From the NCBI GenBank assembly GCA_021496505.1, contig CP053031.1, positions 186,001-250,000 on the forward strand: a stretch of 64,000 bases of DNA, written 5' to 3'. This document shows positions 1 to 64,000 of this stretch, one piece after another; within the stretch, counting starts at the first letter, position 1, and every line of letters begins with the position of its first letter. Origin of the DNA: Thermoleophilia bacterium SCSIO 60948 (GTDB lineage Bacteria; Actinomycetota; Thermoleophilia; Solirubrobacterales; 70-9). The notes beneath the pieces were generated by a model. It ran no database searches. It was not told the DNA's origin and was given only the letters and a program-made list of their open reading frames with translations. The position numbers were made by a program, and so were the translations under genes.

Positions 1-2
1 GT

Positions 3-33
3 CCGCTCGAGCGCCGAGCGGGGGTTTGTCCTT
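3..33 (+). terminator. Terminator-like hairpin at left edge
   Basis: A perfect 7-bp inverted repeat (CCGCTCG / CGAGCGG, 5-nt loop) is followed by GGG and a T-rich stretch (TTTGTCCTT). This fits an intrinsic terminator for a plus-strand gene lying to the left of the window. No gene is visible between it and the small lipoprotein gene that ends near base 162. Confidence 0.35.
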
Positions 34-127
34 GCCCTTCGCAACCTAGGTCGGGCCCGCTGGCCTGAAATCGGCCGCGCTGATGCTCTGCCTTCAGCCC
101 TCGGGAGGACCTTCGGCGACGACCGGG

Positions 128-146
128 CCGTCCGTTCGAAGGACGG
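128..146 (-). terminator. Hairpin just downstream of lipoprotein doublet
   Basis: A 6-bp perfect inverted repeat (CCGTCC / GGACGG) with a 7-nt loop lies about 15 nt beyond the stop codon of the minus-strand small lipoprotein. It has no T-run, so it is a weak terminator candidate. The rest of bases 34-161 shows no gene. Confidence 0.25.
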
Positions 147-161
147 GCGCGGTCGCGCCGG

Positions 162-305
162 TCAGTCCTCCTGAGCGGCCTCCCAGGCCTGGATCGAGTC
201 GCGCACGTCGACCTGGTCGACGGCGTTCTCGCACCCGGCGAACAGGCCGATGAGGACCGTGGCCGCGAGCGCCGTCAGCGCCCGCCTGGATCGGCGGGCG
301 CTCAC
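162..305 (-). CDS. Very small lipoprotein, 47 aa, function unknown
   Basis: This short frame starts with GTG inside the stop codon of the upstream lipoprotein gene (a GTGA overlap), which implies translational coupling. The product has an Arg-rich N-terminus, a hydrophobic stretch (residues 10-22) and a clear lipobox LFAGC with Cys25, leaving a mature peptide of only about 23 residues (ENAVDQVDVRD and a Glu/Asp-rich end). I recognise no family. The signal sequence, lipobox and coupling argue that it is real. It is too short for most gene callers, so an annotation may lack it. A chance open frame remains possible. Confidence 0.5.
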   Translation of the reverse strand: MSARRSRRALTALAATVLIGLFAGCENAVDQVDVRDSIQAWEAAQED

Positions 306-808
306 TTGCCCTCGATCACCGCGACGGCCGCGTCGATCTCCTCGCGCGTGTCGTCGGTCAGCGAGACGACGATCGTCCCGTCGGCGATCTCGGCCTCGGT
401 GAAGTTCATGTCGATCGCCTTCGCGACGTCCTCGGCCTCCTGGGGCGAGCCGTACTCCTCGACCGCGAGCTGGGCCGGGCCGCCGGGCTCGGTCGCGTAG
501 ACGCCGGCGACCGCGGTGATCGGCTTGTCGAGCCCGATCGTCTCGGTCAGGTCACCCTTCGGCATCTCCTCGACCTCGTAGTCGGCCGCCTCGAGGTTGT
601 CGACGGCGCCGCCGAGCGCGCCGCCCGCCGTCGCGCCGCTCGTCGGCTCATCCGACCCCGTGGCGCCGGTCGACCCCGTCGGACCCGTCGCACCCGTGGT
701 CGTGGGCGTGGAGCTCGTCGTCTCCTCGTCGTCCCCGCCGCAGGCTCCGGCGACGACGCTCAGGGCGATGATCATCGCGACGACGATCGACTTGAACGGC
801 TGGTGCAT
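302..808 (-). CDS. Lipoprotein with Thr/Gly/Pro-rich linker, function unknown
   Basis: The 168-residue product has a type II signal peptide (hydrophobic residues 6-20) and lipobox VAGAC with Cys23. A low-complexity Thr/Gly/Pro/Ser linker of TGx-like repeats (about residues 30-65) follows. The C-terminal domain of about 100 residues contains ordinary mixed sequence, including a run resembling stress or anti-sigma accessory lipoproteins (AVAGVYATEPGG), but I do not recognise the family. It is probably anchored in the outer leaflet of the membrane by lipidation. It is coupled to a second, tiny lipoprotein gene downstream, so the two may act together. The frame and signal peptide are sound; the function is unknown. 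Confidence 0.75.
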   Translation of the reverse strand: MHQPFKSIVVAMIIALSVVAGACGGDDEETTSSTPTTTGATGPTGSTGATGSDEPTSGATAGGALGGAVDNLEAADYEVEEMPKGDLTETIGLDKPITAVAGVYATEPGGPAQLAVEEYGSPQEAEDVAKAIDMNFTEAEIADGTIVVSLTDDTREEIDAAVAVIEGK

Positions 809-967
809 CTCGGCTCCTCGTCTCAGGTTGCGGCGTCCCCCCAGCGGGCGCCGCCGGCAAGGTAGCGCCCGCCGCGCCGGCGCGGCATCGGTCGCGCGGA
901 GGATCTCGACGGCTCGCGGGTCCGTCGTGGGGATGAGGCGACCCGCACGCCGTAGTCTCGGCTGCGC

Positions 968-1948
968 ATGGCCGAGACACGGATCGATCAGCTGACCGGG
1001 CTCAGGGTCCTACTCGACACCTCTGGCCGGGCGACCCCGCCCGCCGGCTGCTCGCTCTGCGACCCGGCGAGCTCCGGGCTCGAGACGGTCTGGACCGACG
1101 CGGGTGGATCGGTATCGGCCTTCGCCGCGCCGGGCGACCTCGACCCCGGCGCCGGACCGGATTCGAGCTCCGACAGCGGCTTGTCGAGCATCGCCGACCC
1201 ACTTCGAGCCTCGACGCGCGGGACCGACGCCGGGCTCTTCGCCGCGCAGCCGACCGCGGGCGCGAACGAGCTGATCCCGCACGCCTCCGAGCACGGTGCG
1301 CGGCTCGCCGGGCTCGGCGCCGAGCGCGTCGCGGTGCTCGTCGCCGCCTGGCAGGCGCGCGTCGCCGAGCTTTCGGAGTCGAGCTCCTACGTCAGCCTGA
1401 GCGTCGACGAGGGACCCGGCTCCCACGGCCACGCCACGTTGCGCTCGCTCGATTTCGTGCCGGCCGAGGTCGCCCGCGAGCGCGAGCGCTCGGCGGCCTA
1501 CCACGAGCGGACGATGGGCGGGCACCTGCTGGGCGACGTCGTCACGGCCGAGATCCGCCGTCGCGAGCGCTTCGTCGCCGTCGACGATCAGAGCGTGCTG
1601 CTCTGCCCTTGGGCGTCGCGTTCGGCCTACGAGCTGCGGATCGTTCCGCGCGAGCCCGCGCCACGCTGGGAGATCGGCGCCGGCGCGGCGCCGATGCTCG
1701 CCACTGCCGCGAGCCTGCTCGAGGAGGCTCTCGGCCCGGAGGCCGGCCTCGCGGTCTGGGTGCGGACCGCGCCGCGCGGAGCGGAGGAGTTCTGCTGGCA
1801 CATCGACCTGATCCCCGACCCCGAAGGGCGCGACGGGTTCGGCCTCGGGACGGGGGTCGATGTCGACCGCGTGGCTCCGGAGGAGGCCGCCGAGCGGCTG
1901 CGCGCGATCCACGCCGCACGAACCAGAGCGGCGCGCGAGGGCGGATAG
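968..1948 (+). CDS. Galactose-1-phosphate uridylyltransferase (GalT/HIT) family protein
   Basis: The 326-residue product resembles the GalT branch of the HIT superfamily, which transfers UMP between sugar phosphates. It has CSLC (Cys28, Cys31), like the first zinc pair of GalT. It also has an HGH triad (His153-155) where GalT has HPH, and the second-domain pattern of FVPAEVARERE, then ERFVAVDD and a WHIDLIPD segment near His278. The canonical Gln after HPHG is replaced by Thr in HGHAT. The family assignment is good. The substrate is uncertain, because no other Leloir-pathway gene is nearby and several GalT-like proteins act on other nucleotidyl transfers. ATG is the only sensible start. Confidence 0.7.
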   Translation: MAETRIDQLTGLRVLLDTSGRATPPAGCSLCDPASSGLETVWTDAGGSVSAFAAPGDLDPGAGPDSSSDSGLSSIADPLRASTRGTDAGLFAAQPTAGANELIPHASEHGARLAGLGAERVAVLVAAWQARVAELSESSSYVSLSVDEGPGSHGHATLRSLDFVPAEVARERERSAAYHERTMGGHLLGDVVTAEIRRRERFVAVDDQSVLLCPWASRSAYELRIVPREPAPRWEIGAGAAPMLATAASLLEEALGPEAGLAVWVRTAPRGAEEFCWHIDLIPDPEGRDGFGLGTGVDVDRVAPEEAAERLRAIHAARTRAAREGG

Positions 1949-1961
1949 GGTCCGCGAGCCG

Positions 1962-2621
1962 ATGCCACCGATCGCTCGCCCGATACCCCGCTTCATCGCC
2001 GACGCCGCTGTCGAGCCCGCTCCCTACGGGCGCTGGGCGGAGCGGCTGATCGAGGTCTTCGAGGCCGAGACGCTGATGCTCGCCGACGAGGCCGGCGCGC
2101 CGCTCGACACGGAGACGATCCGCTGGTTTCCCGAGCGCAGCTGGGGCGGACGCACCTACGTGCCGGTGACCGGCTCCGCCGTCACCTCGCCGCCCGACGG
2201 CGAGCCCGCCGACGGCGGTGGACCGGTCGAGTACTTCGGCTGGGTCGCGTTCACCCGCGGCGAAGAGGGATCCGAGCCGACCGACCTCGACGGGTCGGCC
2301 GACTTCACCGACGTGACAGCCGCCGAGAACCCCGACTGGCAGGTCGACCTCAACGACTCGGTCATCGGAGCCTGGCGCGCGGAGGGCAAGCGCGGCGGCG
2401 ACGTGACACTCGTCTGGGGCCTGCCGATGGTCCGCGCCGCCGTCGCCGCAACGGCCGAGCTCGACGGCGACGTGCTCGACCAGACACCCGTGGTCGACGG
2501 GCGCTTCACGTTGATCGCGGTCGACGCCGTCGCGGGCTTCGGCGACGAGGACCTGTTGCTCGGAGTCAAGCTCTGGGACCGGCAGCTGCGCGAGATCGCG
2601 AGCGAGTCGCTCTACGACTAG
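1962..2621 (+). CDS. Conserved hypothetical protein, 219 aa
   Basis: This frame begins at an ATG 13 nt after the GalT-like stop codon, so the two are probably co-transcribed. The product is acidic and soluble, with no signal peptide or membrane segment. It contains Trp-rich motifs (IRWFPERSWGGRTYVPV, VEYFGWVAF) and an acidic centre. I recognise no family. A longer in-frame extension upstream would overlap the GalT-like gene and is Arg-rich out-of-frame sequence, so the ATG is preferred. Linkage to the GalT-like gene is the only functional hint. Confidence 0.65.
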   Translation: MPPIARPIPRFIADAAVEPAPYGRWAERLIEVFEAETLMLADEAGAPLDTETIRWFPERSWGGRTYVPVTGSAVTSPPDGEPADGGGPVEYFGWVAFTRGEEGSEPTDLDGSADFTDVTAAENPDWQVDLNDSVIGAWRAEGKRGGDVTLVWGLPMVRAAVAATAELDGDVLDQTPVVDGRFTLIAVDAVAGFGDEDLLLGVKLWDRQLREIASESLYD

Positions 2622-2660
2622 GACGGGCTCGGGCGCGCGGAGGGAGCATCGGCCGCAGGT

Positions 2661-2675
2661 GGTTGCAGAGCAACC
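2661..2675 (+). terminator. Short hairpin after hypothetical gene
   Basis: A perfect inverted repeat GGTTGC / GCAACC with a 3-nt AGA loop lies about 40 nt past the stop codon of the upstream plus-strand gene, just before the dispersed repeat. It has no T-run, so it is only a weak terminator candidate. Confidence 0.3.
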
Positions 2676-2707
2676 GGATCCGACCAACGCCCCGCCGAAG
2701 ACGTCTC

Positions 2708-2865
2708 GGGAGCGAGGCAAAGTCACCCTGGAGCCCTACAGAGGCACCTATCCGACGATGCCTCGTCACGGACCGCCCGAACTCACCCAGCGCACCCAGG
2801 GGTCATCCCCTCGGTGCAACCAGACCACGCGCCGCACCCACCAGCGACGCCCCGAGCGGGACGCC
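2708..2865 (+). repeat. Dispersed repeat, copy A (about 158 bp)
   Basis: This stretch matches the reverse complement of a segment near 54.65-54.80 kb. Shared blocks in order are GTCACCC, GCCCTACAG, GGCACC, ATCCG, GCGCACCCAGGG, TCCCCTCGGTGCAA, CAGACCAC, GCCGCACC and CGACGCCCCGA. By eye about three quarters of positions match with a few small indels, most strongly in the 3' half. Both copies sit between convergent genes. Several frames are open here, but indels between the copies break frame, so I do not treat it as coding. It may be a REP-like element, a small RNA or a two-way terminator. Confidence 0.7.
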
Positions 2866-2881
2866 AGGCACCGGCCAGCCG

Positions 2882-3268
2882 CTACCAGTCGTATTCGACG
2901 TCGTCGATCGAGTCCGTGTTGAAGAAGTAGGCGAATCGCAGCGACGTGTCACCGGCGTTGCGACAGGCGTGGGGAAGATCTCCCGGGATGTGGACCGCGC
3001 CGCCCGCGCTGACCCGATGGACCCTGTCGCCCGTCTCGACCTCTGCTGTCCCGTCGATGACGAAGTAGGTCTCGGCCTGCGGGTGGCTGTGTCGCTGCAG
3101 CTCGCCCCCCGGCTCTATCTCGACCGTCCCGATGGTCATGCCGCGCGTGTCGGTCAGGCCGCGGCTTATCAGCGTGTTCGACCGCACCCCGAAACCGCGA
3201 TATCGCGTCCAGATCTCAGGGTCGCGATGCGACGCCTGGACGACCGTCTCTTCGTTCTCAGTTCTCAT
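2882..3268 (-). CDS. Cupin-domain protein
   Basis: The 128-residue product is a single-domain cupin. The first cupin motif is seen in GGELQRHSHPQAETYFVIDG, with His and Glu metal ligands, and the second in the HIPGDLPHACRN segment, with the final His. Such proteins bind a metal ion and range from sugar isomerases to dioxygenases and regulators; the specific role cannot be told. It is transcribed divergently from the GntR/PDH operon, with which it may share a control region. The ATG start is close to the divergent promoter region. Confidence 0.75.
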   Translation of the reverse strand: MRTENEETVVQASHRDPEIWTRYRGFGVRSNTLISRGLTDTRGMTIGTVEIEPGGELQRHSHPQAETYFVIDGTAEVETGDRVHRVSAGGAVHIPGDLPHACRNAGDTSLRFAYFFNTDSIDDVEYDW

Positions 3269-3347
3269 CCTTGATCACCTGAGCCCGGCTTCCCAGCTTC
3301 GACAGCCTCATGAGTCCCTGGGCGCTCGAAGTCGCGGCGTTCGCGCG

Positions 3348-3359
3348 CTTGTATACTAG
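3348..3359 (+). promoter_or_regulatory. Probable GntR operator overlapping a -10 element
   Basis: The sequence CTTGTATACTAG is a near-perfect palindrome (10 of 12 positions symmetric) centred on GTATAC. It contains TATACT, a good -10 hexamer. Operators with TTGTATACAA-like cores are known for several FCD-type GntR regulators such as MatR. It sits 26 nt before the GTG start of the GntR gene, with GGAGG between. Autoregulation of the gntR-pdh operon by this protein is the natural inference. Confidence 0.5.
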
Positions 3360-3385
3360 CCCTGGGTGGAGGTAGAGGTAACAGC

Positions 3386-4114
3386 GTGACGGCCGTGTCG
3401 GCAGTCGCCGAGCCGATCGCGAGCGCGACGCCGCTGCGTCGTGAGAACGCCCACCTGCGCGTCTACGCCGGCCTTCTCGACGAGATCGTCCGCGCCGAGC
3501 ACGAGCCCGGCAAGCGGCTGAGCGAGAACGAGCTCGCCGCCTCCTTCGGGGTCAGTCGCACGCCGGTTCGCGAGGCGCTCGCGACGCTTCGCGACGACGG
3601 GCTCGTCGAGGTGCTCCCGAAGCACGGGACGTTCGTCGCGCCGATCTCCGAGGGCGCGGTGCGAAATGCCCAGTTCATCCGCGAGGCGCTCGAGTGCGCC
3701 GCGATCCGCACGGCGGCGATCCGCGTCGCCGACTCGGACATCGCCGAGCTCGAGGCGAAGCTCGCCGGGCAGGAGCGAGCGGAGCGCAGGGCGGACCACG
3801 ACGCCTTCTACGCACTCGACGACGACTTCCACCACACGCTCTGCGACCTCTCGGGGTACGCCGAGGTCTGGCGGGTGTCCCAGCGCGCCAAGTCGCACCT
3901 GAACCGCGTCCGCCGGTTGAGCCTGCCGGCGCCCGACTACCTCGGCGAGATGATCGCCGAGCACCGGGTGATTCTCACCGCCCTCGGGGCACGTGATCCC
4001 GATGCGGCCGAAAGCGCGATGCGCCACCACCTCGGGATGGTGCTGCGCGAGCTACCGAGGCTTCGCGACCAGTTTCCCGGTTACTTCACAGGAGAGGTGA
4101 GGAGAAGCCGATGA
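3386..4114 (+). CDS. GntR-family transcriptional regulator (FCD domain)
   Basis: The 242-residue product has an N-terminal winged helix-turn-helix (about residues 22-85, with LSENELAASFGVSRTPVREAL). A C-terminal all-helical FCD ligand domain follows, with likely metal/ligand residues Asp145, His149, His193 and His214/215. It starts with GTG behind a GGAGG site. Its stop overlaps the ATG of the E1 alpha gene by 4 nt. FCD regulators usually sense a carboxylic acid, so control of the downstream dehydrogenase by pyruvate, lactate or a similar acid is a fair inference. Confidence 0.85.
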   Translation: MTAVSAVAEPIASATPLRRENAHLRVYAGLLDEIVRAEHEPGKRLSENELAASFGVSRTPVREALATLRDDGLVEVLPKHGTFVAPISEGAVRNAQFIREALECAAIRTAAIRVADSDIAELEAKLAGQERAERRADHDAFYALDDDFHHTLCDLSGYAEVWRVSQRAKSHLNRVRRLSLPAPDYLGEMIAEHRVILTALGARDPDAAESAMRHHLGMVLRELPRLRDQFPGYFTGEVRRSR

Positions 4115-5178
4115 CCGTCCACGCGAGCCCGGCCGAGATCGAGACCGATCAGCTGCTCGGAATGCTCGAGCGCATGTATCTGATCAGGCGTTTCGAGACC
4201 GAGGCCGAGCGCCAGTACAAGCAGGCCAAGATCGGCGGCTACTGCCACCTGTCCTCCGGTCAGGAGGCGACCTGCGTCGGGACGATGGACGCGATGACCG
4301 ACGACGACCTGCTCGTCACGGGCTATCGCAGCCACGGCTTCGCGCTCGCCCGGCACGTCCCCGCGACCGAGGTCATGGCCGAGCTGTTCGGCCGCGTCGA
4401 CGGCTGCGCGCGCGGCCGCGGCGGTTCGATGCACCTGCTCGACCCCGACCTCGGCTACTACGGCGGCTGGGGGATCGTCGGCGGCCAGCTCCCCGTGGCG
4501 ACGGGTCTCGCGCTCGCGCTCGTGCGCCAGGAGCGCCCCGCCGCCGTCCTCTGCGAGCTCGGTGACGGCGCGGTCAACATGGGCGCCTGGCACGAGTCGC
4601 TCAACCTCGCCTCGCTGTGGGACCTGCCGATCGTCTACCTCGTCGTCAACAACATCTATGGGATGGGAACGTCGGTCGAGCGCGCGTCGGCCGAGCCGGA
4701 GCTCTTTCGCCGCGCTCACGCGCACCGCATGGTCGGCGAGCGGATCGACGGCGACGACATCGAGGAGGTCCACGCCGCGACCTCCGAGCTGCTGCAGACC
4801 GCCCGTGACCGCCACCGTCCGGCGGTGCTCGAGGCACTCACCTACCGCTATCGCGGCCACTCGGTCGCCGACGCCGGGCTCTCCTACCGCGACCGTGACG
4901 AGATCAAGGAGCACCAGGAGCGCGACCCGATCAAGCGCGTGCGATCGGTGCTCAGCGAGCGCGGTGTCGAGGACGAGCAGCTCGACGCCGCCGACGAGCG
5001 GGCCCAGGAGCAGGTCGCCGAGGCGGTCGAGTTCGCCGACGCGAGTCCCGAGCCGCCGCTCGATCAGCTCGCCTACGGGATGTACGCCAAGGGCTCGGAC
5101 AAGCAGTTCGCGAGGATGCGGCCCGGGAGCCCGTTCGGCGAGCGAGAGCTGGTCTTCGACGCGGGGCTGGGTGATTGA
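4111..5178 (+). CDS. Pyruvate/acetoin dehydrogenase E1 component, alpha subunit
   Basis: This 355-residue protein is the thiamine-diphosphate-dependent E1 alpha subunit. With E1 beta it decarboxylates a 2-oxo acid (pyruvate or acetoin) and passes the acyl unit to the E2 lipoyl arm. The TPP motif runs from GDGAVN (residues 151-156) to NN (180-181), and the RGRGGSMHL active-site loop and YRGHSVAD segment are typical. Length is normal. It overlaps gntR by ATGA and the E1 beta region follows at once. Acetoin and pyruvate enzymes are hard to separate by sequence; branched-chain substrates are less likely. Confidence 0.88.
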   Translation: MTVHASPAEIETDQLLGMLERMYLIRRFETEAERQYKQAKIGGYCHLSSGQEATCVGTMDAMTDDDLLVTGYRSHGFALARHVPATEVMAELFGRVDGCARGRGGSMHLLDPDLGYYGGWGIVGGQLPVATGLALALVRQERPAAVLCELGDGAVNMGAWHESLNLASLWDLPIVYLVVNNIYGMGTSVERASAEPELFRRAHAHRMVGERIDGDDIEEVHAATSELLQTARDRHRPAVLEALTYRYRGHSVADAGLSYRDRDEIKEHQERDPIKRVRSVLSERGVEDEQLDAADERAQEQVAEAVEFADASPEPPLDQLAYGMYAKGSDKQFARMRPGSPFGERELVFDAGLGD

Positions 5179-5180
5179 CG

Positions 5181-6317
5181 ATGGCCGCGACCGAGGCCGA
5201 GGAGATGGAGCGAAACCGCGCCGCGCGTGAGGGCAAGGGCTCCGAGGACGGCAAGGTGAGCGAGAACGGATCGTCCGGCGACGCGCAGGCCGAGGAGTCC
5301 TCCGACTCCGGGCCCGACCCCGAGGGCGTCGAGGAGATGACCTACCGCGAGGCGCTTCGCCTCGCGCTGGCCGAGGAGCTCGAACACGACCCGCGCGTGT
5401 TCCTGATGGGCGAGGAGGTCGGCCAGTTCGAGGGCGCCTACAAGGTGTCGGCCGGCCTGATGGACCGCTTCGGTGCCGACCGCGTCCGCGACACGCCGAT
5501 CTCCGAGGAGGGGTTCGTCGGCGCCGGCGTCGGCGCGGCGATGCTCGGCGAGCGTCCGGTCGTCGAGATCATGACCCTCAACTTCCTGCTGGTCGCGATG
5601 GATCAGGTGATCAACCACGCGGCGAAGATCGGGGCGATGTTCGGCGGCATGGTCCGCTGCCCGATGGTCATCCGCACGCCGAACGGAGCCGGCGCCCAGC
5701 TCACGGCGCAGCACTCGCAGAGCTTCGACCAGTGGTTCGCCTCGACGCCGGGTCTCAAGGTCGTCGCGCCGGCCAACCCGCGTGACGCCAAGGGGCTGCT
5801 GAAGGCGGCGATCCGCGACGAGGATCCGGTGCTCGTGATCGAGAATCTCCCGATCTACAAGGAGAAGGGCGAGGTCCCGCTCGACCCCGATTTCACGACG
5901 CCGATCGGACTCGCCGACGTGCCGCGCAAGGGCTCGGACCTGACGCTGATCTCGCACTCGTTCGCGACGAAGCGATGCCTCGACGTCGCCGAGGATCTCG
6001 CCGAGTCCCACGGGCTCGACATCGAGGTCGTCGACTTGCGCTCGCTGCGCCCGCTCGACGTCGAGACGGTCGCCGCCTCGGTGTCGAAGACCTCGCGGGC
6101 GGTCTGCGTCGAGGAGGGCTGGCCGACCTACGGCGTCACGGCGGAGATCGCCGCCCGGATCGGCAAGGCGTGCTTCGACGATCTCGACGCACCGGTAGAA
6201 AGAGTGGGGATGGCGGAGGTGCCGATGCCCTACGCGAAGAACCTTGAGACCGCCGCCCTGCCGGGCGCCGACCGGATCGCAGAGGCGGTCCTCGAGACCC
6301 TGGAGGGTTCCAGATGA
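5181..6317 (+). CDS. Pyruvate/acetoin dehydrogenase E1 component, beta subunit
   Basis: The protein is the beta partner of the E1 heterotetramer. It has the usual transketolase-like pyrimidine-binding domain (GEEVGQFEGAYKVSAGL, then EEGFVGAGVGAAM) and the C-terminal transketolase domain (VVDLRSLRPLDVET, then VCVEEGWPTYG). The ATG two nucleotides after the E1 alpha stop is chosen; a TTG six bases earlier is also possible. The first 45-50 residues are an acidic, Ser/Glu-rich extension absent from most E1 beta proteins, which are about 330 residues long. Its stop overlaps the E2 ATG. Confidence 0.88.
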   Translation: MAATEAEEMERNRAAREGKGSEDGKVSENGSSGDAQAEESSDSGPDPEGVEEMTYREALRLALAEELEHDPRVFLMGEEVGQFEGAYKVSAGLMDRFGADRVRDTPISEEGFVGAGVGAAMLGERPVVEIMTLNFLLVAMDQVINHAAKIGAMFGGMVRCPMVIRTPNGAGAQLTAQHSQSFDQWFASTPGLKVVAPANPRDAKGLLKAAIRDEDPVLVIENLPIYKEKGEVPLDPDFTTPIGLADVPRKGSDLTLISHSFATKRCLDVAEDLAESHGLDIEVVDLRSLRPLDVETVAASVSKTSRAVCVEEGWPTYGVTAEIAARIGKACFDDLDAPVERVGMAEVPMPYAKNLETAALPGADRIAEAVLETLEGSR

Positions 6318-7882
6318 GCGACATCCTGATGCCCCGCCTCTCCGATTCGATGGAGGAGGGGACGATCGTCAAGTGGATCGCCTCGGAGGGCGACGAGATC
6401 TCGGAGGGCGACGAGCTCGTCGAGATCGAGACCGACAAGGCGAACATGGTCTACGAGGCCGACGAGTCGGGAACGCTGACGGAGATCGTCGCCCAGGAGG
6501 GGGACACGGTCGCGCTCGGTGAGCCGATCGCCCGCTTCGGCGAGGGCGGGGGTGGCGGTTCCTCCGACTCCGCCGAGGAGTCCGGTGACGACTCCGCCGA
6601 CGAGGACGAGGACGTCGAGGCGGACGCCGGCGAGGACGAGGACACGGGCGACGAGGAGTCCGGTGACGCCTCCGCCGACGAGGCCCGTGACGACGAGGAC
6701 GGGGCCGACGAGGACGACGAGGATGAGGACGAGTCCGAAGGCGGTGCCGAGGAGGCCGAGCCCGAGGCCAAGGAGGCCGAGCAGCAGCCAGAGGACGAGG
6801 AGTCCGAGCGCGGCGGCAGCGAAGAGGGCGGCGATCCGAGCGGTGGTTCGAGCGACGGGTCGGGTTCGGGCGAATCCGGGTCGTCGGATTCAGGCTCCTC
6901 GAGCGACGCGGGCCCGCGGGTCAAGGCCTCGCCGCTCGCGCGCCGGATCGCGAGCGAGTCGGGCGTCGATCTCCAGAACGTGAAGGGCTCGGGCCCGGGC
7001 GGGCGCATCCTGCGCGCCGACGTCGAGGCCGCGGCCTCCGGCGGGTCGAGCGTCGCGGAGGAGGCTCCGGCCGAGAAGCCGAAGTCCGAGAAGAAGGCGA
7101 AGAAGTCCAAGAAGGACAAGAAGTCCAAGAAGGACGACGACTCGAAGAAGGACGGCGCCAAGGCCGCCCCGGAGCGAGGCGAGACGGCGAAGGGCACGAC
7201 GGAGACCGTCGAGCTCACCCGCCTCCAGCAGACCGTCGCGCGACGGATGTCGGAGTCGAAGGCGACGGCGCCGCACTTCTATCTCCAGACGGACATCGAC
7301 ATGAGCCGCGCCGTCGAGGCGCGCGCCGCGCTCAAGGCCTCAGCACGCGAGGGCGACCCGGTGCCGTCGTTCAACGACATGGTCGTGAAGGCCTGCGCCG
7401 TCGCGCTCGGCGAATACCCGCGGGCCAACGGCGCCTACAAGGACGGGCGCTTCGAGCTCTACTCGCGGATCAACGTCGGAATAGCGGTCGCGGGCCAGGA
7501 CGCGCTCGTCGTGCCGACCATCTTCGACTGCGACAAGAAGGGCCTGCGCGAGATCGCCGCGGACGCGCGAGCGCTCGCGGGCAAGGTGCGCGACCGCTCG
7601 ATCACCCCGCCTGAGCTCTCGGGTGCGACGTTCACGGTGTCGAACCTCGGGATGTACGGCGTGACGAACTTCCACGCCGTGATCAACTCGCCGCAGGCCG
7701 CGATCCTGGCCGTCGGCGCGATCACCGAGAAGCCGGTGATCCGCGACGGCGAGCTCGAGACCGCGCACCTGATGGGCGTGACCCTCGCCTGCGACCACCG
7801 GATCCTCTACGGCGCCGACGGGGCGGAGTTCCTCGCCCGAGTCCGCGCGCTGCTCGAGGAGCCGGTGGGCCTGGCGCTCTAG
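6314..7882 (+). CDS. Dihydrolipoamide acyltransferase (E2) of the 2-oxo acid dehydrogenase complex
   Basis: The 522-residue E2 has one lipoyl domain (residues 1-75, lipoyl Lys42 in ETDKANM) and a long Asp/Glu/Ser linker (about 80-200). A peripheral-subunit-binding domain (about 203-238) and a Lys/Ser-rich linker (about 240-290) follow, then the CoA-dependent acyltransferase domain. The catalytic His lies near residue 495 in DHRILYGADGAEFL, where the common HxxxDG motif has Tyr instead of Asp. It forms the core that accepts acyl groups from E1. No E3 gene lies nearby, so E3 must be encoded elsewhere. Confidence 0.88.
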   Translation: MSDILMPRLSDSMEEGTIVKWIASEGDEISEGDELVEIETDKANMVYEADESGTLTEIVAQEGDTVALGEPIARFGEGGGGGSSDSAEESGDDSADEDEDVEADAGEDEDTGDEESGDASADEARDDEDGADEDDEDEDESEGGAEEAEPEAKEAEQQPEDEESERGGSEEGGDPSGGSSDGSGSGESGSSDSGSSSDAGPRVKASPLARRIASESGVDLQNVKGSGPGGRILRADVEAAASGGSSVAEEAPAEKPKSEKKAKKSKKDKKSKKDDDSKKDGAKAAPERGETAKGTTETVELTRLQQTVARRMSESKATAPHFYLQTDIDMSRAVEARAALKASAREGDPVPSFNDMVVKACAVALGEYPRANGAYKDGRFELYSRINVGIAVAGQDALVVPTIFDCDKKGLREIAADARALAGKVRDRSITPPELSGATFTVSNLGMYGVTNFHAVINSPQAAILAVGAITEKPVIRDGELETAHLMGVTLACDHRILYGADGAEFLARVRALLEEPVGLAL

Positions 7883-7975
7883 GCGCGTTCGAGGCCCGGC
7901 GGCAGGCGCCGTCGGGTCGGGCAGGGGGAGGCGCGAGGGGTCCGTCGGCGGGCCCTGATCGTCAAGCTCCCGTCG

Positions 7976-8572
7976 ATGGGCGGGAGGCGGAAACGCGACA
8001 AGGGGTTGATCGTTCTCGGGCTCCTCGCGGCTCTGCTCGTCGCCGGCGGGATCTATGCCTACGTCGAGCTCGTCGCCGGGGACGAGATCCCGACCTACGG
8101 GCCGTCGATGAAGCCGACCTTCGACGGGCGCGCCGACGTCGAGGTGGACGAAGGCGCCTACGAGGACGCGGCACCCGAGCGTGGCGACATCGTGACGGCG
8201 CAGGCGCCGGAGGGGGTCGCTTTCGAGGCCTGCGCCGAGCGGCCGACGCAGAGCAGCCCGTGCGCCGAGGCGGTCGTGGGCTATTCGCGGGTCTATGTCC
8301 TCAAGCGCGTGATAGCGGTCGAGGGCGACAGCGTGGCGTTCGACCGCGGCGGCCACCTGATCCTCGACGGCGAGACCCAGGAGGAGCCCTACATCCTTCC
8401 CTGCCCGGGCGACTGCGCCCTCCCCGACCCGATCGAGGTCGGCGCCGGAGAGGTGTTCCTCGCCGGCGACAACCGCGAGGTTTCGAGCGACAGCCGCTCG
8501 TGGGGACCGGTGCCGATCACCTCGATCGACGGGCGCGTCGAGCTCCCGGCGGGGGTAGGGTCGCGCCGGTGA
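7976..8572 (+). CDS. lepB: Signal peptidase I
   Basis: The 198-residue protein has one N-terminal membrane segment (about residues 10-32) and the S26 peptidase boxes: the catalytic Ser in GPSMKPTF, the general-base Lys in VYVLKRVIAVEGDSVAF, and the GDNREVSSDSRSWGPV box. It removes signal peptides from exported proteins on the outer face of the membrane. It is separate from the SipW-type peptidase near 17.5 kb, which has His in place of the Lys. The start of the next gene overlaps its stop (GTGA). Confidence 0.85.
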   Translation: MGGRRKRDKGLIVLGLLAALLVAGGIYAYVELVAGDEIPTYGPSMKPTFDGRADVEVDEGAYEDAAPERGDIVTAQAPEGVAFEACAERPTQSSPCAEAVVGYSRVYVLKRVIAVEGDSVAFDRGGHLILDGETQEEPYILPCPGDCALPDPIEVGAGEVFLAGDNREVSSDSRSWGPVPITSIDGRVELPAGVGSRR

Positions 8573-9372
8573 GCGGACCCAGCGAACCGGCCTCGGGAAA
8601 GGTCCGCAACGAGTTCTGGCGCTGGTCCGGACCGTTCGAGGTCCAGCCGATCGCCGATCGCTCGCGCGTCGCGATCGCGCTGCTCTGCCTCGTCGCCCTG
8701 GCCGGGCTCGGATCGCTTTGGGCGGACATCGGCCAGGTCGGCCTGCTCGGCGACATCCGCGACGGCGCCCGGGTCAGCCTCGTCGAGGCGAACGAGAGCG
8801 ACGATCGCGTCCGCACCTTCGCCATCGCCTACACGATCGCCGTCGTCCTGGCCGCGATCGGCTTCCTGCTCTGGTACTCGCGCGCCTACCGCAACACGAT
8901 CGCGCTCGGCGCTCGCGACCCTCGCTACGGCCCGGGCTGGTCGATCGGCTACTGGTTCATCCCGTTCGTCAACCTCGTCCGCCCGAAGCAGGTGATGAAC
9001 GACATCTGGAGGGCGAGCGACCCGGAGCTCGACCGCAACGCCTCCGGCTGGCGCTTCGGCCGTGTGTCACCTTTGCTCCACTGGTGGTGGGCGATCTGGC
9101 TGCTGTCGACCTTCGTCCAACGGTTCGTGTTCAGGCTCGGCTTCAACGACGACGAGTTCAGCTTCGGAACCTCGATCGACGACCTCTACGACCTCGCCGT
9201 CGGCTACGTGGTCGCCGACGTCCTCGACCTCGTCGCCGTCGGCCTGGCGATCGCGACAGTCGTGAAGACGAGCGCTCGCCAGCGCGAGCGGATCGAACGC
9301 TCGCGCGGCTGGGAAGCCGAGGAACCCGCGCCGGACGCGTCGGCGGGCCCGCCCGCCACGGCGACAACCTGA
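8569..9372 (+). CDS. DUF4328-type membrane protein
   Basis: The 267-residue protein starts with GTG overlapping the lepB stop, so the two are translationally coupled. It has about four to five membrane segments and the pattern of DUF4328 proteins: the WYSRAYRN segment, then PGWSIGYWFIPFVNLVRPKQ and WWWAIWLLS. The C-terminus is a short cytoplasmic tail ending in a Pro/Ala/Thr run. The biochemical role of this family is unknown. Coupling to signal peptidase I may hint at an envelope function, but this is inference. Confidence 0.7.
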   Translation: MSGPSEPASGKVRNEFWRWSGPFEVQPIADRSRVAIALLCLVALAGLGSLWADIGQVGLLGDIRDGARVSLVEANESDDRVRTFAIAYTIAVVLAAIGFLLWYSRAYRNTIALGARDPRYGPGWSIGYWFIPFVNLVRPKQVMNDIWRASDPELDRNASGWRFGRVSPLLHWWWAIWLLSTFVQRFVFRLGFNDDEFSFGTSIDDLYDLAVGYVVADVLDLVAVGLAIATVVKTSARQRERIERSRGWEAEEPAPDASAGPPATATT

Positions 9373-9407
9373 GCCGGAGCCCGATCTACACTCGCGTGCA
9401 GGTACGG

Positions 9408-9481
<74 letters not shown>

Positions 9482-9483
9482 TC

Positions 9484-10167
9484 TCAGCTCCCGCCGGGAG
9501 TCGCCTCGAGCGTCGCCTTGAGCTCGATCAGTCGCTCGCGCCACCAGGCCTTCATCTCCTCCGCGGTCTCCGCGTCGGGCAGCCGCTCATGCGTCATCCC
9601 GACTTTCGCGCGGCCTTCGCCGACCGGTTCGAAGCCGACGACGAGACGCGTCGAGCCGTCCTCCCAGTCGAAGCGTGCGCCCTTCGGCGCAGTCGTGGTC
9701 CGGATCCGCATCTCGGCTCCAGGCAGCCAGCGCTCACGGACCGATTCGTCGACCCACGCCGCGTGCAACCGCTCGACGGGCACGTCGATGGTCCGCGAGA
9801 CGCTGGCGCTGAACGTGCCGTCGCGACTCTGCCCCTTGACGCGCATCCCGCGCGCCCGCTCGTAGCCGACAGTGATGTTCTGCGCCCACCAGCCCGCAAC
9901 GCCGAGCTCGGCCTGGAGGTGGCTCGCGATCTCGCCGTGCGGCCTGCCGTTCGCGCCCCACTCGTCGAGCACACCGAGCCAGTGGTCCCAGCCGTGCCCG
10001 GTCGCTTCGGCCAGCGACTCCTCCTTCGCGGGCGGGGTCCACTCGACCGCGGGTGGGTCGGGCCGCTCGCCGGCCTCGATCAGCATCCGGCGCGCGGCCG
10101 TGTAGCTCTCGCCGGTCTTCTCCATCCGCGCTCGAACACGGCGCTTGAAGGTTCTCTGCTTCGTCAT
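9484..10167 (-). CDS. DUF4287-like plus SRPBCC (AHSA1-like) domain protein
   Basis: The 227-residue product appears to have two parts. Residues 50-110 include a helical segment (GHGWDHWLGVLDEWG, then HLQAELGV.GWWAQNITVGYERARG) as in DUF4287. Residues 120-225 form an SRPBCC/START-like fold (VSRTIDVPVERLHAAWVDE, then RWLPGAEM and WWRERL). The start of the protein is basic, with helix-promoting sequence. Such proteins are thought to bind hydrophobic ligands, but the ligand here is unknown. It ends 2 nt from the tRNA-Arg gene on the other strand. Confidence 0.7.
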   Translation of the reverse strand: MTKQRTFKRRVRARMEKTGESYTAARRMLIEAGERPDPPAVEWTPPAKEESLAEATGHGWDHWLGVLDEWGANGRPHGEIASHLQAELGVAGWWAQNITVGYERARGMRVKGQSRDGTFSASVSRTIDVPVERLHAAWVDESVRERWLPGAEMRIRTTTAPKGARFDWEDGSTRLVVGFEPVGEGRAKVGMTHERLPDAETAEEMKAWWRERLIELKATLEATPGGS

Positions 10168-10440
10168 CCGTCTTAGCTCCTCTTGCGGCGGCGGCGCCGG
10201 AACTCACGCTCCCGAAGCCCCACCGGAGAGGGCCGATACGAATGACCGGTGTCCCGACGGCTCGAGGCCACCTCTACCTCCTCGCGTCCGGCGGCGTGAG
10301 CGCCGGGTCGGAGGTCGGGCGCGGGACGCGCGCCTGGGGCTCAAGCTAGGCGACGAGTGGCGTGGTTGTCAAATCCAACCACGCCTCTGGCGCCGGGGAG
10401 GTCAGGGCCGGGGTGCCGGTTCCGGAAGCTTCGGACCCTG

Positions 10441-10479
10441 GATCGAGCTTGACCTTTCCGCGAAGCGTCAAGCTCGATC
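10441..10479 (-). terminator. Long perfect hairpin at end of ABC permease operon
   Basis: A perfect 13-bp inverted repeat (GATCGAGCTTGAC / GTCAAGCTCGATC) with a 13-nt spacer that can itself pair partly (CTT/AAG) overlaps the permease stop codon. It may terminate the minus-strand operon or protect its mRNA end; no T-run follows. The remaining gap between this hairpin and the SRPBCC gene (10168-10440) shows no gene. Confidence 0.5.
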
Positions 10480-11445
10480 TCGGCCGGCTCGCGTCGCCCG
10501 ATCGCGGAGCCGCGGGTCGAGCGCGGCGATCGCTATGTCGACGAGGGCGTTAGCCAGCACCACGACGATCGACAGCAGGATCGCGAGTCCGACGAGCGGC
10601 GGCAGGTCGAGGCCCTCGATCGTCTCGGCGGTCAGCGCGCCAATCCCCGGCAGCCCGAAGATCGCCTCGACGTAGAGAGCGAAGCCACCGAACGCGTGCG
10701 AGATGTCGAGGCCGAGGACGCTGAGCGGCTGGACGAGCGCGTTTCGCAGCACGTGGCGGTACATCACTGCGCGCTCCGACAGGCCCTTCGCCCGCGCGGT
10801 CCGGACCCAGTCGCCGTGGCTCGTCTCGATCAGCGACGAGCGAACGACCTGCACGTAGGCGCCGGCGAACGGAAGCCCGGCGGCGAGCCACGGGACGATC
10901 ATGTGCCCGAGCCAGGCGAGTGGATCCTCGTGGAGCGGTGTGTAGCCCTCCTGCGGGGCGATTCCCCAGCGAAGCGCGAGGAACGCGTAGAGCAGCGCGG
11001 CGGCCACGAGGGCGGGGGTCGAGACGAGCGCCGAGGCGAGCGCGCCGATCGCGCGATCGGTTTGGCTCCCCGGGTCGCGTGCGCATGCCATCCCGAGCCA
11101 GACGCCGAGCCCGAGCGCGATGGCGGCCGCTCCGGCGATCAGCCACAGCGTGACCGGCAACGCCTCGAGGAACGCGTCGCGCAGGCTCTCGCACGCCGTG
11201 TAGCACTCGGCGCTGCCGTCGAGGACGCCGCCGACGATCCCCAGGTACTGAGCGGGCAGCGACTCGTCGAGCCCGTACTCCTCGGCCGCCTGCGCGCGGG
11301 TCGTCTCGTTGCCGCGCTGCCCCCCGCCGAGGTTGTAGGCGGGGTCGACGTTGGGGATCGTCCAGAAGAGGACGAACGCAGCCACCGAGGCGACGAACGC
11401 GATCAGCACCGCCGCCGCCAGGCGCCTGACCGCGAAGGCGATCAC
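10468..11445 (-). CDS. Oligopeptide/dipeptide-type ABC transporter permease (DppB/OppB-like)
   Basis: The 325-residue protein has about six membrane segments and the inner-membrane permease loop (GDWVRTARAKGLSERAVMYRHVLRNA) that contacts the ATPase. It begins with a typical DppB N-terminus (FAVRRLAAAVLIAFVASV, then FVLFWTIPNVDPA). The GTG start overlaps the stop of the upstream permease gene. No substrate-binding protein or ATPase is encoded next to the pair, which is unusual for this transporter class. The transported substrate cannot be named. Confidence 0.82.
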   Translation of the reverse strand: MIAFAVRRLAAAVLIAFVASVAAFVLFWTIPNVDPAYNLGGGQRGNETTRAQAAEEYGLDESLPAQYLGIVGGVLDGSAECYTACESLRDAFLEALPVTLWLIAGAAAIALGLGVWLGMACARDPGSQTDRAIGALASALVSTPALVAAALLYAFLALRWGIAPQEGYTPLHEDPLAWLGHMIVPWLAAGLPFAGAYVQVVRSSLIETSHGDWVRTARAKGLSERAVMYRHVLRNALVQPLSVLGLDISHAFGGFALYVEAIFGLPGIGALTAETIEGLDLPPLVGLAILLSIVVVLANALVDIAIAALDPRLRDRATRAGRDRA

Positions 11446-12398
11446 GGCGCGAGCTCCGTCGGGCGCTTCGAATGCGGGTCGAGGCGCGCGCGCAGCGCCT
11501 CGGCGAGACCGCTCAGCGCGAACACGATCGCGGCCAGGGCGATCGACGGAACGAGCAGTAGGTGGATCGATGCGCGGGCGTTGTCGATCCCGTCGGCGAT
11601 CAGCGTCCCGAGCGAGGGCTCCGGGGGGTCGAGCGCGGCGCCGAGGAAGGCGAGCGCGGCCTCGAGCACGATCGCGTTGGCGAACATCAGCGTCGTCAGC
11701 ACGACGAGTGACGGCCATAGGTGCGGCAGCAGCTCCGAACGCATCATCCGCCCGCGGCTCATCCCGCTGACGATCGCCGCCTCGACGAAGCCCTCGCCGC
11801 TCAGCTCGGCCAGCCGCGCGCGCATCGGCCGCGCGACGTAGGGGATGAACGCGACGCCGATCACGATCAACGGCAGCGCGTTCGAGCCGGCGTCGATCGT
11901 CAGCGGGCCGATCTGGGCGCCGCCGAGCTTGAGCGCCGCGCCGAGCAGGACGCCGATCATCAGCGCCGGGAACGACCAGATCAGGTCGAGGCCGCGGGCG
12001 ATCAACGCGTCCGTGCGCCCGCCGCGGGCGGCTGCGAGCAGCGCCAGCGGGAGCCCGATCGCGAGCGCCAGCACCACGGCGCCGAGCGCGATCGCCAGCG
12101 ACGTTCGCAGCCCGTAGAGCAGCCTGACCGCGAGGTCGCGGCCGTTGCCGTCGGCGCCGAGCAGGAAGTGATCGCTCCAGGTCGGTCCGATCGGGATCCC
12201 GAGCTCGACCACGTACTCGGGCTCGCCGTCGACCAGCGTGGTGTCGGAGAGGTGGTTGTCGAACGGATCGGTGTCGGCGACCGCCGAGGAGTACAGCGGC
12301 GCAGCGATCGCGAGTCCGATCACGGCGACCAGCACGAACGCGCTCAGAGTGGCGAGCGCTCCGGGCCGGGCGCGGCGTCGAGTCGGGCGGAGGGCCAC
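11442..12398 (-). CDS. Oligopeptide/dipeptide-type ABC transporter permease (DppC/OppC-like)
   Basis: The 318-residue protein has a cytoplasmic Arg-rich N-terminus and a first membrane segment near residue 20. A periplasmic loop with GPTWSDHFLLGADGNGRDLAVR follows; the GADxxGRD signature is typical of DppC. It also has an EAA-like loop (FVEAAIVSGMSRGRMMRSELLPHLWPS). It pairs with the downstream DppB-like permease to form the membrane channel. The gene set lacks its own binding protein and ATPases, so these may be encoded elsewhere. Confidence 0.82.
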   Translation of the reverse strand: MALRPTRRRARPGALATLSAFVLVAVIGLAIAAPLYSSAVADTDPFDNHLSDTTLVDGEPEYVVELGIPIGPTWSDHFLLGADGNGRDLAVRLLYGLRTSLAIALGAVVLALAIGLPLALLAAARGGRTDALIARGLDLIWSFPALMIGVLLGAALKLGGAQIGPLTIDAGSNALPLIVIGVAFIPYVARPMRARLAELSGEGFVEAAIVSGMSRGRMMRSELLPHLWPSLVVLTTLMFANAIVLEAALAFLGAALDPPEPSLGTLIADGIDNARASIHLLLVPSIALAAIVFALSGLAEALRARLDPHSKRPTELAP

Positions 12399-12438
12399 GC
12401 GGGGAGGATGCCACCCGCGCGGCCGATGTGCCGGGGCC

Positions 12439-12984
12439 CTAGAGGCCCGCGGGGTGGCGCGTCTTGAAGCCCTTCTTCGAGCGCTTGTACTCGCTCCACC
12501 CGGGCCCGGTGCGGTCGCCGTCGGTGATGTAGGAGGTGTCGAAGCGCATGCCGTCGATGACCATGTAGACGTGCTCGGGGTTCGCGAAGATCTTCACGAA
12601 CTTTCCGCCCCCGGGGCGCCCGTAGCGCATCAGTCCGCCCGAGGTGAGTGGCGAGTCGAGCAGCCCGGCGCGGTTGAGGACGTAGCCGACGGCCCCCGAG
12701 CAGTCGTAGCCGCGGTCCTTCCAGCCCGAGTGGCCCCCGCCCCACTTGTAGGGCTTGTTGCGGATCTCGTTGGCCGCCCGGATCATCTTCTTGACCTTCC
12801 TCGGGGTGTGCGTCCCGGGGACGACCTTGCTCCCGGGGCCGCTCTTGAGGTGGGCGTGCTTCGCGCGCGCCGCCTCCGCGTCCGAGGCGGTGAAGGTCAC
12901 GAGGGCGAGGCCGGCGATGATCGCGAAGACGGCGAGCAGGGCGCGATGCGCCCTGAGGTGCTGGAAGGTCATGGGGCTCGGCAT
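12439..12984 (-). CDS. Secreted NlpC/P60-like cysteine hydrolase
   Basis: The 181-residue protein has an N-terminal signal/membrane segment (about residues 14-33, then ASDAEA). Its domain has the NlpC/P60 pattern: WGGGHSGW before the nucleophile Cys95 in YDCSGAVGYVL, and His138 in PEHVYMVIDG as the base. Members cut peptide links in peptidoglycan. The third catalytic residue is less clear. It is a minimal single-domain form without SH3 or LysM binding modules. Location in the cell wall and a role in wall turnover are inferred. Confidence 0.72.
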   Translation of the reverse strand: MPSPMTFQHLRAHRALLAVFAIIAGLALVTFTASDAEAARAKHAHLKSGPGSKVVPGTHTPRKVKKMIRAANEIRNKPYKWGGGHSGWKDRGYDCSGAVGYVLNRAGLLDSPLTSGGLMRYGRPGGGKFVKIFANPEHVYMVIDGMRFDTSYITDGDRTGPGWSEYKRSKKGFKTRHPAGL

Positions 12985-13066
12985 CGGCCGATCACTCGCC
13001 CGGCGTGACCCGATCGGCTCAGCCGGGACCTTCCGTCCAGCGCCGATGCGATCTACGCTGCGCCGA

Positions 13067-13828
13067 ATGGGAGCGAGAACGAGCTACGCGGCGGGGACCT
13101 TCTGCTGGACCGACCTCTCGACCCCCGACGCGGGCGCCGCCAAGGCCTTCTACCGGCCGCTGCTCGGGTGGGAGTACGAAACCGTCTCCGCCGGGGTCGA
13201 GTACACGATGGCGCTCGTCGACGGCGACGAGGTCGCAGGCCTCTATGAGCCCGAGGCCGACGGTCCGCCAGCCTGGCTGAGCTACGTCGCTGTCGACGAC
13301 GTCGCCGCGAGTGCGGAGCGCGTGCGCGAGCTCGGCGGAAGCGTCGCGGCGGGCCCCGTCGAGCTCGGGCCACCCGGGGCGATGGCCGTCGTCGCCGATC
13401 CGCAGGGCGCGTTCTTCGCGCTCTGGCAGGCGGGCGCCCGCCCGGGCGCCGCGCGGGTCAACGACCCCGGCTGCATGAGCCTGAACCAGCTCAGCACTCC
13501 CGACCCCGAGGCGGCCGAGCGCTTCTACTCGGCGCTCTTCGGCTGGTCGTTCGAGCGCCAGCCTGTCGAGGATCCCTACTGGGGGATCATGAACGGTGGC
13601 TGCCTGAACGGCGGGATGCTGGGCTTGACCGATGCGAACGAGCAGCCGCCGAACTGGCTCGCCTACTTCACCTCGACCGATCTCGACGCCGCGGTCGAGA
13701 CGATCGGGGCGTCGGGCGGCACCGTGGTCGTGCCGCCGATGGCGGTCGGCGAGGAGGGCCGGATCATCGTCGCGCTCGACCACGCCGGCGCCGCGTTCGG
13801 CCTCTGGGAGGGGCGCGTCGACCCGTAG
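13067..13828 (+). CDS. VOC (glyoxalase/bleomycin-resistance-fold) protein, two domains
   Basis: The 253-residue product has two tandem vicinal-oxygen-chelate modules, each starting with a similar segment (FCWTDLSTPDAGAAKAFYRPLLGW and MSLNQLSTPDPEAAERFYSALFGW) and ending with ...FALWQAG and FGLWEGR. Proteins of this type are metal-dependent lyases, dioxygenases or binding proteins; the substrate is unknown. The ATG chosen gives the typical short N-terminus, while an upstream open extension runs into antisense sequence of the NlpC/P60 gene. Confidence 0.78.
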   Translation: MGARTSYAAGTFCWTDLSTPDAGAAKAFYRPLLGWEYETVSAGVEYTMALVDGDEVAGLYEPEADGPPAWLSYVAVDDVAASAERVRELGGSVAAGPVELGPPGAMAVVADPQGAFFALWQAGARPGAARVNDPGCMSLNQLSTPDPEAAERFYSALFGWSFERQPVEDPYWGIMNGGCLNGGMLGLTDANEQPPNWLAYFTSTDLDAAVETIGASGGTVVVPPMAVGEEGRIIVALDHAGAAFGLWEGRVDP

Positions 13829-13855
13829 GACGTGGGTCGCCCGCGGGCTCCGCGG

Positions 13856-14422
13856 CTAGCGGTCGGGGCGGTCCGGATAGATGTCGTCGATCGTGACGAG
13901 GGCACGGCACGGAGTGCCGGCCGCCGCGGCGATCGCGTCGGTCCCGCCCGCGAGCCGATCGACGACGCAGAGCGCGCCGGCGATCTCGTATCCCTCCTCG
14001 ATCAGGCGCTCGATCGCGCTCACCGTGGAGCCGCCGGTCGTGACGGTGTCCTCGACCACGAGCACGCGGTCCCCCGGCTCGACCGGCCCCTCGACCCAGC
14101 GCTGGAGACCGTGGTCCTTGCGCTCCTTGCGGATGAAGAAGCCACGCAGGTTCTCGCCGCCCGGCACCGCCACCGCGGCGCAGGCGAGCGGGATCGCGGC
14201 CATCACCGGACCCCCGACGGCGCTCGCGCCGACGCGCTCGGCCTCGGCGGCGATGAGCTCACCGGCGGCACGGATCCCGGCCGGTCGCATCAAAGTGCGG
14301 CGGGCGTCGACGTAGTAGGACGCGGTCGCTCCGCTCGACAGCACGACCTCGCCGAGGATCAGCGAGTGCTCGCGCAGCTCGGCGATGAGAGCGTCGCGGC
14401 TGGCATCGAGGTCGGCGCTCAT
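13856..14422 (-). CDS. pyrE: Orotate phosphoribosyltransferase
   Basis: PyrE joins orotate to PRPP to give OMP in pyrimidine synthesis. The 188-residue product has the PRPP-binding loop (VLVVEDTVTTGGS, residues 120-132), the GGPVMAAIPLA segment and the FFIRKERKDHG catalytic loop. Length is normal. Its stop is converging with the VOC gene. The upstream CPBP protease gene overlaps its start by 4 nt (ATGA), so the two genes form one minus-strand unit; no other pyr gene lies here. Confidence 0.92.
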   Translation of the reverse strand: MSADLDASRDALIAELREHSLILGEVVLSSGATASYYVDARRTLMRPAGIRAAGELIAAEAERVGASAVGGPVMAAIPLACAAVAVPGGENLRGFFIRKERKDHGLQRWVEGPVEPGDRVLVVEDTVTTGGSTVSAIERLIEEGYEIAGALCVVDRLAGGTDAIAAAAGTPCRALVTIDDIYPDRPDR

Positions 14423-15207
14423 GTCGCGAGCAGGGCGGCGAAGGCGAAGGCGTTGTTCACGGCGTGAAGGGCGATGCAGGGACGAAGCGAGTTGGTGCGT
14501 TCATACAGCCAGCTCAGGACGAGTCCGAAGACGAACAGCTGCAGGACCACGGCGAAGTTCGTCGATCCGGTCAGGTGCGCGAGCCCGAAGATGGCGTTCG
14601 CGATCGCGCCGGCGGCCCAGAACGGCAGGTCGCGCCGCAGCCCGCCGAACAGGAAGCCACGGAAGAAGAGCTCCTCGACGACCGGTGCGACGAGCACGAT
14701 CATGACCCCCGCCGCGATCGCCGCCGCGGTGCTGGCCTCGACGCCGAGCGCCCGGGTGACGTCCTCCTGCTCCGGGGCGAGCGCGACTGCGATCAGGATC
14801 GACGCGCCGATGTAGGCGAGGACCGCGAATATGACGCTCGAGGCGATCCGGCCCTCGCTGCGTCGCAGCCCGAGCTCGCGGAGCGTCGCGCCGAGCCTGG
14901 CCCGCCCGCCGCCGTCGAGTCTCGGGCTCGCCAGCGTGACGGCGGCGACCACGAACGCGATCGACTGCACGACGAGCAACGCGACCGTGCCCGCGGGCGA
15001 TCTGAGCCCGGACTCGCCGGCGAAGAGCGCGGCGATGACGCTTAGCACCACCAGCAGCCCGACGAAGGTGAGCACCCCCATGAGGACACGGGCGGCACCG
15101 AAGCTCGGCCGGTCGAGCTTGCCGCCCGGCGGGCCGCCGCCGAGCTTCCGCGGCGGCGGAGCGGCGCCCGGATCGAAGGCGCGCGGTTCGGAGGGCGCGG
15201 AGGTCAT
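14419..15207 (-). CDS. CPBP-family intramembrane metalloprotease
   Basis: The 262-residue protein has a Pro/Gly-rich N-terminus and about seven membrane segments. It carries the three CPBP (Abi/Rce1) motifs: EExxxR in VEELFFRGFLFG (Glu178, Glu179, Arg183), FxxxH in FGLAHLTG (His211), and HAxxN in HAVNNAFAF (His248). Related proteins cleave prenylated or secreted peptides inside the membrane, or confer bacteriocin immunity. It is translationally coupled to pyrE downstream. The substrate is unknown. Confidence 0.82.
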   Translation of the reverse strand: MTSAPSEPRAFDPGAAPPPRKLGGGPPGGKLDRPSFGAARVLMGVLTFVGLLVVLSVIAALFAGESGLRSPAGTVALLVVQSIAFVVAAVTLASPRLDGGGRARLGATLRELGLRRSEGRIASSVIFAVLAYIGASILIAVALAPEQEDVTRALGVEASTAAAIAAGVMIVLVAPVVEELFFRGFLFGGLRRDLPFWAAGAIANAIFGLAHLTGSTNFAVVLQLFVFGLVLSWLYERTNSLRPCIALHAVNNAFAFAALLAT

Positions 15208-15222
15208 CGAGAGCGCATCGTG

Positions 15223-15918
15223 TCAAAAACCGGGATCCGGCCCGGCGGCGGCGAGCCGGTCGGCGAGCTCGGTCAGCGACGCGATCGACCCCGCGGAGCG
15301 GCTCTCGGCATCCATGCGCTCGATCAACAACGCCTCGATCCCGGCGGCACGGGCGCCGGCAAGATCCTCGGCCTCGGTGTCACCGACGTGGATCACTTCG
15401 GAGGGCTCGAGGCCGAGTCGCGCGAGCGCGATCTCGAACGGCGCCGGGTCGGGCTTGGCCGCGCCGGCCTCGGCCGAGGTGATCACGACGTCGAACAGGT
15501 CCGCCAGGCCGGCGCGCGCCAGTACCCGGGGCAGCGCGATGTCCCAGTTCGAGACGCACGCCGTCCGGATGCCCGCGGCGCGCAGCCGCTCGAGCGCGGG
15601 CCCCGCGTCCTCGTAGGCGCGAAAGGAGATCGCGGCCATCAACTGATCGACCGAGACCGGTCGGCCAATCCCATCGGCGACGATCTCGGCGCAGCGTTCG
15701 CGCAGGGCCGCGAGCGAGCTCTCGTCACGAGCGTCGATCGCGTGCGCGCGGTAGTGGCGCATCTCCGCACGGACCGCATCGCGGAGCCGCTCGTCGAGCT
15801 CGACACCGAGGGCGCGGGCCAGGGGTGGCGCCGGGGGATCGAGCTGGACCGTGGTCCCGAGCGCGTCCAACAGGACCCCGGCGGGACGCTTCGAGGGGTT
15901 GGGGGATCGGTCCGGCAT
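15223..15918 (-). CDS. HAD-superfamily phosphatase-like hydrolase
   Basis: The 231-residue protein follows the HAD subfamily IA layout. Motif I is LLDALGTTV, where the nucleophile Asp is kept but the usual second Asp is Leu. Motif II is in CVSNWDIAL, the Lys is in AAKPDPAPFEIAL, and motif III is HVGDTEAEDLAGARAAG. Loss of the second Asp of DxD in motif I occurs in dehalogenase-like members, so a plain phosphatase role should not be assumed. The start lies 31 nt from that of the divergent mechanosensitive channel. Confidence 0.75.
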   Translation of the reverse strand: MPDRSPNPSKRPAGVLLDALGTTVQLDPPAPPLARALGVELDERLRDAVRAEMRHYRAHAIDARDESSLAALRERCAEIVADGIGRPVSVDQLMAAISFRAYEDAGPALERLRAAGIRTACVSNWDIALPRVLARAGLADLFDVVITSAEAGAAKPDPAPFEIALARLGLEPSEVIHVGDTEAEDLAGARAAGIEALLIERMDAESRSAGSIASLTELADRLAAAGPDPGF

Positions 15919-15949
15919 GACGACCGATTCTTGTCAGGATCCGGGTCGC

Positions 15950-16723
15950 ATGGAGACCACGTTCTGGGAATCCAACGGCGAATGGATCACGGCCGCGATC
16001 ACCTTCGGCGTCGCGATCTTGATCGCGATCGGCATCGACCGCCTGCTCTTCGGCCGCGTCGGAGAGGCCGCCAAGAGGGTCACCGACGCCTCGATCTCGC
16101 GCGCGGCGACGACCCGGCTGCGGGTCGTCCGGCGGCTCGTCTTCGTCCTGATCGTCCTGATCGGTCTCGCGCTGGCTCTCGGGCAGTTCACCGGCATCCA
16201 GCGGATCGCGACCGGGCTGCTCGCCTCGACCGCCGTCATCGGACTCGTCTTCGGTCTCGCCGCGCGCCAGGTCCTCGCGAATCCGCTCGCGGGGATCCTG
16301 CTCGCCTTCACGCAACCGATCCGGATCGGCGACACGATCACGATCGACGAGCACACAGGGCGGGTCGATGACCTCAAGCTCTCCTACACCTACATCGACA
16401 AGGGCGACGGACAGCTGATGATCGTCCCGAACGAGCAGGTGGTCACCAGCGTCGTCTTCAACAAGTCGACCGGTAACCCGGCGGCGCCGGCGCTGGCCTC
16501 GGTCTGGATGCCGCTCGCCGCCGACGTCGCCGCGGCGCGCAAGGCGCTCGAGCCACTCGAGCTCTCCTCGATCCAGGTCGCGGAGATCACGGCCGAGGGC
16601 GTCAGGCTCGAGGTTCGCGGCCCCGCCGGCTCTTCTCGGACCGCGGCCTCAGGCGAGGAGGCGGCGCTGCGCTCGCGCGCCCACCAGGCGCTCTTCGACG
16701 CGGGCCTCCTGGACGCCGGCTGA
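15950..16723 (+). CDS. Small-conductance mechanosensitive channel (MscS family)
   Basis: The 257-residue protein has three predicted membrane segments (about residues 14-32, 58-80 and 86-110). The pore helix and loop segment includes GLVFGLAARQVLANPLAGILLAF. A beta domain (IRIGDTITIDEHTGRVDD) and a shortened C-terminal domain follow. It would release solutes under hypo-osmotic shock. An earlier in-frame ATG overlaps the start of the divergent HAD gene, so the later ATG in METTFWESN is preferred. Confidence 0.82.
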   Translation: METTFWESNGEWITAAITFGVAILIAIGIDRLLFGRVGEAAKRVTDASISRAATTRLRVVRRLVFVLIVLIGLALALGQFTGIQRIATGLLASTAVIGLVFGLAARQVLANPLAGILLAFTQPIRIGDTITIDEHTGRVDDLKLSYTYIDKGDGQLMIVPNEQVVTSVVFNKSTGNPAAPALASVWMPLAADVAAARKALEPLELSSIQVAEITAEGVRLEVRGPAGSSRTAASGEEAALRSRAHQALFDAGLLDAG

Positions 16724-16727
16724 TAGC

Positions 16728-16746
16728 GCCTGAGTCCTTTTCAGGC
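16728..16746 (+). terminator. Hairpin after mscS-like gene
   Basis: A perfect inverted repeat GCCTGA / TCAGGC encloses the loop GTCCTTT, four nt after the stop codon. There is no T-run after the stem, so it is a moderate terminator candidate that would separate the channel gene from the SipW cassette. Confidence 0.4.
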
Positions 16747-16759
16747 CCGCAGCGTGCTT

Positions 16760-16773
16760 CGCAAACGTTTGCG
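16760..16773 (+). promoter_or_regulatory. Perfect 14-bp palindrome, LacI/PurR-operator-like
   Basis: CGCAAACGTTTGCG is its own reverse complement and has the AACGTT centre typical of LacI/GalR-family operators; it is very close to the E. coli PurR box consensus. It lies about 100 nt upstream of the first gene of the SipW cassette in an otherwise gene-free, relatively A/T-rich stretch. No LacI-type regulator gene is in the window. Control of the cassette is inferred from position only. Confidence 0.45.
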
Positions 16774-16874
16774 CGCCGAATTTCTCGCGCGCGCGTTCAA
16801 GTTTCCTCGTCGGCCGCCGATATCTCGGACCGACGCGCCTGAGTCACCGGCGCGAAAGCGAAAAGGGGGGAACC

Positions 16875-17447
16875 TTGAAGACTCGTCTCGCGCGTCTCGC
16901 AGCGCAGCCCAAGCGCACGCTCGCAGGTCTCACCGTGGTCCTGCTGGCGGGCGGACTCGCCGTCGGCTCGGGTGCCAACTTCAGCGCTCAGTCGGCCAAC
17001 CCGTCGAACCAGTTCACGGCCGGAACGCTGACGATGTCGAACTCGAAGGACAACGCGGCGATCCTCACGGCTTCGAACATGAAGCCCGGCGACTCGGCGA
17101 CCGGCACGGTCGACATCGCCAACACCGGGTCGATCGGCAGCACCTTCAGCGTTTCGCGCACCGCGCTGACCAACTCCGACTCGACCAACCCGATGGCGAA
17201 CAAGCTGAACCTCGTCATCAAGGACTGCGGCACGTTCTCGGGCACGACGGCGCCGACCTGTGACGCGGGCGATCCGAGCCGCTACACCGGGACGATCGCG
17301 GCGATGTCCTCCGCGCAGTCGCTCGGCAGCTACGCCGCCAACGACAAGCACCGCTACGAGTTCACCGTCACCTTCGACGGCTCGGCCGGCAACGAGTACC
17401 AGGGCGACAGCTCGACGACGACGTTCACCTGGGACGCGGCTCAGTAG
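16875..17447 (+). CDS. Secreted SipW-type substrate, TasA/camelysin-like
   Basis: The 190-residue protein starts with TTG behind a strong GGGGGG site. It has a basic start, a hydrophobic segment (about residues 16-33) and the signature of SipW-dependent exported proteins right after it (NFSAQSANPSNQFTAGTL). The rest is a Thr/Ser/Asn-rich beta-type domain with SATGTVDIANTGS, like TasA and camelysin, and one likely disulphide pair (KDCGTFSGTTAPTC). TasA proteins form extracellular fibres in Bacillus; fibre formation here is inference. The peptidase gene follows 22 nt on. Confidence 0.75.
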   Translation: MKTRLARLAAQPKRTLAGLTVVLLAGGLAVGSGANFSAQSANPSNQFTAGTLTMSNSKDNAAILTASNMKPGDSATGTVDIANTGSIGSTFSVSRTALTNSDSTNPMANKLNLVIKDCGTFSGTTAPTCDAGDPSRYTGTIAAMSSAQSLGSYAANDKHRYEFTVTFDGSAGNEYQGDSSTTTFTWDAAQ

Positions 17448-17469
17448 GAGCCATCCGCAGGAGCTCGGC

Positions 17470-18051
17470 ATGGCGATCGCCATGCGCAGGGGGAGTCGGA
17501 CCCAGCGCCGCGGCGGACGCCGCGGCGCTCGGCTTCGCGGCGCCGTCGGGTGGCTGATCTCGCTCTGCGGTCTCGCCGTCGCGCTCGCCGTCGTGCTCGC
17601 GCCGCTGCTCGGGATCGAGCGCTACGTGATCACGGGCGGGTCGATGGGCGAGGCGGTGCCGATCGGCTCGATCGCCTTCGAGGAGGTCGTGCCGACCGAG
17701 GAGCTCGTCGAAGGCGACGTGATCACCTACCAGCCGCCGGCCGAGTCGGGCGAGGAGGGTCTCGTCACCCACCGCATCGTCGCGATGCGAGAGCGCGACG
17801 GCGCCACCGTCCTGCGCACGAAGGGTGATGCGAACCTCAGTCCCGACCCGTGGCGCTTCGAGCTCGGCGCGCCGACGCAGGGGCGCGTCCTCTTCTCCGT
17901 GCCGCTCGTCGGCTACGCGATCGGCGCGCTCGGCGACCGCGAGGTGCGGATCGCGTTGATCGGATTCCCGGCGCTGCTGATCGCGATCTCCGCCGTGCGC
18001 CGTCTGTGGCGAGAGTCCTCGGCGCCCGACGGGAAGCCAGAGCCCCTGTGA
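17470..18051 (+). CDS. sipW: SipW-type (ER/archaeal-type) signal peptidase I
   Basis: The 193-residue protein has an Arg-rich start, a membrane anchor (about residues 26-47) and the Ser/His form of the S26 site: Ser58 in TGGSMGEAVP, His101 in VTHRIVAM instead of the Lys of LepB, and KGDAN at 118-122. A second membrane segment lies near the C-terminus (about 160-178). SipW enzymes process dedicated substrates such as TasA. Flanking genes encode two probable substrates, and the downstream GTG overlaps its stop. AGGAG precedes the ATG. Confidence 0.85.
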   Translation: MAIAMRRGSRTQRRGGRRGARLRGAVGWLISLCGLAVALAVVLAPLLGIERYVITGGSMGEAVPIGSIAFEEVVPTEELVEGDVITYQPPAESGEEGLVTHRIVAMRERDGATVLRTKGDANLSPDPWRFELGAPTQGRVLFSVPLVGYAIGALGDREVRIALIGFPALLIAISAVRRLWRESSAPDGKPEPL

Positions 18052-19064
18052 GCGGGCGCCGGCCCCGCGGCCGGGTGGCCGCGCTCGTACTCTTCTCGGC
18101 GTCCGTCGCTCTCGGGTCGCTGGCCGCGGACGAGTCCTCGACCGCACTCTTCTCCGACGCCTCCTCGAACCCGTCGAACGGCTTCGCCGCGAACTCGAGC
18201 TTCACCCGCGGGATGGCGTCGGGCACCTACTCGGGCAACGGCACCGACGGCCGTCAGATCACCGGACTCGGCTTTCGCCCCGACATCGTGACCGTGAAGG
18301 CGACCACGGCCCAGGGGGCCGTCATCCGAACGCGGACGATGACCGGCGACCAGACGAAGCCGGTCAACGGCGCGACGGCGATCGGCGCCAACCGGATCGA
18401 GGCGCTCGGCGCCGACGGCTTCCAGCTCGGCACCGACGCCACCGTCAACTCCTCCGGCGTCAGCTACCAGTGGTGGGCGGCGACGACGCGCAACGGCCAG
18501 ATCGCGGTGGGCTCCTATGTCGGCGACGGCGCCTCCGCGCGCGACGTCGCGACTCCGGGGATGGCGCCCGAGGCGGTCCTGCTCCTGCCGGCCTCGGCGA
18601 CGAGCGTCCCGATCCTGATGAGCGGGATGAGCGCGGCCACCCGTCTCGATACGCAGACGACGGTCCCGAACTCGATCACCGCGCTCGACTCCGACGGGTT
18701 CCAGATCGGCGGTTCGTCGTCGGCGAACACGAGCGCGATCGACTACCACTGGATCGCATTCTCCGAGTCCGCCGGGTCCGTCGACGTCGGCTCCTACACC
18801 GGCAACAACATGAACAACAGGTCGGTCTCCGGGCTCGGGTTCACGCCGGCCTTCGCTCTCGTCAGGGCGGCTCCGACGGCGTCGCGAAACGGGGTCTTCC
18901 GCGCTGCCGGGTGGACCGGGAACGCGTCGTCCTACTTCTCCGCGACCGCGAACCCGACGACCGGCATCACGGCCCTGGCCGGTGGCGGGTTCACCGTCGG
19001 CAACCTCACGCACGTCAACGCCAACGGCGTCACCTTCCACTACCTCGCGCTGGCCGACTTCTGA
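18048..19064 (+). CDS. Secreted three-repeat protein, probable second SipW substrate
   Basis: The 338-residue protein has a signal segment (about residues 9-27) followed by LFSDASSNPSNGF, closely matching the processed end of the cassette's first protein. The mature part is three repeats of about 90 residues (58-147, 153-239, 246-336). Each begins with GxYxGNxxxxRxxxGLGFxP and ends with DGFxxGxxxxxNxxGVxYxWxA. The pattern recalls DUF7483-like surface repeats. It starts with GTG overlapping the peptidase stop. It is probably a surface or appendage protein; the binding partner is unknown. Confidence 0.75.
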   Translation: MSGRRPRGRVAALVLFSASVALGSLAADESSTALFSDASSNPSNGFAANSSFTRGMASGTYSGNGTDGRQITGLGFRPDIVTVKATTAQGAVIRTRTMTGDQTKPVNGATAIGANRIEALGADGFQLGTDATVNSSGVSYQWWAATTRNGQIAVGSYVGDGASARDVATPGMAPEAVLLLPASATSVPILMSGMSAATRLDTQTTVPNSITALDSDGFQIGGSSSANTSAIDYHWIAFSESAGSVDVGSYTGNNMNNRSVSGLGFTPAFALVRAAPTASRNGVFRAAGWTGNASSYFSATANPTTGITALAGGGFTVGNLTHVNANGVTFHYLALADF

Positions 19065-19181
19065 CCCCGGGCGCTCCGTTTCAGCGGTAGGAGGCCACGG
19101 CGGGGCGCGGTAAGGAGATCGCGGAGCCGTTCGCCGGGCGTGGAACCGCCCTCCGGGCGCCGCTACCCTCCCCCGTCGGCA

Positions 19182-21260
19182 ATGTCCCAGCGCTCACGCA
19201 AGAGACACCACCGCTCGCGCGGTTCGGCGCTCAAGCTGATCGGCATCGCGATGGGCGTTTTCGTGCTCATCGTCGGGATCGCGCTGGCCGGCGTCGGGCT
19301 CTGGGTGCAGAACGTCGTAGCCGACGTCTCGATCGACGAGCTCAAGCCGATCAAGCGCGGCGAGACCTCGAAGATCTACGCCTCCGACGGCTCGCTGCTC
19401 GGCGCCGTTCCCTCGGACACGATCCGCGAGCCGGCGAAGCTCGAGGAGATCCCGAAGTCGCTCCAGCAGGCGACCATCGCGATCGAGGACGAGAACTTCT
19501 ACGACCACTCGGGCGTCGACTTCGGCGCCGTCGTGCGAGCCGCGATCGTCAACTTCGAGGCCGGCGAGGTCCGCCAGGGCGGCTCGACGATCACGCAGCA
19601 GCTCGTCAAGAACCTCTACATCGCCGACCCGGATGAGACGGTCGAGCGCAAGATCATCGAGGCCGAGCTGGCGCGCCAGTACGAGGAGGAGCACACGAAG
19701 CGCTACATCCTCGGCCAGTACCTGAACACGGCGACCTACGGCACGAACGGCGGCCGGACCGCCGTCGGCGTCAAGGTCGCCGCTCGCGTCTACTTCTCCA
19801 AGGACCTCAAGGACCTCGACCTCGACGAGTCTGCGCTGCTGGCCGGCATGCCGCAGGCGCCCTCCGAGTACAACCCGTTCCTCAACCCCGACGACGCGCT
19901 CGCGCGTCGCAACCTCGTGCTGCGGGCGATGCGCGACGAGGGCTATATCGACCAGAACCAGTACGTGCGTGCTCGCAAGGACGGCCTCGGCCTCGAGCAG
20001 TCCAAGGAGTACGAGGAGATCAAGGAGCCGGACGTCTTCAACTTCGTCCTCGGAGACCTGATCGACCGCTACGGCGTCAACACGGTCCGCAACGGCGGGC
20101 TGAAGGTCTATACGACGGTCGACCCCGATCTTCAGGCGCTGGCTTCGGACATCCTCCAGAGCCAGTATCCGGGTGGCTCGGGGCCGGCGGGCGCGATCGC
20201 GTCGGTCGACGTCGACAGCGGCGACATCATCGCGATCGCCTCCTCGCGCGGCACCGGTCAGGAGCAGTTCAACGTCGCCTCGCAGGGGCACCGACAGCCC
20301 GGCTCTTCGTTCAAGACCTTCGTCCTCACCGAGGCGGTCCTCCAGGGTGCGGATCCCGACTCGACCTTCTACAACGCCTACCCCTCGATCGACCTGACCG
20401 AGGAGGCCGGGACTCCGTTCCCGGTCCAGGGCACGCAGTCGGGCTCGCTCAGCCTGCGGACCGCGACGACCTCGTCGGACAACACCGTCTTCGCTCAGCT
20501 CGGACTCGACGTCGGGCCGGAGAACACCGCCGAGCTCGCGGGCGAGATGGGGGTCGACACGAAGCTCGACGGGCTTCCGGCCGAGGCGCTGGGCGGTCTG
20601 ACGATCGGCGTCTCGCCACTCGAGATGGCCGACGCCTACGCGACGCTCGCGAGCGGCGGAGTGCACCACGAGCAGACCGCGATCGACCGCGTCGAGTTTC
20701 CGAACGGCGAGGTCGATGAGCCCGAGCAGCAGGCGAGTCAGCGCGTCTTCTCCGACGGCGTCGCGGCGACCGTGACCGACGTCCTCGAATCCAACGTCGA
20801 GGGCGGCACCGGCACCGAGGCGAACTACGGCTGCCCGGCGGCGGGCAAGACCGGAACCACGGACGCCAACGCGGACGTCTGGTTCGTCGGTTACACGCCG
20901 AACGTCTCGACCGCCGTCTGGGTCGGCTACCCCGACGCGACGACCTCGCTCGGCTCGGCCTCCTTCGGCGGCACGATCTCGGCGCCGCTGTGGAACCAGT
21001 TCATGTCGCAGGCCGACCCGAGCTGCGACGACTTCCCGGAGCCGCAGAATCCCGCCGATCTGGGCAGCTTCAGCGGCTCGCTCTCCGGGAGTTCGGGCGA
21101 CACGAGCTCGAGCACCACAGACACGACGGACGCGACAGGCGTCTCACCGGTCACCCCGGCCGCGCCGACCGACACGACGACGCCGGCGGCGCCCGATGCC
21201 GATGCCGACGGCGACGGCTTCGACGACGGCGCCTACGCGCCGGGCGTCCAGGACCCCTAG
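19182..21260 (+). CDS. Class A penicillin-binding protein (transglycosylase/transpeptidase)
   Basis: The 692-residue protein polymerises and cross-links peptidoglycan. A membrane anchor (about residues 18-42) precedes the GT51 domain (Glu102 in AIEDENFYDHSG, then GGSTITQQLVKNLY) and the transpeptidase domain (Ser375-x-x-Lys378 in PGSSFKTF, SDN at 432-434, and KTGTTD). The C-terminal tail is rich in Ser, Thr, Pro and Asp and probably extends into the wall. The ATG of MSQRSRK is chosen over an upstream GTG with a Pro-rich lead-in. It resembles PBP1A types of Actinobacteria. Confidence 0.9.
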   Translation: MSQRSRKRHHRSRGSALKLIGIAMGVFVLIVGIALAGVGLWVQNVVADVSIDELKPIKRGETSKIYASDGSLLGAVPSDTIREPAKLEEIPKSLQQATIAIEDENFYDHSGVDFGAVVRAAIVNFEAGEVRQGGSTITQQLVKNLYIADPDETVERKIIEAELARQYEEEHTKRYILGQYLNTATYGTNGGRTAVGVKVAARVYFSKDLKDLDLDESALLAGMPQAPSEYNPFLNPDDALARRNLVLRAMRDEGYIDQNQYVRARKDGLGLEQSKEYEEIKEPDVFNFVLGDLIDRYGVNTVRNGGLKVYTTVDPDLQALASDILQSQYPGGSGPAGAIASVDVDSGDIIAIASSRGTGQEQFNVASQGHRQPGSSFKTFVLTEAVLQGADPDSTFYNAYPSIDLTEEAGTPFPVQGTQSGSLSLRTATTSSDNTVFAQLGLDVGPENTAELAGEMGVDTKLDGLPAEALGGLTIGVSPLEMADAYATLASGGVHHEQTAIDRVEFPNGEVDEPEQQASQRVFSDGVAATVTDVLESNVEGGTGTEANYGCPAAGKTGTTDANADVWFVGYTPNVSTAVWVGYPDATTSLGSASFGGTISAPLWNQFMSQADPSCDDFPEPQNPADLGSFSGSLSGSSGDTSSSTTDTTDATGVSPVTPAAPTDTTTPAAPDADADGDGFDDGAYAPGVQDP

Positions 21261-21273
21261 GCCGCGTCTCGGT

Positions 21274-21295
21274 GGCCCGCCTCCCCCGGCGGGTC
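21274..21295. terminator. Two-way hairpin between convergent genes
   Basis: GGCCCGCC pairs with GGCGGGTC (8 bp with one G-U) around a 6-nt C-rich loop. It lies between the convergent PBP gene and the minus-strand membrane protein gene. There is no T-run on either side. Position supports a two-way terminator. Confidence 0.4.
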
Positions 21296-21301
21296 CGCCC
21301 C

Positions 21302-21796
21302 TCAGACCTTCGGCAGCCGGTCGAGCCGCGGCCCGTGGCCGTTCGTGCTCGCTCGCTGCTCGGACTCCTCGTCGGGCGGCGCGGGCTCCTTGCGCCGCCG
21401 CCACAGGAACGAGAACAGGCCGATCCCGATCAGAGCCAGGACGAGCGCCGCGAGCGGCGAGCCGATCGCGAACACCGCGAACATCGCAAGTCCCGCCGCG
21501 ACGGCGGTGACGCCGAGCGTCTGGACGAGCCTTCGTGTCGCCGCTCCCGAGCGCGGCTCGATCGCGAGCCACACGAACGCGGCGGCGCTCGCCAGGAGCG
21601 CGAAGAACGCGATCGCATAGACGATCACGAGCGCCACGTCGCCGACCGTCGAGTAGCCGCATTCCGGCCCGGCGCACGCGGGGTCGACGCTGGCGATCAC
21701 CAGGCCACCGGGGATCAGTGACAGATAGGCGAACGCTCCCGCGCCGAGGATCGACATGGCTCGCACGAGTCGCATCGGTCCGAATACTGACGCCAC
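21302..21796 (-). CDS. Four-segment membrane protein, function unknown
   Basis: The 164-residue protein has four hydrophobic segments (about residues 12-32, 50-75, 88-105 and 109-127). It carries a short cysteine-bearing loop after the first ([12 protein letters not shown]) and a charged cytoplasmic C-terminal tail ([12 protein letters not shown]). The loop cysteines could form a disulphide outside the cell. I recognise no family. It is divergent to thiL, whose chosen GTG start lies about 40 nt away. Confidence 0.65.
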
Positions 21797-21833
21797 GGTG
21801 CGCGCGCGCCCCGCACTGCTTCAATCAGGCGCG

Positions 21834-22826
21834 GTGCAGGGAGGCGAATTCGATCTGATCCGCGCGCTCCGCCGGCGGATGGCCGAGCTGGGCGCGCCCG
21901 ACGGCGTCGATCGGCTCGAGCTCGCCAGCGGTGACGACGCCGCGGTGACGCGGTCGCTCGGCGAAGCGGCCACCTCCGTCGACCTCGCGATCGACGGCGT
22001 CCACTTCGACCTCGCCTACACCTCGCCCGAGCAGGCCGGACACAAGGCGCTGGCCGCCGCCCTGTCGGACCTCGCGGCGATGGGAGCCGCGCCGGGCGAG
22101 GCATACATCGGGCTCGGGCTGCCGGAGGGATTCGGCGACGACGCCTGCCTCGAGCTCGCGACCGGCATCGGCCGGCTCGCGGCGGAGTGCGACGTCGCGG
22201 TGGCCGGCGGCGACGTGGCGCGCGCGATGGCGCTCACGCTGGCGATCACGGTCGTCGGGCGCGCCGCGACTTCGGCCGGGTTCATCCCGCGCTCCGGCGC
22301 CGTCCCCGGCCAGGCCGTCGTCGTCACCGGTGAGCTCGGAGCGGCCGCGGGGGGCCTCGCTCTCTTGCGCGACCCGGCCCTTGCGGACCGCCTGGACCCG
22401 TCGCTCGCCGAGGCCCTCGTGACCGTCCAGCGCACCCCCTCGCCGCGCTTCGACGCCGGGGCCGCGCTCGCCGAGGCCGGCGCGACGGCGATGATCGACA
22501 TCTCCGATGGGCTGCTGGCCGACGCCGGCCACATCGCCGAGTCGAGCGGCGTCGCGATCGAGATCGATGACGCGGCGGTGCCGATCGGTCTGGGGCTGGC
22601 CGAGCTCGAGCGTGCCGGCGGGCCGGAGGCCTTCGAGGCCGCGATCGCCGGGGGCGAGGACTACGAGCTCCTGGCGAGCGTCCCTGACCGGGCGGTCGCC
22701 GAGCTCGAGGAGCGCGCTATCGCCCGTGCGGTCGGCGTCGTCGTCGACGGCCCGCCGGGCGAGGTGCGTCTGGCTAGCGGTCGCGTTCCTCGGCGCCGCG
22801 GATTCGACGGACTGAGTCGTCCGTGA
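21834..22826 (+). CDS. thiL: Thiamine-monophosphate kinase
   Basis: ThiL phosphorylates thiamine phosphate to thiamine diphosphate, the cofactor used by the E1 enzyme encoded earlier in the window. The 330-residue protein has the expected AIR-synthase-like fold with [43 protein letters not shown], and the C-terminal [15 protein letters not shown] and [10 protein letters not shown] segments. GTG in [12 protein letters not shown] is chosen because the longer frame would overlap the divergent membrane protein gene. No thiamine riboswitch is seen upstream. Its 3' end overlaps a convergent small gene by 53 bp. Confidence 0.88.
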
Positions 22827-23040
22827 GCGCCTCGCGCCCACAGCGCACGAGCCGGAGCTTGCACATGATCGCCTCGGCGACCTTTGCCGCGTCAACCTCG
22901 TAGCTGGCCGCTGCCAGATTTCGGTTTGCCGTGAAGTCAGTCATCTCTGTCTCATTCCATTGAGTCAGCCCGACCCGGTTCGCTCCATCGAACTCGGCCC
23001 CTCCTGTCGAGGCGGACTTTCTCCGTGGTGCCATCTTCAT
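22774..23040 (-). CDS. Small FlgM-like (anti-sigma-28-like) protein
   Basis: The 88-residue product has a C-terminal half resembling FlgM: an [22 protein letters not shown] helix like the xxGxYxVdxxxVAexILxkL motif that binds sigma-28. The first 35 residues have unusual codon use for this genome (more A/T at third positions) and no family match. A GGGGGG site precedes the ATG; an internal ATG (MTDFTANRN) would give 56 residues. It overlaps the end of thiL. No flagellar gene is in the window, so the role is unproven. Confidence 0.5.
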
Positions 23041-23105
23041 CGTCCCCCCGCCCGACTCGCCTTACTGAACAGCTGTCCACAGCCTGTCAACCAGGGCACC
23101 CGACC

Positions 23106-24872
23106 CTATGTGGCTTCTGGGGTCTGGCCCCCGAGACGGCTTTGCGAAGCCATATTCAGGTCGTCCGATGACCCCCGGGGGCGTCCATCATCCGTCCACT
23201 CGCCGCGACTTGCCTCGCCCGGCCGTGTGCCTTTGCGCAAATCGCTCAAGGCCAGGGCGATCAGCGCCAGCTGGGCGCCGAGCCCGAACGCCGCCGCGAG
23301 GACGACGCCGAGCCCGAGCCGCCCGTCCCCGATCGCGGCGAGTGCCCACCACGGTGAGCCGCCCCCGAACTGGGGCGAGGCGCTGGCCAGGATCAGGGCG
23401 GCGAGTCCCGGCACCGCGGCCGCGAGGACGCCCGCCACGACCAGTGCCCGCCGGCCGGCCCGGGCGTCCCCGTCGAGGAGCAGCCACACGTGCGGCGCGG
23501 CCGCCGAGAGCAGGGCGGCGAACGGGTTGAAGAACCACAGCACGAGGGCCGCCAGCGAGCAGGCGAGCCCGGCCCCGGCGACGCACGCCTCGCGCGGGAC
23601 CCGAGTGGGAACGCGATGGATCGAGACAGCCCACGCCGATGCCACCATCGCGGCGACGATGAGGACGAGGGCGACGATGCCGCCGGCCCCGGCGCCGAAC
23701 AGCGACGGCAGCGGTGTCTTCAGCGGCGGCAGCAGCCCGACGAGCGAGCAGGCCACGGCGACGGCGATGCCGGCGAGGAGCGGGGCCGTCCGCGTGGCCG
23801 CCCAGGACATCGCGGCGCCGGCCCCGTAGCCACGGCGACGGACGCGGAAGGTCGCATCGAGCGCCGCAACCACCGCAGGCAGGATCAGGCACAGGGCGAG
23901 AAGCGACAGCGTCCAGCCGGGGATCAGATCGCCCTGGATGACCGCGTAGGTGCCCGGGCCTCGCGGCGGCGGTGTCGCGGACTCGTCGAGCGCCTCGACG
24001 GTCGCGATCACCGACTCCGCGACGGCACCGAGCGTTCGCGACGAGGGCTCGGGCTCGCCACCGGCCGAAGGCACTCCGTCGGAGGTCATGCCGACTGCCT
24101 CGACGCCCTCGCCGATCAGCACCGCCTGCGGGCCGGACGCGGCGGGCAGCGCCAACCGGGTCAACGACTCGAGCGCGCCGGGCGATCCGGTCTCGAGCCC
24201 CGCCTGCTCCTCGAGCGCGGCGGTGGCCGTCGCGACGAGCCCCGCCGGCGGGCTCTCGCGCCCGTCGGAGGCCGACAGGACGTAGGGCGCCCGCGGCTCC
24301 GCCGCAGCCGGTGCGCTCAGCGCGACGACCGCCTCCGGCATTCCCGGCAGCCTCTCGAGCAGCTCCTCGACACCGAGGGCGTCGCCCGCGGTGCCCGCGG
24401 TCGAGGCGATCGCGAACGTCGCCTCGCGGCGGCCGCCGGCGAGGGCGTCGGCGATCTCGACGAGCGTCCCGGTCGCCTGCGAGGCCTGGTCGGCGGACTC
24501 GCCCGCGAGCGCGTTCCGCGGCGCGAGCAGGACGATCGTCCGCTCGCTGTCGCCGGGCAGGATGAGGATCTCGTTCGAGCTTGCGCCATCAGCGGCGTCG
24601 ACCTCCTGGGACTCCGCCGCGCCGGCGTCGACAGCCGCGAAGCGCTCGGCGACGGCCGCGGCGGCCTCGCGGTCGGCATCTCCGCCCGGGACGCGCTCGC
24701 CACCGTCGTCGGGCAGCGCGGCGGCGAACTCGAGCGCGGCCGACGGCGCGATGTCCGCCGGCGGCGCGAGCGCCTCGATCGGCTCGGGCGCCGCCTGGAA
24801 GGAGAACAGCGTCACGACCGCCGCGAGCAGCGCCGGGATGAACGCGAACCGGTAGAGGCGAAGATCGACCAC
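23106..24872 (-). CDS. Large membrane protein with degenerate M28-peptidase-like domain
   Basis: The 588-residue protein has one N-terminal membrane segment and an exported domain of about 290 residues. That domain has M28-aminopeptidase-like runs (RTIVLLAPRNAL, LVEIADALA, FAIASTAGTAGD). About eight membrane segments follow in the C-terminal half. I do not see the zinc-binding His/Asp/Glu set of active M28 enzymes. The layout recalls Gaa1-like GPI transamidase subunits and eukaryotic vacuolar M28 proteins; this is only a resemblance. The GTG start in VVDLRLYRFAF avoids overlap with the divergent regulator gene. Confidence 0.55.
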   Translation of the reverse strand: MVDLRLYRFAFIPALLAAVVTLFSFQAAPEPIEALAPPADIAPSAALEFAAALPDDGGERVPGGDADREAAAAVAERFAAVDAGAAESQEVDAADGASSNEILILPGDSERTIVLLAPRNALAGESADQASQATGTLVEIADALAGGRREATFAIASTAGTAGDALGVEELLERLPGMPEAVVALSAPAAAEPRAPYVLSASDGRESPPAGLVATATAALEEQAGLETGSPGALESLTRLALPAASGPQAVLIGEGVEAVGMTSDGVPSAGGEPEPSSRTLGAVAESVIATVEALDESATPPPRGPGTYAVIQGDLIPGWTLSLLALCLILPAVVAALDATFRVRRRGYGAGAAMSWAATRTAPLLAGIAVAVACSLVGLLPPLKTPLPSLFGAGAGGIVALVLIVAAMVASAWAVSIHRVPTRVPREACVAGAGLACSLAALVLWFFNPFAALLSAAAPHVWLLLDGDARAGRRALVVAGVLAAAVPGLAALILASASPQFGGGSPWWALAAIGDGRLGLGVVLAAAFGLGAQLALIALALSDLRKGTRPGEASRGEWTDDGRPRGSSDDLNMASQSRLGGQTPEAT

Positions 24873-24958
24873 GCGCCGCAAGCGGCGGGAGAAACTACCC
24901 TGTCGCCGATGCAGCGCCCGGGAGAGAGCGCCCGCACCCGGAGACCCGGAGCGGTGCT

Positions 24959-25663
24959 TTGAACACACCCCCGGCCTCGGCGCGGATCCTGCTCGTCGAC
25001 GACGAGCGCTCGATCCAGACGATGCTGGGCTTCCCGCTCCAGAAGGACGGCTACGAGCTCGTCCCGGCGTTGAACGGCCGCGAGGCGCTCGATCGCTTCG
25101 CCGACGGCGGGATCGACCTCGTGATCCTCGACCTGATGATGCCCGGCATCGACGGGCTCGAGGTCTGCCGACGGCTTCGCGCGCGGAGCGGTGTCCCGAT
25201 CATCATCCTGACCGCGCGCGACGACGAGTCGAGCAAGGTCGCCGGGCTCGAGATGGGAGCCGACGACTACATCACCAAGCCGTTCTCGCTGCGCGAGTTC
25301 CGCAGCCGGGTCCGCGCCGCTCTGCGCCGTTCGATGATGGCGCCGACCTTCGACGGGCAGGAGCCGATCCGCTCGCACGACCTCGAGATCGATCTCGCCA
25401 GGCGCAGCGTCAGCGTCCGCGGGGAGCAGGTCAAGCTGACCTACGTCGAGTTCGAGGTCTTGGTCGCGATGGCGCGCCACCCCGGGCGCGTGTTCACCCG
25501 TGAGGCCCTGCTCGAGGCCGTCTGGGGGAGCTCGGAGTACCGCGACACGCGCACGATCGACGTCCACATCCGCCACCTGCGCGAGAAGCTCGAGCGCGAC
25601 CCGGCGCACCCTGAGTACCTGTTCACCGTTCGCGGCGCGGGCTACGGGTTCCGCGAGGGATGA
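24959..25663 (+). CDS. OmpR/PhoB-family response regulator
   Basis: The 234-residue protein has a receiver domain (acidic LLVDDE, phospho-acceptor Asp58 in LVILDLMMPG, and TKPF with the conserved Lys). A winged-helix domain follows (LTYVEFEVLVAMARHPGRVFTREALLEAVWG, then TIDVHIRHLREKLE and FTVRGAGYGF). TTG is the likely start, since no ATG or GTG is in frame nearby. It overlaps the histidine kinase start by ATGA and lies with an HtrA-type protease, a layout common for envelope-stress circuits. Confidence 0.88.
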   Translation: MNTPPASARILLVDDERSIQTMLGFPLQKDGYELVPALNGREALDRFADGGIDLVILDLMMPGIDGLEVCRRLRARSGVPIIILTARDDESSKVAGLEMGADDYITKPFSLREFRSRVRAALRRSMMAPTFDGQEPIRSHDLEIDLARRSVSVRGEQVKLTYVEFEVLVAMARHPGRVFTREALLEAVWGSSEYRDTRTIDVHIRHLREKLERDPAHPEYLFTVRGAGYGFREG

Positions 25664-27108
25664 CGAGCACCGCCGGCGCTCGCGGCCGGCGCTTTCGCGT
25701 CCGCACGAGCGTCCGCAACCGCCTCGTCCTGTTGTTCTTCGCGATCACCGCCGCGGCGGTCGGCTTCATCTACCTCTACGTCGTCCCGCAGCTCCGCTCG
25801 AGCCTCACCGCCGAGCGCCTCGATGCGCTCGAGGACGCCGCGGCCGAGCAGCGCCGCGGGTTCGACAGGCTCATCGCCGACACGCCGGGCGACCGTGCGA
25901 TCACGGACGCGATCGACGACGTCGCGCGCCAGAGCGGGGCGCGCGTGACGGTCCTCGGCGTCCGCGGCGACGAGCCGGCGTTCGTCATCGGCGACTCCTC
26001 GGCCGAGCGCAGCGCGGTCGAGGCCGCCTATCCCGCCGCCCAGGAGGCACTGCGCACGGGTGCCGCGTCGCCGGCGATCGAGCGCGTGGGGGCGACCCGG
26101 ATCGGCGAGGTCGCGTTCCCGGTCGAGAGCGACGGCGAGCCGGTATGGGCGGTCGTGCTCTCGACCGATCTCGAGCCGGTCGACGAGACCGTCTCGCTCG
26201 TCCGCCGCCAGATCGTGATCGCCGGTGTGATCGCGCTCGCGCTCGCGCTCGCGGCGGGCTGGCTCGCGGCCCGCGAGCACGCAGCCCGGTTGCGTCGGCT
26301 CGAGCGCGCGGCGTTCCAGATCGCCGGCGGCGACTTCACGCGGCCGATCCGCGTCGACCGCCGCGACGAGGTCGGAGAGATCGCCGTCGCGCTCGACGAG
26401 ATGCGCGAGCGGCTCGCCCAGCTCGACAACGCGCGCAAGGAGTTCATCGCCAACGCCTCGCACGAGCTGCGAACGCCGATCTTCTCGCTCGGGGGCTTCA
26501 TCGAGCTGCTCGACGAGGAGGACCCCGACCCCGAGCAGCGGGCCGAGTTCGTGCGGATGATGCGCGGCCAGATCAATCGGCTGACCAAGCTGACGGCGGA
26601 TCTGCTCGACCTCTCGAAGCTCGACTCGGGCGCGATGGGGATCGAGCTGCGCGAGATCGACGCCGCCCCGCTCATGCGCCGGATCGCGGCCGACTTCGGC
26701 CCCGCCGCCGAGCGCCACGGCTCGAGGATCAGCGTCCGCGCTCCCGACGGCGCGCTCGTAATCGCCGATCCGGAGAGGCTGGAGCAGGTGCTGCGTATCC
26801 TGATCGACAACGCCTTGAGCCACACCCCTCAGAAAACCCCAGTCCTCGTGTCCGCCGATCGCGGACCGCACGGTCCCCGCCTGCGCGTCTCCGACGAGGG
26901 CCCGGGGATCCCCAGCCGGATGCGCTCGCGCGTCTTCGAGCGCTTCTTCGTCGGCGATGACGCCGGTGGCTCCGGCCTCGGCCTGGCGATCGCCTCCGAG
27001 CTCTGCCGGCGAATGGACGGACGACTCGAGCTGCGCTCCGAGCGTCGCCGCACGACCTTCGAGATCTTGCTGCCCGCCGCGCCGGTCGCGGCCGAGGCGA
27101 CGCGGTGA
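25660..27108 (+). CDS. Sensor histidine kinase
   Basis: The 482-residue kinase has two membrane segments (about residues 22-44 and 184-204) around an extracytoplasmic sensing region of about 140 residues. A HAMP linker (about 205-257), the HisKA box with His268 in NASHELRTP, and an ATP-binding domain (GPGIPSRMRSRVFERFF, GGSGLGLAIASE) follow. It is the partner of the overlapping response regulator. Its own stop overlaps the GTG of the protease gene. The sensing domain is not a family I can name. Confidence 0.88.
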   Translation: MTSTAGARGRRFRVRTSVRNRLVLLFFAITAAAVGFIYLYVVPQLRSSLTAERLDALEDAAAEQRRGFDRLIADTPGDRAITDAIDDVARQSGARVTVLGVRGDEPAFVIGDSSAERSAVEAAYPAAQEALRTGAASPAIERVGATRIGEVAFPVESDGEPVWAVVLSTDLEPVDETVSLVRRQIVIAGVIALALALAAGWLAAREHAARLRRLERAAFQIAGGDFTRPIRVDRRDEVGEIAVALDEMRERLAQLDNARKEFIANASHELRTPIFSLGGFIELLDEEDPDPEQRAEFVRMMRGQINRLTKLTADLLDLSKLDSGAMGIELREIDAAPLMRRIAADFGPAAERHGSRISVRAPDGALVIADPERLEQVLRILIDNALSHTPQKTPVLVSADRGPHGPRLRVSDEGPGIPSRMRSRVFERFFVGDDAGGSGLGLAIASELCRRMDGRLELRSERRRTTFEILLPAAPVAAEATR

Positions 27109-28349
27109 GCTCCGCCAGGGCGCTCCTCGCGGGGCTCGCCGCCCTGCTGCTGGCGCTTGGCCTGATCGCCTGCGGCGGCGGCGACGAAGGCGGCTCGACC
27201 ACGACGACCGTCGTCGAGTCCTCCGACGGGGATGCGCCGAGCGGCGGACAGGGATCGAAGCCCAGCGCTCCCAGCGCGCCCGTCTCGGGCTCGACGTCCG
27301 AGGTCCTCGACGCCTCCGGGATCTACTCCGAGGTCTCGCCGGGCGTCGTGACGATCCTCAGCATCTTCGGGGCCGATCAGACCGAAGACATCGGCGGCCT
27401 GGGCGGGGGAGGCGGCGCCGGTCAGGGCTCGGGCTTCGTGCTCGACGACGAGGGCTACATCGCGACGAACGCGCACGTGGTGACGACCGGCTTCGAGTCC
27501 GGCCCGACCGCCGACCTCGAGCCCGCCAAGCAGGTCTACATCCAGTTCCAGGACCGAAACCAGGTGCCCGCGGAGATCATCGGCTTCGACCCGTTCGGGG
27601 ACGTCGCGCTGCTCAAGGTCGATCCCGAGGGCCTCGACCTCCAGCCGCTCAACCTCGGTTCGGAGACCGATCACGAGATCGGCGAGCCGGTGATCGCGAT
27701 CGGAAGCCCGTTCGGCCAGGACGGGTCGCTGTCGACGGGCATCCTGTCGGCCAACGACCGCTCGATCGATTCCCTCACCCAGTTCACGATCGACGGAGCG
27801 CTCCAGACGGACGCCTCGATCAATCCCGGCAACTCGGGAGGTCCGCTGATCGACTCCGAGGGCACGGTCATCGGGATCAACCAGCAGATCAATACGACCT
27901 CCGGGGGCAACGAGGGCGTCGGCTTCGCATTGCCGATCGACCTCGCCGAGCGCTCGATCGAGGAGCTGCGCGAGGACGGCGACGTCTCCTACGCCTACCT
28001 CGGCGTCTCCACCCAGCCGCTCTATCCGCAGCTCGCCGAGGAGCTCGGACTCGACGTCGACACGGGCGCGCTGGTCGCCGAGATCGTCCCCGGCAGCCCC
28101 GCCGACGAGGCCGGCCTCGAGACCGGCGGCGACCCGATCAGCTTCCAGGGCCAGCGCGGGATCCCGTCGGAGGCCGACGTGATCACCGCGGTCGACGGCG
28201 AGGAGATCGTCGGGGAGTCGGACCTGCCGGCGTTCATCTCGCGGCTCGACCCCGGTACGGAGGTGACGCTCGACGTCCTGCGAGACGGCGAGACCGAGCA
28301 GGTCGACGTGACCCTCGGCGATCGCACCGACGCGGCCGACGCGGGCTGA
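27105..28349 (+). CDS. HtrA-like serine protease, lipoprotein with PDZ domain
   Basis: The 414-residue protein has a lipobox (LIAC, Cys23) and a disordered Ser/Thr linker. A trypsin-fold domain follows with His124 (TNAHVV), Asp166 (DPFGDVALLKVD) and Ser244 (NPGNSGGPL), then a C-terminal PDZ domain (about 300-405). It would degrade or sense misfolded exported proteins at the outer membrane leaflet. The GTG start overlaps the kinase stop, so the protease is part of the two-component operon and may both respond to and modulate it. Confidence 0.88.
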   Translation: MSSARALLAGLAALLLALGLIACGGGDEGGSTTTTVVESSDGDAPSGGQGSKPSAPSAPVSGSTSEVLDASGIYSEVSPGVVTILSIFGADQTEDIGGLGGGGGAGQGSGFVLDDEGYIATNAHVVTTGFESGPTADLEPAKQVYIQFQDRNQVPAEIIGFDPFGDVALLKVDPEGLDLQPLNLGSETDHEIGEPVIAIGSPFGQDGSLSTGILSANDRSIDSLTQFTIDGALQTDASINPGNSGGPLIDSEGTVIGINQQINTTSGGNEGVGFALPIDLAERSIEELREDGDVSYAYLGVSTQPLYPQLAEELGLDVDTGALVAEIVPGSPADEAGLETGGDPISFQGQRGIPSEADVITAVDGEEIVGESDLPAFISRLDPGTEVTLDVLRDGETEQVDVTLGDRTDAADAG

Positions 28350-28395
28350 GCACCCGGGGCGCGCCCGCCGCACGTTTTCGGGTAAGACAGGCGTT

Positions 28396-29850
28396 GTGAG
28401 CGACCCACTCGTCATCGTCTCGAATCGCGGCCCGGCCCAGTTCGAGCGCGGCGAGGACGGCGAGCGCAGCGTCAGCCGCGGCGGCGGCGGGCTCGTGACC
28501 GCGCTCTCGGGGCTCGTCGCCCACCGCAAGGCGCTGTGGATCGCCTCGGCGATGTCCGAGAAGGACGTCGAGGTCGCGCGCGAGACGGACACGGGGACCG
28601 TGTCGCTCGACCTCGACGGCGTCGAGTACGACATCTGCCTCGTCGAGTCCGACCCCGAGGCCTATGACGGCTTCTACAACGTGATCGCGAACCCGATCCT
28701 GTGGTTCATCCAGCACTACCTCTGGGACCTCTCCAACGCGCCGGACATCCGCCAGGAGGAGTCCGACGCCTGGGACGAGGGCTACGTGGCGGTCAACCGC
28801 GACATCGCCCGCGCGGTGATCGACCAGATATCCGAGCTCGACTCACCGCTCGTGATGCTCCACGACTACCACCTCTACACGTGCCCGGGCCACATCCGCG
28901 AGCAGCGGCCCGACGTCTTCCTGCACCACTTCGTCCACATCCCGTGGTCGCAGCCCGACTCGTGGCGGATCCTGCCGATGCGCATGCGCGAGGCGATCTT
29001 CCACGGGATGCTCGCCAACGACATCATCGGCTTCCACACCCGCGCGTACTGCCGCAACTTCCTGCACTGCTGCGCGGAGCTGCTCGACCTCGAGGTCGAC
29101 TTCGAGAACTGGTCGGTCTCCTACGACGGACGCGAGGTCTGGGTCCGCGCCTATCCGCTCGGTATCGACCGCGCGCGGCTCGATCGCGCCGCCTCCTCCG
29201 ACGACGTCAAGGGCTACGAGGAGGAGCTCCTCAAGCGCCGTCGCGAGCATCTGATCATCCGCGTCGACCGCGCCGATCTGTCGAAGAACGTCCTGCGCGG
29301 ATTCACCGCCTTCGACACGTTCCTCACCCAGCACCCGGAGTTCCGCGAGAAGGTCACGTTCATCGCCCACCTCCAGCCGTCGCGGCAGGACGTCGCCGAG
29401 TACCGCGAGTACCTCGAGCGGATCGAGGCGCTCGTCGCGGTCGTCAACCACCGCCACGGCACCACCGACTGGATGCCGATCGACCTGCGGATCTACGAGA
29501 ACTTCCCGGAGGCGGTCGCGCGCTACAAGCAGTTCGACCTGCTGATGGTCAACGCGATCTTCGACGGCATGAACCTCGTCGCCAAGGAGGCGCCGGCGGT
29601 CAACGAGGTCGACGGTGTCCTGATGCTGAGCGAGAACACCGGCTCGCACGAGGAGATCGGCGACCTCGCGCTGACCGTCAACCCGTTCGACATCCAAGAG
29701 CAGGCCGACGCGATCCACACCGCTCTGACGATGGACGCCGAGGAGCGAAGCCGGCGCGCCGAGGGCCTGCGCGAGATCGTCTTCTCGCGCAGCCCGGGCG
29801 ACTGGATCGACGATCAGATGACCGACATCGAGGCGAAGCGCTCTGGCTGA
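28396..29850 (+). CDS. otsA: Trehalose-6-phosphate synthase
   Basis: This GT20 enzyme makes trehalose 6-phosphate from glucose 6-phosphate and a nucleotide glucose. The 484-residue product has the expected pattern (IVSNRGP, GGLVTAL, HDYHLYTCPGHIREQRPD, FIHIPW-like FVHIPWSQPDSWRILP, DRADLSKNVLRG and KEAPAVNEVDGVLMLSENTGSHEEIG). GTG is the only sensible start. No phosphatase (otsB) or treZ/treS gene lies here; the next gene overlaps its 3' end. A role in osmotic or desiccation tolerance fits the MscS channel and envelope proteins nearby. Confidence 0.85.
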   Translation: MSDPLVIVSNRGPAQFERGEDGERSVSRGGGGLVTALSGLVAHRKALWIASAMSEKDVEVARETDTGTVSLDLDGVEYDICLVESDPEAYDGFYNVIANPILWFIQHYLWDLSNAPDIRQEESDAWDEGYVAVNRDIARAVIDQISELDSPLVMLHDYHLYTCPGHIREQRPDVFLHHFVHIPWSQPDSWRILPMRMREAIFHGMLANDIIGFHTRAYCRNFLHCCAELLDLEVDFENWSVSYDGREVWVRAYPLGIDRARLDRAASSDDVKGYEEELLKRRREHLIIRVDRADLSKNVLRGFTAFDTFLTQHPEFREKVTFIAHLQPSRQDVAEYREYLERIEALVAVVNHRHGTTDWMPIDLRIYENFPEAVARYKQFDLLMVNAIFDGMNLVAKEAPAVNEVDGVLMLSENTGSHEEIGDLALTVNPFDIQEQADAIHTALTMDAEERSRRAEGLREIVFSRSPGDWIDDQMTDIEAKRSG

Positions 29851-30370
29851 GAAGGTCCTCGTCCGCGACGCCCGCCGAAGCGACGAGGACGCGCTGCGGC
29901 GGATCAGGCACGAGGCCTGGAGTCCGGCAGGCAGCCCCGGCGACCAGCCGCCGCGCGACCGTCCGTTCCTCGAGGCGCTCGATCGCGACGAGACCGTGCT
30001 CGTCGCCGTCCTCGGCGGCGAGCTCGCCGGCTACGCGCAGTTCGGTACGCCGACGCCGAATCGCTCGAACCGCCACGTCCGGCAGCTGAACGGCATCGAC
30101 GTCGACCCCGCCTTCCGTCGCCGCGGCGTCGCGACCGCGCTTCTCGACGCGGTGGCGCGCAAGGCCGAGTACGCCGGCGCGAAGCGGCTGACGCTGCGCG
30201 TCTTCTCAACCAACACCGGCGCGATCGCCATGTACGAGAGCTTCGGCTTCGAGCCCGAGGGCGTGCTGCGAGGAGAGTTCGAGATCGACGGACAGCTCGT
30301 CGACGACCAGCTCATGGCGCTCCCCCTGCCGCGCCCGCGGTCCTCGCACCCGCCGGCCGACGACGACTGA
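29843..30370 (+). CDS. GNAT-family N-acetyltransferase (probable CTG start)
   Basis: The 175-residue product has the GNAT layout: an N-terminal VRDARRSDEDALRRI segment, GELAGYAQFG, then a HVRQLNGIDVDPAFRRRGVATALLD segment with the acetyl-CoA loop (RRRGVA) and MYESFGFEPEGVLRGEF. GTG at the middle of the domain would remove the first strand, so a start upstream is needed. No ATG, GTG or TTG lies in frame there; CTG overlapping the otsA stop is the best candidate. The substrate is unknown; C-terminal length is typical. Confidence 0.65.
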   Translation: MAEKVLVRDARRSDEDALRRIRHEAWSPAGSPGDQPPRDRPFLEALDRDETVLVAVLGGELAGYAQFGTPTPNRSNRHVRQLNGIDVDPAFRRRGVATALLDAVARKAEYAGAKRLTLRVFSTNTGAIAMYESFGFEPEGVLRGEFEIDGQLVDDQLMALPLPRPRSSHPPADDD

Positions 30371-30379
30371 CAAGGAACC

Positions 30380-31879
30380 TCACGGGCGCACCTCGATCCG
30401 CTTGACCGGCGAGACGCCGCGGGCGTAGGGGTAGCCGGGCTGGGCCGGCACGAGCGCACGGAACCGGTAGCGCCGTCCCGATGTCGTGGCTCGGAACCGG
30501 TAGCGGGCGCCGAAGCGCCCGCGCTCGGAGGTGCGGCCCGAGCGGACCTCGAGCCAGCGCCCGTCAGCGCGCGCCTCGAGCCGCACCCGGACGCCGTCGC
30601 GGTTCGGTCCCGACACCCGGACCCGGAACCGCGCGCGCTCGCCGTTTCGGACCCGCCGCGGGCGAACGTCCAGGGTCGGGCGGGCGGGCTCGCGGAGTCG
30701 CAGCATCCGCTCCGTCACGTCGCGCGGATCGGTCCAGAAGGCGATTCGCAGCTCGCGGTTCGGGCCGCGGCCGAGCTGTGCGCGGAATTCGCCGCCGGGG
30801 CCTGTTCGCGGCGTGGCGAGGATGCGCTCCGGTCTGCCGGGGAGCAGAACCCGGGTCGCGACGCACACGGTGCGCCCCTCGAGTCCGGCGCCGCCGGCGC
30901 CGAGCAGGCGTCCCCGGACCTCGCGCTCGCCGCCGCTGCGGATGACCCTGGCGCCTATCTCGCCCTGTCCGCCCTGCTCGGAGATCGGACAGGCGTTGTC
31001 GATCCGGACCGAGCCCGTTCGGCAGGCGTCGTTAGCGCGGCTTCGCTGCGCCCAGTCGGCGGCGCACACGCGGATCCGATTCGGTCCCTGGCGGAACTCC
31101 GTGGCGTTCGTGTCGATCGTGAACTCCGGGTCCGTCGAGCGCGGGCAGGGCTTCAGGCGCCGCGCGACGTTGGCGTCCTTGTCGCAGTCCGCGATCCGCG
31201 TCCCGACGACACGCCCGTTGACCTCGAGCGCGACGCGGTGAACGCCGGCCCCGAGATCGGACGCCCGCGCGGCGATGAGCTGCGTTCCGCGGCGCGATCC
31301 CTTCGCCAGCAACGGGCCGGAGATCGAGAGCTGCGGGCGGATCGCGTCGATCACGGTCATCGCGAGCGAGCGGATCACGGCGACCGAGCGCGCGCCTTCG
31401 CCGCACCCACCCGCGCGCTCGCAGCGCAGACCCGCCCAGAGGCGCGCCGCGCCGCCGCCACCCCAGGCGATCCGCCGCGCGCCGTCGAGCGTCCAGCGCC
31501 GCGTCTTTCCGCCGGCGCGGATCTCGGCGCTCGCCCGGTGCCCGGCGTGCGCGCGACCCCGCGCGCGGGCATCGATCCGAGTCACGCGGACACCATCGGG
31601 TACGTCCAGGCTCCATCCGCCGCGCGCCCCGCGACGCGCGCGACGGCTCTCGTGGCGCGTCGCGAGGCCGCGCCCGGAGCAGCCGCCGCGACCCGCGTAG
31701 CCACCGCGTCCCTCGAAGCGCAGATCACCGCGGCCCGCCTCGGGGCCGCACTCGACGACGCGATAGGTCCCGGCGCCCGCGGGCGGTGGGCCCGTCGCGC
31801 AGAACGCGATCGCGACGATCGCGAGCGCGGCGAGCGCCGTGATCCGGAGGCCAATGATGTTTCGGTGTGTCCTGGTCAT
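30380..31879 (-). CDS. Secreted protein with beta-rich repeats, function unknown
   Basis: The 499-residue protein has a signal peptide (about residues 10-34, cleavage near AGAGTYRVV) and then a basic, Arg/Gly-rich exported body. It carries Ig- or fibronectin-like stretches (the TLDVRPRRVRNGERARFRVRV and RFRATTSGRRYRFRALV types) and several Cys pairs (for example DCDKDANVARRLKPC, VCAADW.., CRTGSVRIDNAC). I do not recognise a family, but the layout resembles exported proteins with one or two Ig-like domains seen in Actinobacteria. The frame continues upstream without a stop, but that part belongs to a separate gene. Confidence 0.65.
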   Translation of the reverse strand: MTRTHRNIIGLRITALAALAIVAIAFCATGPPPAGAGTYRVVECGPEAGRGDLRFEGRGGYAGRGGCSGRGLATRHESRRARRGARGGWSLDVPDGVRVTRIDARARGRAHAGHRASAEIRAGGKTRRWTLDGARRIAWGGGGAARLWAGLRCERAGGCGEGARSVAVIRSLAMTVIDAIRPQLSISGPLLAKGSRRGTQLIAARASDLGAGVHRVALEVNGRVVGTRIADCDKDANVARRLKPCPRSTDPEFTIDTNATEFRQGPNRIRVCAADWAQRSRANDACRTGSVRIDNACPISEQGGQGEIGARVIRSGGEREVRGRLLGAGGAGLEGRTVCVATRVLLPGRPERILATPRTGPGGEFRAQLGRGPNRELRIAFWTDPRDVTERMLRLREPARPTLDVRPRRVRNGERARFRVRVSGPNRDGVRVRLEARADGRWLEVRSGRTSERGRFGARYRFRATTSGRRYRFRALVPAQPGYPYARGVSPVKRIEVRP

Positions 31880-31916
31880 TCCGTGTTGCTCCAGTTGTGG
31901 TGCTCGGGTCTTCGGT

Positions 31917-32512
31917 TCAGCCTTCGAATCCGAACTCGCCGCCGGGCGGCGGCGGGTCCGGCGGCGGCGGGGCGGGAGAGGGCACGGGTGGCGCAGGAGG
32001 GGCCGCGGCGGGCGGGGTGCGGGTGGCGGCGGCGGAGGCGCAGCCGGGGTCGCCGGGGGCGCGGCCGGCGGCGATGGCGACGGCGGAGCCGGCGTCGAGG
32101 CCGACTCAGCGCCGGGTCGTGCCGGGTGCTCGGGAACGCGGTCACGCCGACCCCGATCGCGTTCGACCTCGCGCTCGGCCCGGCGCCGGCGAGCGGCCGC
32201 GGCCTTCCGCTCGCGCGCCTGTGCGCGACGCCGCTCGAGGGCACGCCGTCGCGCTGGCCCGCGGGCACCGGGCTCCGCCCTGCCCGGGTCGGCGGGTGCG
32301 ATGGATGCGCTCGTTGCGACGCCGCTCAGGCCGAGGTCGTCGGGGAGCTCCGGGGGTGCCGGTTCGAGTAGGCCCGGACCGAACGCGACGGCGACGAGGA
32401 CCGCCGCGCCGATCGCCACGAGGCGCGCGATGCTCGACCAGCGGATCCGGGTCGCTCCCACGCCGCTTCCAACCCCGAGGCCGCGCGGCGCGCCCCCGGA
32501 CCGACGGACCAC
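31917..32512 (-). CDS. Membrane protein with Arg-rich stalk and Pro-rich tail, apparent -1 frameshift
   Basis: The N-terminal part has one membrane segment (IARLVAIGAAVLVAVAFGPG) and an Arg/Ala/Glu-rich helical stalk, then a Pro/Ala run. In one frame the Pro-rich run turns into Arg-rich nonsense and fuses to the downstream secreted protein. A one-base shift to the preceding frame near base 32010 instead gives a natural tail (PPVPSPAPPPPDPPPPGG, then EFGFEG) and a TGA stop. So the gene is probably intact, with a one-base indel in a C/G-rich run in this sequence, unless it is a true mutation. Confidence 0.45.
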
Positions 32513-32519
32513 TTTCGCC

Positions 32520-32546
32520 CTGACCGCGCGAGATCGGGGCTATAGT
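32520..32546 (+). promoter_or_regulatory. Candidate promoter for rpsF
   Basis: TATAGT, an excellent -10 hexamer in this GC-rich genome, is preceded by CTGACC with a 15-nt gap, a little short of the ideal. It lies 12 nt before the TTG start of rpsF, so the transcript would have a very short or no leader. It fits a strong promoter for the ribosomal/replication block. Confidence 0.45.
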
Positions 32547-32557
32547 CGTCCGCCGCT

Positions 32558-33001
32558 TTGAGCGCCCACGCGAAGACACCTGATTACGAGCTCGTCCTGC
32601 TGCTCGATCCCGAGGCCGAGGAAGAGCGCCGCGAGGAGATCACCACCGCCGCCCGCGGTCGCATCGAGTCCGAGGGTCACCTCGGCACCGAGGCGAACTG
32701 GGGCAACCGCAAGCTCTCCTACGAGATCGGCGGGCGCGAGGAGGCCGAGTACCGGTTCTTCCGCTTCCAGGCTCCGAGTCAGGTCCTCGAGGATCTCGAT
32801 CACTCGCTGAAGATCACCGACGGCGTCCTGCGCTTCCGGCTCTTCAAGGTCGACCCGCGTGCGCCCGTGACCGAGCCGCCGCCCCCCGCGCCGCTGGGTC
32901 AGCCCCGCGAGGGCGGACGCCGCGAGGGCGGACGTCGCGACCGCGACGGTGGCGGGCGTGGCGATCGCGGTCCGCGCCGCGACGAGCCCGCTCGCGCCTA
33001 A
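32558..33001 (+). CDS. rpsF: 30S ribosomal protein S6
   Basis: S6 binds the central domain of 16S rRNA together with S18. The core (residues 8-105; YELVLLLDPEAEEE, WGNRKLSYEIGGREEAEYRFFRF, then LKITDGVLRFRLFKVD) is normal. A Pro/Arg/Gly/Asp-rich tail follows (residues 110-147), as seen in many Actinobacteria. TTG is the apparent start, close behind a TATAGT element; no ATG or GTG is available. It heads the rpsF-ssb-rpsR-rplI order typical of bacteria. Confidence 0.92.
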   Translation: MSAHAKTPDYELVLLLDPEAEEERREEITTAARGRIESEGHLGTEANWGNRKLSYEIGGREEAEYRFFRFQAPSQVLEDLDHSLKITDGVLRFRLFKVDPRAPVTEPPPPAPLGQPREGGRREGGRRDRDGGGRGDRGPRRDEPARA

Positions 33002-33170
33002 CTCACCCGCGTCGCCACCCGGACCCGGCTCTACGGGCCACCGAGCTGTCGACAAAGTCGCGCTGTTTGCGCCGTCTCTCCAACGATCCTTCGCGGGGCC
33101 GGAGAATCGCGCCGGACCGGACCCTATGCTCGAAAACAGAGCGTAAGCCCTCCGAAAGGACTGATTCAAA

Positions 33171-33647
33171 GTGGCGACTAGCAACATCAACCGGGTGCTG
33201 ATCACCGGCAACCTGACCCGGGATCCGGAGCTCCGCGAGCTTCCCTCCGGGAACTCCCTCTGCAAGCTCCGCGTGGCCGTGAACTCGCGGCGCAAGGACC
33301 AGAGCGGCCAGTGGGTCGACAAGCCCAACTACTTCGACGTCACCGTCTGGGGCGCGCAGGGTCAGAACTGCGCCACCTACCTCAGCCGTGGGCGCCCGGT
33401 CGCCATCGACGGCCGCCTCGACTGGCGCGAGTGGGAGACCGACGGCGTCAAGCGCCAGGCGGTCGAGATCATCGCCGACACGGTCCAGTTCCTCGGCAGC
33501 CGCGACGACGCCGGTGGCGGCAGCTACGGCGGCCAGGCTCAGGGTGGCGGTTTCGGCGGCTCCGACGTCCCGACGGACACGTCGGACTTCGACCGCGCGC
33601 CGGTCGGCGCCGGCTCGAGCGCGAGCGACGACGAGATCCCGTTCTAG
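33171..33647 (+). CDS. ssb: Single-stranded DNA-binding protein
   Basis: SSB coats exposed single strands in replication and repair. The 158-residue product has a full OB fold (residues 4-110; INRVLITGNLTRDPELRELPSG, then YFDVTVWG and DWREWETDGVKRQAVEIIADTVQFL), a Gly/Ser-rich linker, and the acidic tip DDEIPF that recruits partner proteins. The GTG start has AAAGGA upstream. It lies 169 nt after rpsF, a larger gap than usual for this block. I see no other gene in that gap. Confidence 0.94.
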   Translation: MATSNINRVLITGNLTRDPELRELPSGNSLCKLRVAVNSRRKDQSGQWVDKPNYFDVTVWGAQGQNCATYLSRGRPVAIDGRLDWREWETDGVKRQAVEIIADTVQFLGSRDDAGGGSYGGQAQGGGFGGSDVPTDTSDFDRAPVGAGSSASDDEIPF

Positions 33648-33662
33648 GAGCGAGATCGGACA

Positions 33663-33688
33663 GCCGGGCGTCCATCCGGGCGCCCGGC
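33663..33688 (+). terminator. Hairpin after ssb
   Basis: A perfect 8-bp inverted repeat (GCCGGGCG / CGCCCGGC) with a 10-nt loop follows the ssb stop. A TATCAT hexamer near base 33699 just downstream may be a promoter for rpsR-rplI. The stem has no T-run, so it could be a weak terminator or an attenuator controlling the share of transcription reaching rpsR. Confidence 0.4.
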
Positions 33689-33788
33689 CGGTCGTGGCTA
33701 TCATGCGGGATCCGCGCCGCCGTCCTCGGCGGCGCATCCACGATCGAATGCTTCGCACTCGCGACAAGACTTCCCCGGAGGCTCGCTG

Positions 33789-34064
33789 ATGGCCCGTAAG
33801 CAGCGCGCGGCCCCGACGAGCACCTCGACCCGCCGACGTGGCGGGCGCATGAGTGATCGCGGCCGGCCCCGCAAGTACACAAAGCTCGGTGTCGAGGAGA
33901 TCGACTACAAGGATCTGACGACCCTGCGCCGGTTCATCTCCGATCGCGGCAAGGTCCGCTCACGTCGCGTGACCGGTCTCTCGCGCGAGCACCAGCAGCA
34001 GCTCGGCCTCGCGGTCAAGCGTGCGCGCGAGCTCGGCATGCTCCCCTACGTCGGAGACAGGTAG
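33789..34064 (+). CDS. rpsR: 30S ribosomal protein S18
   Basis: The 91-residue product is S18 of the small subunit, with a basic N-terminal extension and the conserved core ([35 protein letters not shown], then [15 protein letters not shown]). It has no zinc-binding cysteines, so it is the zinc-free form. ATG has GGAGG just before it. The next gene, rplI, starts 6 nt after its stop. Confidence 0.94.
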
Positions 34065-34070
34065 GCCGCT

Positions 34071-34523
34071 GTGGCTCAGGCGATCCTGCTCAAGGACGTT
34101 GAGAACCTCGGGTCCGCCGGCGAGGCGGTCGAGGTCTCGTCGGGCTATCTGCGCAACTTCCTCGAGCCCCGCAAGCTCGCCCAGCCGGCGACGGCGGGTG
34201 CACTCGAGCAGGCGCGCCAGAAGCGCGAGAAGGCCGAGCGCGCCGCCCAGGAGGCGCTCGAGCGTGCCGGCGAGACCGCCGCTCTGCTCGGCAAGACCGT
34301 GCTGACGATCCAGCACCGCGCCGGCGAGGACGGGCGCCTCTACGGCTCCGTCACCTCGCAGGAGATCTCGCAGGCGATTCGCGAGGCCCGTGGCCTTCGC
34401 ATCGACCGCAAGCGCATCAACCTGCCCGAGCCGATCCGCCAGACCGGGACCTACATGGTCGAGGTCGACGTCGCGGGCGGCGCAAAGGCGAAGGTCAAGA
34501 CGATCGTCGCCGAGGCGCGCTAG
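34071..34523 (+). CDS. rplI: 50S ribosomal protein L9
   Basis: L9 binds 23S rRNA and bridges neighbouring ribosomes. The 150-residue product has the N-terminal domain (AILLKDVENLGSAGEAVEVSSGYLRNFLEPRKLA), the long central helix and the C-terminal domain (GRLYGSVTSQEISQAIREA, then RKRINLPEPIRQTGTY). The GTG start is the family's usual position. A strong terminator follows. Confidence 0.94.
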   Translation: MAQAILLKDVENLGSAGEAVEVSSGYLRNFLEPRKLAQPATAGALEQARQKREKAERAAQEALERAGETAALLGKTVLTIQHRAGEDGRLYGSVTSQEISQAIREARGLRIDRKRINLPEPIRQTGTYMVEVDVAGGAKAKVKTIVAEAR

Positions 34524-34545
34524 CGCCTCGAGGCCGCAGACTGCG

Positions 34546-34580
34546 GGAGTGCCGGCGACGGCGCTCCGGCCGTTTTCTTC
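34546..34580 (+). terminator. Intrinsic terminator after rplI
   Basis: GGAGTGCCG pairs with CGGCGCTCC (9 bp, one G-U) around a GCGA tetraloop, followed by GGCCG and a TTTTCTT tract. This is the clearest intrinsic terminator in the window and would end the rpsF-rplI transcript before dnaB. Confidence 0.7.
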
Positions 34581-34631
34581 CGTCTTTGCAGGGTCGCCTC
34601 TGAGCGACCGCTCGCGGCGCGCTTAGATCGA

Positions 34632-34675
34632 CGCCCCACGTCTACGTCCGACGTGGGGCGCACCCTTCGCGGGTG
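34632..34675 (+). promoter_or_regulatory. Tandem hairpins in the dnaB leader
   Basis: An 11-bp perfect hairpin (bases 34632-34642 with 34650-34660, loop TACGTCC) is followed at once by a 5-bp hairpin (CACCC / GGGTG, loop TTCGC). They end about 50 nt before the dnaB start. There is no T-run, so they do not look like a terminator. The first palindrome (CGCCCCACGT...ACGTGGGGCG) could also be a protein site. A role in control of dnaB is inferred from position. Confidence 0.45.
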
Positions 34676-34726
34676 GGCTTCTATCCACCAGACGACCCGC
34701 CCGCCGCGCACGGGCGCAGAGGAGAC

Positions 34727-36160
34727 ATGGCCTCGATCGACGCCACCACACCACCCCAGAATCTCGAGGCCGAGGAGTCGGTGCTCGGGGCGATGATGGT
34801 GTCGGAGTCGGCGATCTCGGCGGTGCTGCTCGACACGCGGCTGCGCAAGGAGGACTTCTACCGCCACTCCCACCGGCTGATCTTCGGCGCGGCGCTCGGC
34901 CTCCACGACGACTCCGAGCCCGTCGACGCCCTGACGGTCTCGGCCTGGCTCGAGGAGAAGGGCGAGCTCGCCGAGGCCGGCGGCAAGGAGGCGGTCTCGC
35001 ATCTCGCCTCGACCGTCCCGGCGGCCGGCAACGCGGCCCACTACGCGAAGATCGTCAAGGCCAACTCGCTGCTCAGGCGGCTGCTCGAGACCTCGCACAA
35101 GGTCCAGAAGTCGGTCTTCGAGCACGAGGGCGAGCCGCAGGAGCTGCTCGAGCGCGCCCAGTCGGATCTGTTCAAGGTCGCGACCGAGGACACGACGAAG
35201 GACTTCACCAAGCTCGAGGACATCCTCCTCGCCGAGGTCACTCGCCTCGAGGAGCTCTCGACCGGCAAGCGCCAGATGACCGGCACCCGGTCGGGGTTCG
35301 TCGACCTCGACGAGCTCCTCGGCGGCTTCCAGCCCGGCAACATGATCGTCCTCGCGGCGCGGCCCTCGATCGGCAAGTCGGCGCTCGTCGTCAACATCGC
35401 CGAGAACGCCGCGCTCAAGGACGGCAAGACGGTCGCCTTCTTCTCACTCGAGATGTCGGAGACCGAGCTCGCGCACCGCTTCATCGCCAGCCGGGCGCGG
35501 ATCGCCGGCGACCTGCTTCGCAAGGGCAAGGTCTCCGAGTCGAAGTGGCCCAGGGTCATGAAGGCGATGAACGAGCTCAACGAGCTGCCGCTCTGGCTCG
35601 ACGACTCGTCGGACCTCTCGATGCTCGAGCTGCGCGCGAAGTGCCGGCGCCTGGCGACGACCGAGGGTCAGCTCGGGCTCGTGATCGTCGACTACATGCA
35701 GCTGATGCGCCCTGAGGACCCGAAGGTGAACCGCGTCGAGCAGGTCGGCCAGATCTCGCGCGGTCTCAAGATCCTCGCCAAGGAGCTGAACGTCCCGGTG
35801 ATCGGGCTCTCGCAGCTCTCGCGAACCCCCGAGACCCGCCCCGACAAGCGCCCGATCCTCTCCGACCTGCGCGAGTCCGGGAACATCGAGCAGGACGCCG
35901 ACGTCGTCATGTTCATCTACCGCGACGCGGTCTACAACGAGGAGGCCGAGCCCTCGGAGGCCGAGCTGATCATCGCCAAGCACCGAAACGGCCCGGTCGG
36001 CAAGGTCGATCTGAACTTCCTCGGTCTCTATCCGCTGTTCGGCAACCCGCCCGGGCGCGGTCGCGATCCGGGTCCGATGCCGCCGGTCGAGGTCCCGGAG
36101 CCCGCGGCTGCCGGCGGCGATCTCGGCGGCGGAGCCGGCGACTACGACGATGTCTTCTAG
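34727..36160 (+). CDS. dnaB: Replicative DNA helicase
   Basis: The 477-residue DnaB unwinds DNA at the replication fork. It has the N-terminal helical collar domain (PQNLEAEESVLGAMM) and the RecA-like motor. Walker A is ARPSIGKSAL (Lys217), Walker B includes LVIVDYMQLM, and the late motifs are LSQLSRTPETRPDKRP and DLRESGNIEQDADVVMFIYRD. No intein is present. The ATG behind AGAGGAG is chosen over an upstream alternative. Its stop is followed directly by the ATG of the AAA+ protein with no gap (TAGATG). Confidence 0.93.
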   Translation: MASIDATTPPQNLEAEESVLGAMMVSESAISAVLLDTRLRKEDFYRHSHRLIFGAALGLHDDSEPVDALTVSAWLEEKGELAEAGGKEAVSHLASTVPAAGNAAHYAKIVKANSLLRRLLETSHKVQKSVFEHEGEPQELLERAQSDLFKVATEDTTKDFTKLEDILLAEVTRLEELSTGKRQMTGTRSGFVDLDELLGGFQPGNMIVLAARPSIGKSALVVNIAENAALKDGKTVAFFSLEMSETELAHRFIASRARIAGDLLRKGKVSESKWPRVMKAMNELNELPLWLDDSSDLSMLELRAKCRRLATTEGQLGLVIVDYMQLMRPEDPKVNRVEQVGQISRGLKILAKELNVPVIGLSQLSRTPETRPDKRPILSDLRESGNIEQDADVVMFIYRDAVYNEEAEPSEAELIIAKHRNGPVGKVDLNFLGLYPLFGNPPGRGRDPGPMPPVEVPEPAAAGGDLGGGAGDYDDVF

Positions 36161-36913
36161 ATGAGCGGCGTCGCCCGAATCCCCAACGCCTCGGACTACC
36201 CGTGCCCGTACGGCCGCTGCGACGGCAGCGGCTGGATCCTCGATGACGAGAACTTCACCGCCGAGTGCGAGTGCCGGGCCGAGCGCAACGCTCGCCGGCG
36301 CCAGCGTGGCGTCGCCTCGGCGATCCCGGCTCGCTACCGCGGGGTCTCCTTCGATCGCCCGCCGATCTCCGACATCGCCCGCAAGCCCGAGGGGCGCCAC
36401 GTCGTCGACACGGTGCGCCGCTACGTCGAGGATCTCGACGCCCAGCTCGCGGCCGGCCGCGGCCTCTGGTTCATGGGCGACGTCGGGACCGGCAAGACGA
36501 GCCTCGCGATGCTGATCAGCCAGTACGCCTCGCAGGCCAGGCGGACGACCGCCATCTACTCGCTGCCACGCCTGCTGGCACGGATCCGGCGCACGTTCGA
36601 CGCCGATCCGGGCGAGGAGTCCTACCTGTCGTTCTTCGAGCGGCTGACGTCGGTCGACCTGCTCCAGATCGACGACCTCGGCGCGGAGAAGAGCTCGGAG
36701 TGGGTGCTCGAGCAGCTCTACGCGCTGATCGATGAGCGCTACGTCTCAGAGCGCGCGGTCGTCGTCACGACGAACCTCGACCTGCCCGAACTCGAGGCGC
36801 AGATCGGGCCGCGGACGGTCTCGCGGCTGATCGAGATCTGCGGCGACCCGCTGCGGCTCGTCGGCGACGATCTGCGCCTCCACGGCGAGGACACGCGCTT
36901 CCGCGCCGCATGA
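36161..36913 (+). CDS. DnaC/DnaI-like AAA+ ATPase, probable helicase loader
   Basis: The 250-residue protein has an N-terminal cysteine cluster (Cys15, Cys20, Cys36, Cys38) that may bind zinc, as in DnaI-type loaders. An AAA+ domain follows with Walker A GDVGTGKTS (residues 106-114), Walker B LLQIDDLGAE (Asp171, Asp172), and a VVVTTNLDLPEL sensor 1 segment with an RTVSRLIEIC arginine segment. It abuts dnaB with no gap, as expected for a helicase loader. Most Actinobacteria use DciA instead, so this arrangement is notable. Confidence 0.75.
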   Translation: MSGVARIPNASDYPCPYGRCDGSGWILDDENFTAECECRAERNARRRQRGVASAIPARYRGVSFDRPPISDIARKPEGRHVVDTVRRYVEDLDAQLAAGRGLWFMGDVGTGKTSLAMLISQYASQARRTTAIYSLPRLLARIRRTFDADPGEESYLSFFERLTSVDLLQIDDLGAEKSSEWVLEQLYALIDERYVSERAVVVTTNLDLPELEAQIGPRTVSRLIEICGDPLRLVGDDLRLHGEDTRFRAA

Positions 36914-38248
<1,335 letters not shown>

Positions 38249-38294
38249 GCGGCCCACAGCCCCTCCCGCGGCGCGCCGATAAGCTGCCGCGCGC

Positions 38295-40064
38295 ATGTTC
38301 GAGAAGGTGCTCGTAGCCAACCGCGGCGAGATCGCGGTCCGCGTAATCAGGACGCTCAAGGAGATGGGTATCGGCTCGGTCGCCGTCTACTCCGAGGCCG
38401 ACCGGGAGACGATCCCGGTCCGGGTCGCCGACGAGGCGCACCTGCTGGGCCCCGCGACACCGGCCGAGAGCTATCTCAACATCGAGCGGATCATCGAGGT
38501 CTGCAAGGAGTCCGGCGCCGAGGCGGTCCACCCCGGCTACGGCTTCCTGGCTGAGAACGCGACCTTCGCCCGCGCCTGCGAGGAGGCGGGGATCGTCTGG
38601 ATCGGTCCGCCGCCCTCGGCGATCGAGGCGATGGGTTCGAAGACGAAGGCCCGCGAGATCATGCAGAAGGCCGACGTTCCGATCGTGCCGGGCTCGACCG
38701 AGCCCTCGCCGGACGTCGACGCAGCCCGCGAGCGCGCCGAGGAGATCGGCTATCCGATCGCCTGCAAGGCGGCCGGCGGCGGTGGCGGCAAGGGCTTCCG
38801 CGTCGCGATGTCGGCCGACGAGCTCGCCGACGCCTTCGAGGGCGCCGCGCGCGAGGGCGAGAAGTTCTTCTCCGACCCGACCGTCTACCTCGAGCGCTAC
38901 CTCGAGGACCCGCGCCACGTCGAGGTCCAGGTGCTCGCCGACTCGCACGGCAACGTCATCCACCTCGGCGAGCGCGACTGCTCGATCCAGCGCCGCCACC
39001 AGAAGCTGATCGAGGAGGCCCCGGCCCCGCACGTCGACGAGGAGATGCGAGCGCGGATCGGCAAGATCGCGACCGATGCCGCCGAGGCCGTCGGCTATCG
39101 CGGCGCCGGGACCGTCGAGGGAATGCAGGTCGGCGAGGACTACTTCTTCCTCGAGATGAACACCCGCGTCCAGGTCGAGCACTGCGTGACGGAGATGGTC
39201 ACCGGCATCGACATCGTCCGCGAGCAGATCCGGATCGCCGCCGGCGAGGAGCTCTCGATCCTGCAGGAGCAGCTCGAGATGCGCGGGCACGCGATCGAGT
39301 GCCGGATCAACGCCGAGGCGGCCCACAAGAACTTCGCCCCGGCGCCGGGCAAGATCACCGACTACATCGAGCCCTCGGGACCGGGCGTCCGCGTCGACTC
39401 GGGCCTCGAGGCGGGCTCGGAGGTCACGCCGCTCTACGACCCGATGGTCGCGAAGCTGATCACCTGGGACGTCGACCGCGGTCGCGCCACCGCGCGGATG
39501 ATCCGCGCGCTCGACGAGTACCGGATCGAGCCGCTCACGACCCTGATCGGATTCCACAAGGCGATCCTCGCCACCGAGCAGTGGCGGAACGCCGAGACCT
39601 GCCGCGACCTCGTCGGCGACAGGGACTGGCTCAAGTCGCTCAAGCCGCCTGAGGCGCCGGCGCCCTCGGGCGACGACGAGGACGCCGAGGAGCTCACCGA
39701 GCGCACCTACCAGGTCGAGGTCGACGGTCGCCTCCACGCCGTCAAGGTGATCGGCGCCGCGCCGGTCGGCGCGGTCGCGGCCGGGCCCGCCGCCGGCGCG
39801 AAGCGCCCGCCGAAGCGCGAGCGCTCGAAGTCGGGCGGCGGCGGTGGCGGTGGCAACGGCCTCGCTTCGCCGCTTCAGGGAACGATCCTGAAGGTCGCCG
39901 TCGAAAAGGACGCCGAGGTCGCCGAGGGCGATCTGATCTGCGTCATCGAGGCGATGAAGATGGAGAACGAGATCACCGCCCACAAGGCGGGCAAGGTGAC
40001 CGAGCTCGCGGTCTCCGAGGGTGCGTCGGTCGCCTCAGGCGATCCGATCTGCACGATCGAGTAG
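38295..40064 (+). CDS. Biotin-dependent carboxylase alpha subunit (biotin carboxylase + BCCP)
   Basis: The 589-residue protein fuses a biotin carboxylase (residues 1-450; FEKVLVANRGEIAVRVIRTLKEMG, KAAGGGGGKGFRV glycine loop, ERDCSIQRRHQKLIEEAP) to a C-terminal biotin carrier domain with EAMKMEN (biotinyl Lys555). A Lys/Gly/Arg-rich linker joins them. Such alpha chains serve acetyl-, propionyl- or methylcrotonyl-CoA carboxylases. No carboxyltransferase beta gene is adjacent, so the substrate cannot be told here. It may supply malonyl- or methylmalonyl-CoA. Confidence 0.9.
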   Translation: MFEKVLVANRGEIAVRVIRTLKEMGIGSVAVYSEADRETIPVRVADEAHLLGPATPAESYLNIERIIEVCKESGAEAVHPGYGFLAENATFARACEEAGIVWIGPPPSAIEAMGSKTKAREIMQKADVPIVPGSTEPSPDVDAARERAEEIGYPIACKAAGGGGGKGFRVAMSADELADAFEGAAREGEKFFSDPTVYLERYLEDPRHVEVQVLADSHGNVIHLGERDCSIQRRHQKLIEEAPAPHVDEEMRARIGKIATDAAEAVGYRGAGTVEGMQVGEDYFFLEMNTRVQVEHCVTEMVTGIDIVREQIRIAAGEELSILQEQLEMRGHAIECRINAEAAHKNFAPAPGKITDYIEPSGPGVRVDSGLEAGSEVTPLYDPMVAKLITWDVDRGRATARMIRALDEYRIEPLTTLIGFHKAILATEQWRNAETCRDLVGDRDWLKSLKPPEAPAPSGDDEDAEELTERTYQVEVDGRLHAVKVIGAAPVGAVAAGPAAGAKRPPKRERSKSGGGGGGGNGLASPLQGTILKVAVEKDAEVAEGDLICVIEAMKMENEITAHKAGKVTELAVSEGASVASGDPICTIE

Positions 40065-40067
40065 CTC

Positions 40068-41021
40068 GTGGCTCCCCCGGCGATCGAGGGGATGCCGTGG
40101 CGCTCGCCGACCGACGAGGGCCGCCGTGAGCTGAGCACCAGGCCGAAGGTCCCGCTTCCGCCCGGACGTATCCCGCTGCGCCGAAACGGCGTCCTTCGCA
40201 AGCAGTGGCGCTGGGTCGGCGCCTTCTCCGACGAGATCGCCGTCTGCGCCGCGCGTGTGAAGGTCGGCCCGATCGGCCAGGTCTTCTGGGCGATCCACGA
40301 GCGCGAGACCGGAGCGCTTCACGAGGACGTCTCGCTCCGCCTGCCCGCCGCGCGCGGCGGAGTCTGGACCGAGGCCCCGAAGGACTCCGGCAAGACCGGC
40401 ATCCGCGATCACTCGCCCGACCACGGCTCGGTCGTCCGGATCGAGGGCAAGACGGCCGCGGGAGAGAGGATCCGCGGCTTCCTGCGCTTCGGCGGCGGCG
40501 AGTGGGTCGCGGCGGTCTGTCCCGCCGAGCCCGAGGGCAACTACGTCTGGACGCGAAAGCGCGCCGGGCACGAGGTCGGGATCGACATCCGGATCGGCGA
40601 CCGGCGGATCGAGCAGACGGGTCGCGGCGTCGAGGACGAGACGCTGGGCTACCACCCCCACCACACCGTCTGGGGTTGGTCGGCCGGTGTCGGGCAGACG
40701 AAGGACGGCCGGGCGGTCGCCTGGAACCTCGTCGCCGGCGTCAACGACCCGCCCGAGCTAAGCGAGCGCGCGATCTGGATCGACGGGGAGCCGTCCGAGC
40801 CGGGCCCGGTGACGTTCGACGGCACGAGCGCGGTCCGCGGCGCCGACGGCTCCGAGCTCCGCTTCACCGCCGAGGCCGAACGCACGATGGCCGACTCCAA
40901 GCCGTTCGTCTCCTACGAGCTCTCACAGCCGCTCGGGCGCTTCGAGGGAACCCTGCCGGGCGGCATCGAGCTCGCGCCAGGCGCCCTGGGCGTGATGGAA
41001 AGCCAAGACGCTCGCTGGTAG
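40068..41021 (+). CDS. DUF2804-family protein
   Basis: The 317-residue protein matches DUF2804, a family with an AttH-like lipocalin-type fold. Typical segments are GVLRKQWRWVGAFSDE, GNYVWTRKRAG, LGYHPHHTVWGWSAGVGQT and GRAVAWNLVAGVND. The biochemical role is unknown; a link to lipids is only a suggestion from the fold. It follows the carboxylase alpha gene by 3 nt, so it may be co-expressed with it. GTG is the start. The following 130 nt hold no gene. Confidence 0.75.
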   Translation: MAPPAIEGMPWRSPTDEGRRELSTRPKVPLPPGRIPLRRNGVLRKQWRWVGAFSDEIAVCAARVKVGPIGQVFWAIHERETGALHEDVSLRLPAARGGVWTEAPKDSGKTGIRDHSPDHGSVVRIEGKTAAGERIRGFLRFGGGEWVAAVCPAEPEGNYVWTRKRAGHEVGIDIRIGDRRIEQTGRGVEDETLGYHPHHTVWGWSAGVGQTKDGRAVAWNLVAGVNDPPELSERAIWIDGEPSEPGPVTFDGTSAVRGADGSELRFTAEAERTMADSKPFVSYELSQPLGRFEGTLPGGIELAPGALGVMESQDARW

Positions 41022-41155
41022 GCGGTCTGTCTCCGCCCGGGCGGAGCCTGCAAAGCGGCGCCAGTCGGGGTCATCGGTCGGTCGTGTGCGAAGCACACTT
41101 CCCTCCCTGCTTCCCCCGACTGCCTTGCTTTTCGGCCCTGTTCGGTAGACGCTCG

Positions 41156-41797
41156 TCAGCCGACGATCTGCCACCGCCATGGTGGCTCTTCGGCCTTCGT
41201 GAATCGGAAGTGGTTGCGGCGGGGGAGGGTCTCGAGCGGGACGAGTGCCGGGACGTCTGACTCGAGCAGGGGCGTCGACTCGTAGGTCGCGACCTCGCCC
41301 GCCGGGAGCGAGCGGACGACCCGCTCCCAGCCGAGGGTCGGCCGGTAGAGCCAGTATGTGATCTCGACTCCGCCGCCGGTCGCGCGACGCGTGTCTTCCA
41401 CCGAGACGAACGCGGTCGTCCGCCGGTTCGACGCTGTGAGCCGCGGCGACCCCGGCCCCGGCGCCGCGCAGGTCGTGCTCCGGCAGCGCCGGAAGTCGAC
41501 CGGCAAGAGCGCGCCGGAGCCCGCCGAGGTCGCGCTCGGCTCCGGGGCGAGGGCGCGGACGGCGCCGGCCACCGCGCGGCCGTAGGCCGTCGTCAGCGGA
41601 TCGCGCCAGCAGGTGTCCGAGAGGACGGCCGCGCAGCGGATCCTCCGTGTCACCGACTCGCCGAGCTCGCGCGCGTTGCGCTCGCCGCCGCCGGCCGCGA
41701 AGGCCGAGATCGCGGCGAGCAGGAGCAGCGCGAGCAGGCAGACGAGCCCGGCGTGCTCGACGCTCGCCGTACCTCGTTCGGAGCGCCCGGCGGCCAT
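41156..41797 (-). CDS. TadE/pilin-like exported protein, function unknown
   Basis: The 213-residue protein begins with a short charged leader and RGTASVEHAGLVCLLALLLLAA, resembling TadE/TadG-type or prepilin N-termini (Glu near the start of a hydrophobic helix). The exported part has two pairs of cysteines (RCAAVLSDTCW and RRCRSTTC) and no family match. If processed by a prepilin peptidase it could join an envelope-spanning filament, but no tad genes are nearby. Weakly supported function; a sound frame. Confidence 0.55.
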   Translation of the reverse strand: MAAGRSERGTASVEHAGLVCLLALLLLAAISAFAAGGGERNARELGESVTRRIRCAAVLSDTCWRDPLTTAYGRAVAGAVRALAPEPSATSAGSGALLPVDFRRCRSTTCAAPGPGSPRLTASNRRTTAFVSVEDTRRATGGGVEITYWLYRPTLGWERVVRSLPAGEVATYESTPLLESDVPALVPLETLPRRNHFRFTKAEEPPWRWQIVG

Positions 41798-41886
41798 CCG
41801 CCGACGCTAGGCGCGACGAGCGCGCCGGTGGCGCGCTCGTCGTGACGATTGACTCCCGGCCCGCAGGCGCGGGCACGGCGCTCGGC

Positions 41887-42159
41887 CTAGGAGAGCCCCT
41901 GGCGGGCTTCGCGGACGAGCGTGACCGCCTCGGGGAACACGATCCGGATCGCGTCCCGGACCTGCTTCGCCTGATCGTCGGAGGAGCCCTGGAGGTTGAG
42001 CCGGTTGATCGAAGCGACGGTCATGTCGACCGCGAGCTTGATCGCGTTGTCGGCCCAGGCGACCTTCTGGGCGCCCTGCATCTGCTCGGCCATCTCCGCC
42101 AGCCGCTCACGCAGCTCGTCCGGGTCGCCGCCGAAGAGGTTTCCGAATCCACCTTCCAT
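41887..42159 (-). CDS. Small conserved hypothetical protein, 90 aa
   Basis: The product starts MEGGFGNLFGGDPDELRERLAEMAEQ and is helical, acidic at first, then KLAVDMTVASINRLNLQGSSDDQAKQVRDAIRIVFPEAVTLVREA. It has no signal or membrane segment. A longer frame continues upstream but is low-quality Ser/Arg sequence covering the divergent SDR gene start. The family is unknown; the helical, small size suggests an accessory or YbaB-like role, but I cannot show this. Confidence 0.6.
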   Translation of the reverse strand: MEGGFGNLFGGDPDELRERLAEMAEQMQGAQKVAWADNAIKLAVDMTVASINRLNLQGSSDDQAKQVRDAIRIVFPEAVTLVREARQGLS

Positions 42160-42244
42160 GTCACCCAGGATAGGCCCGCCAGGTCCTGGCGCGGAAGCGA
42201 TTGACGGCCGGGTAATCGCCGACGGCCGGGGTACGTCGTGCGCC

Positions 42245-43048
42245 ATGCCACTACCCACCGCCTCGCCGAGCTCAGCCGCCCTCGTCACCGGAGCCTCGTC
42301 CGGCATCGGCGCCGAGATCGCGCGACGGCTCGCGCTGCGCGGGCACGGCGTGATCCTCGTCGCCCGCCGCGAGGACCGGCTGCGCGAGCTGGCCGACGAG
42401 CTCACCCGTCAGCACGACGTCCGCGCCGAGACCGTCGGCGCCGACCTCGAGACCGAAGAGGGCCGCGACGCGATGGCGGCCGCGGTCGAGAGGCTGGGCC
42501 TCGACGTCGAGGTGCTCGTCAACAACGCCGGGTTCGGCGACAGCGGGCGGTTGCACCGCGCCGAGCGCGAGAAGCTGTTGCGGATGGTGAGGCTCAACTG
42601 CGAGGCGCTGATCGACCTGCAGTCGCGCTATGTCGCGCCGATGGTCGAGCGCGGGCGGGGCGCCGTGCTCAACATCGCGTCGATGGCGGGGATGCAGCCG
42701 ATACCGGGGACCGCCGCCTACGCCGCGACGAAGGCCTTCGTGCTCTCGCTGTCCGAAGCGACCCACGCCGAGCTCGCGAGCAGCGGCGTCACCGTCACGG
42801 CGGTCTGCCCCGGGCCCGTCCGGACCGAGTTCGGCGAGGTCGCCGGGGTCGAGGAGCACCACCTCCCCGAGCGCTACTGGGCGACGGCCGACGACGTCGC
42901 CGAGGAGGCGATCTCGGGCGCCGAGCGCGGCAAGCGGGTCGTCGTGCCCGGCGGGCTCATCAACCGCGTCGGCGCGCTCGCGGGCCATCACTCGCCGCGC
43001 GCGATCCAGCTTCCGCTCACGCGGCGCCTCTGGGAGGGCAACACCTAG
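42245..43048 (+). CDS. Short-chain dehydrogenase/reductase
   Basis: The 267-residue protein is a classical SDR with the NAD(P) loop TGASSGIG, the NNAG motif in VLVNNAGFGDSGRL, catalytic Ser in NIASMAGMQP, and Tyr-x-x-x-Lys in TAAYAATKAF. The VCPGPVRTEF motif follows. Residues ARREDRL after the second strand suggest NADP preference. The substrate is unknown. The ATG behind weak spacing is chosen over a longer frame that covers the divergent 90-residue gene. Confidence 0.85.
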   Translation: MPLPTASPSSAALVTGASSGIGAEIARRLALRGHGVILVARREDRLRELADELTRQHDVRAETVGADLETEEGRDAMAAAVERLGLDVEVLVNNAGFGDSGRLHRAEREKLLRMVRLNCEALIDLQSRYVAPMVERGRGAVLNIASMAGMQPIPGTAAYAATKAFVLSLSEATHAELASSGVTVTAVCPGPVRTEFGEVAGVEEHHLPERYWATADDVAEEAISGAERGKRVVVPGGLINRVGALAGHHSPRAIQLPLTRRLWEGNT

Positions 43049-43069
43049 GCGATCGGGTAGCGCCTCGGC

Positions 43070-43630
43070 ATGCGCGATCTGATCATCACCCAGAACATCT
43101 CCCTCGACGGCGTCATCGACGCGGCCGGTGGCTGGTTCACCGCCGAGAACGACAAGCCCGAGGGCGACGCGGATCAGATGAGCGCCAATCGCGAGCACTT
43201 CGAGGCCGCCGACGCCTTCCTCTGCGGGCGAACGACGTTCGAGGAGATGCGCGGATTCTGGCCGCACCAGACCGACGATGAGACCGGCGTCTCCGACTAC
43301 CTCAACCGGGTGGCCAAGTACGTCGTCTCGAGAACGCTCGCCGACCCGGGGTGGGAGAACACGACGGCCCTCGCGGGCGACCCGGCCGAGGAGGTGGCCG
43401 AGCTCAAGCGCGCCGAAGGCCGCGACATCGTCGTGACCGGCAGCATGACCCTGCTGCCGACGCTGATCGACGCCGGTCTCGTCGACGAGTTCCGACTCTT
43501 CACCTATCCCGTCGTGCTCGGGAGCGGCGGCCGCCTGTTCGCGGACCGGACCGGCCTCGGCCGGCTCGAGACCGTCGAGGTGCGGCCGTTCTCGAACGGC
43601 GTCGTTCTCTCCCGCTACCGGACGGGCTGA
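43070..43630 (+). CDS. RibD C-terminal/dihydrofolate reductase-like protein
   Basis: The 186-residue product has the DHFR-like fold of the RibD C-terminal family: IITQNISLDGVIDAAGGWF, the CGRTTFEEMRGFWP motif, the KYVVSRTLADPGW segment, the VTGSMTLLPTLIDAGLVDEFRLFTYPVVLGSG segment. Members reduce pteridine-like or other substrates using NADPH; no specific role is known. It runs on from the SDR by 21 nt and converges with the next minus-strand gene, overlapping it by 16 nt. Confidence 0.78.
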   Translation: MRDLIITQNISLDGVIDAAGGWFTAENDKPEGDADQMSANREHFEAADAFLCGRTTFEEMRGFWPHQTDDETGVSDYLNRVAKYVVSRTLADPGWENTTALAGDPAEEVAELKRAEGRDIVVTGSMTLLPTLIDAGLVDEFRLFTYPVVLGSGGRLFADRTGLGRLETVEVRPFSNGVVLSRYRTG

Positions 43631-44343
43631 TCGCTCTCGCGCCCGCCGATCCTCGCCGGGTCGGCGAGCGAGGCCTCGGCGCGGATCTCGCCGCCGCGAC
43701 GGACGAACGAGGCGAGAAGCTCGAGCGGCGCGGAGAACACGACGATGAACGGCGTCGCGAGGACCGTCGCGATCCAGTCCGTGTAGAAGCGCAGGCGCCC
43801 GCTCGTCGCCGGGGTGATGCGGCCGGCACGCGCCTCGCGGGCGAAGTTCGGGTGGAAGGTCAGCCCGTTGACGAGCGTCTGCCACATCCGCCGCTGCGCC
43901 GCGCGGGTCCGGGGGTAGCTGATCGAGCCGAGGGTGCGCCCGCATTCGCGCGTTAGCAGCGCCAGCGAGCGCGGCGTCAGCAGGAACGAGCCCGGCGCCT
44001 CGCGGATCGCCGCCCAGCCCTCGAGTCCGATCGATGCCTGCCAGCTGGCGCGGTTCGGCGTCTGGATCGCGAGCGCGCCCGATGCCTCGGGCGTCGAGAT
44101 CGCTGCGAGCTCGGCCTCCAGGTCGATCCCACGACCGCGCGGGAGAGCCAGGCCGCAGTCCTCGCAGCGGTCGACGATCGTCTCGGGCGCGCCGTCCGGG
44201 ATCGGCATCCCGACGGTCGCCCCGCGCGCGGTCGAGAGCGTCAGCCATCCGTAGAGCTGGGCGCGACAGAGCGGGCAGCGGCCCGGCTTCGAGGCCTTCT
44301 CCTGTTCGGGCTCCGGCTCCGCCCACGCACGGCGCGGGCTCAT
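43615..44343 (-). CDS. Zinc-ribbon membrane-linked protein, function unknown
   Basis: The 242-residue product has a zinc-ribbon-like pair of CxxC motifs (RCPLCRAQLYGW and RCEDCGLALPRG). A helical domain with WQASIGLEGWAAIREAPGSFLLTPRSLALL follows, then two hydrophobic segments near the end (FYTDWIATVLATPFIVVFSAPLELL). I recognise no family; related proteins with this layout occur in Actinobacteria and some resemble SAM-methyltransferase-linked proteins. The ATG of MSPRRAWAE is chosen; an upstream ATG would extend into a basic leader. Confidence 0.55.
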   Translation of the reverse strand: MSPRRAWAEPEPEQEKASKPGRCPLCRAQLYGWLTLSTARGATVGMPIPDGAPETIVDRCEDCGLALPRGRGIDLEAELAAISTPEASGALAIQTPNRASWQASIGLEGWAAIREAPGSFLLTPRSLALLTRECGRTLGSISYPRTRAAQRRMWQTLVNGLTFHPNFAREARAGRITPATSGRLRFYTDWIATVLATPFIVVFSAPLELLASFVRRGGEIRAEASLADPARIGGRESDQPVR

Positions 44344-44434
44344 CTCCCCGCGGCTCCGTTCTCGGTGCGCAAACGCATGCCCGAATCGTAGGCACGGCGG
44401 AGCCTCGCCTCGCATCGGCTAGGTTGCGGCCCCG

Positions 44435-44872
44435 ATGCCCTCGACGCCCGCCCAGCGCGCCCGGATCGACCGCTTCGAGACGGTGATCAGGATCGCCTCG
44501 CCCGCGTTCAATCTCGTCCTCGCCGCCGGCGATCGGCTGTCGCGGATCGTCGGGCAGGACGAGCCCGTCTACCCCCTGCGCCCGCCCGGCCAGGCGTTCG
44601 AGCTCGACCGGCTTGCGAAGGAGAGCCGCGAGCGGCTCGCCGCGCAGCGCGCCGAGCGCGAGCGGATCGCGTCGGGTCAGGCCGATGAGCAGGTCGGCGC
44701 GCAGATCGGTGCCGACGCGTCCGGAGCCGGCGAGGATCAGCCGCGAGAGCCGGAGGCGGAGGCGGACGAGGGGTCCGCCGAACCGGATCCCGACTCGGCA
44801 CCGGCCTTCGACGCCGAAGCGGTGTTCGAGGACGGGGGCGACTCGGCTCCCCGCTCGGGCGCCGGCGCGTAG
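44435..44872 (+). CDS. Hypothetical protein with acidic tail
   Basis: The 145-residue product has a helical first half (RFETVIRIASPAFNLVLAAGDRLSRIVGQ, then FELDRLAKESRERLAAQ) and an acidic, low-complexity second half rich in Glu, Ala, Asp, Pro and Ser. The 3' third lies antisense to the tail of the peptide deformylase gene. I recognise no family. The first half has a hydrophobic helix that might lie in or on a membrane. Reality of the full frame is not certain. Confidence 0.5.
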   Translation: MPSTPAQRARIDRFETVIRIASPAFNLVLAAGDRLSRIVGQDEPVYPLRPPGQAFELDRLAKESRERLAAQRAERERIASGQADEQVGAQIGADASGAGEDQPREPEAEADEGSAEPDPDSAPAFDAEAVFEDGGDSAPRSGAGA

Positions 44873-45348
44873 TTCTTTCGCCGGAAGAGGTCGTCGCTGA
44901 GCGACGCGACGCGGTCGAGGAAGAGCAGGCCGTCGAGGTGGTCGAGCTCGTGGAGGACACAGCGCGCCTCGAAGCCCTCCGACCAGAACTCACCACCGGC
45001 GTGCGCGACGCGGATCCGGGTCGCGCGGCGGACGTTCGCCGTCAGGTCGGGGATCGAGAGGCAGCCCTCACGCGCGAGCTCGGAGCCCTCGGCCTCGAGC
45101 ACCCGCGGGTTGGCGAGGACGACTAGGCCGTTGGAGCTCTCGGGCTCCTTGCGGTGCCCGGTCACGTCGACGATCGCGAGCCGCGCGCGCTCGCCGATCT
45201 GCGGGGCGGCGATGCCGACGCAGCCGGGGAACGAGCGCATCGTGTCGATCAGGTCCTCGGCCAGCGCGTCGACGCGGTCCGTCTGGACGGGCTCCATCAC
45301 CTCCTTGAGGATCGGATCCGGGTAGGTGAGGACCTCGCGGACCGCCAT
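44737..45348 (-). CDS. def: Peptide deformylase with C-terminal extension
   Basis: The 203-residue product removes the N-formyl group from new proteins. The three motifs are clear: GCVGIAAPQIG, EGCLSIP with metal ligand Cys96, and HELDHLDG with His133, Glu134 and His137. The catalytic core ends near residue 160. The remaining 44 residues are an acidic Ser/Ala/Gly-rich tail not seen in most deformylases, and it lies exactly antisense to the 3' part of the hypothetical gene on the other strand. Family is certain; the tail is probably unfolded. Confidence 0.9.
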   Translation of the reverse strand: MAVREVLTYPDPILKEVMEPVQTDRVDALAEDLIDTMRSFPGCVGIAAPQIGERARLAIVDVTGHRKEPESSNGLVVLANPRVLEAEGSELAREGCLSIPDLTANVRRATRIRVAHAGGEFWSEGFEARCVLHELDHLDGLLFLDRVASLSDDLFRRKNYAPAPERGAESPPSSNTASASKAGAESGSGSADPSSASASGSRG

Positions 45349-45363
45349 AGGTGCCCTGTCGGC

Positions 45364-45894
45364 CTAGAGCGCCTCGGAGTCGAGCTCGGACAGGCTCAAC
45401 TCGAGGCCCTGCTCACTCGCGACCGCGTCGAGCGCCGTCGCCAGCTCACCGGCGTCGAGTCCGCCGAGCTCGAGCTCGAGCAGCATCGCGTAGATCGGAT
45501 CGGCCTCGGGGCCGACGAGCCGGGTCTCGAGCCCGGTCACGTTGACGTCGTTCGCGGCGAGCGCCTCCGTGACGGCGCTGACGATCCCCGGGTGGTCGGC
45601 GCCGTAGACGCTCAGGACGTGCGTCGGCTCGGGACGCTCGGGCGCATCGTCGGATATCGGACTCGAGCCGATGTGCTCGAGGTCGAGGTCGAGCTTGACG
45701 CGCTCGAGGGCGCTTGCGAGGCCCTCTCGCGACGCGTCGGGAACCTCAGCGATCAGCATGACCGCGAAGTGTCCGCGCATGATCGCCATCCGCGAGTCGG
45801 CGAGGTTCGCGTCGAGCGCGAGCAGCTCGCGCGTCAGCGCGGCGACGATCCCCGGTCGGTCGCGTCCGATGGCCGTGACTGCGTGAAGCGGCAC
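45364..45894 (-). CDS. Double-ACT-domain protein (GcvR-like)
   Basis: The 176-residue protein has two ACT domains (HAVTAIGRDRPGIVAALTRELLAL... and HVLSVYGADHPGIVSAVTEALAANDVNVTGLETR...). This layout matches GcvR-type regulators and other amino-acid-sensing proteins. There is no DNA-binding domain, so it would act by binding a partner or an amino acid. It lies next to def in the same direction with a 15-nt gap. Its start is near that of the divergent membrane protein gene. Confidence 0.75.
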   Translation of the reverse strand: MPLHAVTAIGRDRPGIVAALTRELLALDANLADSRMAIMRGHFAVMLIAEVPDASREGLASALERVKLDLDLEHIGSSPISDDAPERPEPTHVLSVYGADHPGIVSAVTEALAANDVNVTGLETRLVGPEADPIYAMLLELELGGLDAGELATALDAVASEQGLELSLSELDSEAL

Positions 45895-45948
45895 GCGCCG
45901 TAAGATAGGCGCCCCTCGCCGTCCGTGCGACCGAGGGCCCCGACGCCT

Positions 45949-46860
45949 GTGCTGAGCCGAGAAGCCACCCTCGAACGCGAGCGCCGCTGGGCGCGCCTCG
46001 CCGCCATCTCGGCGATCCTCGTGCCGATCCTGTTCGTGCCGCAGCGCTTCCTGCTCGGCCAGTTCATCGGCCCGGTCGGCGGCCTCGAGACCGACGTCCT
46101 GCCCTACATCCAGGCGAACTCCTCCGAGCTCTTCCTGCTCCAGACCCTTCGCGGGTTGTCATTCGTCGCGATGATCGCGCCGCTGATGTACCTCTTCTAC
46201 GCGGCCCGCGCCCGTTCGGACCGCGTCTCGCCGGCGCTCGTCGCCTTCGTGTTCATCGGGCCGCTGCTGTTCGCGGTCCAGGCGATCCTGACCGCGGTGG
46301 CCCAGCAGGGTCTCGTCGACGACTTCGTCGCCGAGGTCTCGCGCGGCGGCGACGTCTACGGCCTGCTGCGCTCGCTTGGCACCGACTCGACCCTGTCGTC
46401 GACGGCGAGCACGATCCTGCTGCCCGCGATCCTCGGCCTCATGGTGGCGATGATCTACGTCCCGCTCCAGGCGATGCGGACCGGCCTGTTGACACGTTTC
46501 TCGGCGACCTTCGCGATGGCGCTTGCGGCGAGCATGCTCCTGCTGAGCGGCTTCTTCGGCGTCCCGCTCGACATCCCGATCCTGTTCATGTCGTTCTGGT
46601 TCCTGTTCGTCGGCCTCTTGATCCTCGGTGTCGGCCCGCGCCGTCCGCCGGCCTGGGACGCCGGCGTCGCGATGCCGTGGCCGAAGCCCGGCGAGGAGGC
46701 GCGACCCGTCGAGCAGCCGGCCCGGCCGGAGGAGTTCGGCGGCTCGAGGGACGAGGGCGAGGGCGAGGGCGAGTTCGGCCGCACCGAGCCTGCGGTGAAC
46801 CCGAACGCCGCGCGCCGCGAGCGCGCGAAGCGGAAGCGCCGAAAGCAGCGCCGGGGGTAG
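45949..46860 (+). CDS. Multi-pass membrane protein, function unknown
   Basis: The 303-residue protein has about six membrane segments in its first 230 residues (AILVPILFVPQRFLL, LRGLSFVAMIAPLMYLFY, FVFIGPLLFAVQAILTAV, STASTILLPAILGLMVAMIYVPL, SATFAMALAASMLLLSGF, PILFMSFWFLFVGLLILG). A charged, basic cytoplasmic tail follows, ending in KRKRRKQRRG. I recognise no family. GTG behind GAGGG is chosen; a GTG 24 nt upstream is the alternative. A TAAGAT hexamer just upstream may be its promoter. Confidence 0.65.
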   Translation: MLSREATLERERRWARLAAISAILVPILFVPQRFLLGQFIGPVGGLETDVLPYIQANSSELFLLQTLRGLSFVAMIAPLMYLFYAARARSDRVSPALVAFVFIGPLLFAVQAILTAVAQQGLVDDFVAEVSRGGDVYGLLRSLGTDSTLSSTASTILLPAILGLMVAMIYVPLQAMRTGLLTRFSATFAMALAASMLLLSGFFGVPLDIPILFMSFWFLFVGLLILGVGPRRPPAWDAGVAMPWPKPGEEARPVEQPARPEEFGGSRDEGEGEGEFGRTEPAVNPNAARRERAKRKRRKQRRG

Positions 46861-46910
46861 ACGAAGCCGACCTCCCGGCGTGGGTCGGCCAAGGTCCTAG
46901 TCTCGACTAG

Positions 46911-47828
46911 GTGAAGTTCCGCGTCGCGCTCCTCAGCCTGCTCGTCACCGTGCTCGCCCCGCCCATCGCTTCCGCTTCGGTAGTCGATAAACGGACGGCG
47001 GGGAGCCCGGAGACCGTCTCCAACTACTGGACGAAGGCGCGGATGAAGGCGGCGATACCGGTTGGGAGCGCTGGCGCCACACCGGATCTCACCCCGCTCG
47101 CGGCCCAACAGACGCGAGGCAGCGGGGTCCGTGCCGAGCAGGTCGCCGACCCCTCCGCAGACGAAGTGCGGATGCACGGCAGGGCCTTCTTCAAGATGGA
47201 TGGCTTCAACTTCGTCTGCTCGGCGACAGTCATCGACTCGGCGACCGGCTCGGTCGTTTGGACAGCCGGACATTGCGTCGAGGAGGGACGGCGCGGCGGC
47301 TTCGCGCGTCGTTGGGCCTTTGTTCCCGCCTACGAGAACGGAGACGCCCCGTTCGGCGTATGGAGCGCGCGCAAGCTGGCGACTACGCCCCAGTTCGGAC
47401 GCCGCGGAGACCTCAGCTACGACCTAGGCGCAGCCAAGGTGCGAAAGCGCGGCGGGAAATCAATCTCGTCGGTGGTCGGCGAGCGCGACCTCGCGTTCGG
47501 CAAGGCGCCCAGGCAGATTCAAAGCTTCGGCTATCCGGCTGAGCCGAATCGGGCTACGGGTCAGCAGTTCAACGGCGAGCGTGAGTACAGCTGTTCGTCG
47601 TCACTTCGCAAACGCGTCCGCGCCGGCAATGGTCCGAAAGTGATGCGAATCGGCTGCGACATGACGGCTGGCGCGAGTGGCGGGGGCTGGCTTGCGCCGA
47701 ACGGCGATGTGATCGGAGTTCTCAGCTTTGCGCGAACCACGTCGCGCGAGAACTGGGACAACCGCGACAACAACTCGCCGTTCCTCGGCAGCGCGGCGCG
47801 CAAGCTCTATCGCTCGATCGCTCGCTGA
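46911..47828 (+). CDS. Secreted trypsin-like serine protease
   Basis: The 305-residue product has a signal peptide (residues 1-22, cleavage near ASASVV), a propeptide-like linker of about 70 residues, and a chymotrypsin-fold domain with His121 (TAGHC), Asp171 (SYDLGAAKV) and Ser256 (GASGGGW). Two cysteine pairs are likely. It starts with GTG after only a few bases of clear leader. Codon use is less GC-biased than in the neighbours (visible A/T-ending codons), which suggests recent acquisition or weak selection. The substrate is unknown. Confidence 0.75.
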   Translation: MKFRVALLSLLVTVLAPPIASASVVDKRTAGSPETVSNYWTKARMKAAIPVGSAGATPDLTPLAAQQTRGSGVRAEQVADPSADEVRMHGRAFFKMDGFNFVCSATVIDSATGSVVWTAGHCVEEGRRGGFARRWAFVPAYENGDAPFGVWSARKLATTPQFGRRGDLSYDLGAAKVRKRGGKSISSVVGERDLAFGKAPRQIQSFGYPAEPNRATGQQFNGEREYSCSSSLRKRVRAGNGPKVMRIGCDMTAGASGGGWLAPNGDVIGVLSFARTTSRENWDNRDNNSPFLGSAARKLYRSIAR

Positions 47829-47842
47829 GTACGGTTAGCCGG

Positions 47843-49429
47843 TCATCTAGCCGAGCGCTTGCGCTCGGTCCTGATCTCGCCGAGCAGCCGCTCGAGGCGC
47901 GGGTCGACCGAGTGGTCGACGTGGGTCATCGCCGCGGCGATCGCGGGGTGGACGGCACCGATCTCGCGGTGCATCTCCTGCGCGACGGCGCGGTAGCCCG
48001 GGTGGCCCTCGCGACCTGAGCGCAACTCGCAGACGTGCATCGCCTCACGCGCGTTGAGGTCGAGCCAGTAGCGGATCCTGTAGCCGAGGCAGAGCGCGTA
48101 GGGCGCCTGATCGGCGAGGCCGGCCTCGCGCAGACGTTCGTACTCGGCCCGCGAGATCTCGAGCGCGCGCTCGTACTCCTCGCCCGCTCCGGCCTCGCGG
48201 ACCTCCTCCGGCACGCCGGCACCCAGGTCCGGCGTCAGCGCCTGCCACTGGCAGGTCAGGAGTCGGTGGCGCTGGAGGTCGCGGAAGCCGCCGTAGTCGG
48301 AGACGATCTCGAACCGGTAGCGAACGGCCTCCCAGCCGCGACCGGGGCGGTGGCGCCGGTTCGCGCGCTCGCCGACGAGCTCGGCTATCAGCGCCGCGCG
48401 CTCGTCCGCCGGCAGCGCGTCGACCCGAGCGCGGACCTCGGACTCCGACAACGACGAGCTCTCGACGAGGCTCGACGTCAGCAGCGCCGACTCGTCGCCG
48501 TCCACGTGGATCAGCCGGACCGACGGGCGCGCCGCCTCGTCGCGGCGGTCGAGTCCGAGCCGCGAGACGAGCGAGCCGGCGCGCTCACGGCGCTCGCCGA
48601 GGAACCCGATCCACTCGCCGCCGCGCTCCGGCCGCCGGACACGCGAGACGAAGCTCGGGATGACCGTCTCGAGCTCACCGAGCAGCAGCTCGCCGTAGTT
48701 GCGCGCTTCTGGCAGCGGCGAGGCCATGAGGCGCATGACTAGGCCCTCGAGCGCCTGCCCGGATCCATAGATGCCGACGTGGCTGAGCGTCGCGGCGGGA
48801 AGCAGGCCGCGCAGCAAGTCGAGTGCTTTGGCGCGGATGGATCCCTGCCACGCGCGCTCTGGCTCGTCGCCACGCGGCCAGCGCTCGCCCGCCCACGCGG
48901 TCACGCGCTCGAGCGCACCGGAGTAGATCCGGAAGAGCTCGTCCATCGCCGCCTCGTACTCGGGCCCGAGCTCGGCGTCGCGGTAGTAGCGAAAGCCGGC
49001 GCCGGGCTCGTCGGACATCGGCCGGTCGTAGGCGATGTAGCGCGTCGACTGCTCGAGGTAGGCGGCGAGCCGGCCGCGCTGGAGGATCTTCGTCAGCAGA
49101 TTCGAGGCCCACTCGCAGGCGACGTGGGCGCCGCCGACCTGGGCGATCGAGTCGTCGCCGTAGCCGACGAAGACGCGTTCGTAGAGGCCGGCGGCCCGCT
49201 GGCCCTCGTGGCCGTCGAGCGCGCCGAGCGCGATCGGCATCTCGCCTGCGAACTCGTCGAGGTAGAGCCGGCGCAGGGTTCCGGGGTAGCGCGAGTAGCG
49301 GGCGAACATCGCGCCCTTGACCGTCTCGGGCAGGTTCGTGATCGCGAACACCGGCCGGTCGAGGTTCGAGAAGTGAGGCTCGAGCAGCGCTCGCTCATCC
49401 TTCGTGAAGCTCTCGACCGGGTAGCGCAT
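47843..49429 (-). CDS. Tandem-domain ThyX-like protein (FAD-dependent thymidylate synthase superfamily)
   Basis: The 528-residue protein contains two ThyX-like halves. The first (about residues 25-270) has RGRLAAYLEQSTRY at 118-131 and ends with a NYGELL-type segment. The second (about 300-528) has RHRLLTCQWQA at 387-397 and NAREAMHVCELRSGREGHPGYRAVAQEM. The ThyX signature RHRx7S is split: half one keeps Ser128 but has RGR; half two keeps RHR but has Ala397. Such double proteins occur in some bacteria. Whether it makes dTMP is uncertain. Confidence 0.7.
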   Translation of the reverse strand: MRYPVESFTKDERALLEPHFSNLDRPVFAITNLPETVKGAMFARYSRYPGTLRRLYLDEFAGEMPIALGALDGHEGQRAAGLYERVFVGYGDDSIAQVGGAHVACEWASNLLTKILQRGRLAAYLEQSTRYIAYDRPMSDEPGAGFRYYRDAELGPEYEAAMDELFRIYSGALERVTAWAGERWPRGDEPERAWQGSIRAKALDLLRGLLPAATLSHVGIYGSGQALEGLVMRLMASPLPEARNYGELLLGELETVIPSFVSRVRRPERGGEWIGFLGERRERAGSLVSRLGLDRRDEAARPSVRLIHVDGDESALLTSSLVESSSLSESEVRARVDALPADERAALIAELVGERANRRHRPGRGWEAVRYRFEIVSDYGGFRDLQRHRLLTCQWQALTPDLGAGVPEEVREAGAGEEYERALEISRAEYERLREAGLADQAPYALCLGYRIRYWLDLNAREAMHVCELRSGREGHPGYRAVAQEMHREIGAVHPAIAAAMTHVDHSVDPRLERLLGEIRTERKRSAR

Positions 49430-49499
49430 CGGGCTGGTCAGCCTAGGTGCGCGGGCGGCGGGAGGGGGGGGCGGAGCCGGCGGCCGCCGAAGGTCGCTC

Positions 49500-50483
49500 T
49501 CAGACGACCGGCGCCGGCGGTTCCTCGCCGTCGAGCACGGCGACGACGTTGCGGGCGACGAGCCGCGCCATCTCGTCTCGCGCCGTCCGCGTCGCCGACC
49601 CGACGTGGGGCAGCAGGACGCAGCGCGGCGCCTCGAGCAGCTCGGTCGGCACCTCGGGCTCGTTCGGGTAGACGTCGAGCCCGGCCGCTCCGAGACGCCT
49701 GTCCTCGAGCGCCGAGGCGAGCTCGGCCGCGTCGACGAGCGTCCCGCGCGAGGTGTTGACGAGGACGCCGCGCTCGCCGATCGCGTCGAGCTCGTCGCGT
49801 CCGATCATGTCGCGCGTCTCCTCGCCGCCGGGGGCGTGGAGGCTGACGAAGTCGCTACGGGTGAGCAGGTCGTCGAGCTCGGTTTGCTCGGCACCGAGCT
49901 CGCTCTCGGCGTCCGGCTTCGGCGAGCGTGACGTGTAGAGGATGCGGCCGGCCGCGGGGCGGATCAGCTCGGCGTAGCGGCGGCCGATCCGGCCGAGCCC
50001 GACGACGCCGAAGGTCGCGCCGGAGAGCTCGAGTCCGACGTAGCCCTCCGGCTCCCAGCCCGTCCAGCGACCCTCGCGAAGGTCGGTCTCGGCGTGGTGG
50101 AACAGGCGCGCGGCGGCGTAGGTGAGACCGACCGCGAGCTCGGCGGTCGCGTCGGTCAGGACGTCGGGGGTGTTCGTGACGCGGATCCCGCGGCGCTCGC
50201 ACCCGGCGACGTCGATGTTGTCGTAGCCCACCGCGAAGTTCGAGACGACGCGCAGCCCGTCGCCCGCCGCGTCGAGGAGCTCGGCGTCGACCTTCTCGCC
50301 GACGTCGCCGACGATCGCGTCGGCGCCCGCGACGAGCTCGGTCAGCTCCTCGCGGGTGATCCCTACGTGACCGGAGCGAACCTCGCAGCGTTCCTCGAGG
50401 AGCTCCACGCCGGCCTCGGGGAGCGCCCGCATGATCGCGACGAGCGGCCGGCCGCCGTCAGTCCCTGCCTCTGCCATGTCCAT
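49500..50483 (-). CDS. D-isomer-specific 2-hydroxyacid dehydrogenase
   Basis: The 327-residue protein is a member of the glycerate/hydroxypyruvate reductase group. It has the NAD loop GLGRIGRRYAE in FGVVGLGRIG, the substrate-side VSNFAVGYDNID and the catalytic Arg, Glu and His segments (NTSRGTLVDAAEL, AGLDVYPNEPEVPTELLEAPRCVLLPHVGSAT). The exact 2-oxo acid is unknown; glyoxylate or hydroxypyruvate are most common. ATG of MDMAEAG or the one two codons later may be the start. Confidence 0.85.
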   Translation of the reverse strand: MDMAEAGTDGGRPLVAIMRALPEAGVELLEERCEVRSGHVGITREELTELVAGADAIVGDVGEKVDAELLDAAGDGLRVVSNFAVGYDNIDVAGCERRGIRVTNTPDVLTDATAELAVGLTYAAARLFHHAETDLREGRWTGWEPEGYVGLELSGATFGVVGLGRIGRRYAELIRPAAGRILYTSRSPKPDAESELGAEQTELDDLLTRSDFVSLHAPGGEETRDMIGRDELDAIGERGVLVNTSRGTLVDAAELASALEDRRLGAAGLDVYPNEPEVPTELLEAPRCVLLPHVGSATRTARDEMARLVARNVVAVLDGEEPPAPVV

Positions 50484-50584
50484 GGCGCTACCCGGTGCGC
50501 TTGGCCGGATCACAGGACGTGTGCAAAGCTTGGGGCAGGGTGGAGGTCAAGGGCCGTCAACAGGTTCAGAGCCTGGAGGAAGGC

Positions 50585-50977
50585 ATGGATGTCGACGAGT
50601 CGTCGGCCAACGACGCGCGCGCCGACTACGCGTCGACCCTCGTGGGTGTCGGGATCGTCTACTTCCTCTTCGGTGCCTGGCTGATGATCTCGCCGTTCTT
50701 CATCGACTACGGCGATACGGGGCTCGACCTCAACCCGGTGATCAGCGGCGCCGTGCTCGCCGCGATCGGGCTGATCCGCCTGACCGGCTCCTACGCCTCG
50801 CAGGTTCTCTCGCTGCTCGGTGCGCTCGTCGGTCTGTGGATCATCATCTCCGGCTTCGTGATCTCCGAGACCGTCGTCGGCACCTGGAACCTCGGCGTGA
50901 CCGGGGCGATCGCCGTCGTGCTCACGTTCGTCGCCGAGGCGGCGACGATCGAGGCGCCGAGGCGCTCGCGCGGCTGA
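50585..50977 (+). CDS. SPW-repeat-type membrane protein
   Basis: The 130-residue protein has four hydrophobic segments and the pattern of SPW-repeat proteins (YFLFGAWLMISPFFIDYGD, then LWIIISGFVI and TWNLGVTGAIAVVLTFVAE). Role unknown. It is followed after 13 nt by the sensor kinase gene in the same direction, so they may be transcribed together. ATG of MDVDESSAND is chosen because the longer frame has no likely leader. Confidence 0.65.
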   Translation: MDVDESSANDARADYASTLVGVGIVYFLFGAWLMISPFFIDYGDTGLDLNPVISGAVLAAIGLIRLTGSYASQVLSLLGALVGLWIIISGFVISETVVGTWNLGVTGAIAVVLTFVAEAATIEAPRRSRG

Positions 50978-50990
50978 ACACCGCGGCGGG

Positions 50991-52613
50991 ATGACGGACG
51001 CCGACCGGGCGCAAGAGCGGCCTGGCGCCGAGCTGATCCCCGCCCTCGGCGACCGCGCGGCTCTCGTCCTCCGGGCACCGGCGAGTCTCGTCGGCGGCCT
51101 CGACACCGACGCCGTCCTCCAGGCGCTGCTGGCCGATGCGCGCGATGCGACCGGCGCCGAGTCGGCCGCGGTGGCGATCGACTCCGAGTCCGGCGACGGC
51201 ATCGAGCGACTCGTCTTCTCGGGTCCGCAGGGCAGCTCGCGCTCGCGCACCTGGCGGCCGGGCGACCCCACCGCGGATGGGGGTGGCGCCCCGGGCCCCG
51301 CTCCGCTCGAGTTCGAGCTCAAGAGTCGCGGCGAGCGCCTCGGCACGCTGTTTCTGTTCCAGCCGTCCGAGGGGCTCGAGGCGGCCGGGCTTCACGCTGC
51401 CGAGCTCTTCGCGCCGCTCGCCTCGATCGCCGTCGCCGAGCACCGGCTTCGCGAGCGCCTGCGCCGCGGCGCCGGGGAGTCCGAGCGCGCGTCGCGGGCG
51501 CTCGAGGCATCGACTTCGATGGCGCGCGCGGTCGGCGGTGTCACCGAGCTCGACCGTGTCCTCGGGACGATCGCGCGCCGCGCACGCGCGCTCGTCGAGG
51601 CGAGGACGGTGCTCGTCCTGCTCGGAGAGCATTCCGAGCTCGAGATCGTCGTCGCGACGGGTGAGTTCGAGCGCTCGGCGCTCGGCTCGCGGCTCGAGCT
51701 CGGCGGCGGCTGGGGCCGGGTGCTGCGAAGCGAGGGCGCCGAGCGGATCGGGCCGGGCGAGCCAGAGGCGGAGCTGTCGGCCCGCGAGCTCGGGGTCGAC
51801 GCACGCGCGGCGCTGATCGCGCCGCTTCGATTCCGCGGCAGACGGCTCGGGGTGATCGCGGCGTTCGACCGGCTCGAGGACGGGCCCGAGTTCGACCCCG
51901 ACGACGCCGGGCTGATGGTCTCGTTCGCGACGAGCGCGGCGACCGCGGTCGCCACGGCGCAGTCGGTCGCCGCCGATCGGCTGCGAAACAGCATCGAGTC
52001 CTCGGAGCGCGAGCGCGGTCGCTGGGCACGCGAGCTCCACGACGAGACGCTCCAGGGCCTCGGCGCCCTGCGCCTGCTGCTCTCCGCGGCGCTCGGCCGC
52101 GACGAGGCGCAGCTTCGATCGCGCGTCTCCTCCGCCGTCGAGCAGCTCGAGACGGAGATCGCCAACCTCCGCGGCCTGATCGCCGAGCTGCGGCCGGGCG
52201 CGCTCGACCAGCTCGGGCTGGCCGACGCGATCGAGGGCCTCGCCGACCACCACCGCGAGACGACCGGCATCGACGTCGAGGCCACGGTCGGCACCTGCCG
52301 GGACATGGAGCTCGATCCCGAGCTCGAGAGCGGTGTCTACCGGGTCGTCCAGGAGGCGCTGACCAACGTCGCCAAGCACGCGCGAGCCTCCCACGTGAGC
52401 GTCGCCGTCGAGTGCGACGGTCAGGCGCTGCGGCTCGAGGTCGCCGACGACGGAGCCGGCTTCGACACGGGCGATCCGAACGCCGGCTTCGGGCTGCTCG
52501 GGATGCGCGAGCGGGTCGAGCTCGCGGGGGGCAGCCTCGAGCTCGAGTCGGCGCCCGGGGTCGGGACGCGCCTGGCCGCCGAGCTGCCGCTCGCGACACC
52601 GGCGCGGCGCTAG
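50991..52613 (+). CDS. Sensor histidine kinase, NarX/HisKA_3 type with GAF-like domain
   Basis: The 540-residue kinase lacks membrane segments. It has one or two GAF-like sensing regions (about residues 15-320). A HisKA_3 dimerisation box has the phospho-acceptor His in RWARELHDETLQGLGALRLLL, and an ATPase domain follows (EALTNVAKHARASHVSVAV, GAGFDTGDPNAGFGLLGMRERVELAGG). It is a cytoplasmic sensor for a small ligand or redox signal. It faces a NarL-type regulator on the other strand, with a 4-nt overlap, and the two form a natural pair. Confidence 0.85.
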   Translation: MTDADRAQERPGAELIPALGDRAALVLRAPASLVGGLDTDAVLQALLADARDATGAESAAVAIDSESGDGIERLVFSGPQGSSRSRTWRPGDPTADGGGAPGPAPLEFELKSRGERLGTLFLFQPSEGLEAAGLHAAELFAPLASIAVAEHRLRERLRRGAGESERASRALEASTSMARAVGGVTELDRVLGTIARRARALVEARTVLVLLGEHSELEIVVATGEFERSALGSRLELGGGWGRVLRSEGAERIGPGEPEAELSARELGVDARAALIAPLRFRGRRLGVIAAFDRLEDGPEFDPDDAGLMVSFATSAATAVATAQSVAADRLRNSIESSERERGRWARELHDETLQGLGALRLLLSAALGRDEAQLRSRVSSAVEQLETEIANLRGLIAELRPGALDQLGLADAIEGLADHHRETTGIDVEATVGTCRDMELDPELESGVYRVVQEALTNVAKHARASHVSVAVECDGQALRLEVADDGAGFDTGDPNAGFGLLGMRERVELAGGSLELESAPGVGTRLAAELPLATPARR

Positions 52614-53290
52614 GCCTCCGAGCCCTCCTCGTCGCGGACGAGCCCGTTGCGAAGCGCGTAGCGGACGAGCTCGGAGCGCTTCGACATTCCGAGCTTCCGC
52701 TGCAGGTGCGAGCGGTGGGACTCGACGGTCCTGACGCTGAGGAAGAGCTCGGCCGCGATCTCGCCGTTCGTGTAGCCGAGCGCCACGAGCCTGAGGATCT
52801 CCGTCTCGCGGTCCGACAGCGCGTGGCGTGGCTGGCCCTGCTCGGCCGCGAGCCTTGCGCCGAGCTCGGGCTGGAGGTAGGTGCGGCTCTCGGCGGCGAG
52901 GCGCACGGCCTTGACGAGCTCCGAGTCGGCGGCCTCCTTGAGGATGTAGCCCTGGACCCCGGCCTGCATCGCCTCGCGCGCGAACGCCGTCTCGGCCTGC
53001 ATCGTGAGGATCACGACCTTCGTATCGGGCGAAGCCTCGGAGATCCGGTCGACCGAGCGGATCGAGGGGCCACCCGGCATGTTGAGGTCGAGCACGAGGA
53101 CGTCTGGCCGGTGGCCGCGCACGTAGCGGATCGTCGACTCGACGTCGCCCGCCTCGGCGAGGACCTCCATGTCCTGCTCGGCGTCGAGCAGCATGCGGAG
53201 CGCGCTGCGCACGACGGCGTGGTCGTCGGCGAGGACGAGCGTGATCGGGCTCGCCGCGTTCTCGGCGCCGGCTTCTTCGCTCGCGGCCAT
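52610..53290 (-). CDS. NarL/LuxR-family response regulator
   Basis: The 226-residue protein has a receiver domain (LADDHAVVRSALRMLL, phospho-acceptor Asp in VLVLDLNMPGG, and the conserved Lys in ILKEAADSELV). A LuxR-type helix-turn-helix follows (LSDRETEILRLVALGYTNGEIAAELFLSVRTVESHRSHLQRKLG). It is convergent with, and overlaps, the sensor kinase gene, its probable partner. The target genes cannot be inferred. ATG is the start. Confidence 0.88.
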   Translation of the reverse strand: MAASEEAGAENAASPITLVLADDHAVVRSALRMLLDAEQDMEVLAEAGDVESTIRYVRGHRPDVLVLDLNMPGGPSIRSVDRISEASPDTKVVILTMQAETAFAREAMQAGVQGYILKEAADSELVKAVRLAAESRTYLQPELGARLAAEQGQPRHALSDRETEILRLVALGYTNGEIAAELFLSVRTVESHRSHLQRKLGMSKRSELVRYALRNGLVRDEEGSEA

Positions 53291-53299
53291 CCGCGGACC

Positions 53300-54103
53300 C
53301 TACCCCTGTCGAGGCCTGACGAGCAGCGCCTGCGATGCGCCGCCCAGCAGACCGCGCTCGTCGAACAGCCGCGTCTCGCTCGTCCCGATGCCGTCGCCGG
53401 AGATCTCGGTCTCGGCGTCCATGCCGACCCACTCGCCGACGGGCTCGCGAGCGAGGTGGATGGCGACGTCGACGTTGATGAACAGCCACCGCTGCCAGTC
53501 GAGCGCCGAGCCGATGCCGCTCCCCGAGTCGGCGACGACCAGCACGCGCTCGAGCGGTGAGAGCGGCTGGCCCTCGAGGATCGGTCGCGGGCAGCGCGTC
53601 CAGGCGAGCGCCGGCCCGGGGTCGAGGAAGTAGCCCGAGGCGAACCGGAACTCGAGCGAGCGGTCGTAGCCCTGTCCGCCGGTCTGGAAGAACGGGTCGG
53701 CCGGCTCGACGTCCTGAGGCGCGGGGATCTCGGGGCCGGCGGGGATCGTCTCGGCCTCGGGCGCGAGCTCCGACGTCGCGATCCGCCAGCCGCGAGCGAG
53801 CATCACCGGGACGCCGTCGGCCGTCATCTCGGCCTCGAGCAGCTCGACGTTCCGACCGCCCCGGACCGTTCGCGTCGCGACCTCGAGCGGCGCCAGCGGC
53901 ACCGGCCTGAGGATCTCGAGCACGGTTCGGGCGAGCCGCCGCGCAGTATCGCCGGGCGTGCGCTCGTGGCGCTCGAGGATGCCGCCGAGGAGCGCGGACG
54001 GCGGACCCGCGTGCTGGGCGCCGGGATCCCACGGGCCGCGGGTGAGCTCGGACGGGATGTAGAGCCCGTCGGCGTCGCGCGCGAAATACGGCTGCTCGGA
54101 CAC
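53300..54103 (-). CDS. Acyl-CoA thioesterase-like protein (double hotdog)
   Basis: The 267-residue protein matches the TesB-like acyl-CoA thioesterase family. The pattern is [31 protein letters not shown] in the first hotdog domain and [46 protein letters not shown] in the second. It would hydrolyse acyl-CoA esters; some members are carriers without activity. GTG in VSEQPYF is chosen, because the longer frame runs into the divergent msrB region with low-quality sequence. Confidence 0.75.
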
Positions 54104-54209
54104 GGCGGCGGATCCTAGGCTTGGAGGTGTCACCAGGGCGTCGTCCCGAGCCCCGGCGGGTAGTTCCATTGTGGACGACGTAACGCGACGAAAGGCGCTT
54201 GACGAAACC

Positions 54210-54602
54210 ATGGAGAAGGTTCAGAAGTCAGAGCAGGAGTGGCGGTCCGAGCTGACGCCCGAGCAGTACGAGGTGCTCCGCAAGCAGGGCACCGAGCGCG
54301 CCTTCACAGGCGCCTACCACGACGAGAAGACCCCCGGCGTCTACCGCTGCGCGGGCTGCGGCGCCGAGCTGTTCTCCTCGGACACGAAGTACGACTCGGG
54401 AACCGGCTGGCCGAGCTTCTACCAGCCGCTCGAGTCCGAGGCGGTCGAGACGGAGACCGACCGCAGCCTGTTCATGAAGCGCACCGAGGTCCACTGCTCG
54501 CGCTGCGGCGGCCACCTCGGTCACATCTTCGACGACGGCCCGAACCCGACCGGCAAGCGCTACTGCATCAACAGCTGTTCGCTCGAGCTCGACCCGAGCT
54601 AG
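54210..54602 (+). CDS. msrB: Peptide methionine-R-sulfoxide reductase
   Basis: MsrB repairs the R form of methionine sulfoxide in proteins. The 130-residue product has zinc-binding CAGC (47, 50) and CSRC (96, 99), the [11 protein letters not shown] motif, and the catalytic Cys119 in RYCINSCSL. The usual Ala/Val after NS is Cys123, which might serve as a nearby resolving thiol. ATG of MEKVQKSEQ is preferred over a GTG 13 codons earlier. The 344-bp gap after it holds the second repeat copy. Confidence 0.92.
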
Positions 54603-54646
54603 GGCGCGGTCCGCGCGGCGCCTCGGCTGGGGCGCCGCCGGGTGGT

Positions 54647-54796
54647 GGCGTTCATTCGGGGCGTCGGTGATGGTGCGGCAGGTGGTCTGATTGCACCGAG
54701 GGGAGCACCCTGGGTGCGCCCGGGTGGGTCCGGGCGCCGGCGGTGAAGCAGAGGCGGATTGGTGCCCCTGTAGGGCACCGGGGTGACATTGCTCCC
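54647..54796 (-). repeat. Dispersed repeat, copy B (about 150 bp)
   Basis: Read on the minus strand, this stretch aligns with copy A near 2.7-2.9 kb (see that entry for blocks). This copy has clearer hairpins: GGTGCCC pairs with GGGCACC around TACAG, and GCACCC/GGGTGC lies nearby. Like copy A it sits between convergent genes (msrB on plus, serS on minus). The rest of the gap, 54603-54646 and 54797-54946, shows no gene. Confidence 0.7.
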
Positions 54797-54946
54797 TTTG
54801 CGCGGCTCCGAACCCGCACGAAACCCGCGCAGACGCCCGCGGGAGACGGACCAGCTCCCAACGGAAGCCCAGCTCCGGGCCCCTACCTGACTTGGCCACG
54901 GCGCCGGCGGACGACCACCGACAAGCCGAGCCCTAGCCCGAACCGC

Positions 54947-56224
54947 CTAGCTCGACCCCGCCCCGATCACCTCGGGCGCCCCGGCCTCGACCAGCGCCGC
55001 GGGCAGGCGGACCGAGCCGTCGGCCTGCTGGCCGTTTTCGATCAGGGCGATCAGGGTGCGGCCGACGGCGGTCGCTGTTCCGTTGACCGTGTGGCAGAAG
55101 CGCGGCTGCGCCTTCGGTTCGGGCCGGTAGCGGGCTCCGAGGCGACGGGTCTGGAAGTCGGTCGTGTTCGAGGTCGAGGTCAGCTCGCGATAGCGGCCCT
55201 GACTCGGGATCCAGGCCTCGCAGTCGAACTTCCGGAACGCCGGGTTGCCGAGGTCGCCGACCGCGATGTCGACCACGCGGTAGGGGATCTCGAGCGCGCC
55301 GAGGATCCGCTCCTCGATGGCGAGCAGGCGCTCGTGCTCGGCTTCCGACTCGTCGGGCTCGACGAACGAGAACATCTCGACCTTCTCGAACTGATGGACG
55401 CGGAAGATCCCGCGCGTGTCGCGGCCGGCGGCCCCGGCCTCGCGGCGAAAGCACGGCGAGACGCCGGCGTAGCGCAGCGGCAGTGACCCGGGCTCGAGGA
55501 TCTCGTCGGCGTGGAGCGAGGCGATCGAGACCTCCGAGGTCCCGACGAGGAACAGCTCGTCGCGCTCGACCTCGTAGATCATCTCGCGCTCGCCCGGGAA
55601 GTACCCCGTCCCGTAGAGCGCCTCCTCGCGGACGAGGACCGGCGGCACGACCGGCGTGAACCCCTCACCGCGCAGGACCTCGACGGCGAAGCGGATCAGC
55701 GCCAGCTCGACGGTCACCAGGTCGCCGAGCAGGTAGGCGAATCGCGACCCGGACATCGCCGCGGCCTTCTCGGTCTCGATCCAGCCGTGCTCGAGCCCGA
55801 TCTCGAGGTGGTCGCGGACCTCGAAGTCGAAGTCGCGCGGCTTCCCGACCTCACGCAGGACCCGTGCGTCCTCGTCGGAGTCGCCGTCCGGGATGTCGGG
55901 GTGGGCGAGGTTCGGAAGCCGCGCCGCCTTCTCGTTCAGCTCGGACTCGACCTCGGCCAGCTCGGCCTCCATGCGCTTGAGCTCGGCCGAGAGCTCGCGC
56001 ATCGCCGCGATCGGCCCGTCGGCGTCCTCGCCTGCGCGCTTGGCCTGCGCGATCTCCTCCGAGACGGTGTTGCGGCGCCCGCGTCCCTCCTCGAGCCCGG
56101 GGATCAGCTCGCGCCGGCGCGAGTCGAGCTCGAGGACCTCATCGAGTGCTTCACCCGCTCCGCGGCGCTCCAGCGATGCGCGGACGGGGGCCGGGTCGTC
56201 GCGGATCGCACGCAGGTCGAGCAT
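54947..56224 (-). CDS. serS: Serine--tRNA ligase
   Basis: SerS charges tRNA-Ser. The 425-residue class II enzyme has the N-terminal coiled-coil arm (residues 30-105), motif 2 in CFRREAGAAGRDTRGIFRVHQFEKVEMF, and motif 3 in HTVNGTATAVGRTLIALIENGQ. Substrate-site segments such as GTSEVSI and ELTSTSNTTDFQTRR are typical. ATG is the only close start. It ends a minus-strand unit with the cytochrome gene upstream. No T-box is seen in front of it. Confidence 0.95.
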   Translation of the reverse strand: MLDLRAIRDDPAPVRASLERRGAGEALDEVLELDSRRRELIPGLEEGRGRRNTVSEEIAQAKRAGEDADGPIAAMRELSAELKRMEAELAEVESELNEKAARLPNLAHPDIPDGDSDEDARVLREVGKPRDFDFEVRDHLEIGLEHGWIETEKAAAMSGSRFAYLLGDLVTVELALIRFAVEVLRGEGFTPVVPPVLVREEALYGTGYFPGEREMIYEVERDELFLVGTSEVSIASLHADEILEPGSLPLRYAGVSPCFRREAGAAGRDTRGIFRVHQFEKVEMFSFVEPDESEAEHERLLAIEERILGALEIPYRVVDIAVGDLGNPAFRKFDCEAWIPSQGRYRELTSTSNTTDFQTRRLGARYRPEPKAQPRFCHTVNGTATAVGRTLIALIENGQQADGSVRLPAALVEAGAPEVIGAGSS

Positions 56225-56278
56225 CGCTCCGAGGCTATGAGATGCGCGCGGCCGCCGCCGGGCGGGACGCGGAGGGCG

Positions 56279-56692
56279 CTACTGGTCCTCGGCGTCCGTC
56301 GACGGGGTCGGCGGGCGGTCGATCTCCGAGCCGGCGGTGTCGGCGACGAACTGCGCGACGGCCTCGGCCTCCTCGCCGACGACGATGTTCTGGGGCATGA
56401 TCGAGCCCGAGAAGCCGCCGTTTCGGATCGCGTAGAGAACGTCCTCGGGGTTCTCGGCGCGCTCGTCGAGGTTCGGCCCCTGGTTTCGCAGCTCACGGTC
56501 GGCCGAGCCGAGGGCTCCGGCGGCGCTCAGCGTGTGGCAGCCCGAGCAGCGCTCGGCGAAGATCACGGCCCCGTCGTAATTGGGGTCGTTCGAGGCGACT
56601 TCGAGCCCTTCGGTACCGCACGCGGTCCCGAGCAGGGCGACGGCGGTCAGGGCTGTGGCGAGGGCGGTCCGGCGCATGCGTCGCGGCATCAT
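56279..56692 (-). CDS. Lipoprotein cytochrome c
   Basis: The 137-residue protein has a lipobox (LLGTAC, Cys25), a class I cytochrome c haem motif CSGCH (Cys49, Cys52, His53), and the distal Met ligand probably Met99 in GSIMPQN. It would carry electrons on the outer membrane surface to an oxidase or another acceptor. A low-complexity acidic tail ends it. The start codon faces the divergent flavin reductase gene only 16 nt away. Confidence 0.85.
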   Translation of the reverse strand: MMPRRMRRTALATALTAVALLGTACGTEGLEVASNDPNYDGAVIFAERCSGCHTLSAAGALGSADRELRNQGPNLDERAENPEDVLYAIRNGGFSGSIMPQNIVVGEEAEAVAQFVADTAGSEIDRPPTPSTDAEDQ

Positions 56693-56708
56693 ACTTTTCG
56701 ACGCCTAC

Positions 56709-57224
56709 GTGGTCCCGACGAGCGACAGCTTCCGGTCGGCGATGGCCGGGCTGCCGACCGGTGTCGCGGTCGTCACGGCCGCCGCTCCCGACCCCTCGGG
56801 CGCGACCGTGAACGCGGTCGGGTCGCTGTCTCTGAGCCCTCCGCTGATCCTCGCGTGCCTCGATGTCCGCTCGCGAACCCTCGCCGCCGTCCGCTCGCAG
56901 CAGAGGTTCGCGGTCAACGTCCTGCACGCGGGTCAGGCCGACCTCGCCCGGCGCTTCGCGTCGCGCGAGGACCCGGCGGCGAAGTGGGAGGGGGTCGCCT
57001 GGCGGAACAGCGACGGTCTGCCGCGGGTCGACTCGGTCGCCGTCTTCGCGGCCTGCGAGGTCTGGGCGATCCACGCGGCCGGCGACCACGAGATCCTGAT
57101 CGGCGAGGTCTCCGAGATCGAGCTCGACGAGACCGCCGAGCCGCTGGTCTTCTGGCGCGGCGAGTACGGCGGGCTCGGCCGCGAGGCCTTCGGGGCGCGC
57201 CGGCGCTCCGGCGGCGGCGACTAG
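56709..57224 (+). CDS. Flavin reductase-like, FMN-binding split-barrel protein
   Basis: The 171-residue protein has the start of the flavin reductase domain (SFRSAMAGLPTGVAVVTAA), the flavin-binding VNAVGSLSLSPPLILACLD and the later FAVNVLHAGQADLARRFAS. Such proteins reduce free flavin for a partner monooxygenase or bind FMN. GTG just before the domain is chosen; the longer open frame overlaps the divergent cytochrome gene. No partner oxygenase is nearby. Confidence 0.8.
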   Translation: MVPTSDSFRSAMAGLPTGVAVVTAAAPDPSGATVNAVGSLSLSPPLILACLDVRSRTLAAVRSQQRFAVNVLHAGQADLARRFASREDPAAKWEGVAWRNSDGLPRVDSVAVFAACEVWAIHAAGDHEILIGEVSEIELDETAEPLVFWRGEYGGLGREAFGARRRSGGGD

Positions 57225-57233
57225 GCGGCGCGG

Positions 57234-58202
57234 CTAGCCGGAGGTGGCCGGGTTCTCGATCCGCGCTTCCTCGCCGACCGGATAGCCGAGCTCGGCCAGG
57301 AACTCGCCGGCGACGGCCTCGAAGTCGAGTCGCTGGCTCTCAGAGATCCGGGTGCGCCACTGTCCGACGAGGCTGGGATCGATCGCCCTGACGGTGCTGC
57401 GGTGCATCATCCGGCGGTCCTCGGCACGACGCGGCTCGTCGCCGTCGGCCTTCGTCAGGTCGCGGTCGATCTCCGCCATCCGCTGCTCGGCGCGCTCCTC
57501 GTGGTGGAGCATCGCGGGGTCGAAGTCGAGCTCGATGAACTCGCAGACGTTTCGCAACGTCACCTCGGGCTCGAGGACGAGATCCTCGTAGCGGACCTCG
57601 ATGTAGCGATTGAGCCCCGGCGCCTGGCGACGCGCGTGGCGCACGCCGCGGCGCCACTGGCGCGCGACGCGTCCGGGCTGCGGTTCGAAGCGCTTCGTCC
57701 GCGAGGTCAGGACGTCACGGCCATCGCGGATCAGATGGATGAACGCGGCCTCGGGCAGAACGCGCTGGATCTGCTTCATCGATCCGGCGTACTGCGGAGT
57801 CTTGTCGCCCCAGCGGGTCGCGCCCTGGCTCTCGGCGTAGAGCTCGTAGAAGCGGCGGAGCACCGCGCGCAGCCCGGGGTTGCCGGTCTGGACCCGCTCC
57901 CTCAGGTCGGCCGCTTCGAGGCCGAAGTCGGGCCAGCGGGGGTGCTCGACGATCAGGTCGCAGAGCTGCTCTGCGCCGGCGCCGCGGCGCCGGCCGGCGA
58001 TGATCAGCTCGGGCAGGAAGTGGGTCTCCGGTGGGATCGCGAGATCCGGGTGGACGTCCAGCATCAGTCGCAGCAGCGTCGTGCCCGAGCGCGGGACGCC
58101 GACGATGAAGGGCGCCGGCGGACGTCCGGGACGCCGCCGCGGAGCGTTCTTCTCCGCGTCGCGCTTCAGCTTGGCGCGCCGCTTGTGGCCGGGTAGGAGC
58201 AA
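57234..58202 (-). CDS. Sulfotransferase-family protein
   Basis: The 322-residue protein has the PAPS-binding loop in FIVGVPRSGTTLLRLMLDVHP and the later IHLIRDGRDVLTSRTKRF segment, both typical of sulfotransferases. It would transfer sulfate from PAPS to a lipid, sugar or small molecule. The ends differ from known types, so the acceptor cannot be named. TTG is the apparent start. The C-terminal part resembles similar proteins of Actinobacteria. Confidence 0.82.
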   Translation of the reverse strand: MLLPGHKRRAKLKRDAEKNAPRRRPGRPPAPFIVGVPRSGTTLLRLMLDVHPDLAIPPETHFLPELIIAGRRRGAGAEQLCDLIVEHPRWPDFGLEAADLRERVQTGNPGLRAVLRRFYELYAESQGATRWGDKTPQYAGSMKQIQRVLPEAAFIHLIRDGRDVLTSRTKRFEPQPGRVARQWRRGVRHARRQAPGLNRYIEVRYEDLVLEPEVTLRNVCEFIELDFDPAMLHHEERAEQRMAEIDRDLTKADGDEPRRAEDRRMMHRSTVRAIDPSLVGQWRTRISESQRLDFEAVAGEFLAELGYPVGEEARIENPATSG

Positions 58203-58296
58203 GGGTGCGAGGGTAGTGGCGCCGTCACCCGGCGCGGGACATTCTTCACCAAATCAATAGGAAAGGGTGCGAGCGGACCTGGATCGGGGCTGCGTC

Positions 58297-58728
58297 TCAC
58301 AGGAAGGGAGTCGTCTCGACCGCTCTCAGGACGAGGAACAGGGTCAGACCGGCACCGACGGACATGATCCCGGTCTCGCGTCGCACGATCGCCATCGCGA
58401 GCGTTCGCTGACGGTCCGGCGGCAGCGACTCGAAGTCGAGCCCCACGAGCTCGCGGCCCGCGGCGCCGGCGCGGACGCCCTCGGCGAGCAGCGTGACGAG
58501 CAGCGGCAGGATCCCGTAGAGGTAGTGCAGGTCGGCGGCGGCGCTGCCGAGCAGGATCAGCAGCCCGCCGAGCAGGACCTGGACGACGACGCTCGCCTGC
58601 GCGACCCGCAGCACGTACCAGAAGACGACCGAGGGGCGGCGTCGCAGCCACGAGACGCCGCCGATCGCGAACGCCGCGAAGTTCGCGGCGACGACGAGCA
58701 ACCCGACGATCAGATGGACCGTGACCAT
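58297..58728 (-). CDS. Four-segment membrane protein, function unknown
   Basis: The 143-residue protein has four hydrophobic segments (about residues 2-26, 36-62, 66-88 and 117-138) and a short loop with a Gly/Ala-rich run (LLAEGVRAGAAGREL). It is next to the divergent nuo operon. I recognise no family; its size and layout recall small cytochrome- or quinone-linked membrane proteins, but I see no haem or metal residues. It may also simply be a housekeeping membrane protein. Confidence 0.6.
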   Translation of the reverse strand: MVTVHLIVGLLVVAANFAAFAIGGVSWLRRRPSVVFWYVLRVAQASVVVQVLLGGLLILLGSAAADLHYLYGILPLLVTLLAEGVRAGAAGRELVGLDFESLPPDRQRTLAMAIVRRETGIMSVGAGLTLFLVLRAVETTPFL

Positions 58729-58835
58729 CTCGGCATCGTCGCCTATCGCGACGCTCGAGGGCGGATCCGGCCATTCGAGCCGGCCTCGTAAACCCGCCCG
58801 GAAGGGTCGGGTTTATGGCTTGGTCAGTGCGAAAA

Positions 58836-58848
58836 GCTACTATGTAGC
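58836..58848 (+). promoter_or_regulatory. Palindrome in the nuo promoter region
   Basis: GCTACTATGTAGC is a perfect 5+5 inverted repeat around TAT, in the most A/T-rich stretch of the gap before nuoA (about 58801-58880, including TTGATACAA and TATAAA). TTGG at 58820 with TATGTA 15 nt on could be a promoter. The palindrome may be an operator for the nuo operon. Nothing else is seen in the 215-nt gap. Confidence 0.35.
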
Positions 58849-58944
58849 AACTTGATACAAAGTGGGTGTATAAACGCCTCGTGAAGCCCGGCCGACGCTC
58901 GGCCGCGCGTTTCGCGAGGAGGAATCCGAACTGGGACGCCCCAC

Positions 58945-59307
58945 GTGCTGAGCAGCTATCTCCCCGTGCTCGTATTCGCCTTCCTCGGCATCGCGGTGGG
59001 CACCGTCTTCGCGCTGCTCAACGGGCTGATCGGGGCGAAGGCGACCGAGCGGCGCTCGAAGCGCGACCCGTACGAGTGCGGCCTGCCGAGCGAGGTCACG
59101 AAGACGTTCCGCTTCGGGATCAGCTTCTACATGGTCGCGATGCTGTTCATCCTGTTCGATATCGAGGTCGTCTTCCTCTATCCCGTCGGGGTGATCCTGA
59201 GCTCGGCGGACTCGATCTTCGTCCTCGCCGAGGTGGTCGTCTTCATCGTCTTGCTGATGGTCGCCCTCGTCTACGTGTGGCGCCGGGGTGCGCTCGATTG
59301 GAAGTGA
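58945..59307 (+). CDS. nuoA: NADH-quinone oxidoreductase subunit A
   Basis: NuoA is a small membrane subunit near the quinone site of complex I. The 120-residue product has three membrane segments and the loop signature [10 protein letters not shown]. The GTG start and gene order are as expected. Its stop overlaps the GTG of nuoB, so the operon is tightly coupled. Length is normal. Confidence 0.93.
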
Positions 59308-60077
59308 AGCGCGAGAAGATCCGGGCGCATTCGCCGCTCGACCAGCCGCGCTCGCCCGAGGAGTTGCGGATCAAGCAGCTGCGCGCCCGCGACATGCTGC
59401 GCGGCGACCTCGATCAGGTCGCGCTCGAGCAGCACGTCGAGGAGTCGGTGCTGGCGACGACGTTCCAGAAGCTGCTCGCCTGGGGCGCATCGAGCTCGAT
59501 GTTCCCGGCGACCTTCGGTCTCGCCTGCTGCGCGATCGAGATGATGTCCCAGGTCTCCTCGCGCTACGACATCGCGCGCTTCGGAGCCGAGGCCTCGCGG
59601 GCCTCCCCGCGCCAGGCCGACTTCCTGATCCTGTCGGGCCGGGTCTCGATCAAGATGGCGCCGGTCGTCCGCCGGATCTACGACCAGATGCTCGAGCCGC
59701 GCTGGGTGATCGCGATGGGTGCCTGCTCGTCCTCGGGCGGCATGTTCGCCAACTACGCCGTCATCCAGGGCGCCGACAAGGTGATCCCGGTCGACGTCCA
59801 CGTCCCGGGCTGCCCGCCGCGCCCCGAGGCGCTCATGTACGGCTTCACCAAGCTCCAGCGCAAGATCAAGGGCAACCCCGACCAGGGTTGGCGGGCCCGC
59901 TACAACGCTGCCGGCACCGAGGAGTGGGCGCGCGAGGACCTGATCACCGATTCGCCGGGTGACGCATCGAACGCGGCCTATGAGCGGGCGCGCCGGATGG
60001 TCTCGTCGACCGCGCCGCTGGAGGCCGACCGCTCCGTCGCCCCGGACGAGGGCTTCGAGAACCGAGGGCAGTCCTGA
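59304..60077 (+). CDS. nuoB: NADH-quinone oxidoreductase subunit B
   Basis: NuoB carries cluster N2, which reduces the quinone. The 257-residue product has the four cluster ligands in LACCAIE (Cys75, Cys76), GACSSSGG (Cys141) and [10 protein letters not shown] (Cys170). N- and C-terminal parts are longer than usual, with about 40 extra residues at the start and a charged tail of about 60 at the end, both low in conserved sequence. GTG overlaps the nuoA stop. Confidence 0.93.
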
Positions 60078-60604
60078 TGCCGGACGCTCCCGGGCTCGAG
60101 CTGATGGCGATCGAGATCGAGGCCGACCACCCCGGCGCGATCCTCGGCACCTACCACGAGCACGGCTGCGCCTGCCTGATCGCCGATCCCGCGCAGATCC
60201 GCGGCGTCCTCGCCTGGCTGCGCGAGGCGCCGAGCCACCGCTACACGTTCCTCGCGAGCGTCCACGCGGCCGACTACATGCCCGCCGAGCCGCGTTTCGG
60301 CGTCCACTACGAGCTGCTCAACCGCGATCGCGTCGAGCGGATTCGCGTTCGGGCCGCGCTCCCCGATCCGCCCGAGGGCCTGCCGGAGATCGAGTCGGTC
60401 GTCGACATGTTCCCGAGCGCCGAGTTCCAGGAGCGCGAGGCGTTCGACTTCTTCGGGATCGTCTTCCGCGGCCATCCCGACCTGCGCCGGATCCTGATGC
60501 CCGAGGACTACGTCGGCTGGCCGCAGCGCCGCGACTTCCCGGTCGGCGGCGAGCCGGTGATCTTCACGAACACCGAGCACCAGGTGCCGGGCTGGTACCG
60601 CTAG
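60077..60604 (+). CDS. nuoC: NADH-quinone oxidoreductase subunit C
   Basis: NuoC is part of the connecting arm of complex I. The 175-residue product has the 30-kDa-subunit signature (EREAFDFFGIVFRGHPDLRRILMPEDYVGWPQRRDFP). ATG overlaps the nuoB stop (TGATG). It is separate from nuoD, as in most bacteria outside the enterics. Length is normal. Confidence 0.93.
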   Translation: MPDAPGLELMAIEIEADHPGAILGTYHEHGCACLIADPAQIRGVLAWLREAPSHRYTFLASVHAADYMPAEPRFGVHYELLNRDRVERIRVRAALPDPPEGLPEIESVVDMFPSAEFQEREAFDFFGIVFRGHPDLRRILMPEDYVGWPQRRDFPVGGEPVIFTNTEHQVPGWYR

Positions 60605-60615
60605 GAGGCTCTCCG

Positions 60616-61971
60616 ATGGCGATCACCGACAAGCCGACCCCGCCCGGGCGCCCCGGACGCACGAAGGACGAGCCGCCTCAGCGACCCGAGGGCGGCGACC
60701 CGACGTTCGACGCCCACGGCGGCGACGTCATCGCCCGCACCGAGGCTCAGATCGTCGGCACCTCGCAGGTCGAGCGCAGCGACGCCGGCGAGACGCTCGA
60801 GTTCGAGCAGGAGCTGATGACGATCAACATGGGGCCGCACCACCCGGCGACCCATGGCGTCCTGCGGCTGCTCGTCTCGCTCCAGGGCGAGACCGTGATC
60901 GACCTCAAGCCGATCATGGGCTACGTCCACACCGGGATCGAGAAGTCGTGCGAGGACAAGGCCTACTGGAAGGTCATCCCGTTCATCGAGCGGATGGACT
61001 ACCTCTCGTACTTCTTCAACATGCAGGCCTACTGCGGTGCGGTCGAGCGGATGCTCGAGCTCGAGATCCCGTCGCGAGCCCAGTACCTGCGGATCATCCA
61101 CATGGAGCTCAACCGGATCCACTCGCATCTGGTCTGGCTCGGCACGACCGCGCTCGACCTCGGCGCGATCTCGATGTTCTGGTACTGCTTCAACGTCCGC
61201 GACCGGATCCTCGACCTGTTCGAGATGTCGGCCGGCCAGCGGATGCACACCCGCTACTTCCAGGTCGGCGGCGTGATGGAGGACATCCCGCTCGGCTTCG
61301 AGGAGAAGGTGCTCGCGTTCTGCGCCGAGATGCCCGAGCGCGTCTCCCAGTACGAGGCGCTGCTCGACAAGAACGAGATCTTCCTCCAGCGCACGCGCGG
61401 GATCGGGATCGTCTCCCGCGAGCGGCTGCTCGAGCTCGGCGTCACCGGCCCGCTGCTGCGCGCGACCGGCGAGCCGTGGGACCTGCGCAAGGTCTCCGAC
61501 TACCTGCCCTACCGCGACTTCGACTTCAAGGTCCCGGTCGGCACCGTCGGCGACAACTACGACCGCTACCGCGTCCGCGTCCAGGAGATCCGCGAGTCGG
61601 TGCGGATCATCGAGCAGGCCGTCCTGGGGCTGCCCGACGGCCCGTGGGTCGCCGACGACCGCAAGATCGTCCTGCCCCCGCGCCACGAGCTCTCGACCTC
61701 GATGGAAGCGCTGATCCATCACTTCAAGCTCGTGACCGAGGGCTTCCGCGTCCCGCCGGGCGAGATCTACAACGCGATCGAGTCGCCCCGCGGCGAGCTC
61801 GGTTGCTACGTGCTCGCCGACGGCTCGGCCAAGCCGGCGCGGGTCCACATGCGCGACCCCTCGTTCGTGAACCTCCAGTCGCTGCGCGACATGTGCATCG
61901 GGGGCTACGTCGCCGACCTGATCGTCAATCTGGCGATGCTCGACCCGATCCTCGGCGGTATCGACCGGTGA
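60616..61971 (+). CDS. nuoD: NADH-quinone oxidoreductase subunit D
   Basis: NuoD forms the quinone-binding site together with NuoB. The 451-residue product has the 49-kDa pattern (MTINMGPHHPATHGVLRL, YVHTGIEKSCEDK, MDYLSYFFNMQAYC, ESPRGELGCYVLADGS, and DPILGGIDR at the end). A leader of about 65 residues is rich in Pro, Glu and Asp and poorly conserved. The ATG has AGGAGG upstream. Its stop overlaps the nuoE GTG. Confidence 0.94.
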   Translation: MAITDKPTPPGRPGRTKDEPPQRPEGGDPTFDAHGGDVIARTEAQIVGTSQVERSDAGETLEFEQELMTINMGPHHPATHGVLRLLVSLQGETVIDLKPIMGYVHTGIEKSCEDKAYWKVIPFIERMDYLSYFFNMQAYCGAVERMLELEIPSRAQYLRIIHMELNRIHSHLVWLGTTALDLGAISMFWYCFNVRDRILDLFEMSAGQRMHTRYFQVGGVMEDIPLGFEEKVLAFCAEMPERVSQYEALLDKNEIFLQRTRGIGIVSRERLLELGVTGPLLRATGEPWDLRKVSDYLPYRDFDFKVPVGTVGDNYDRYRVRVQEIRESVRIIEQAVLGLPDGPWVADDRKIVLPPRHELSTSMEALIHHFKLVTEGFRVPPGEIYNAIESPRGELGCYVLADGSAKPARVHMRDPSFVNLQSLRDMCIGGYVADLIVNLAMLDPILGGIDR

Positions 61972-62957
61972 GCGGCGAAGAGAAGCGCCCACCGCGCTCC
62001 GAGCCGGGCGCGCCGCGCAGCCCGCGCGAGATCTCCGAGAGCGAGAAGGGCGACCCCAAGGACGAGGCCCCGGACCAGCCGGGCGGCCAGACGCCCTCGA
62101 GCGGCGCGGCCGGGATCTCCGACGCGTTCACGACCGACCTCGCCGAGAACGTCGATTCCGGCGACGCGCTCGTCGGTACGGACTCCCAGCAGGAGGGCGC
62201 ACCGGTCCAGAGCGCGGCGGCCGGCGCGGTTCTCCAGGACGAGGGGGTCGACGACCAGCCCGGGATGCCGGAGATGCGGCCGACCGACGACATGTCGGCC
62301 GCCGAGCGCCGGGCGCTGATCGCCTCGATGCGCCCCGAGGACGCCGAGCGCGTGCCCGAGCTCCACGAGGTCGACGTGCCACCCGAGCTGCGTGAGCGGA
62401 TCGAGCTCGCGATGGGCAAGTACCCGCAGATCCGCTCGGCCTCGATCCCGGCGCTCTGGGCCGTCCAGCGCCACTACGGCTGGTGCTCGCCGCGCGGGAT
62501 GCGTGAGGCGGCCGCGGTCATGGGTCTGACGCCGGCCTACCTCGAGTCGGTCGCGAGCTTCTACGACCTCTTCCGCACGACGCCGACCGGACGCCATCCC
62601 GTCCTCGTCTGCCACAACATCACCTGCTGGATGCGCGGCGCCGACGAGCTGCTCGAGGCGTTCGCCGAGGCCGCGGGGGTCGACCACCACGAGGCCGACC
62701 ACGACGGAGCGGTGTCCGAGGACGGCGCAGTCTTCCTCAAGGGCTTCGAGTGCCTCGGCGCCTGCGACATCGCCCCGATGGTCTCGATCGACGAGCGCTA
62801 CTACGGGCCGCTCGACCACACCGACGCCGCGCGCGCGATCGAGCAGCTCCGCGCCGGCGAAGAGGTCCTGCCCGACAAGGCGCTGGCGCTCCGCGGAGCC
62901 GCCGGCGGCGCCGAGCCCACCCCCGACGAGCGCGTTGCGCAGGCCGAGAGGAGCTAG
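61968..62957 (+). CDS. nuoE: NADH-quinone oxidoreductase subunit E with long acidic N-terminus
   Basis: NuoE carries the [2Fe-2S] cluster N1a. The 329-residue product has ligands Cys215, Cys220, Cys262 and Cys266 (in CHNITC and ECLGAC). The conserved domain covers about residues 130-290. The first 130 residues are an acidic, disordered extension rich in Glu, Ser, Pro and Gly, about twice the normal protein length for the family overall. Its stop is 2 nt before nuoF. Confidence 0.9.
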   Translation: MSGEEKRPPRSEPGAPRSPREISESEKGDPKDEAPDQPGGQTPSSGAAGISDAFTTDLAENVDSGDALVGTDSQQEGAPVQSAAAGAVLQDEGVDDQPGMPEMRPTDDMSAAERRALIASMRPEDAERVPELHEVDVPPELRERIELAMGKYPQIRSASIPALWAVQRHYGWCSPRGMREAAAVMGLTPAYLESVASFYDLFRTTPTGRHPVLVCHNITCWMRGADELLEAFAEAAGVDHHEADHDGAVSEDGAVFLKGFECLGACDIAPMVSIDERYYGPLDHTDAARAIEQLRAGEEVLPDKALALRGAAGGAEPTPDERVAQAERS

Positions 62958-62959
62958 GG

Positions 62960-64000
62960 ATGGCCGCCACCGAGACGAGGCTTCTGTTCCGCCACATCGA
63001 CGAGCCGGGACTCGCCGGGCGCGAGACCTACGAGCGCTTCGGCGGCTACGAGCAGCTCAAGAAGGCGTTCGCCGACAACACCCCCGAGACGCTCGTCGAG
63101 ACCCTCGAGGGCTCCGGTCTGCGCGGCCGCGGAGGCGCCGGTTTCGCGATGGGCAAGAAGGCCGGCTTCCTGCCTCGCGGCGACATGGAGAAGTACCTCT
63201 GCTGCAACGCCGACGAGTCCGAGCCGGGCACGTTCAAGGACCGCGAGCTGATGCAGAAGAACCCGCATCAGCTCGTCGAGGGCTGTGCGATCGCCTCGCT
63301 CGCGGTCGGCGCCCGCTACGCCTTCATCTTCATCCGCGGTGAGTACTGGGAGGTCGCCGACATCCTCGACGACGCGGTCGCCGAGGCCTACGAGGCCGGC
63401 TACCTCGGCCGCGACATCCTCGGATCCGGGTTCGACCTCGACCTCGTCGTCCATCGCGGCGCCGGCGCCTACATCTGCGGCGAGGAGACCGCGCTGCTCG
63501 ACTCGCTCGAGGGCAAGCGCGGCAACCCGCGGCTCAAGCCGCCGTTCCCCGCCGTCCAGGGCCTCTACGGCGGCCCGACGCTGATCAACAACGTCGAGAC
63601 GCTGTCGAACATCCCGCACATCCTCAGGGGCGGACCCGACTGGTTCAAGAGCTTCGGCTCCGAGGGCTCGCCGGGCACCAAGGTCGTCTCGGTCTCGGGC
63701 TGCGTCAAGCGTCCCGGCAACTACGAGATCGAGCTCGGGATCCCGGCCCGCGAGATCATCTACGGCCTCGCCGGCGGCCCGCTCGACGGCCGCGAGATCA
63801 AGGCCTGGTTCCCCGGCGGCTCGAGCTCCCCCGTCCTGACCGCGGCTGAGCTCGACCTGCCCTACACCTTCGAGGCGATGGCCGAGGCCGGCTCGATGCT
63901 CGGCTCGGGCGCGATCATCGTCTGCGACGAGGCCGTCTCGATCCCGAAGCTCGCCGTGCGGACCGCGCGCTTCTACCAGCACGAGTCGTGCGGCAAGTGC
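62960..64000 (+). CDS. nuoF: NADH-quinone oxidoreductase subunit F (partial, cut by window edge)
   Basis: NuoF binds NADH and FMN. The first 347 residues are seen. They include the FMN/NADH loop GLRGRGGAGF (53-62), KYLCCNADESEPGTFKDR, GAGAYICGEETALLDSLEG, and the start of the cluster N3 ligands in ESCGKC (Cys344, Cys347) at the very edge. The frame is complete to the window end without a stop. nuoG and later subunits should follow outside the window. Confidence 0.95.
   Translation, partial: MAATETRLLFRHIDEPGLAGRETYERFGGYEQLKKAFADNTPETLVETLEGSGLRGRGGAGFAMGKKAGFLPRGDMEKYLCCNADESEPGTFKDRELMQKNPHQLVEGCAIASLAVGARYAFIFIRGEYWEVADILDDAVAEAYEAGYLGRDILGSGFDLDLVVHRGAGAYICGEETALLDSLEGKRGNPRLKPPFPAVQGLYGGPTLINNVETLSNIPHILRGGPDWFKSFGSEGSPGTKVVSVSGCVKRPGNYEIELGIPAREIIYGLAGGPLDGREIKAWFPGGSSSPVLTAAELDLPYTFEAMAEAGSMLGSGAIIVCDEAVSIPKLAVRTARFYQHESCGKC

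What the first reader, a model, noticed from the sequence alone, without database searches (positions are those of the whole stretch)
16760..19064. SipW signal peptidase flanked by two secreted proteins with matching processing sites
A His-type (SipW) signal peptidase gene lies between two exported-protein genes. Both exported proteins carry nearly the same motif right after their hydrophobic signal (FSxxSxNPSNxF, then a small-residue run). That strongly suggests both are dedicated substrates. The first resembles TasA/camelysin; the second is a three-repeat protein. Together they could build an extracellular fibre or surface layer that is not described for this lineage.
Basis: partly seen in the sequence, partly recalled or inferred. 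Interest (0 to 1): 0.7.

Follow-up and report, generated by a model that had tools for sequence, protein, structure and literature searches.

The report
TasA-type fibre operon with swapped accessory
A soil-type actinobacterium carries a three-gene unit that most likely builds a TasA-like surface fibre and a second secreted protein that could plug into it, whose body resembles a phage tail fibre; operons of this kind are known, but this version appears undescribed.

Summary
Three genes lie head to tail: A (16875-17447), a TasA/camelysin-type protein; B (17470-18051), a Ser/His SipW-type signal peptidase; C (18048-19064), a three-repeat DUF7483 protein. Each is single-copy in the 3.4-Mb genome, and the pattern FSxxSxNPSNxF occurs only in A and C. 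The unit sits between an MscS channel gene and a PBP1A gene that are neighbours in 21 relatives, so it was gained or lost as a block. A-SipW is conserved across Actinomycetota (88 of 92 SipW genes). The next gene usually encodes another exported protein with the same N-terminal motif but an unrelated body (64 of 84, against 11 of 920 other genes). One correction: the shared motif lies after the predicted cut (SGA|NF, STA|LF), so it starts the mature protein. There TasA has its donor strand, which TapA copies. A's model matches the TasA fibre best (Z 10.1). Best explanation: SipW frees both N-termini, A polymerises by donor-strand exchange, and C uses the same strand to join the fibre as initiator, anchor or adhesive end. 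C's attachment is inferred; recognition by SipW alone is the main rival. New variant of a known kind (tapA-sipW-tasA).

The parts
16760..16773 (.). perfect palindrome CGCAAACGTTTGCG in the leader of the unit, operator-like (function not tested)
   Evidence: only copy in the genome; absent from the other genomes' loci held
16875..17447 (+). gene A: TasA/camelysin-type fibre subunit, 190 aa
   Evidence: PF12389 over cut-off; only PDB sequence matches are TasA 5of1 and 8aur; model best matches the TasA fibre 8aur, Z 10.1
16980..17015 (+). A: FSAQSANPSNQF, proposed donor strand at the mature N-terminus, after predicted cut SGA|NF
   Evidence: exact pattern hit (G000:C1:202980-203015); residues 31-42 unstructured in the model
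17470..18051 (+). gene B: SipW-type (Ser/His) signal peptidase, 193 aa
   Evidence: TIGR02228 over cut-off; Ser58, His101 and Asp120 invariant in 91 homologues; only copy in the genome
18048..19064 (+). gene C: exported protein with three DUF7483-type repeats, 338 aa; GTG start overlaps B's stop
   Evidence: PF24299 over cut-off; phage tail-fibre relatives; single copy
18150..18185 (+). C: FSDASSNPSNGF, same strand motif, after predicted cut STA|LF
   Evidence: exact pattern hit (G000:C1:204150-204185); residues 1-52 unstructured in the model
16724..19181 (.). interval holding the inserted unit, between MscS (15950-16723) and PBP1A (19182-21260), which are neighbours in 21 relatives, one of them of the same genus

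Best explanation
A, B and C form one transcription and mobility unit that makes a TasA-type extracellular fibre. B (SipW) cuts both precursors after S-x-A and so frees two mature chains that begin with nearly the same strand (NFSAQSANPSNQF in A, LFSDASSNPSNGF in C). A polymerises by donor-strand exchange: its N-terminal strand fills the groove of the next A subunit. C carries the same strand on a body that is not a TasA fold, so it can donate a strand to A but probably cannot accept one. It would therefore sit at one end of the fibre as initiator, anchor or binding head, the role TapA has in Bacillus subtilis. Shown here by computation: gene identities, linkage, single copy, insertion as a block, motif sharing, fold match of A. 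Inferred: cleavage, polymerisation, and attachment of C to A.
For: Motif only in A and C in the whole genome. It follows S-x-A in both, the place of TasA residues 28-38, the donor strand with F29 and F39; TapA's N-terminus (AFHDI) copies TasA's (AFNDI) (PMC9674648, PMC10151520). A keeps the proline-box residues (P71 invariant, G72 and F36 nearly so, in 64 sequences). Best structural matches of A: TasA fibre 8aur Z 10.1, TasA 5of2 8.6, archaeal bundling pilus 7ueg 8.3; type 1 and P pilus subunits about 7. The N-termini of both models are unstructured. A-SipW-third exported gene is conserved across Actinomycetota. Within 22 Thermoleophilia loci the A motif resembles its own third protein's motif more than shuffled partners' (28.6 against 19.3, sd 1.6, p 5e-5) and more than that of nearest SipW relatives (p 0.008). 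A C homologue in a genome with no SipW hit has a different leader. The unit is inserted whole.
Against: No complex of A and C was modelled; no expression or protein data exist. The pairing signal is absent in 45 other actinobacterial loci (19.4 against 21.0), and relatedness may inflate it in Thermoleophilia; 9 of 76 loci were dropped by hand as mis-anchored. In many of those other loci the third protein's motif is poor in NP and in the second aromatic, so conservation is strongest at S-x-A-x-F, which also fits plain SipW recognition. Cleavage sites are read from sequence only.
Confidence: 0.55

Rival explanations
1. The shared motif is only the recognition sequence of SipW. A forms a TasA-like fibre, while C is an independently secreted binding protein that shares the exporter but not the fibre.
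For: The best-conserved part across all third proteins is S-x-A-x-F around the predicted cut (S-x-A in 55 of 67 third proteins and 58 of 67 A proteins); bodies of the third proteins are very different (Ig repeats, DUF7483, CBM96); no within-locus pairing outside Thermoleophilia.
Against: Conservation runs 12 residues into the mature chain in this genome and several relatives (NPxNxF), further than signal peptidases usually read; TapA shows the same likeness and does donate its strand (PMC10151520).
Confidence: 0.33
2. A is a camelysin protease (peptidase M73) and C a substrate or partner.
For: Pfam names the family Camelysin metallo-endopeptidase.
Against: A has no HExxH motif (sequence); closest solved relatives are fibre subunits.
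Confidence: 0.03
3. C is a captured phage tail-fibre domain acting outside the fibre, for example as a secreted decoy or antagonist, placed beside SipW for export only.
For: C's body matches phage proteins (tail-fibre PHROG 1.1e-18; phage records; viral models TM 0.73).
Against: Its slot is filled in most Actinomycetota by other exported repeat proteins with the same N-terminal motif; DUF7483 also occurs with other leaders.
Confidence: 0.04

Closest known systems
tapA-sipW-tasA operon of Bacillus subtilis
   Same: SipW gene between two exported-protein genes, both cut by SipW in B. subtilis; TasA-type subunit; second protein with a TasA-like N-terminal strand (PMC9674648, PMC10151520)
   Different: Order reversed (TasA-type first); accessory is DUF7483 repeats instead of TapA's Ig domain; distant sequence (A and TasA about 20% identical over 133 aligned residues)
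sipW-tasA, capP, calY region of Bacillus cereus
   Same: Two fibre subunits and an accessory assembly protein (CapP), all processed by SipW in the authors' model (PMC13082335)
   Different: CapP is a DUF4047 protein; here one TasA-type subunit only and an unrelated accessory
sipW-bsaABCRSD operon of Clostridium perfringens
   Same: SipW-dependent polymerising matrix protein, further secreted proteins, and a two-component system; response-regulator genes also follow the unit in many actinobacterial relatives (PMC7395162)
   Different: This window has no adjacent two-component genes; accessory proteins not compared
DUF7483 proteins of phages (tail fibre, virion structural)
   Same: Same three-repeat body
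   Different: Here it has a signal peptide and a donor-strand-like N-terminus and is chromosomal beside sipW

Membership tests
TasA/camelysin (Pfam PF12389) | profile match over the curated cut-off | tested here: met
   37.2 bits against 22.5
TasA/camelysin (Pfam PF12389) | TasA-type fold | tested here: met
   8aur Z 10.1, rmsd 3.5, 133 residues; 5of2 Z 8.6; Foldseek 2.9e-6
TasA/camelysin (Pfam PF12389) | N-terminal donor strand with aromatic anchors, and proline box | tested here: met
   F36 nearly invariant, P71 invariant, G72 nearly invariant; F36 and F47 at the spacing of F29 and F39 plus one residue. Sequence features only; strand donation itself not testable here
TasA/camelysin (Pfam PF12389) | forms fibres | not testable with these tools
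   needs electron microscopy
TasA equivalog (NF046066) | score over 450 bits | tested here: not met
   25.3 bits: a relative, not the Bacillus TasA itself
SipW-type signal peptidase (TIGR02228 / S26B) | profile cut-off and Ser-His catalytic residues | tested here: met
   65.8 against 51.85; Ser58 and His101 invariant in 91
Bacillus SipW equivalog (NF046067) | score over 190 bits | tested here: not met
   52.4 bits
SipW-cognate signal (TIGR04088) | score over 19 bits | tested here: not met
   A 11.0 bits, C not listed; the model misses this lineage's version
TapA | N-terminal strand resembling that of TasA, next to sipW | tested here: met
   this is working likeness, not homology
TapA | TapA Ig-type body | tested here: not met
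   body is DUF7483 repeats
DUF7483 (PF24299) | profile match over the curated cut-off | tested here: met
   53.2 against 27

The most novel reading that the evidence does not exclude
Actinomycetota use a TasA-type fibre with an exchangeable end piece: a constant donor strand fused to a replaceable binding body (Ig repeats, or here a three-lobed phage tail-fibre-like head), so that surface specificity changes by swapping one gene beside sipW.
Probability: 0.33. Interest if true: 0.75.

Novelty: new variant of a known kind. Interest (0 to 1): 0.5.

Why it matters
TasA fibres are studied almost only in Bacillus. If the reading is right, donor-strand fibres made by SipW are a general surface system of Actinomycetota, including the little-studied Thermoleophilia. 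The conserved stretch after the SipW cut would be explained as the strand that builds the fibre, not only as a processing signal. The variable third gene would then be a natural set of fibre end pieces, testable with two purified proteins.

Tried and rejected
Camelysin as protease: no HExxH in A. NCBIfam SipW-cognate signal model: below its cut-off at A, silent at C. Sequence search of C against PDB: no match. Fold of C in PDB: best Z 5.6 (C1q-like single-chain trimers, H-type lectins and phage receptor-binding domains), too weak to name a function; only viral DUF7483-type models match well. Sigma-70 promoter scan: none found. Pairing of A and third motifs outside Thermoleophilia: no signal. 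Palindrome 16760-16773: not found in other genomes' loci. Papers on TasA/SipW fibres in Actinomycetota or Thermoleophilia: none found in the open-access library; subscription papers were not searchable, and the archaeal bundling-pilus paper was not held. First family searches failed because of a one-base frame error in C's coordinates, repeated correctly.

Full report
What is there. The window lies in a 3.42-Mb single-contig genome, most likely of the Thermoleophilia (Solirubrobacterales): the closest named contigs holding B relatives are Solirubrobacterales and Solirubrobacteraceae MAGs. Three genes on the + strand, A 16875-17447, B 17470-18051 and C 18048-19064, are packed with 22 nt between A and B and a 4-nt overlap between B and C. 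A is a Pfam Peptidase_M73 (camelysin/TasA) member, B a TIGR02228 signal peptidase, C a DUF7483 protein, all over curated cut-offs. Each is the only match in the genome.

The peptidase. In 91 homologues Ser58, His101 and Asp120 are invariant, the Ser/His arrangement of SipW and eukaryotic-type signal peptidases rather than the Ser/Lys of ordinary SPase I (general knowledge).

The motif. A reads ...VGSGA|NFSAQSANPSNQFTAGT; C reads ...DESSTA|LFSDASSNPSNGFAANS. A degenerate DNA pattern for FSxxSxNPSNxF finds exactly these two places in the genome and none for the reversed control. Reading S-x-A as the cut (inference from sequence; TasA is cut at an equivalent place), the motif is in the mature protein. 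In TasA fibres residues 28-38 are the donor strand, with F29, I32 and F39 as hydrophobic contacts, and TapA's N-terminus resembles this strand and is predicted to fill TasA's groove (PMC9674648; PMC10151520).

Is A a fibre subunit? Its only PDB sequence matches are TasA (5of1, 8aur; E 0.001-0.002), including the proline-box region. An AlphaFold2 model from 64 own and locus sequences has pLDDT above 90 over most of the core and unstructured residues 31-42. Its best structural matches are the TasA fibre (Foldseek 2.9e-6; Z 10.1), TasA crystals (8.6, 8.5) and the archaeal bundling pilus 7ueg (8.3). Unrelated glycosidase domains reach 8.1, so only the first match stands clear; donor-strand pilins (FimG, FimH, PapE) lie near 6.4-7.

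What is C? Three repeats of about 95 residues (24-32 identities in 91-93 aligned), modelled with pLDDT above 90 for most of residues 55-338 and with an unstructured N-terminus. Sequence and structure relatives are phage tail-fibre and virion proteins. Weak PDB resemblance to single-chain C1q trimers, H-type lectins and phage receptor-binding domains (Z at most 5.6) hints at a three-lobed binding head; this is only suggestive. Clear C homologues occur in 4 of 399 genomes of the class, own included. Two of the three others sit beside A and SipW with the motif (G098, G076); the third, G102, gave no SipW hit, and its homologue has another leader (ASWQTPGSGSGYVK). G102 is 84% complete, so absence of SipW there is not certain.

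Context in other genomes. SipW is patchy: 30 of 151 genomes of the order. Among 92 distinct SipW genes in the loci fetched, 88 have an A-type gene within two genes. These loci were fetched by similarity to B, so this is not a census. A further exported protein usually follows: in Nocardioides, Aeromicrobium, Knoellia and Microbacterium relatives a protein of about 600 aa with bacterial Ig repeats, often followed by a small membrane protein and a response regulator. 64 of 84 such third genes carry an S-x-A-x-F type motif behind a hydrophobic stretch, against 11 of 920 other genes, three of which look like such third proteins themselves (the expression was written after seeing examples, so its P value is descriptive only).

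Pairing test. If the strand must fit the A groove, A and the third protein of one genome should resemble each other. In 22 Thermoleophilia loci they do (mean score 28.6 against 19.3, sd 1.6; 1 in 20,001), also against the third proteins of the five nearest SipW relatives (Wilcoxon p 0.008). In 45 other loci they do not. The group was assigned by me from record titles and the order-level search, and 9 mis-anchored loci were left out. The result supports but does not prove the strand model.

Insertion as a unit. In 23 of 41 family genomes the neighbouring MscS gene was found. In 21 of the 22 other than our own, the PBP1A gene follows MscS within the 1.5-kb flank, including the same-genus genome G132 (94 nt gap) and G098 (gap 133 nt). 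G098 carries its own A-B-C unit elsewhere. So the unit was gained or lost whole, and lies at two different places in the two genomes, which supports joint function.

Mechanism, with status. (1) B cuts A and C: inferred, strong. (2) A polymerises by donor-strand exchange: inferred from fold and motif. (3) C joins through its strand at one end: inferred, moderate. (4) C's head binds a surface or sugar: speculative.

Relation to the known. It works like tapA-sipW-tasA of B. subtilis, the sipW-tasA/capP/calY region of B. cereus and sipW-bsaA of C. perfringens (PMC9674648, PMC10151520, PMC13082335, PMC7395162). A belongs to the TasA/camelysin family; C is not TapA or CapP. I found no paper on this in Actinomycetota in the open library, which does not exclude one elsewhere. 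Verdict: a new variant of a known kind.

Noticed in passing
window 16760-16773: Perfect 14-nt palindrome CGCAAACGTTTGCG (LacI-family-operator-like shape) upstream of gene A, the only copy in the genome.
   Followed up: partly
L144 4838-7581 (genome G102): A DUF7483 protein and a neighbouring exported protein (4838-5467) share a different post-signal motif (W-x-x-x-GxGSGYxKx), with genes resembling the window's response regulator and histidine kinase just upstream: possibly another exported set with a matched N-terminal segment.
   Followed up: no
L036-L098, downstream of SipW: In Nocardioides and Microbacterium relatives the unit continues with a small membrane protein of about 130 aa, a response regulator and a gene of about 415 aa, recalling sipW-bsaABCRSD of C. 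perfringens.
   Followed up: partly
L062 and L064 (Aeromicrobium): Near-duplicate TasA-type genes flank SipW on both sides, before the Ig-repeat gene.
   Followed up: no
window 24959-27108: Response regulator and sensor kinase pair about 6 kb downstream of the unit; link to it unknown.
   Followed up: no
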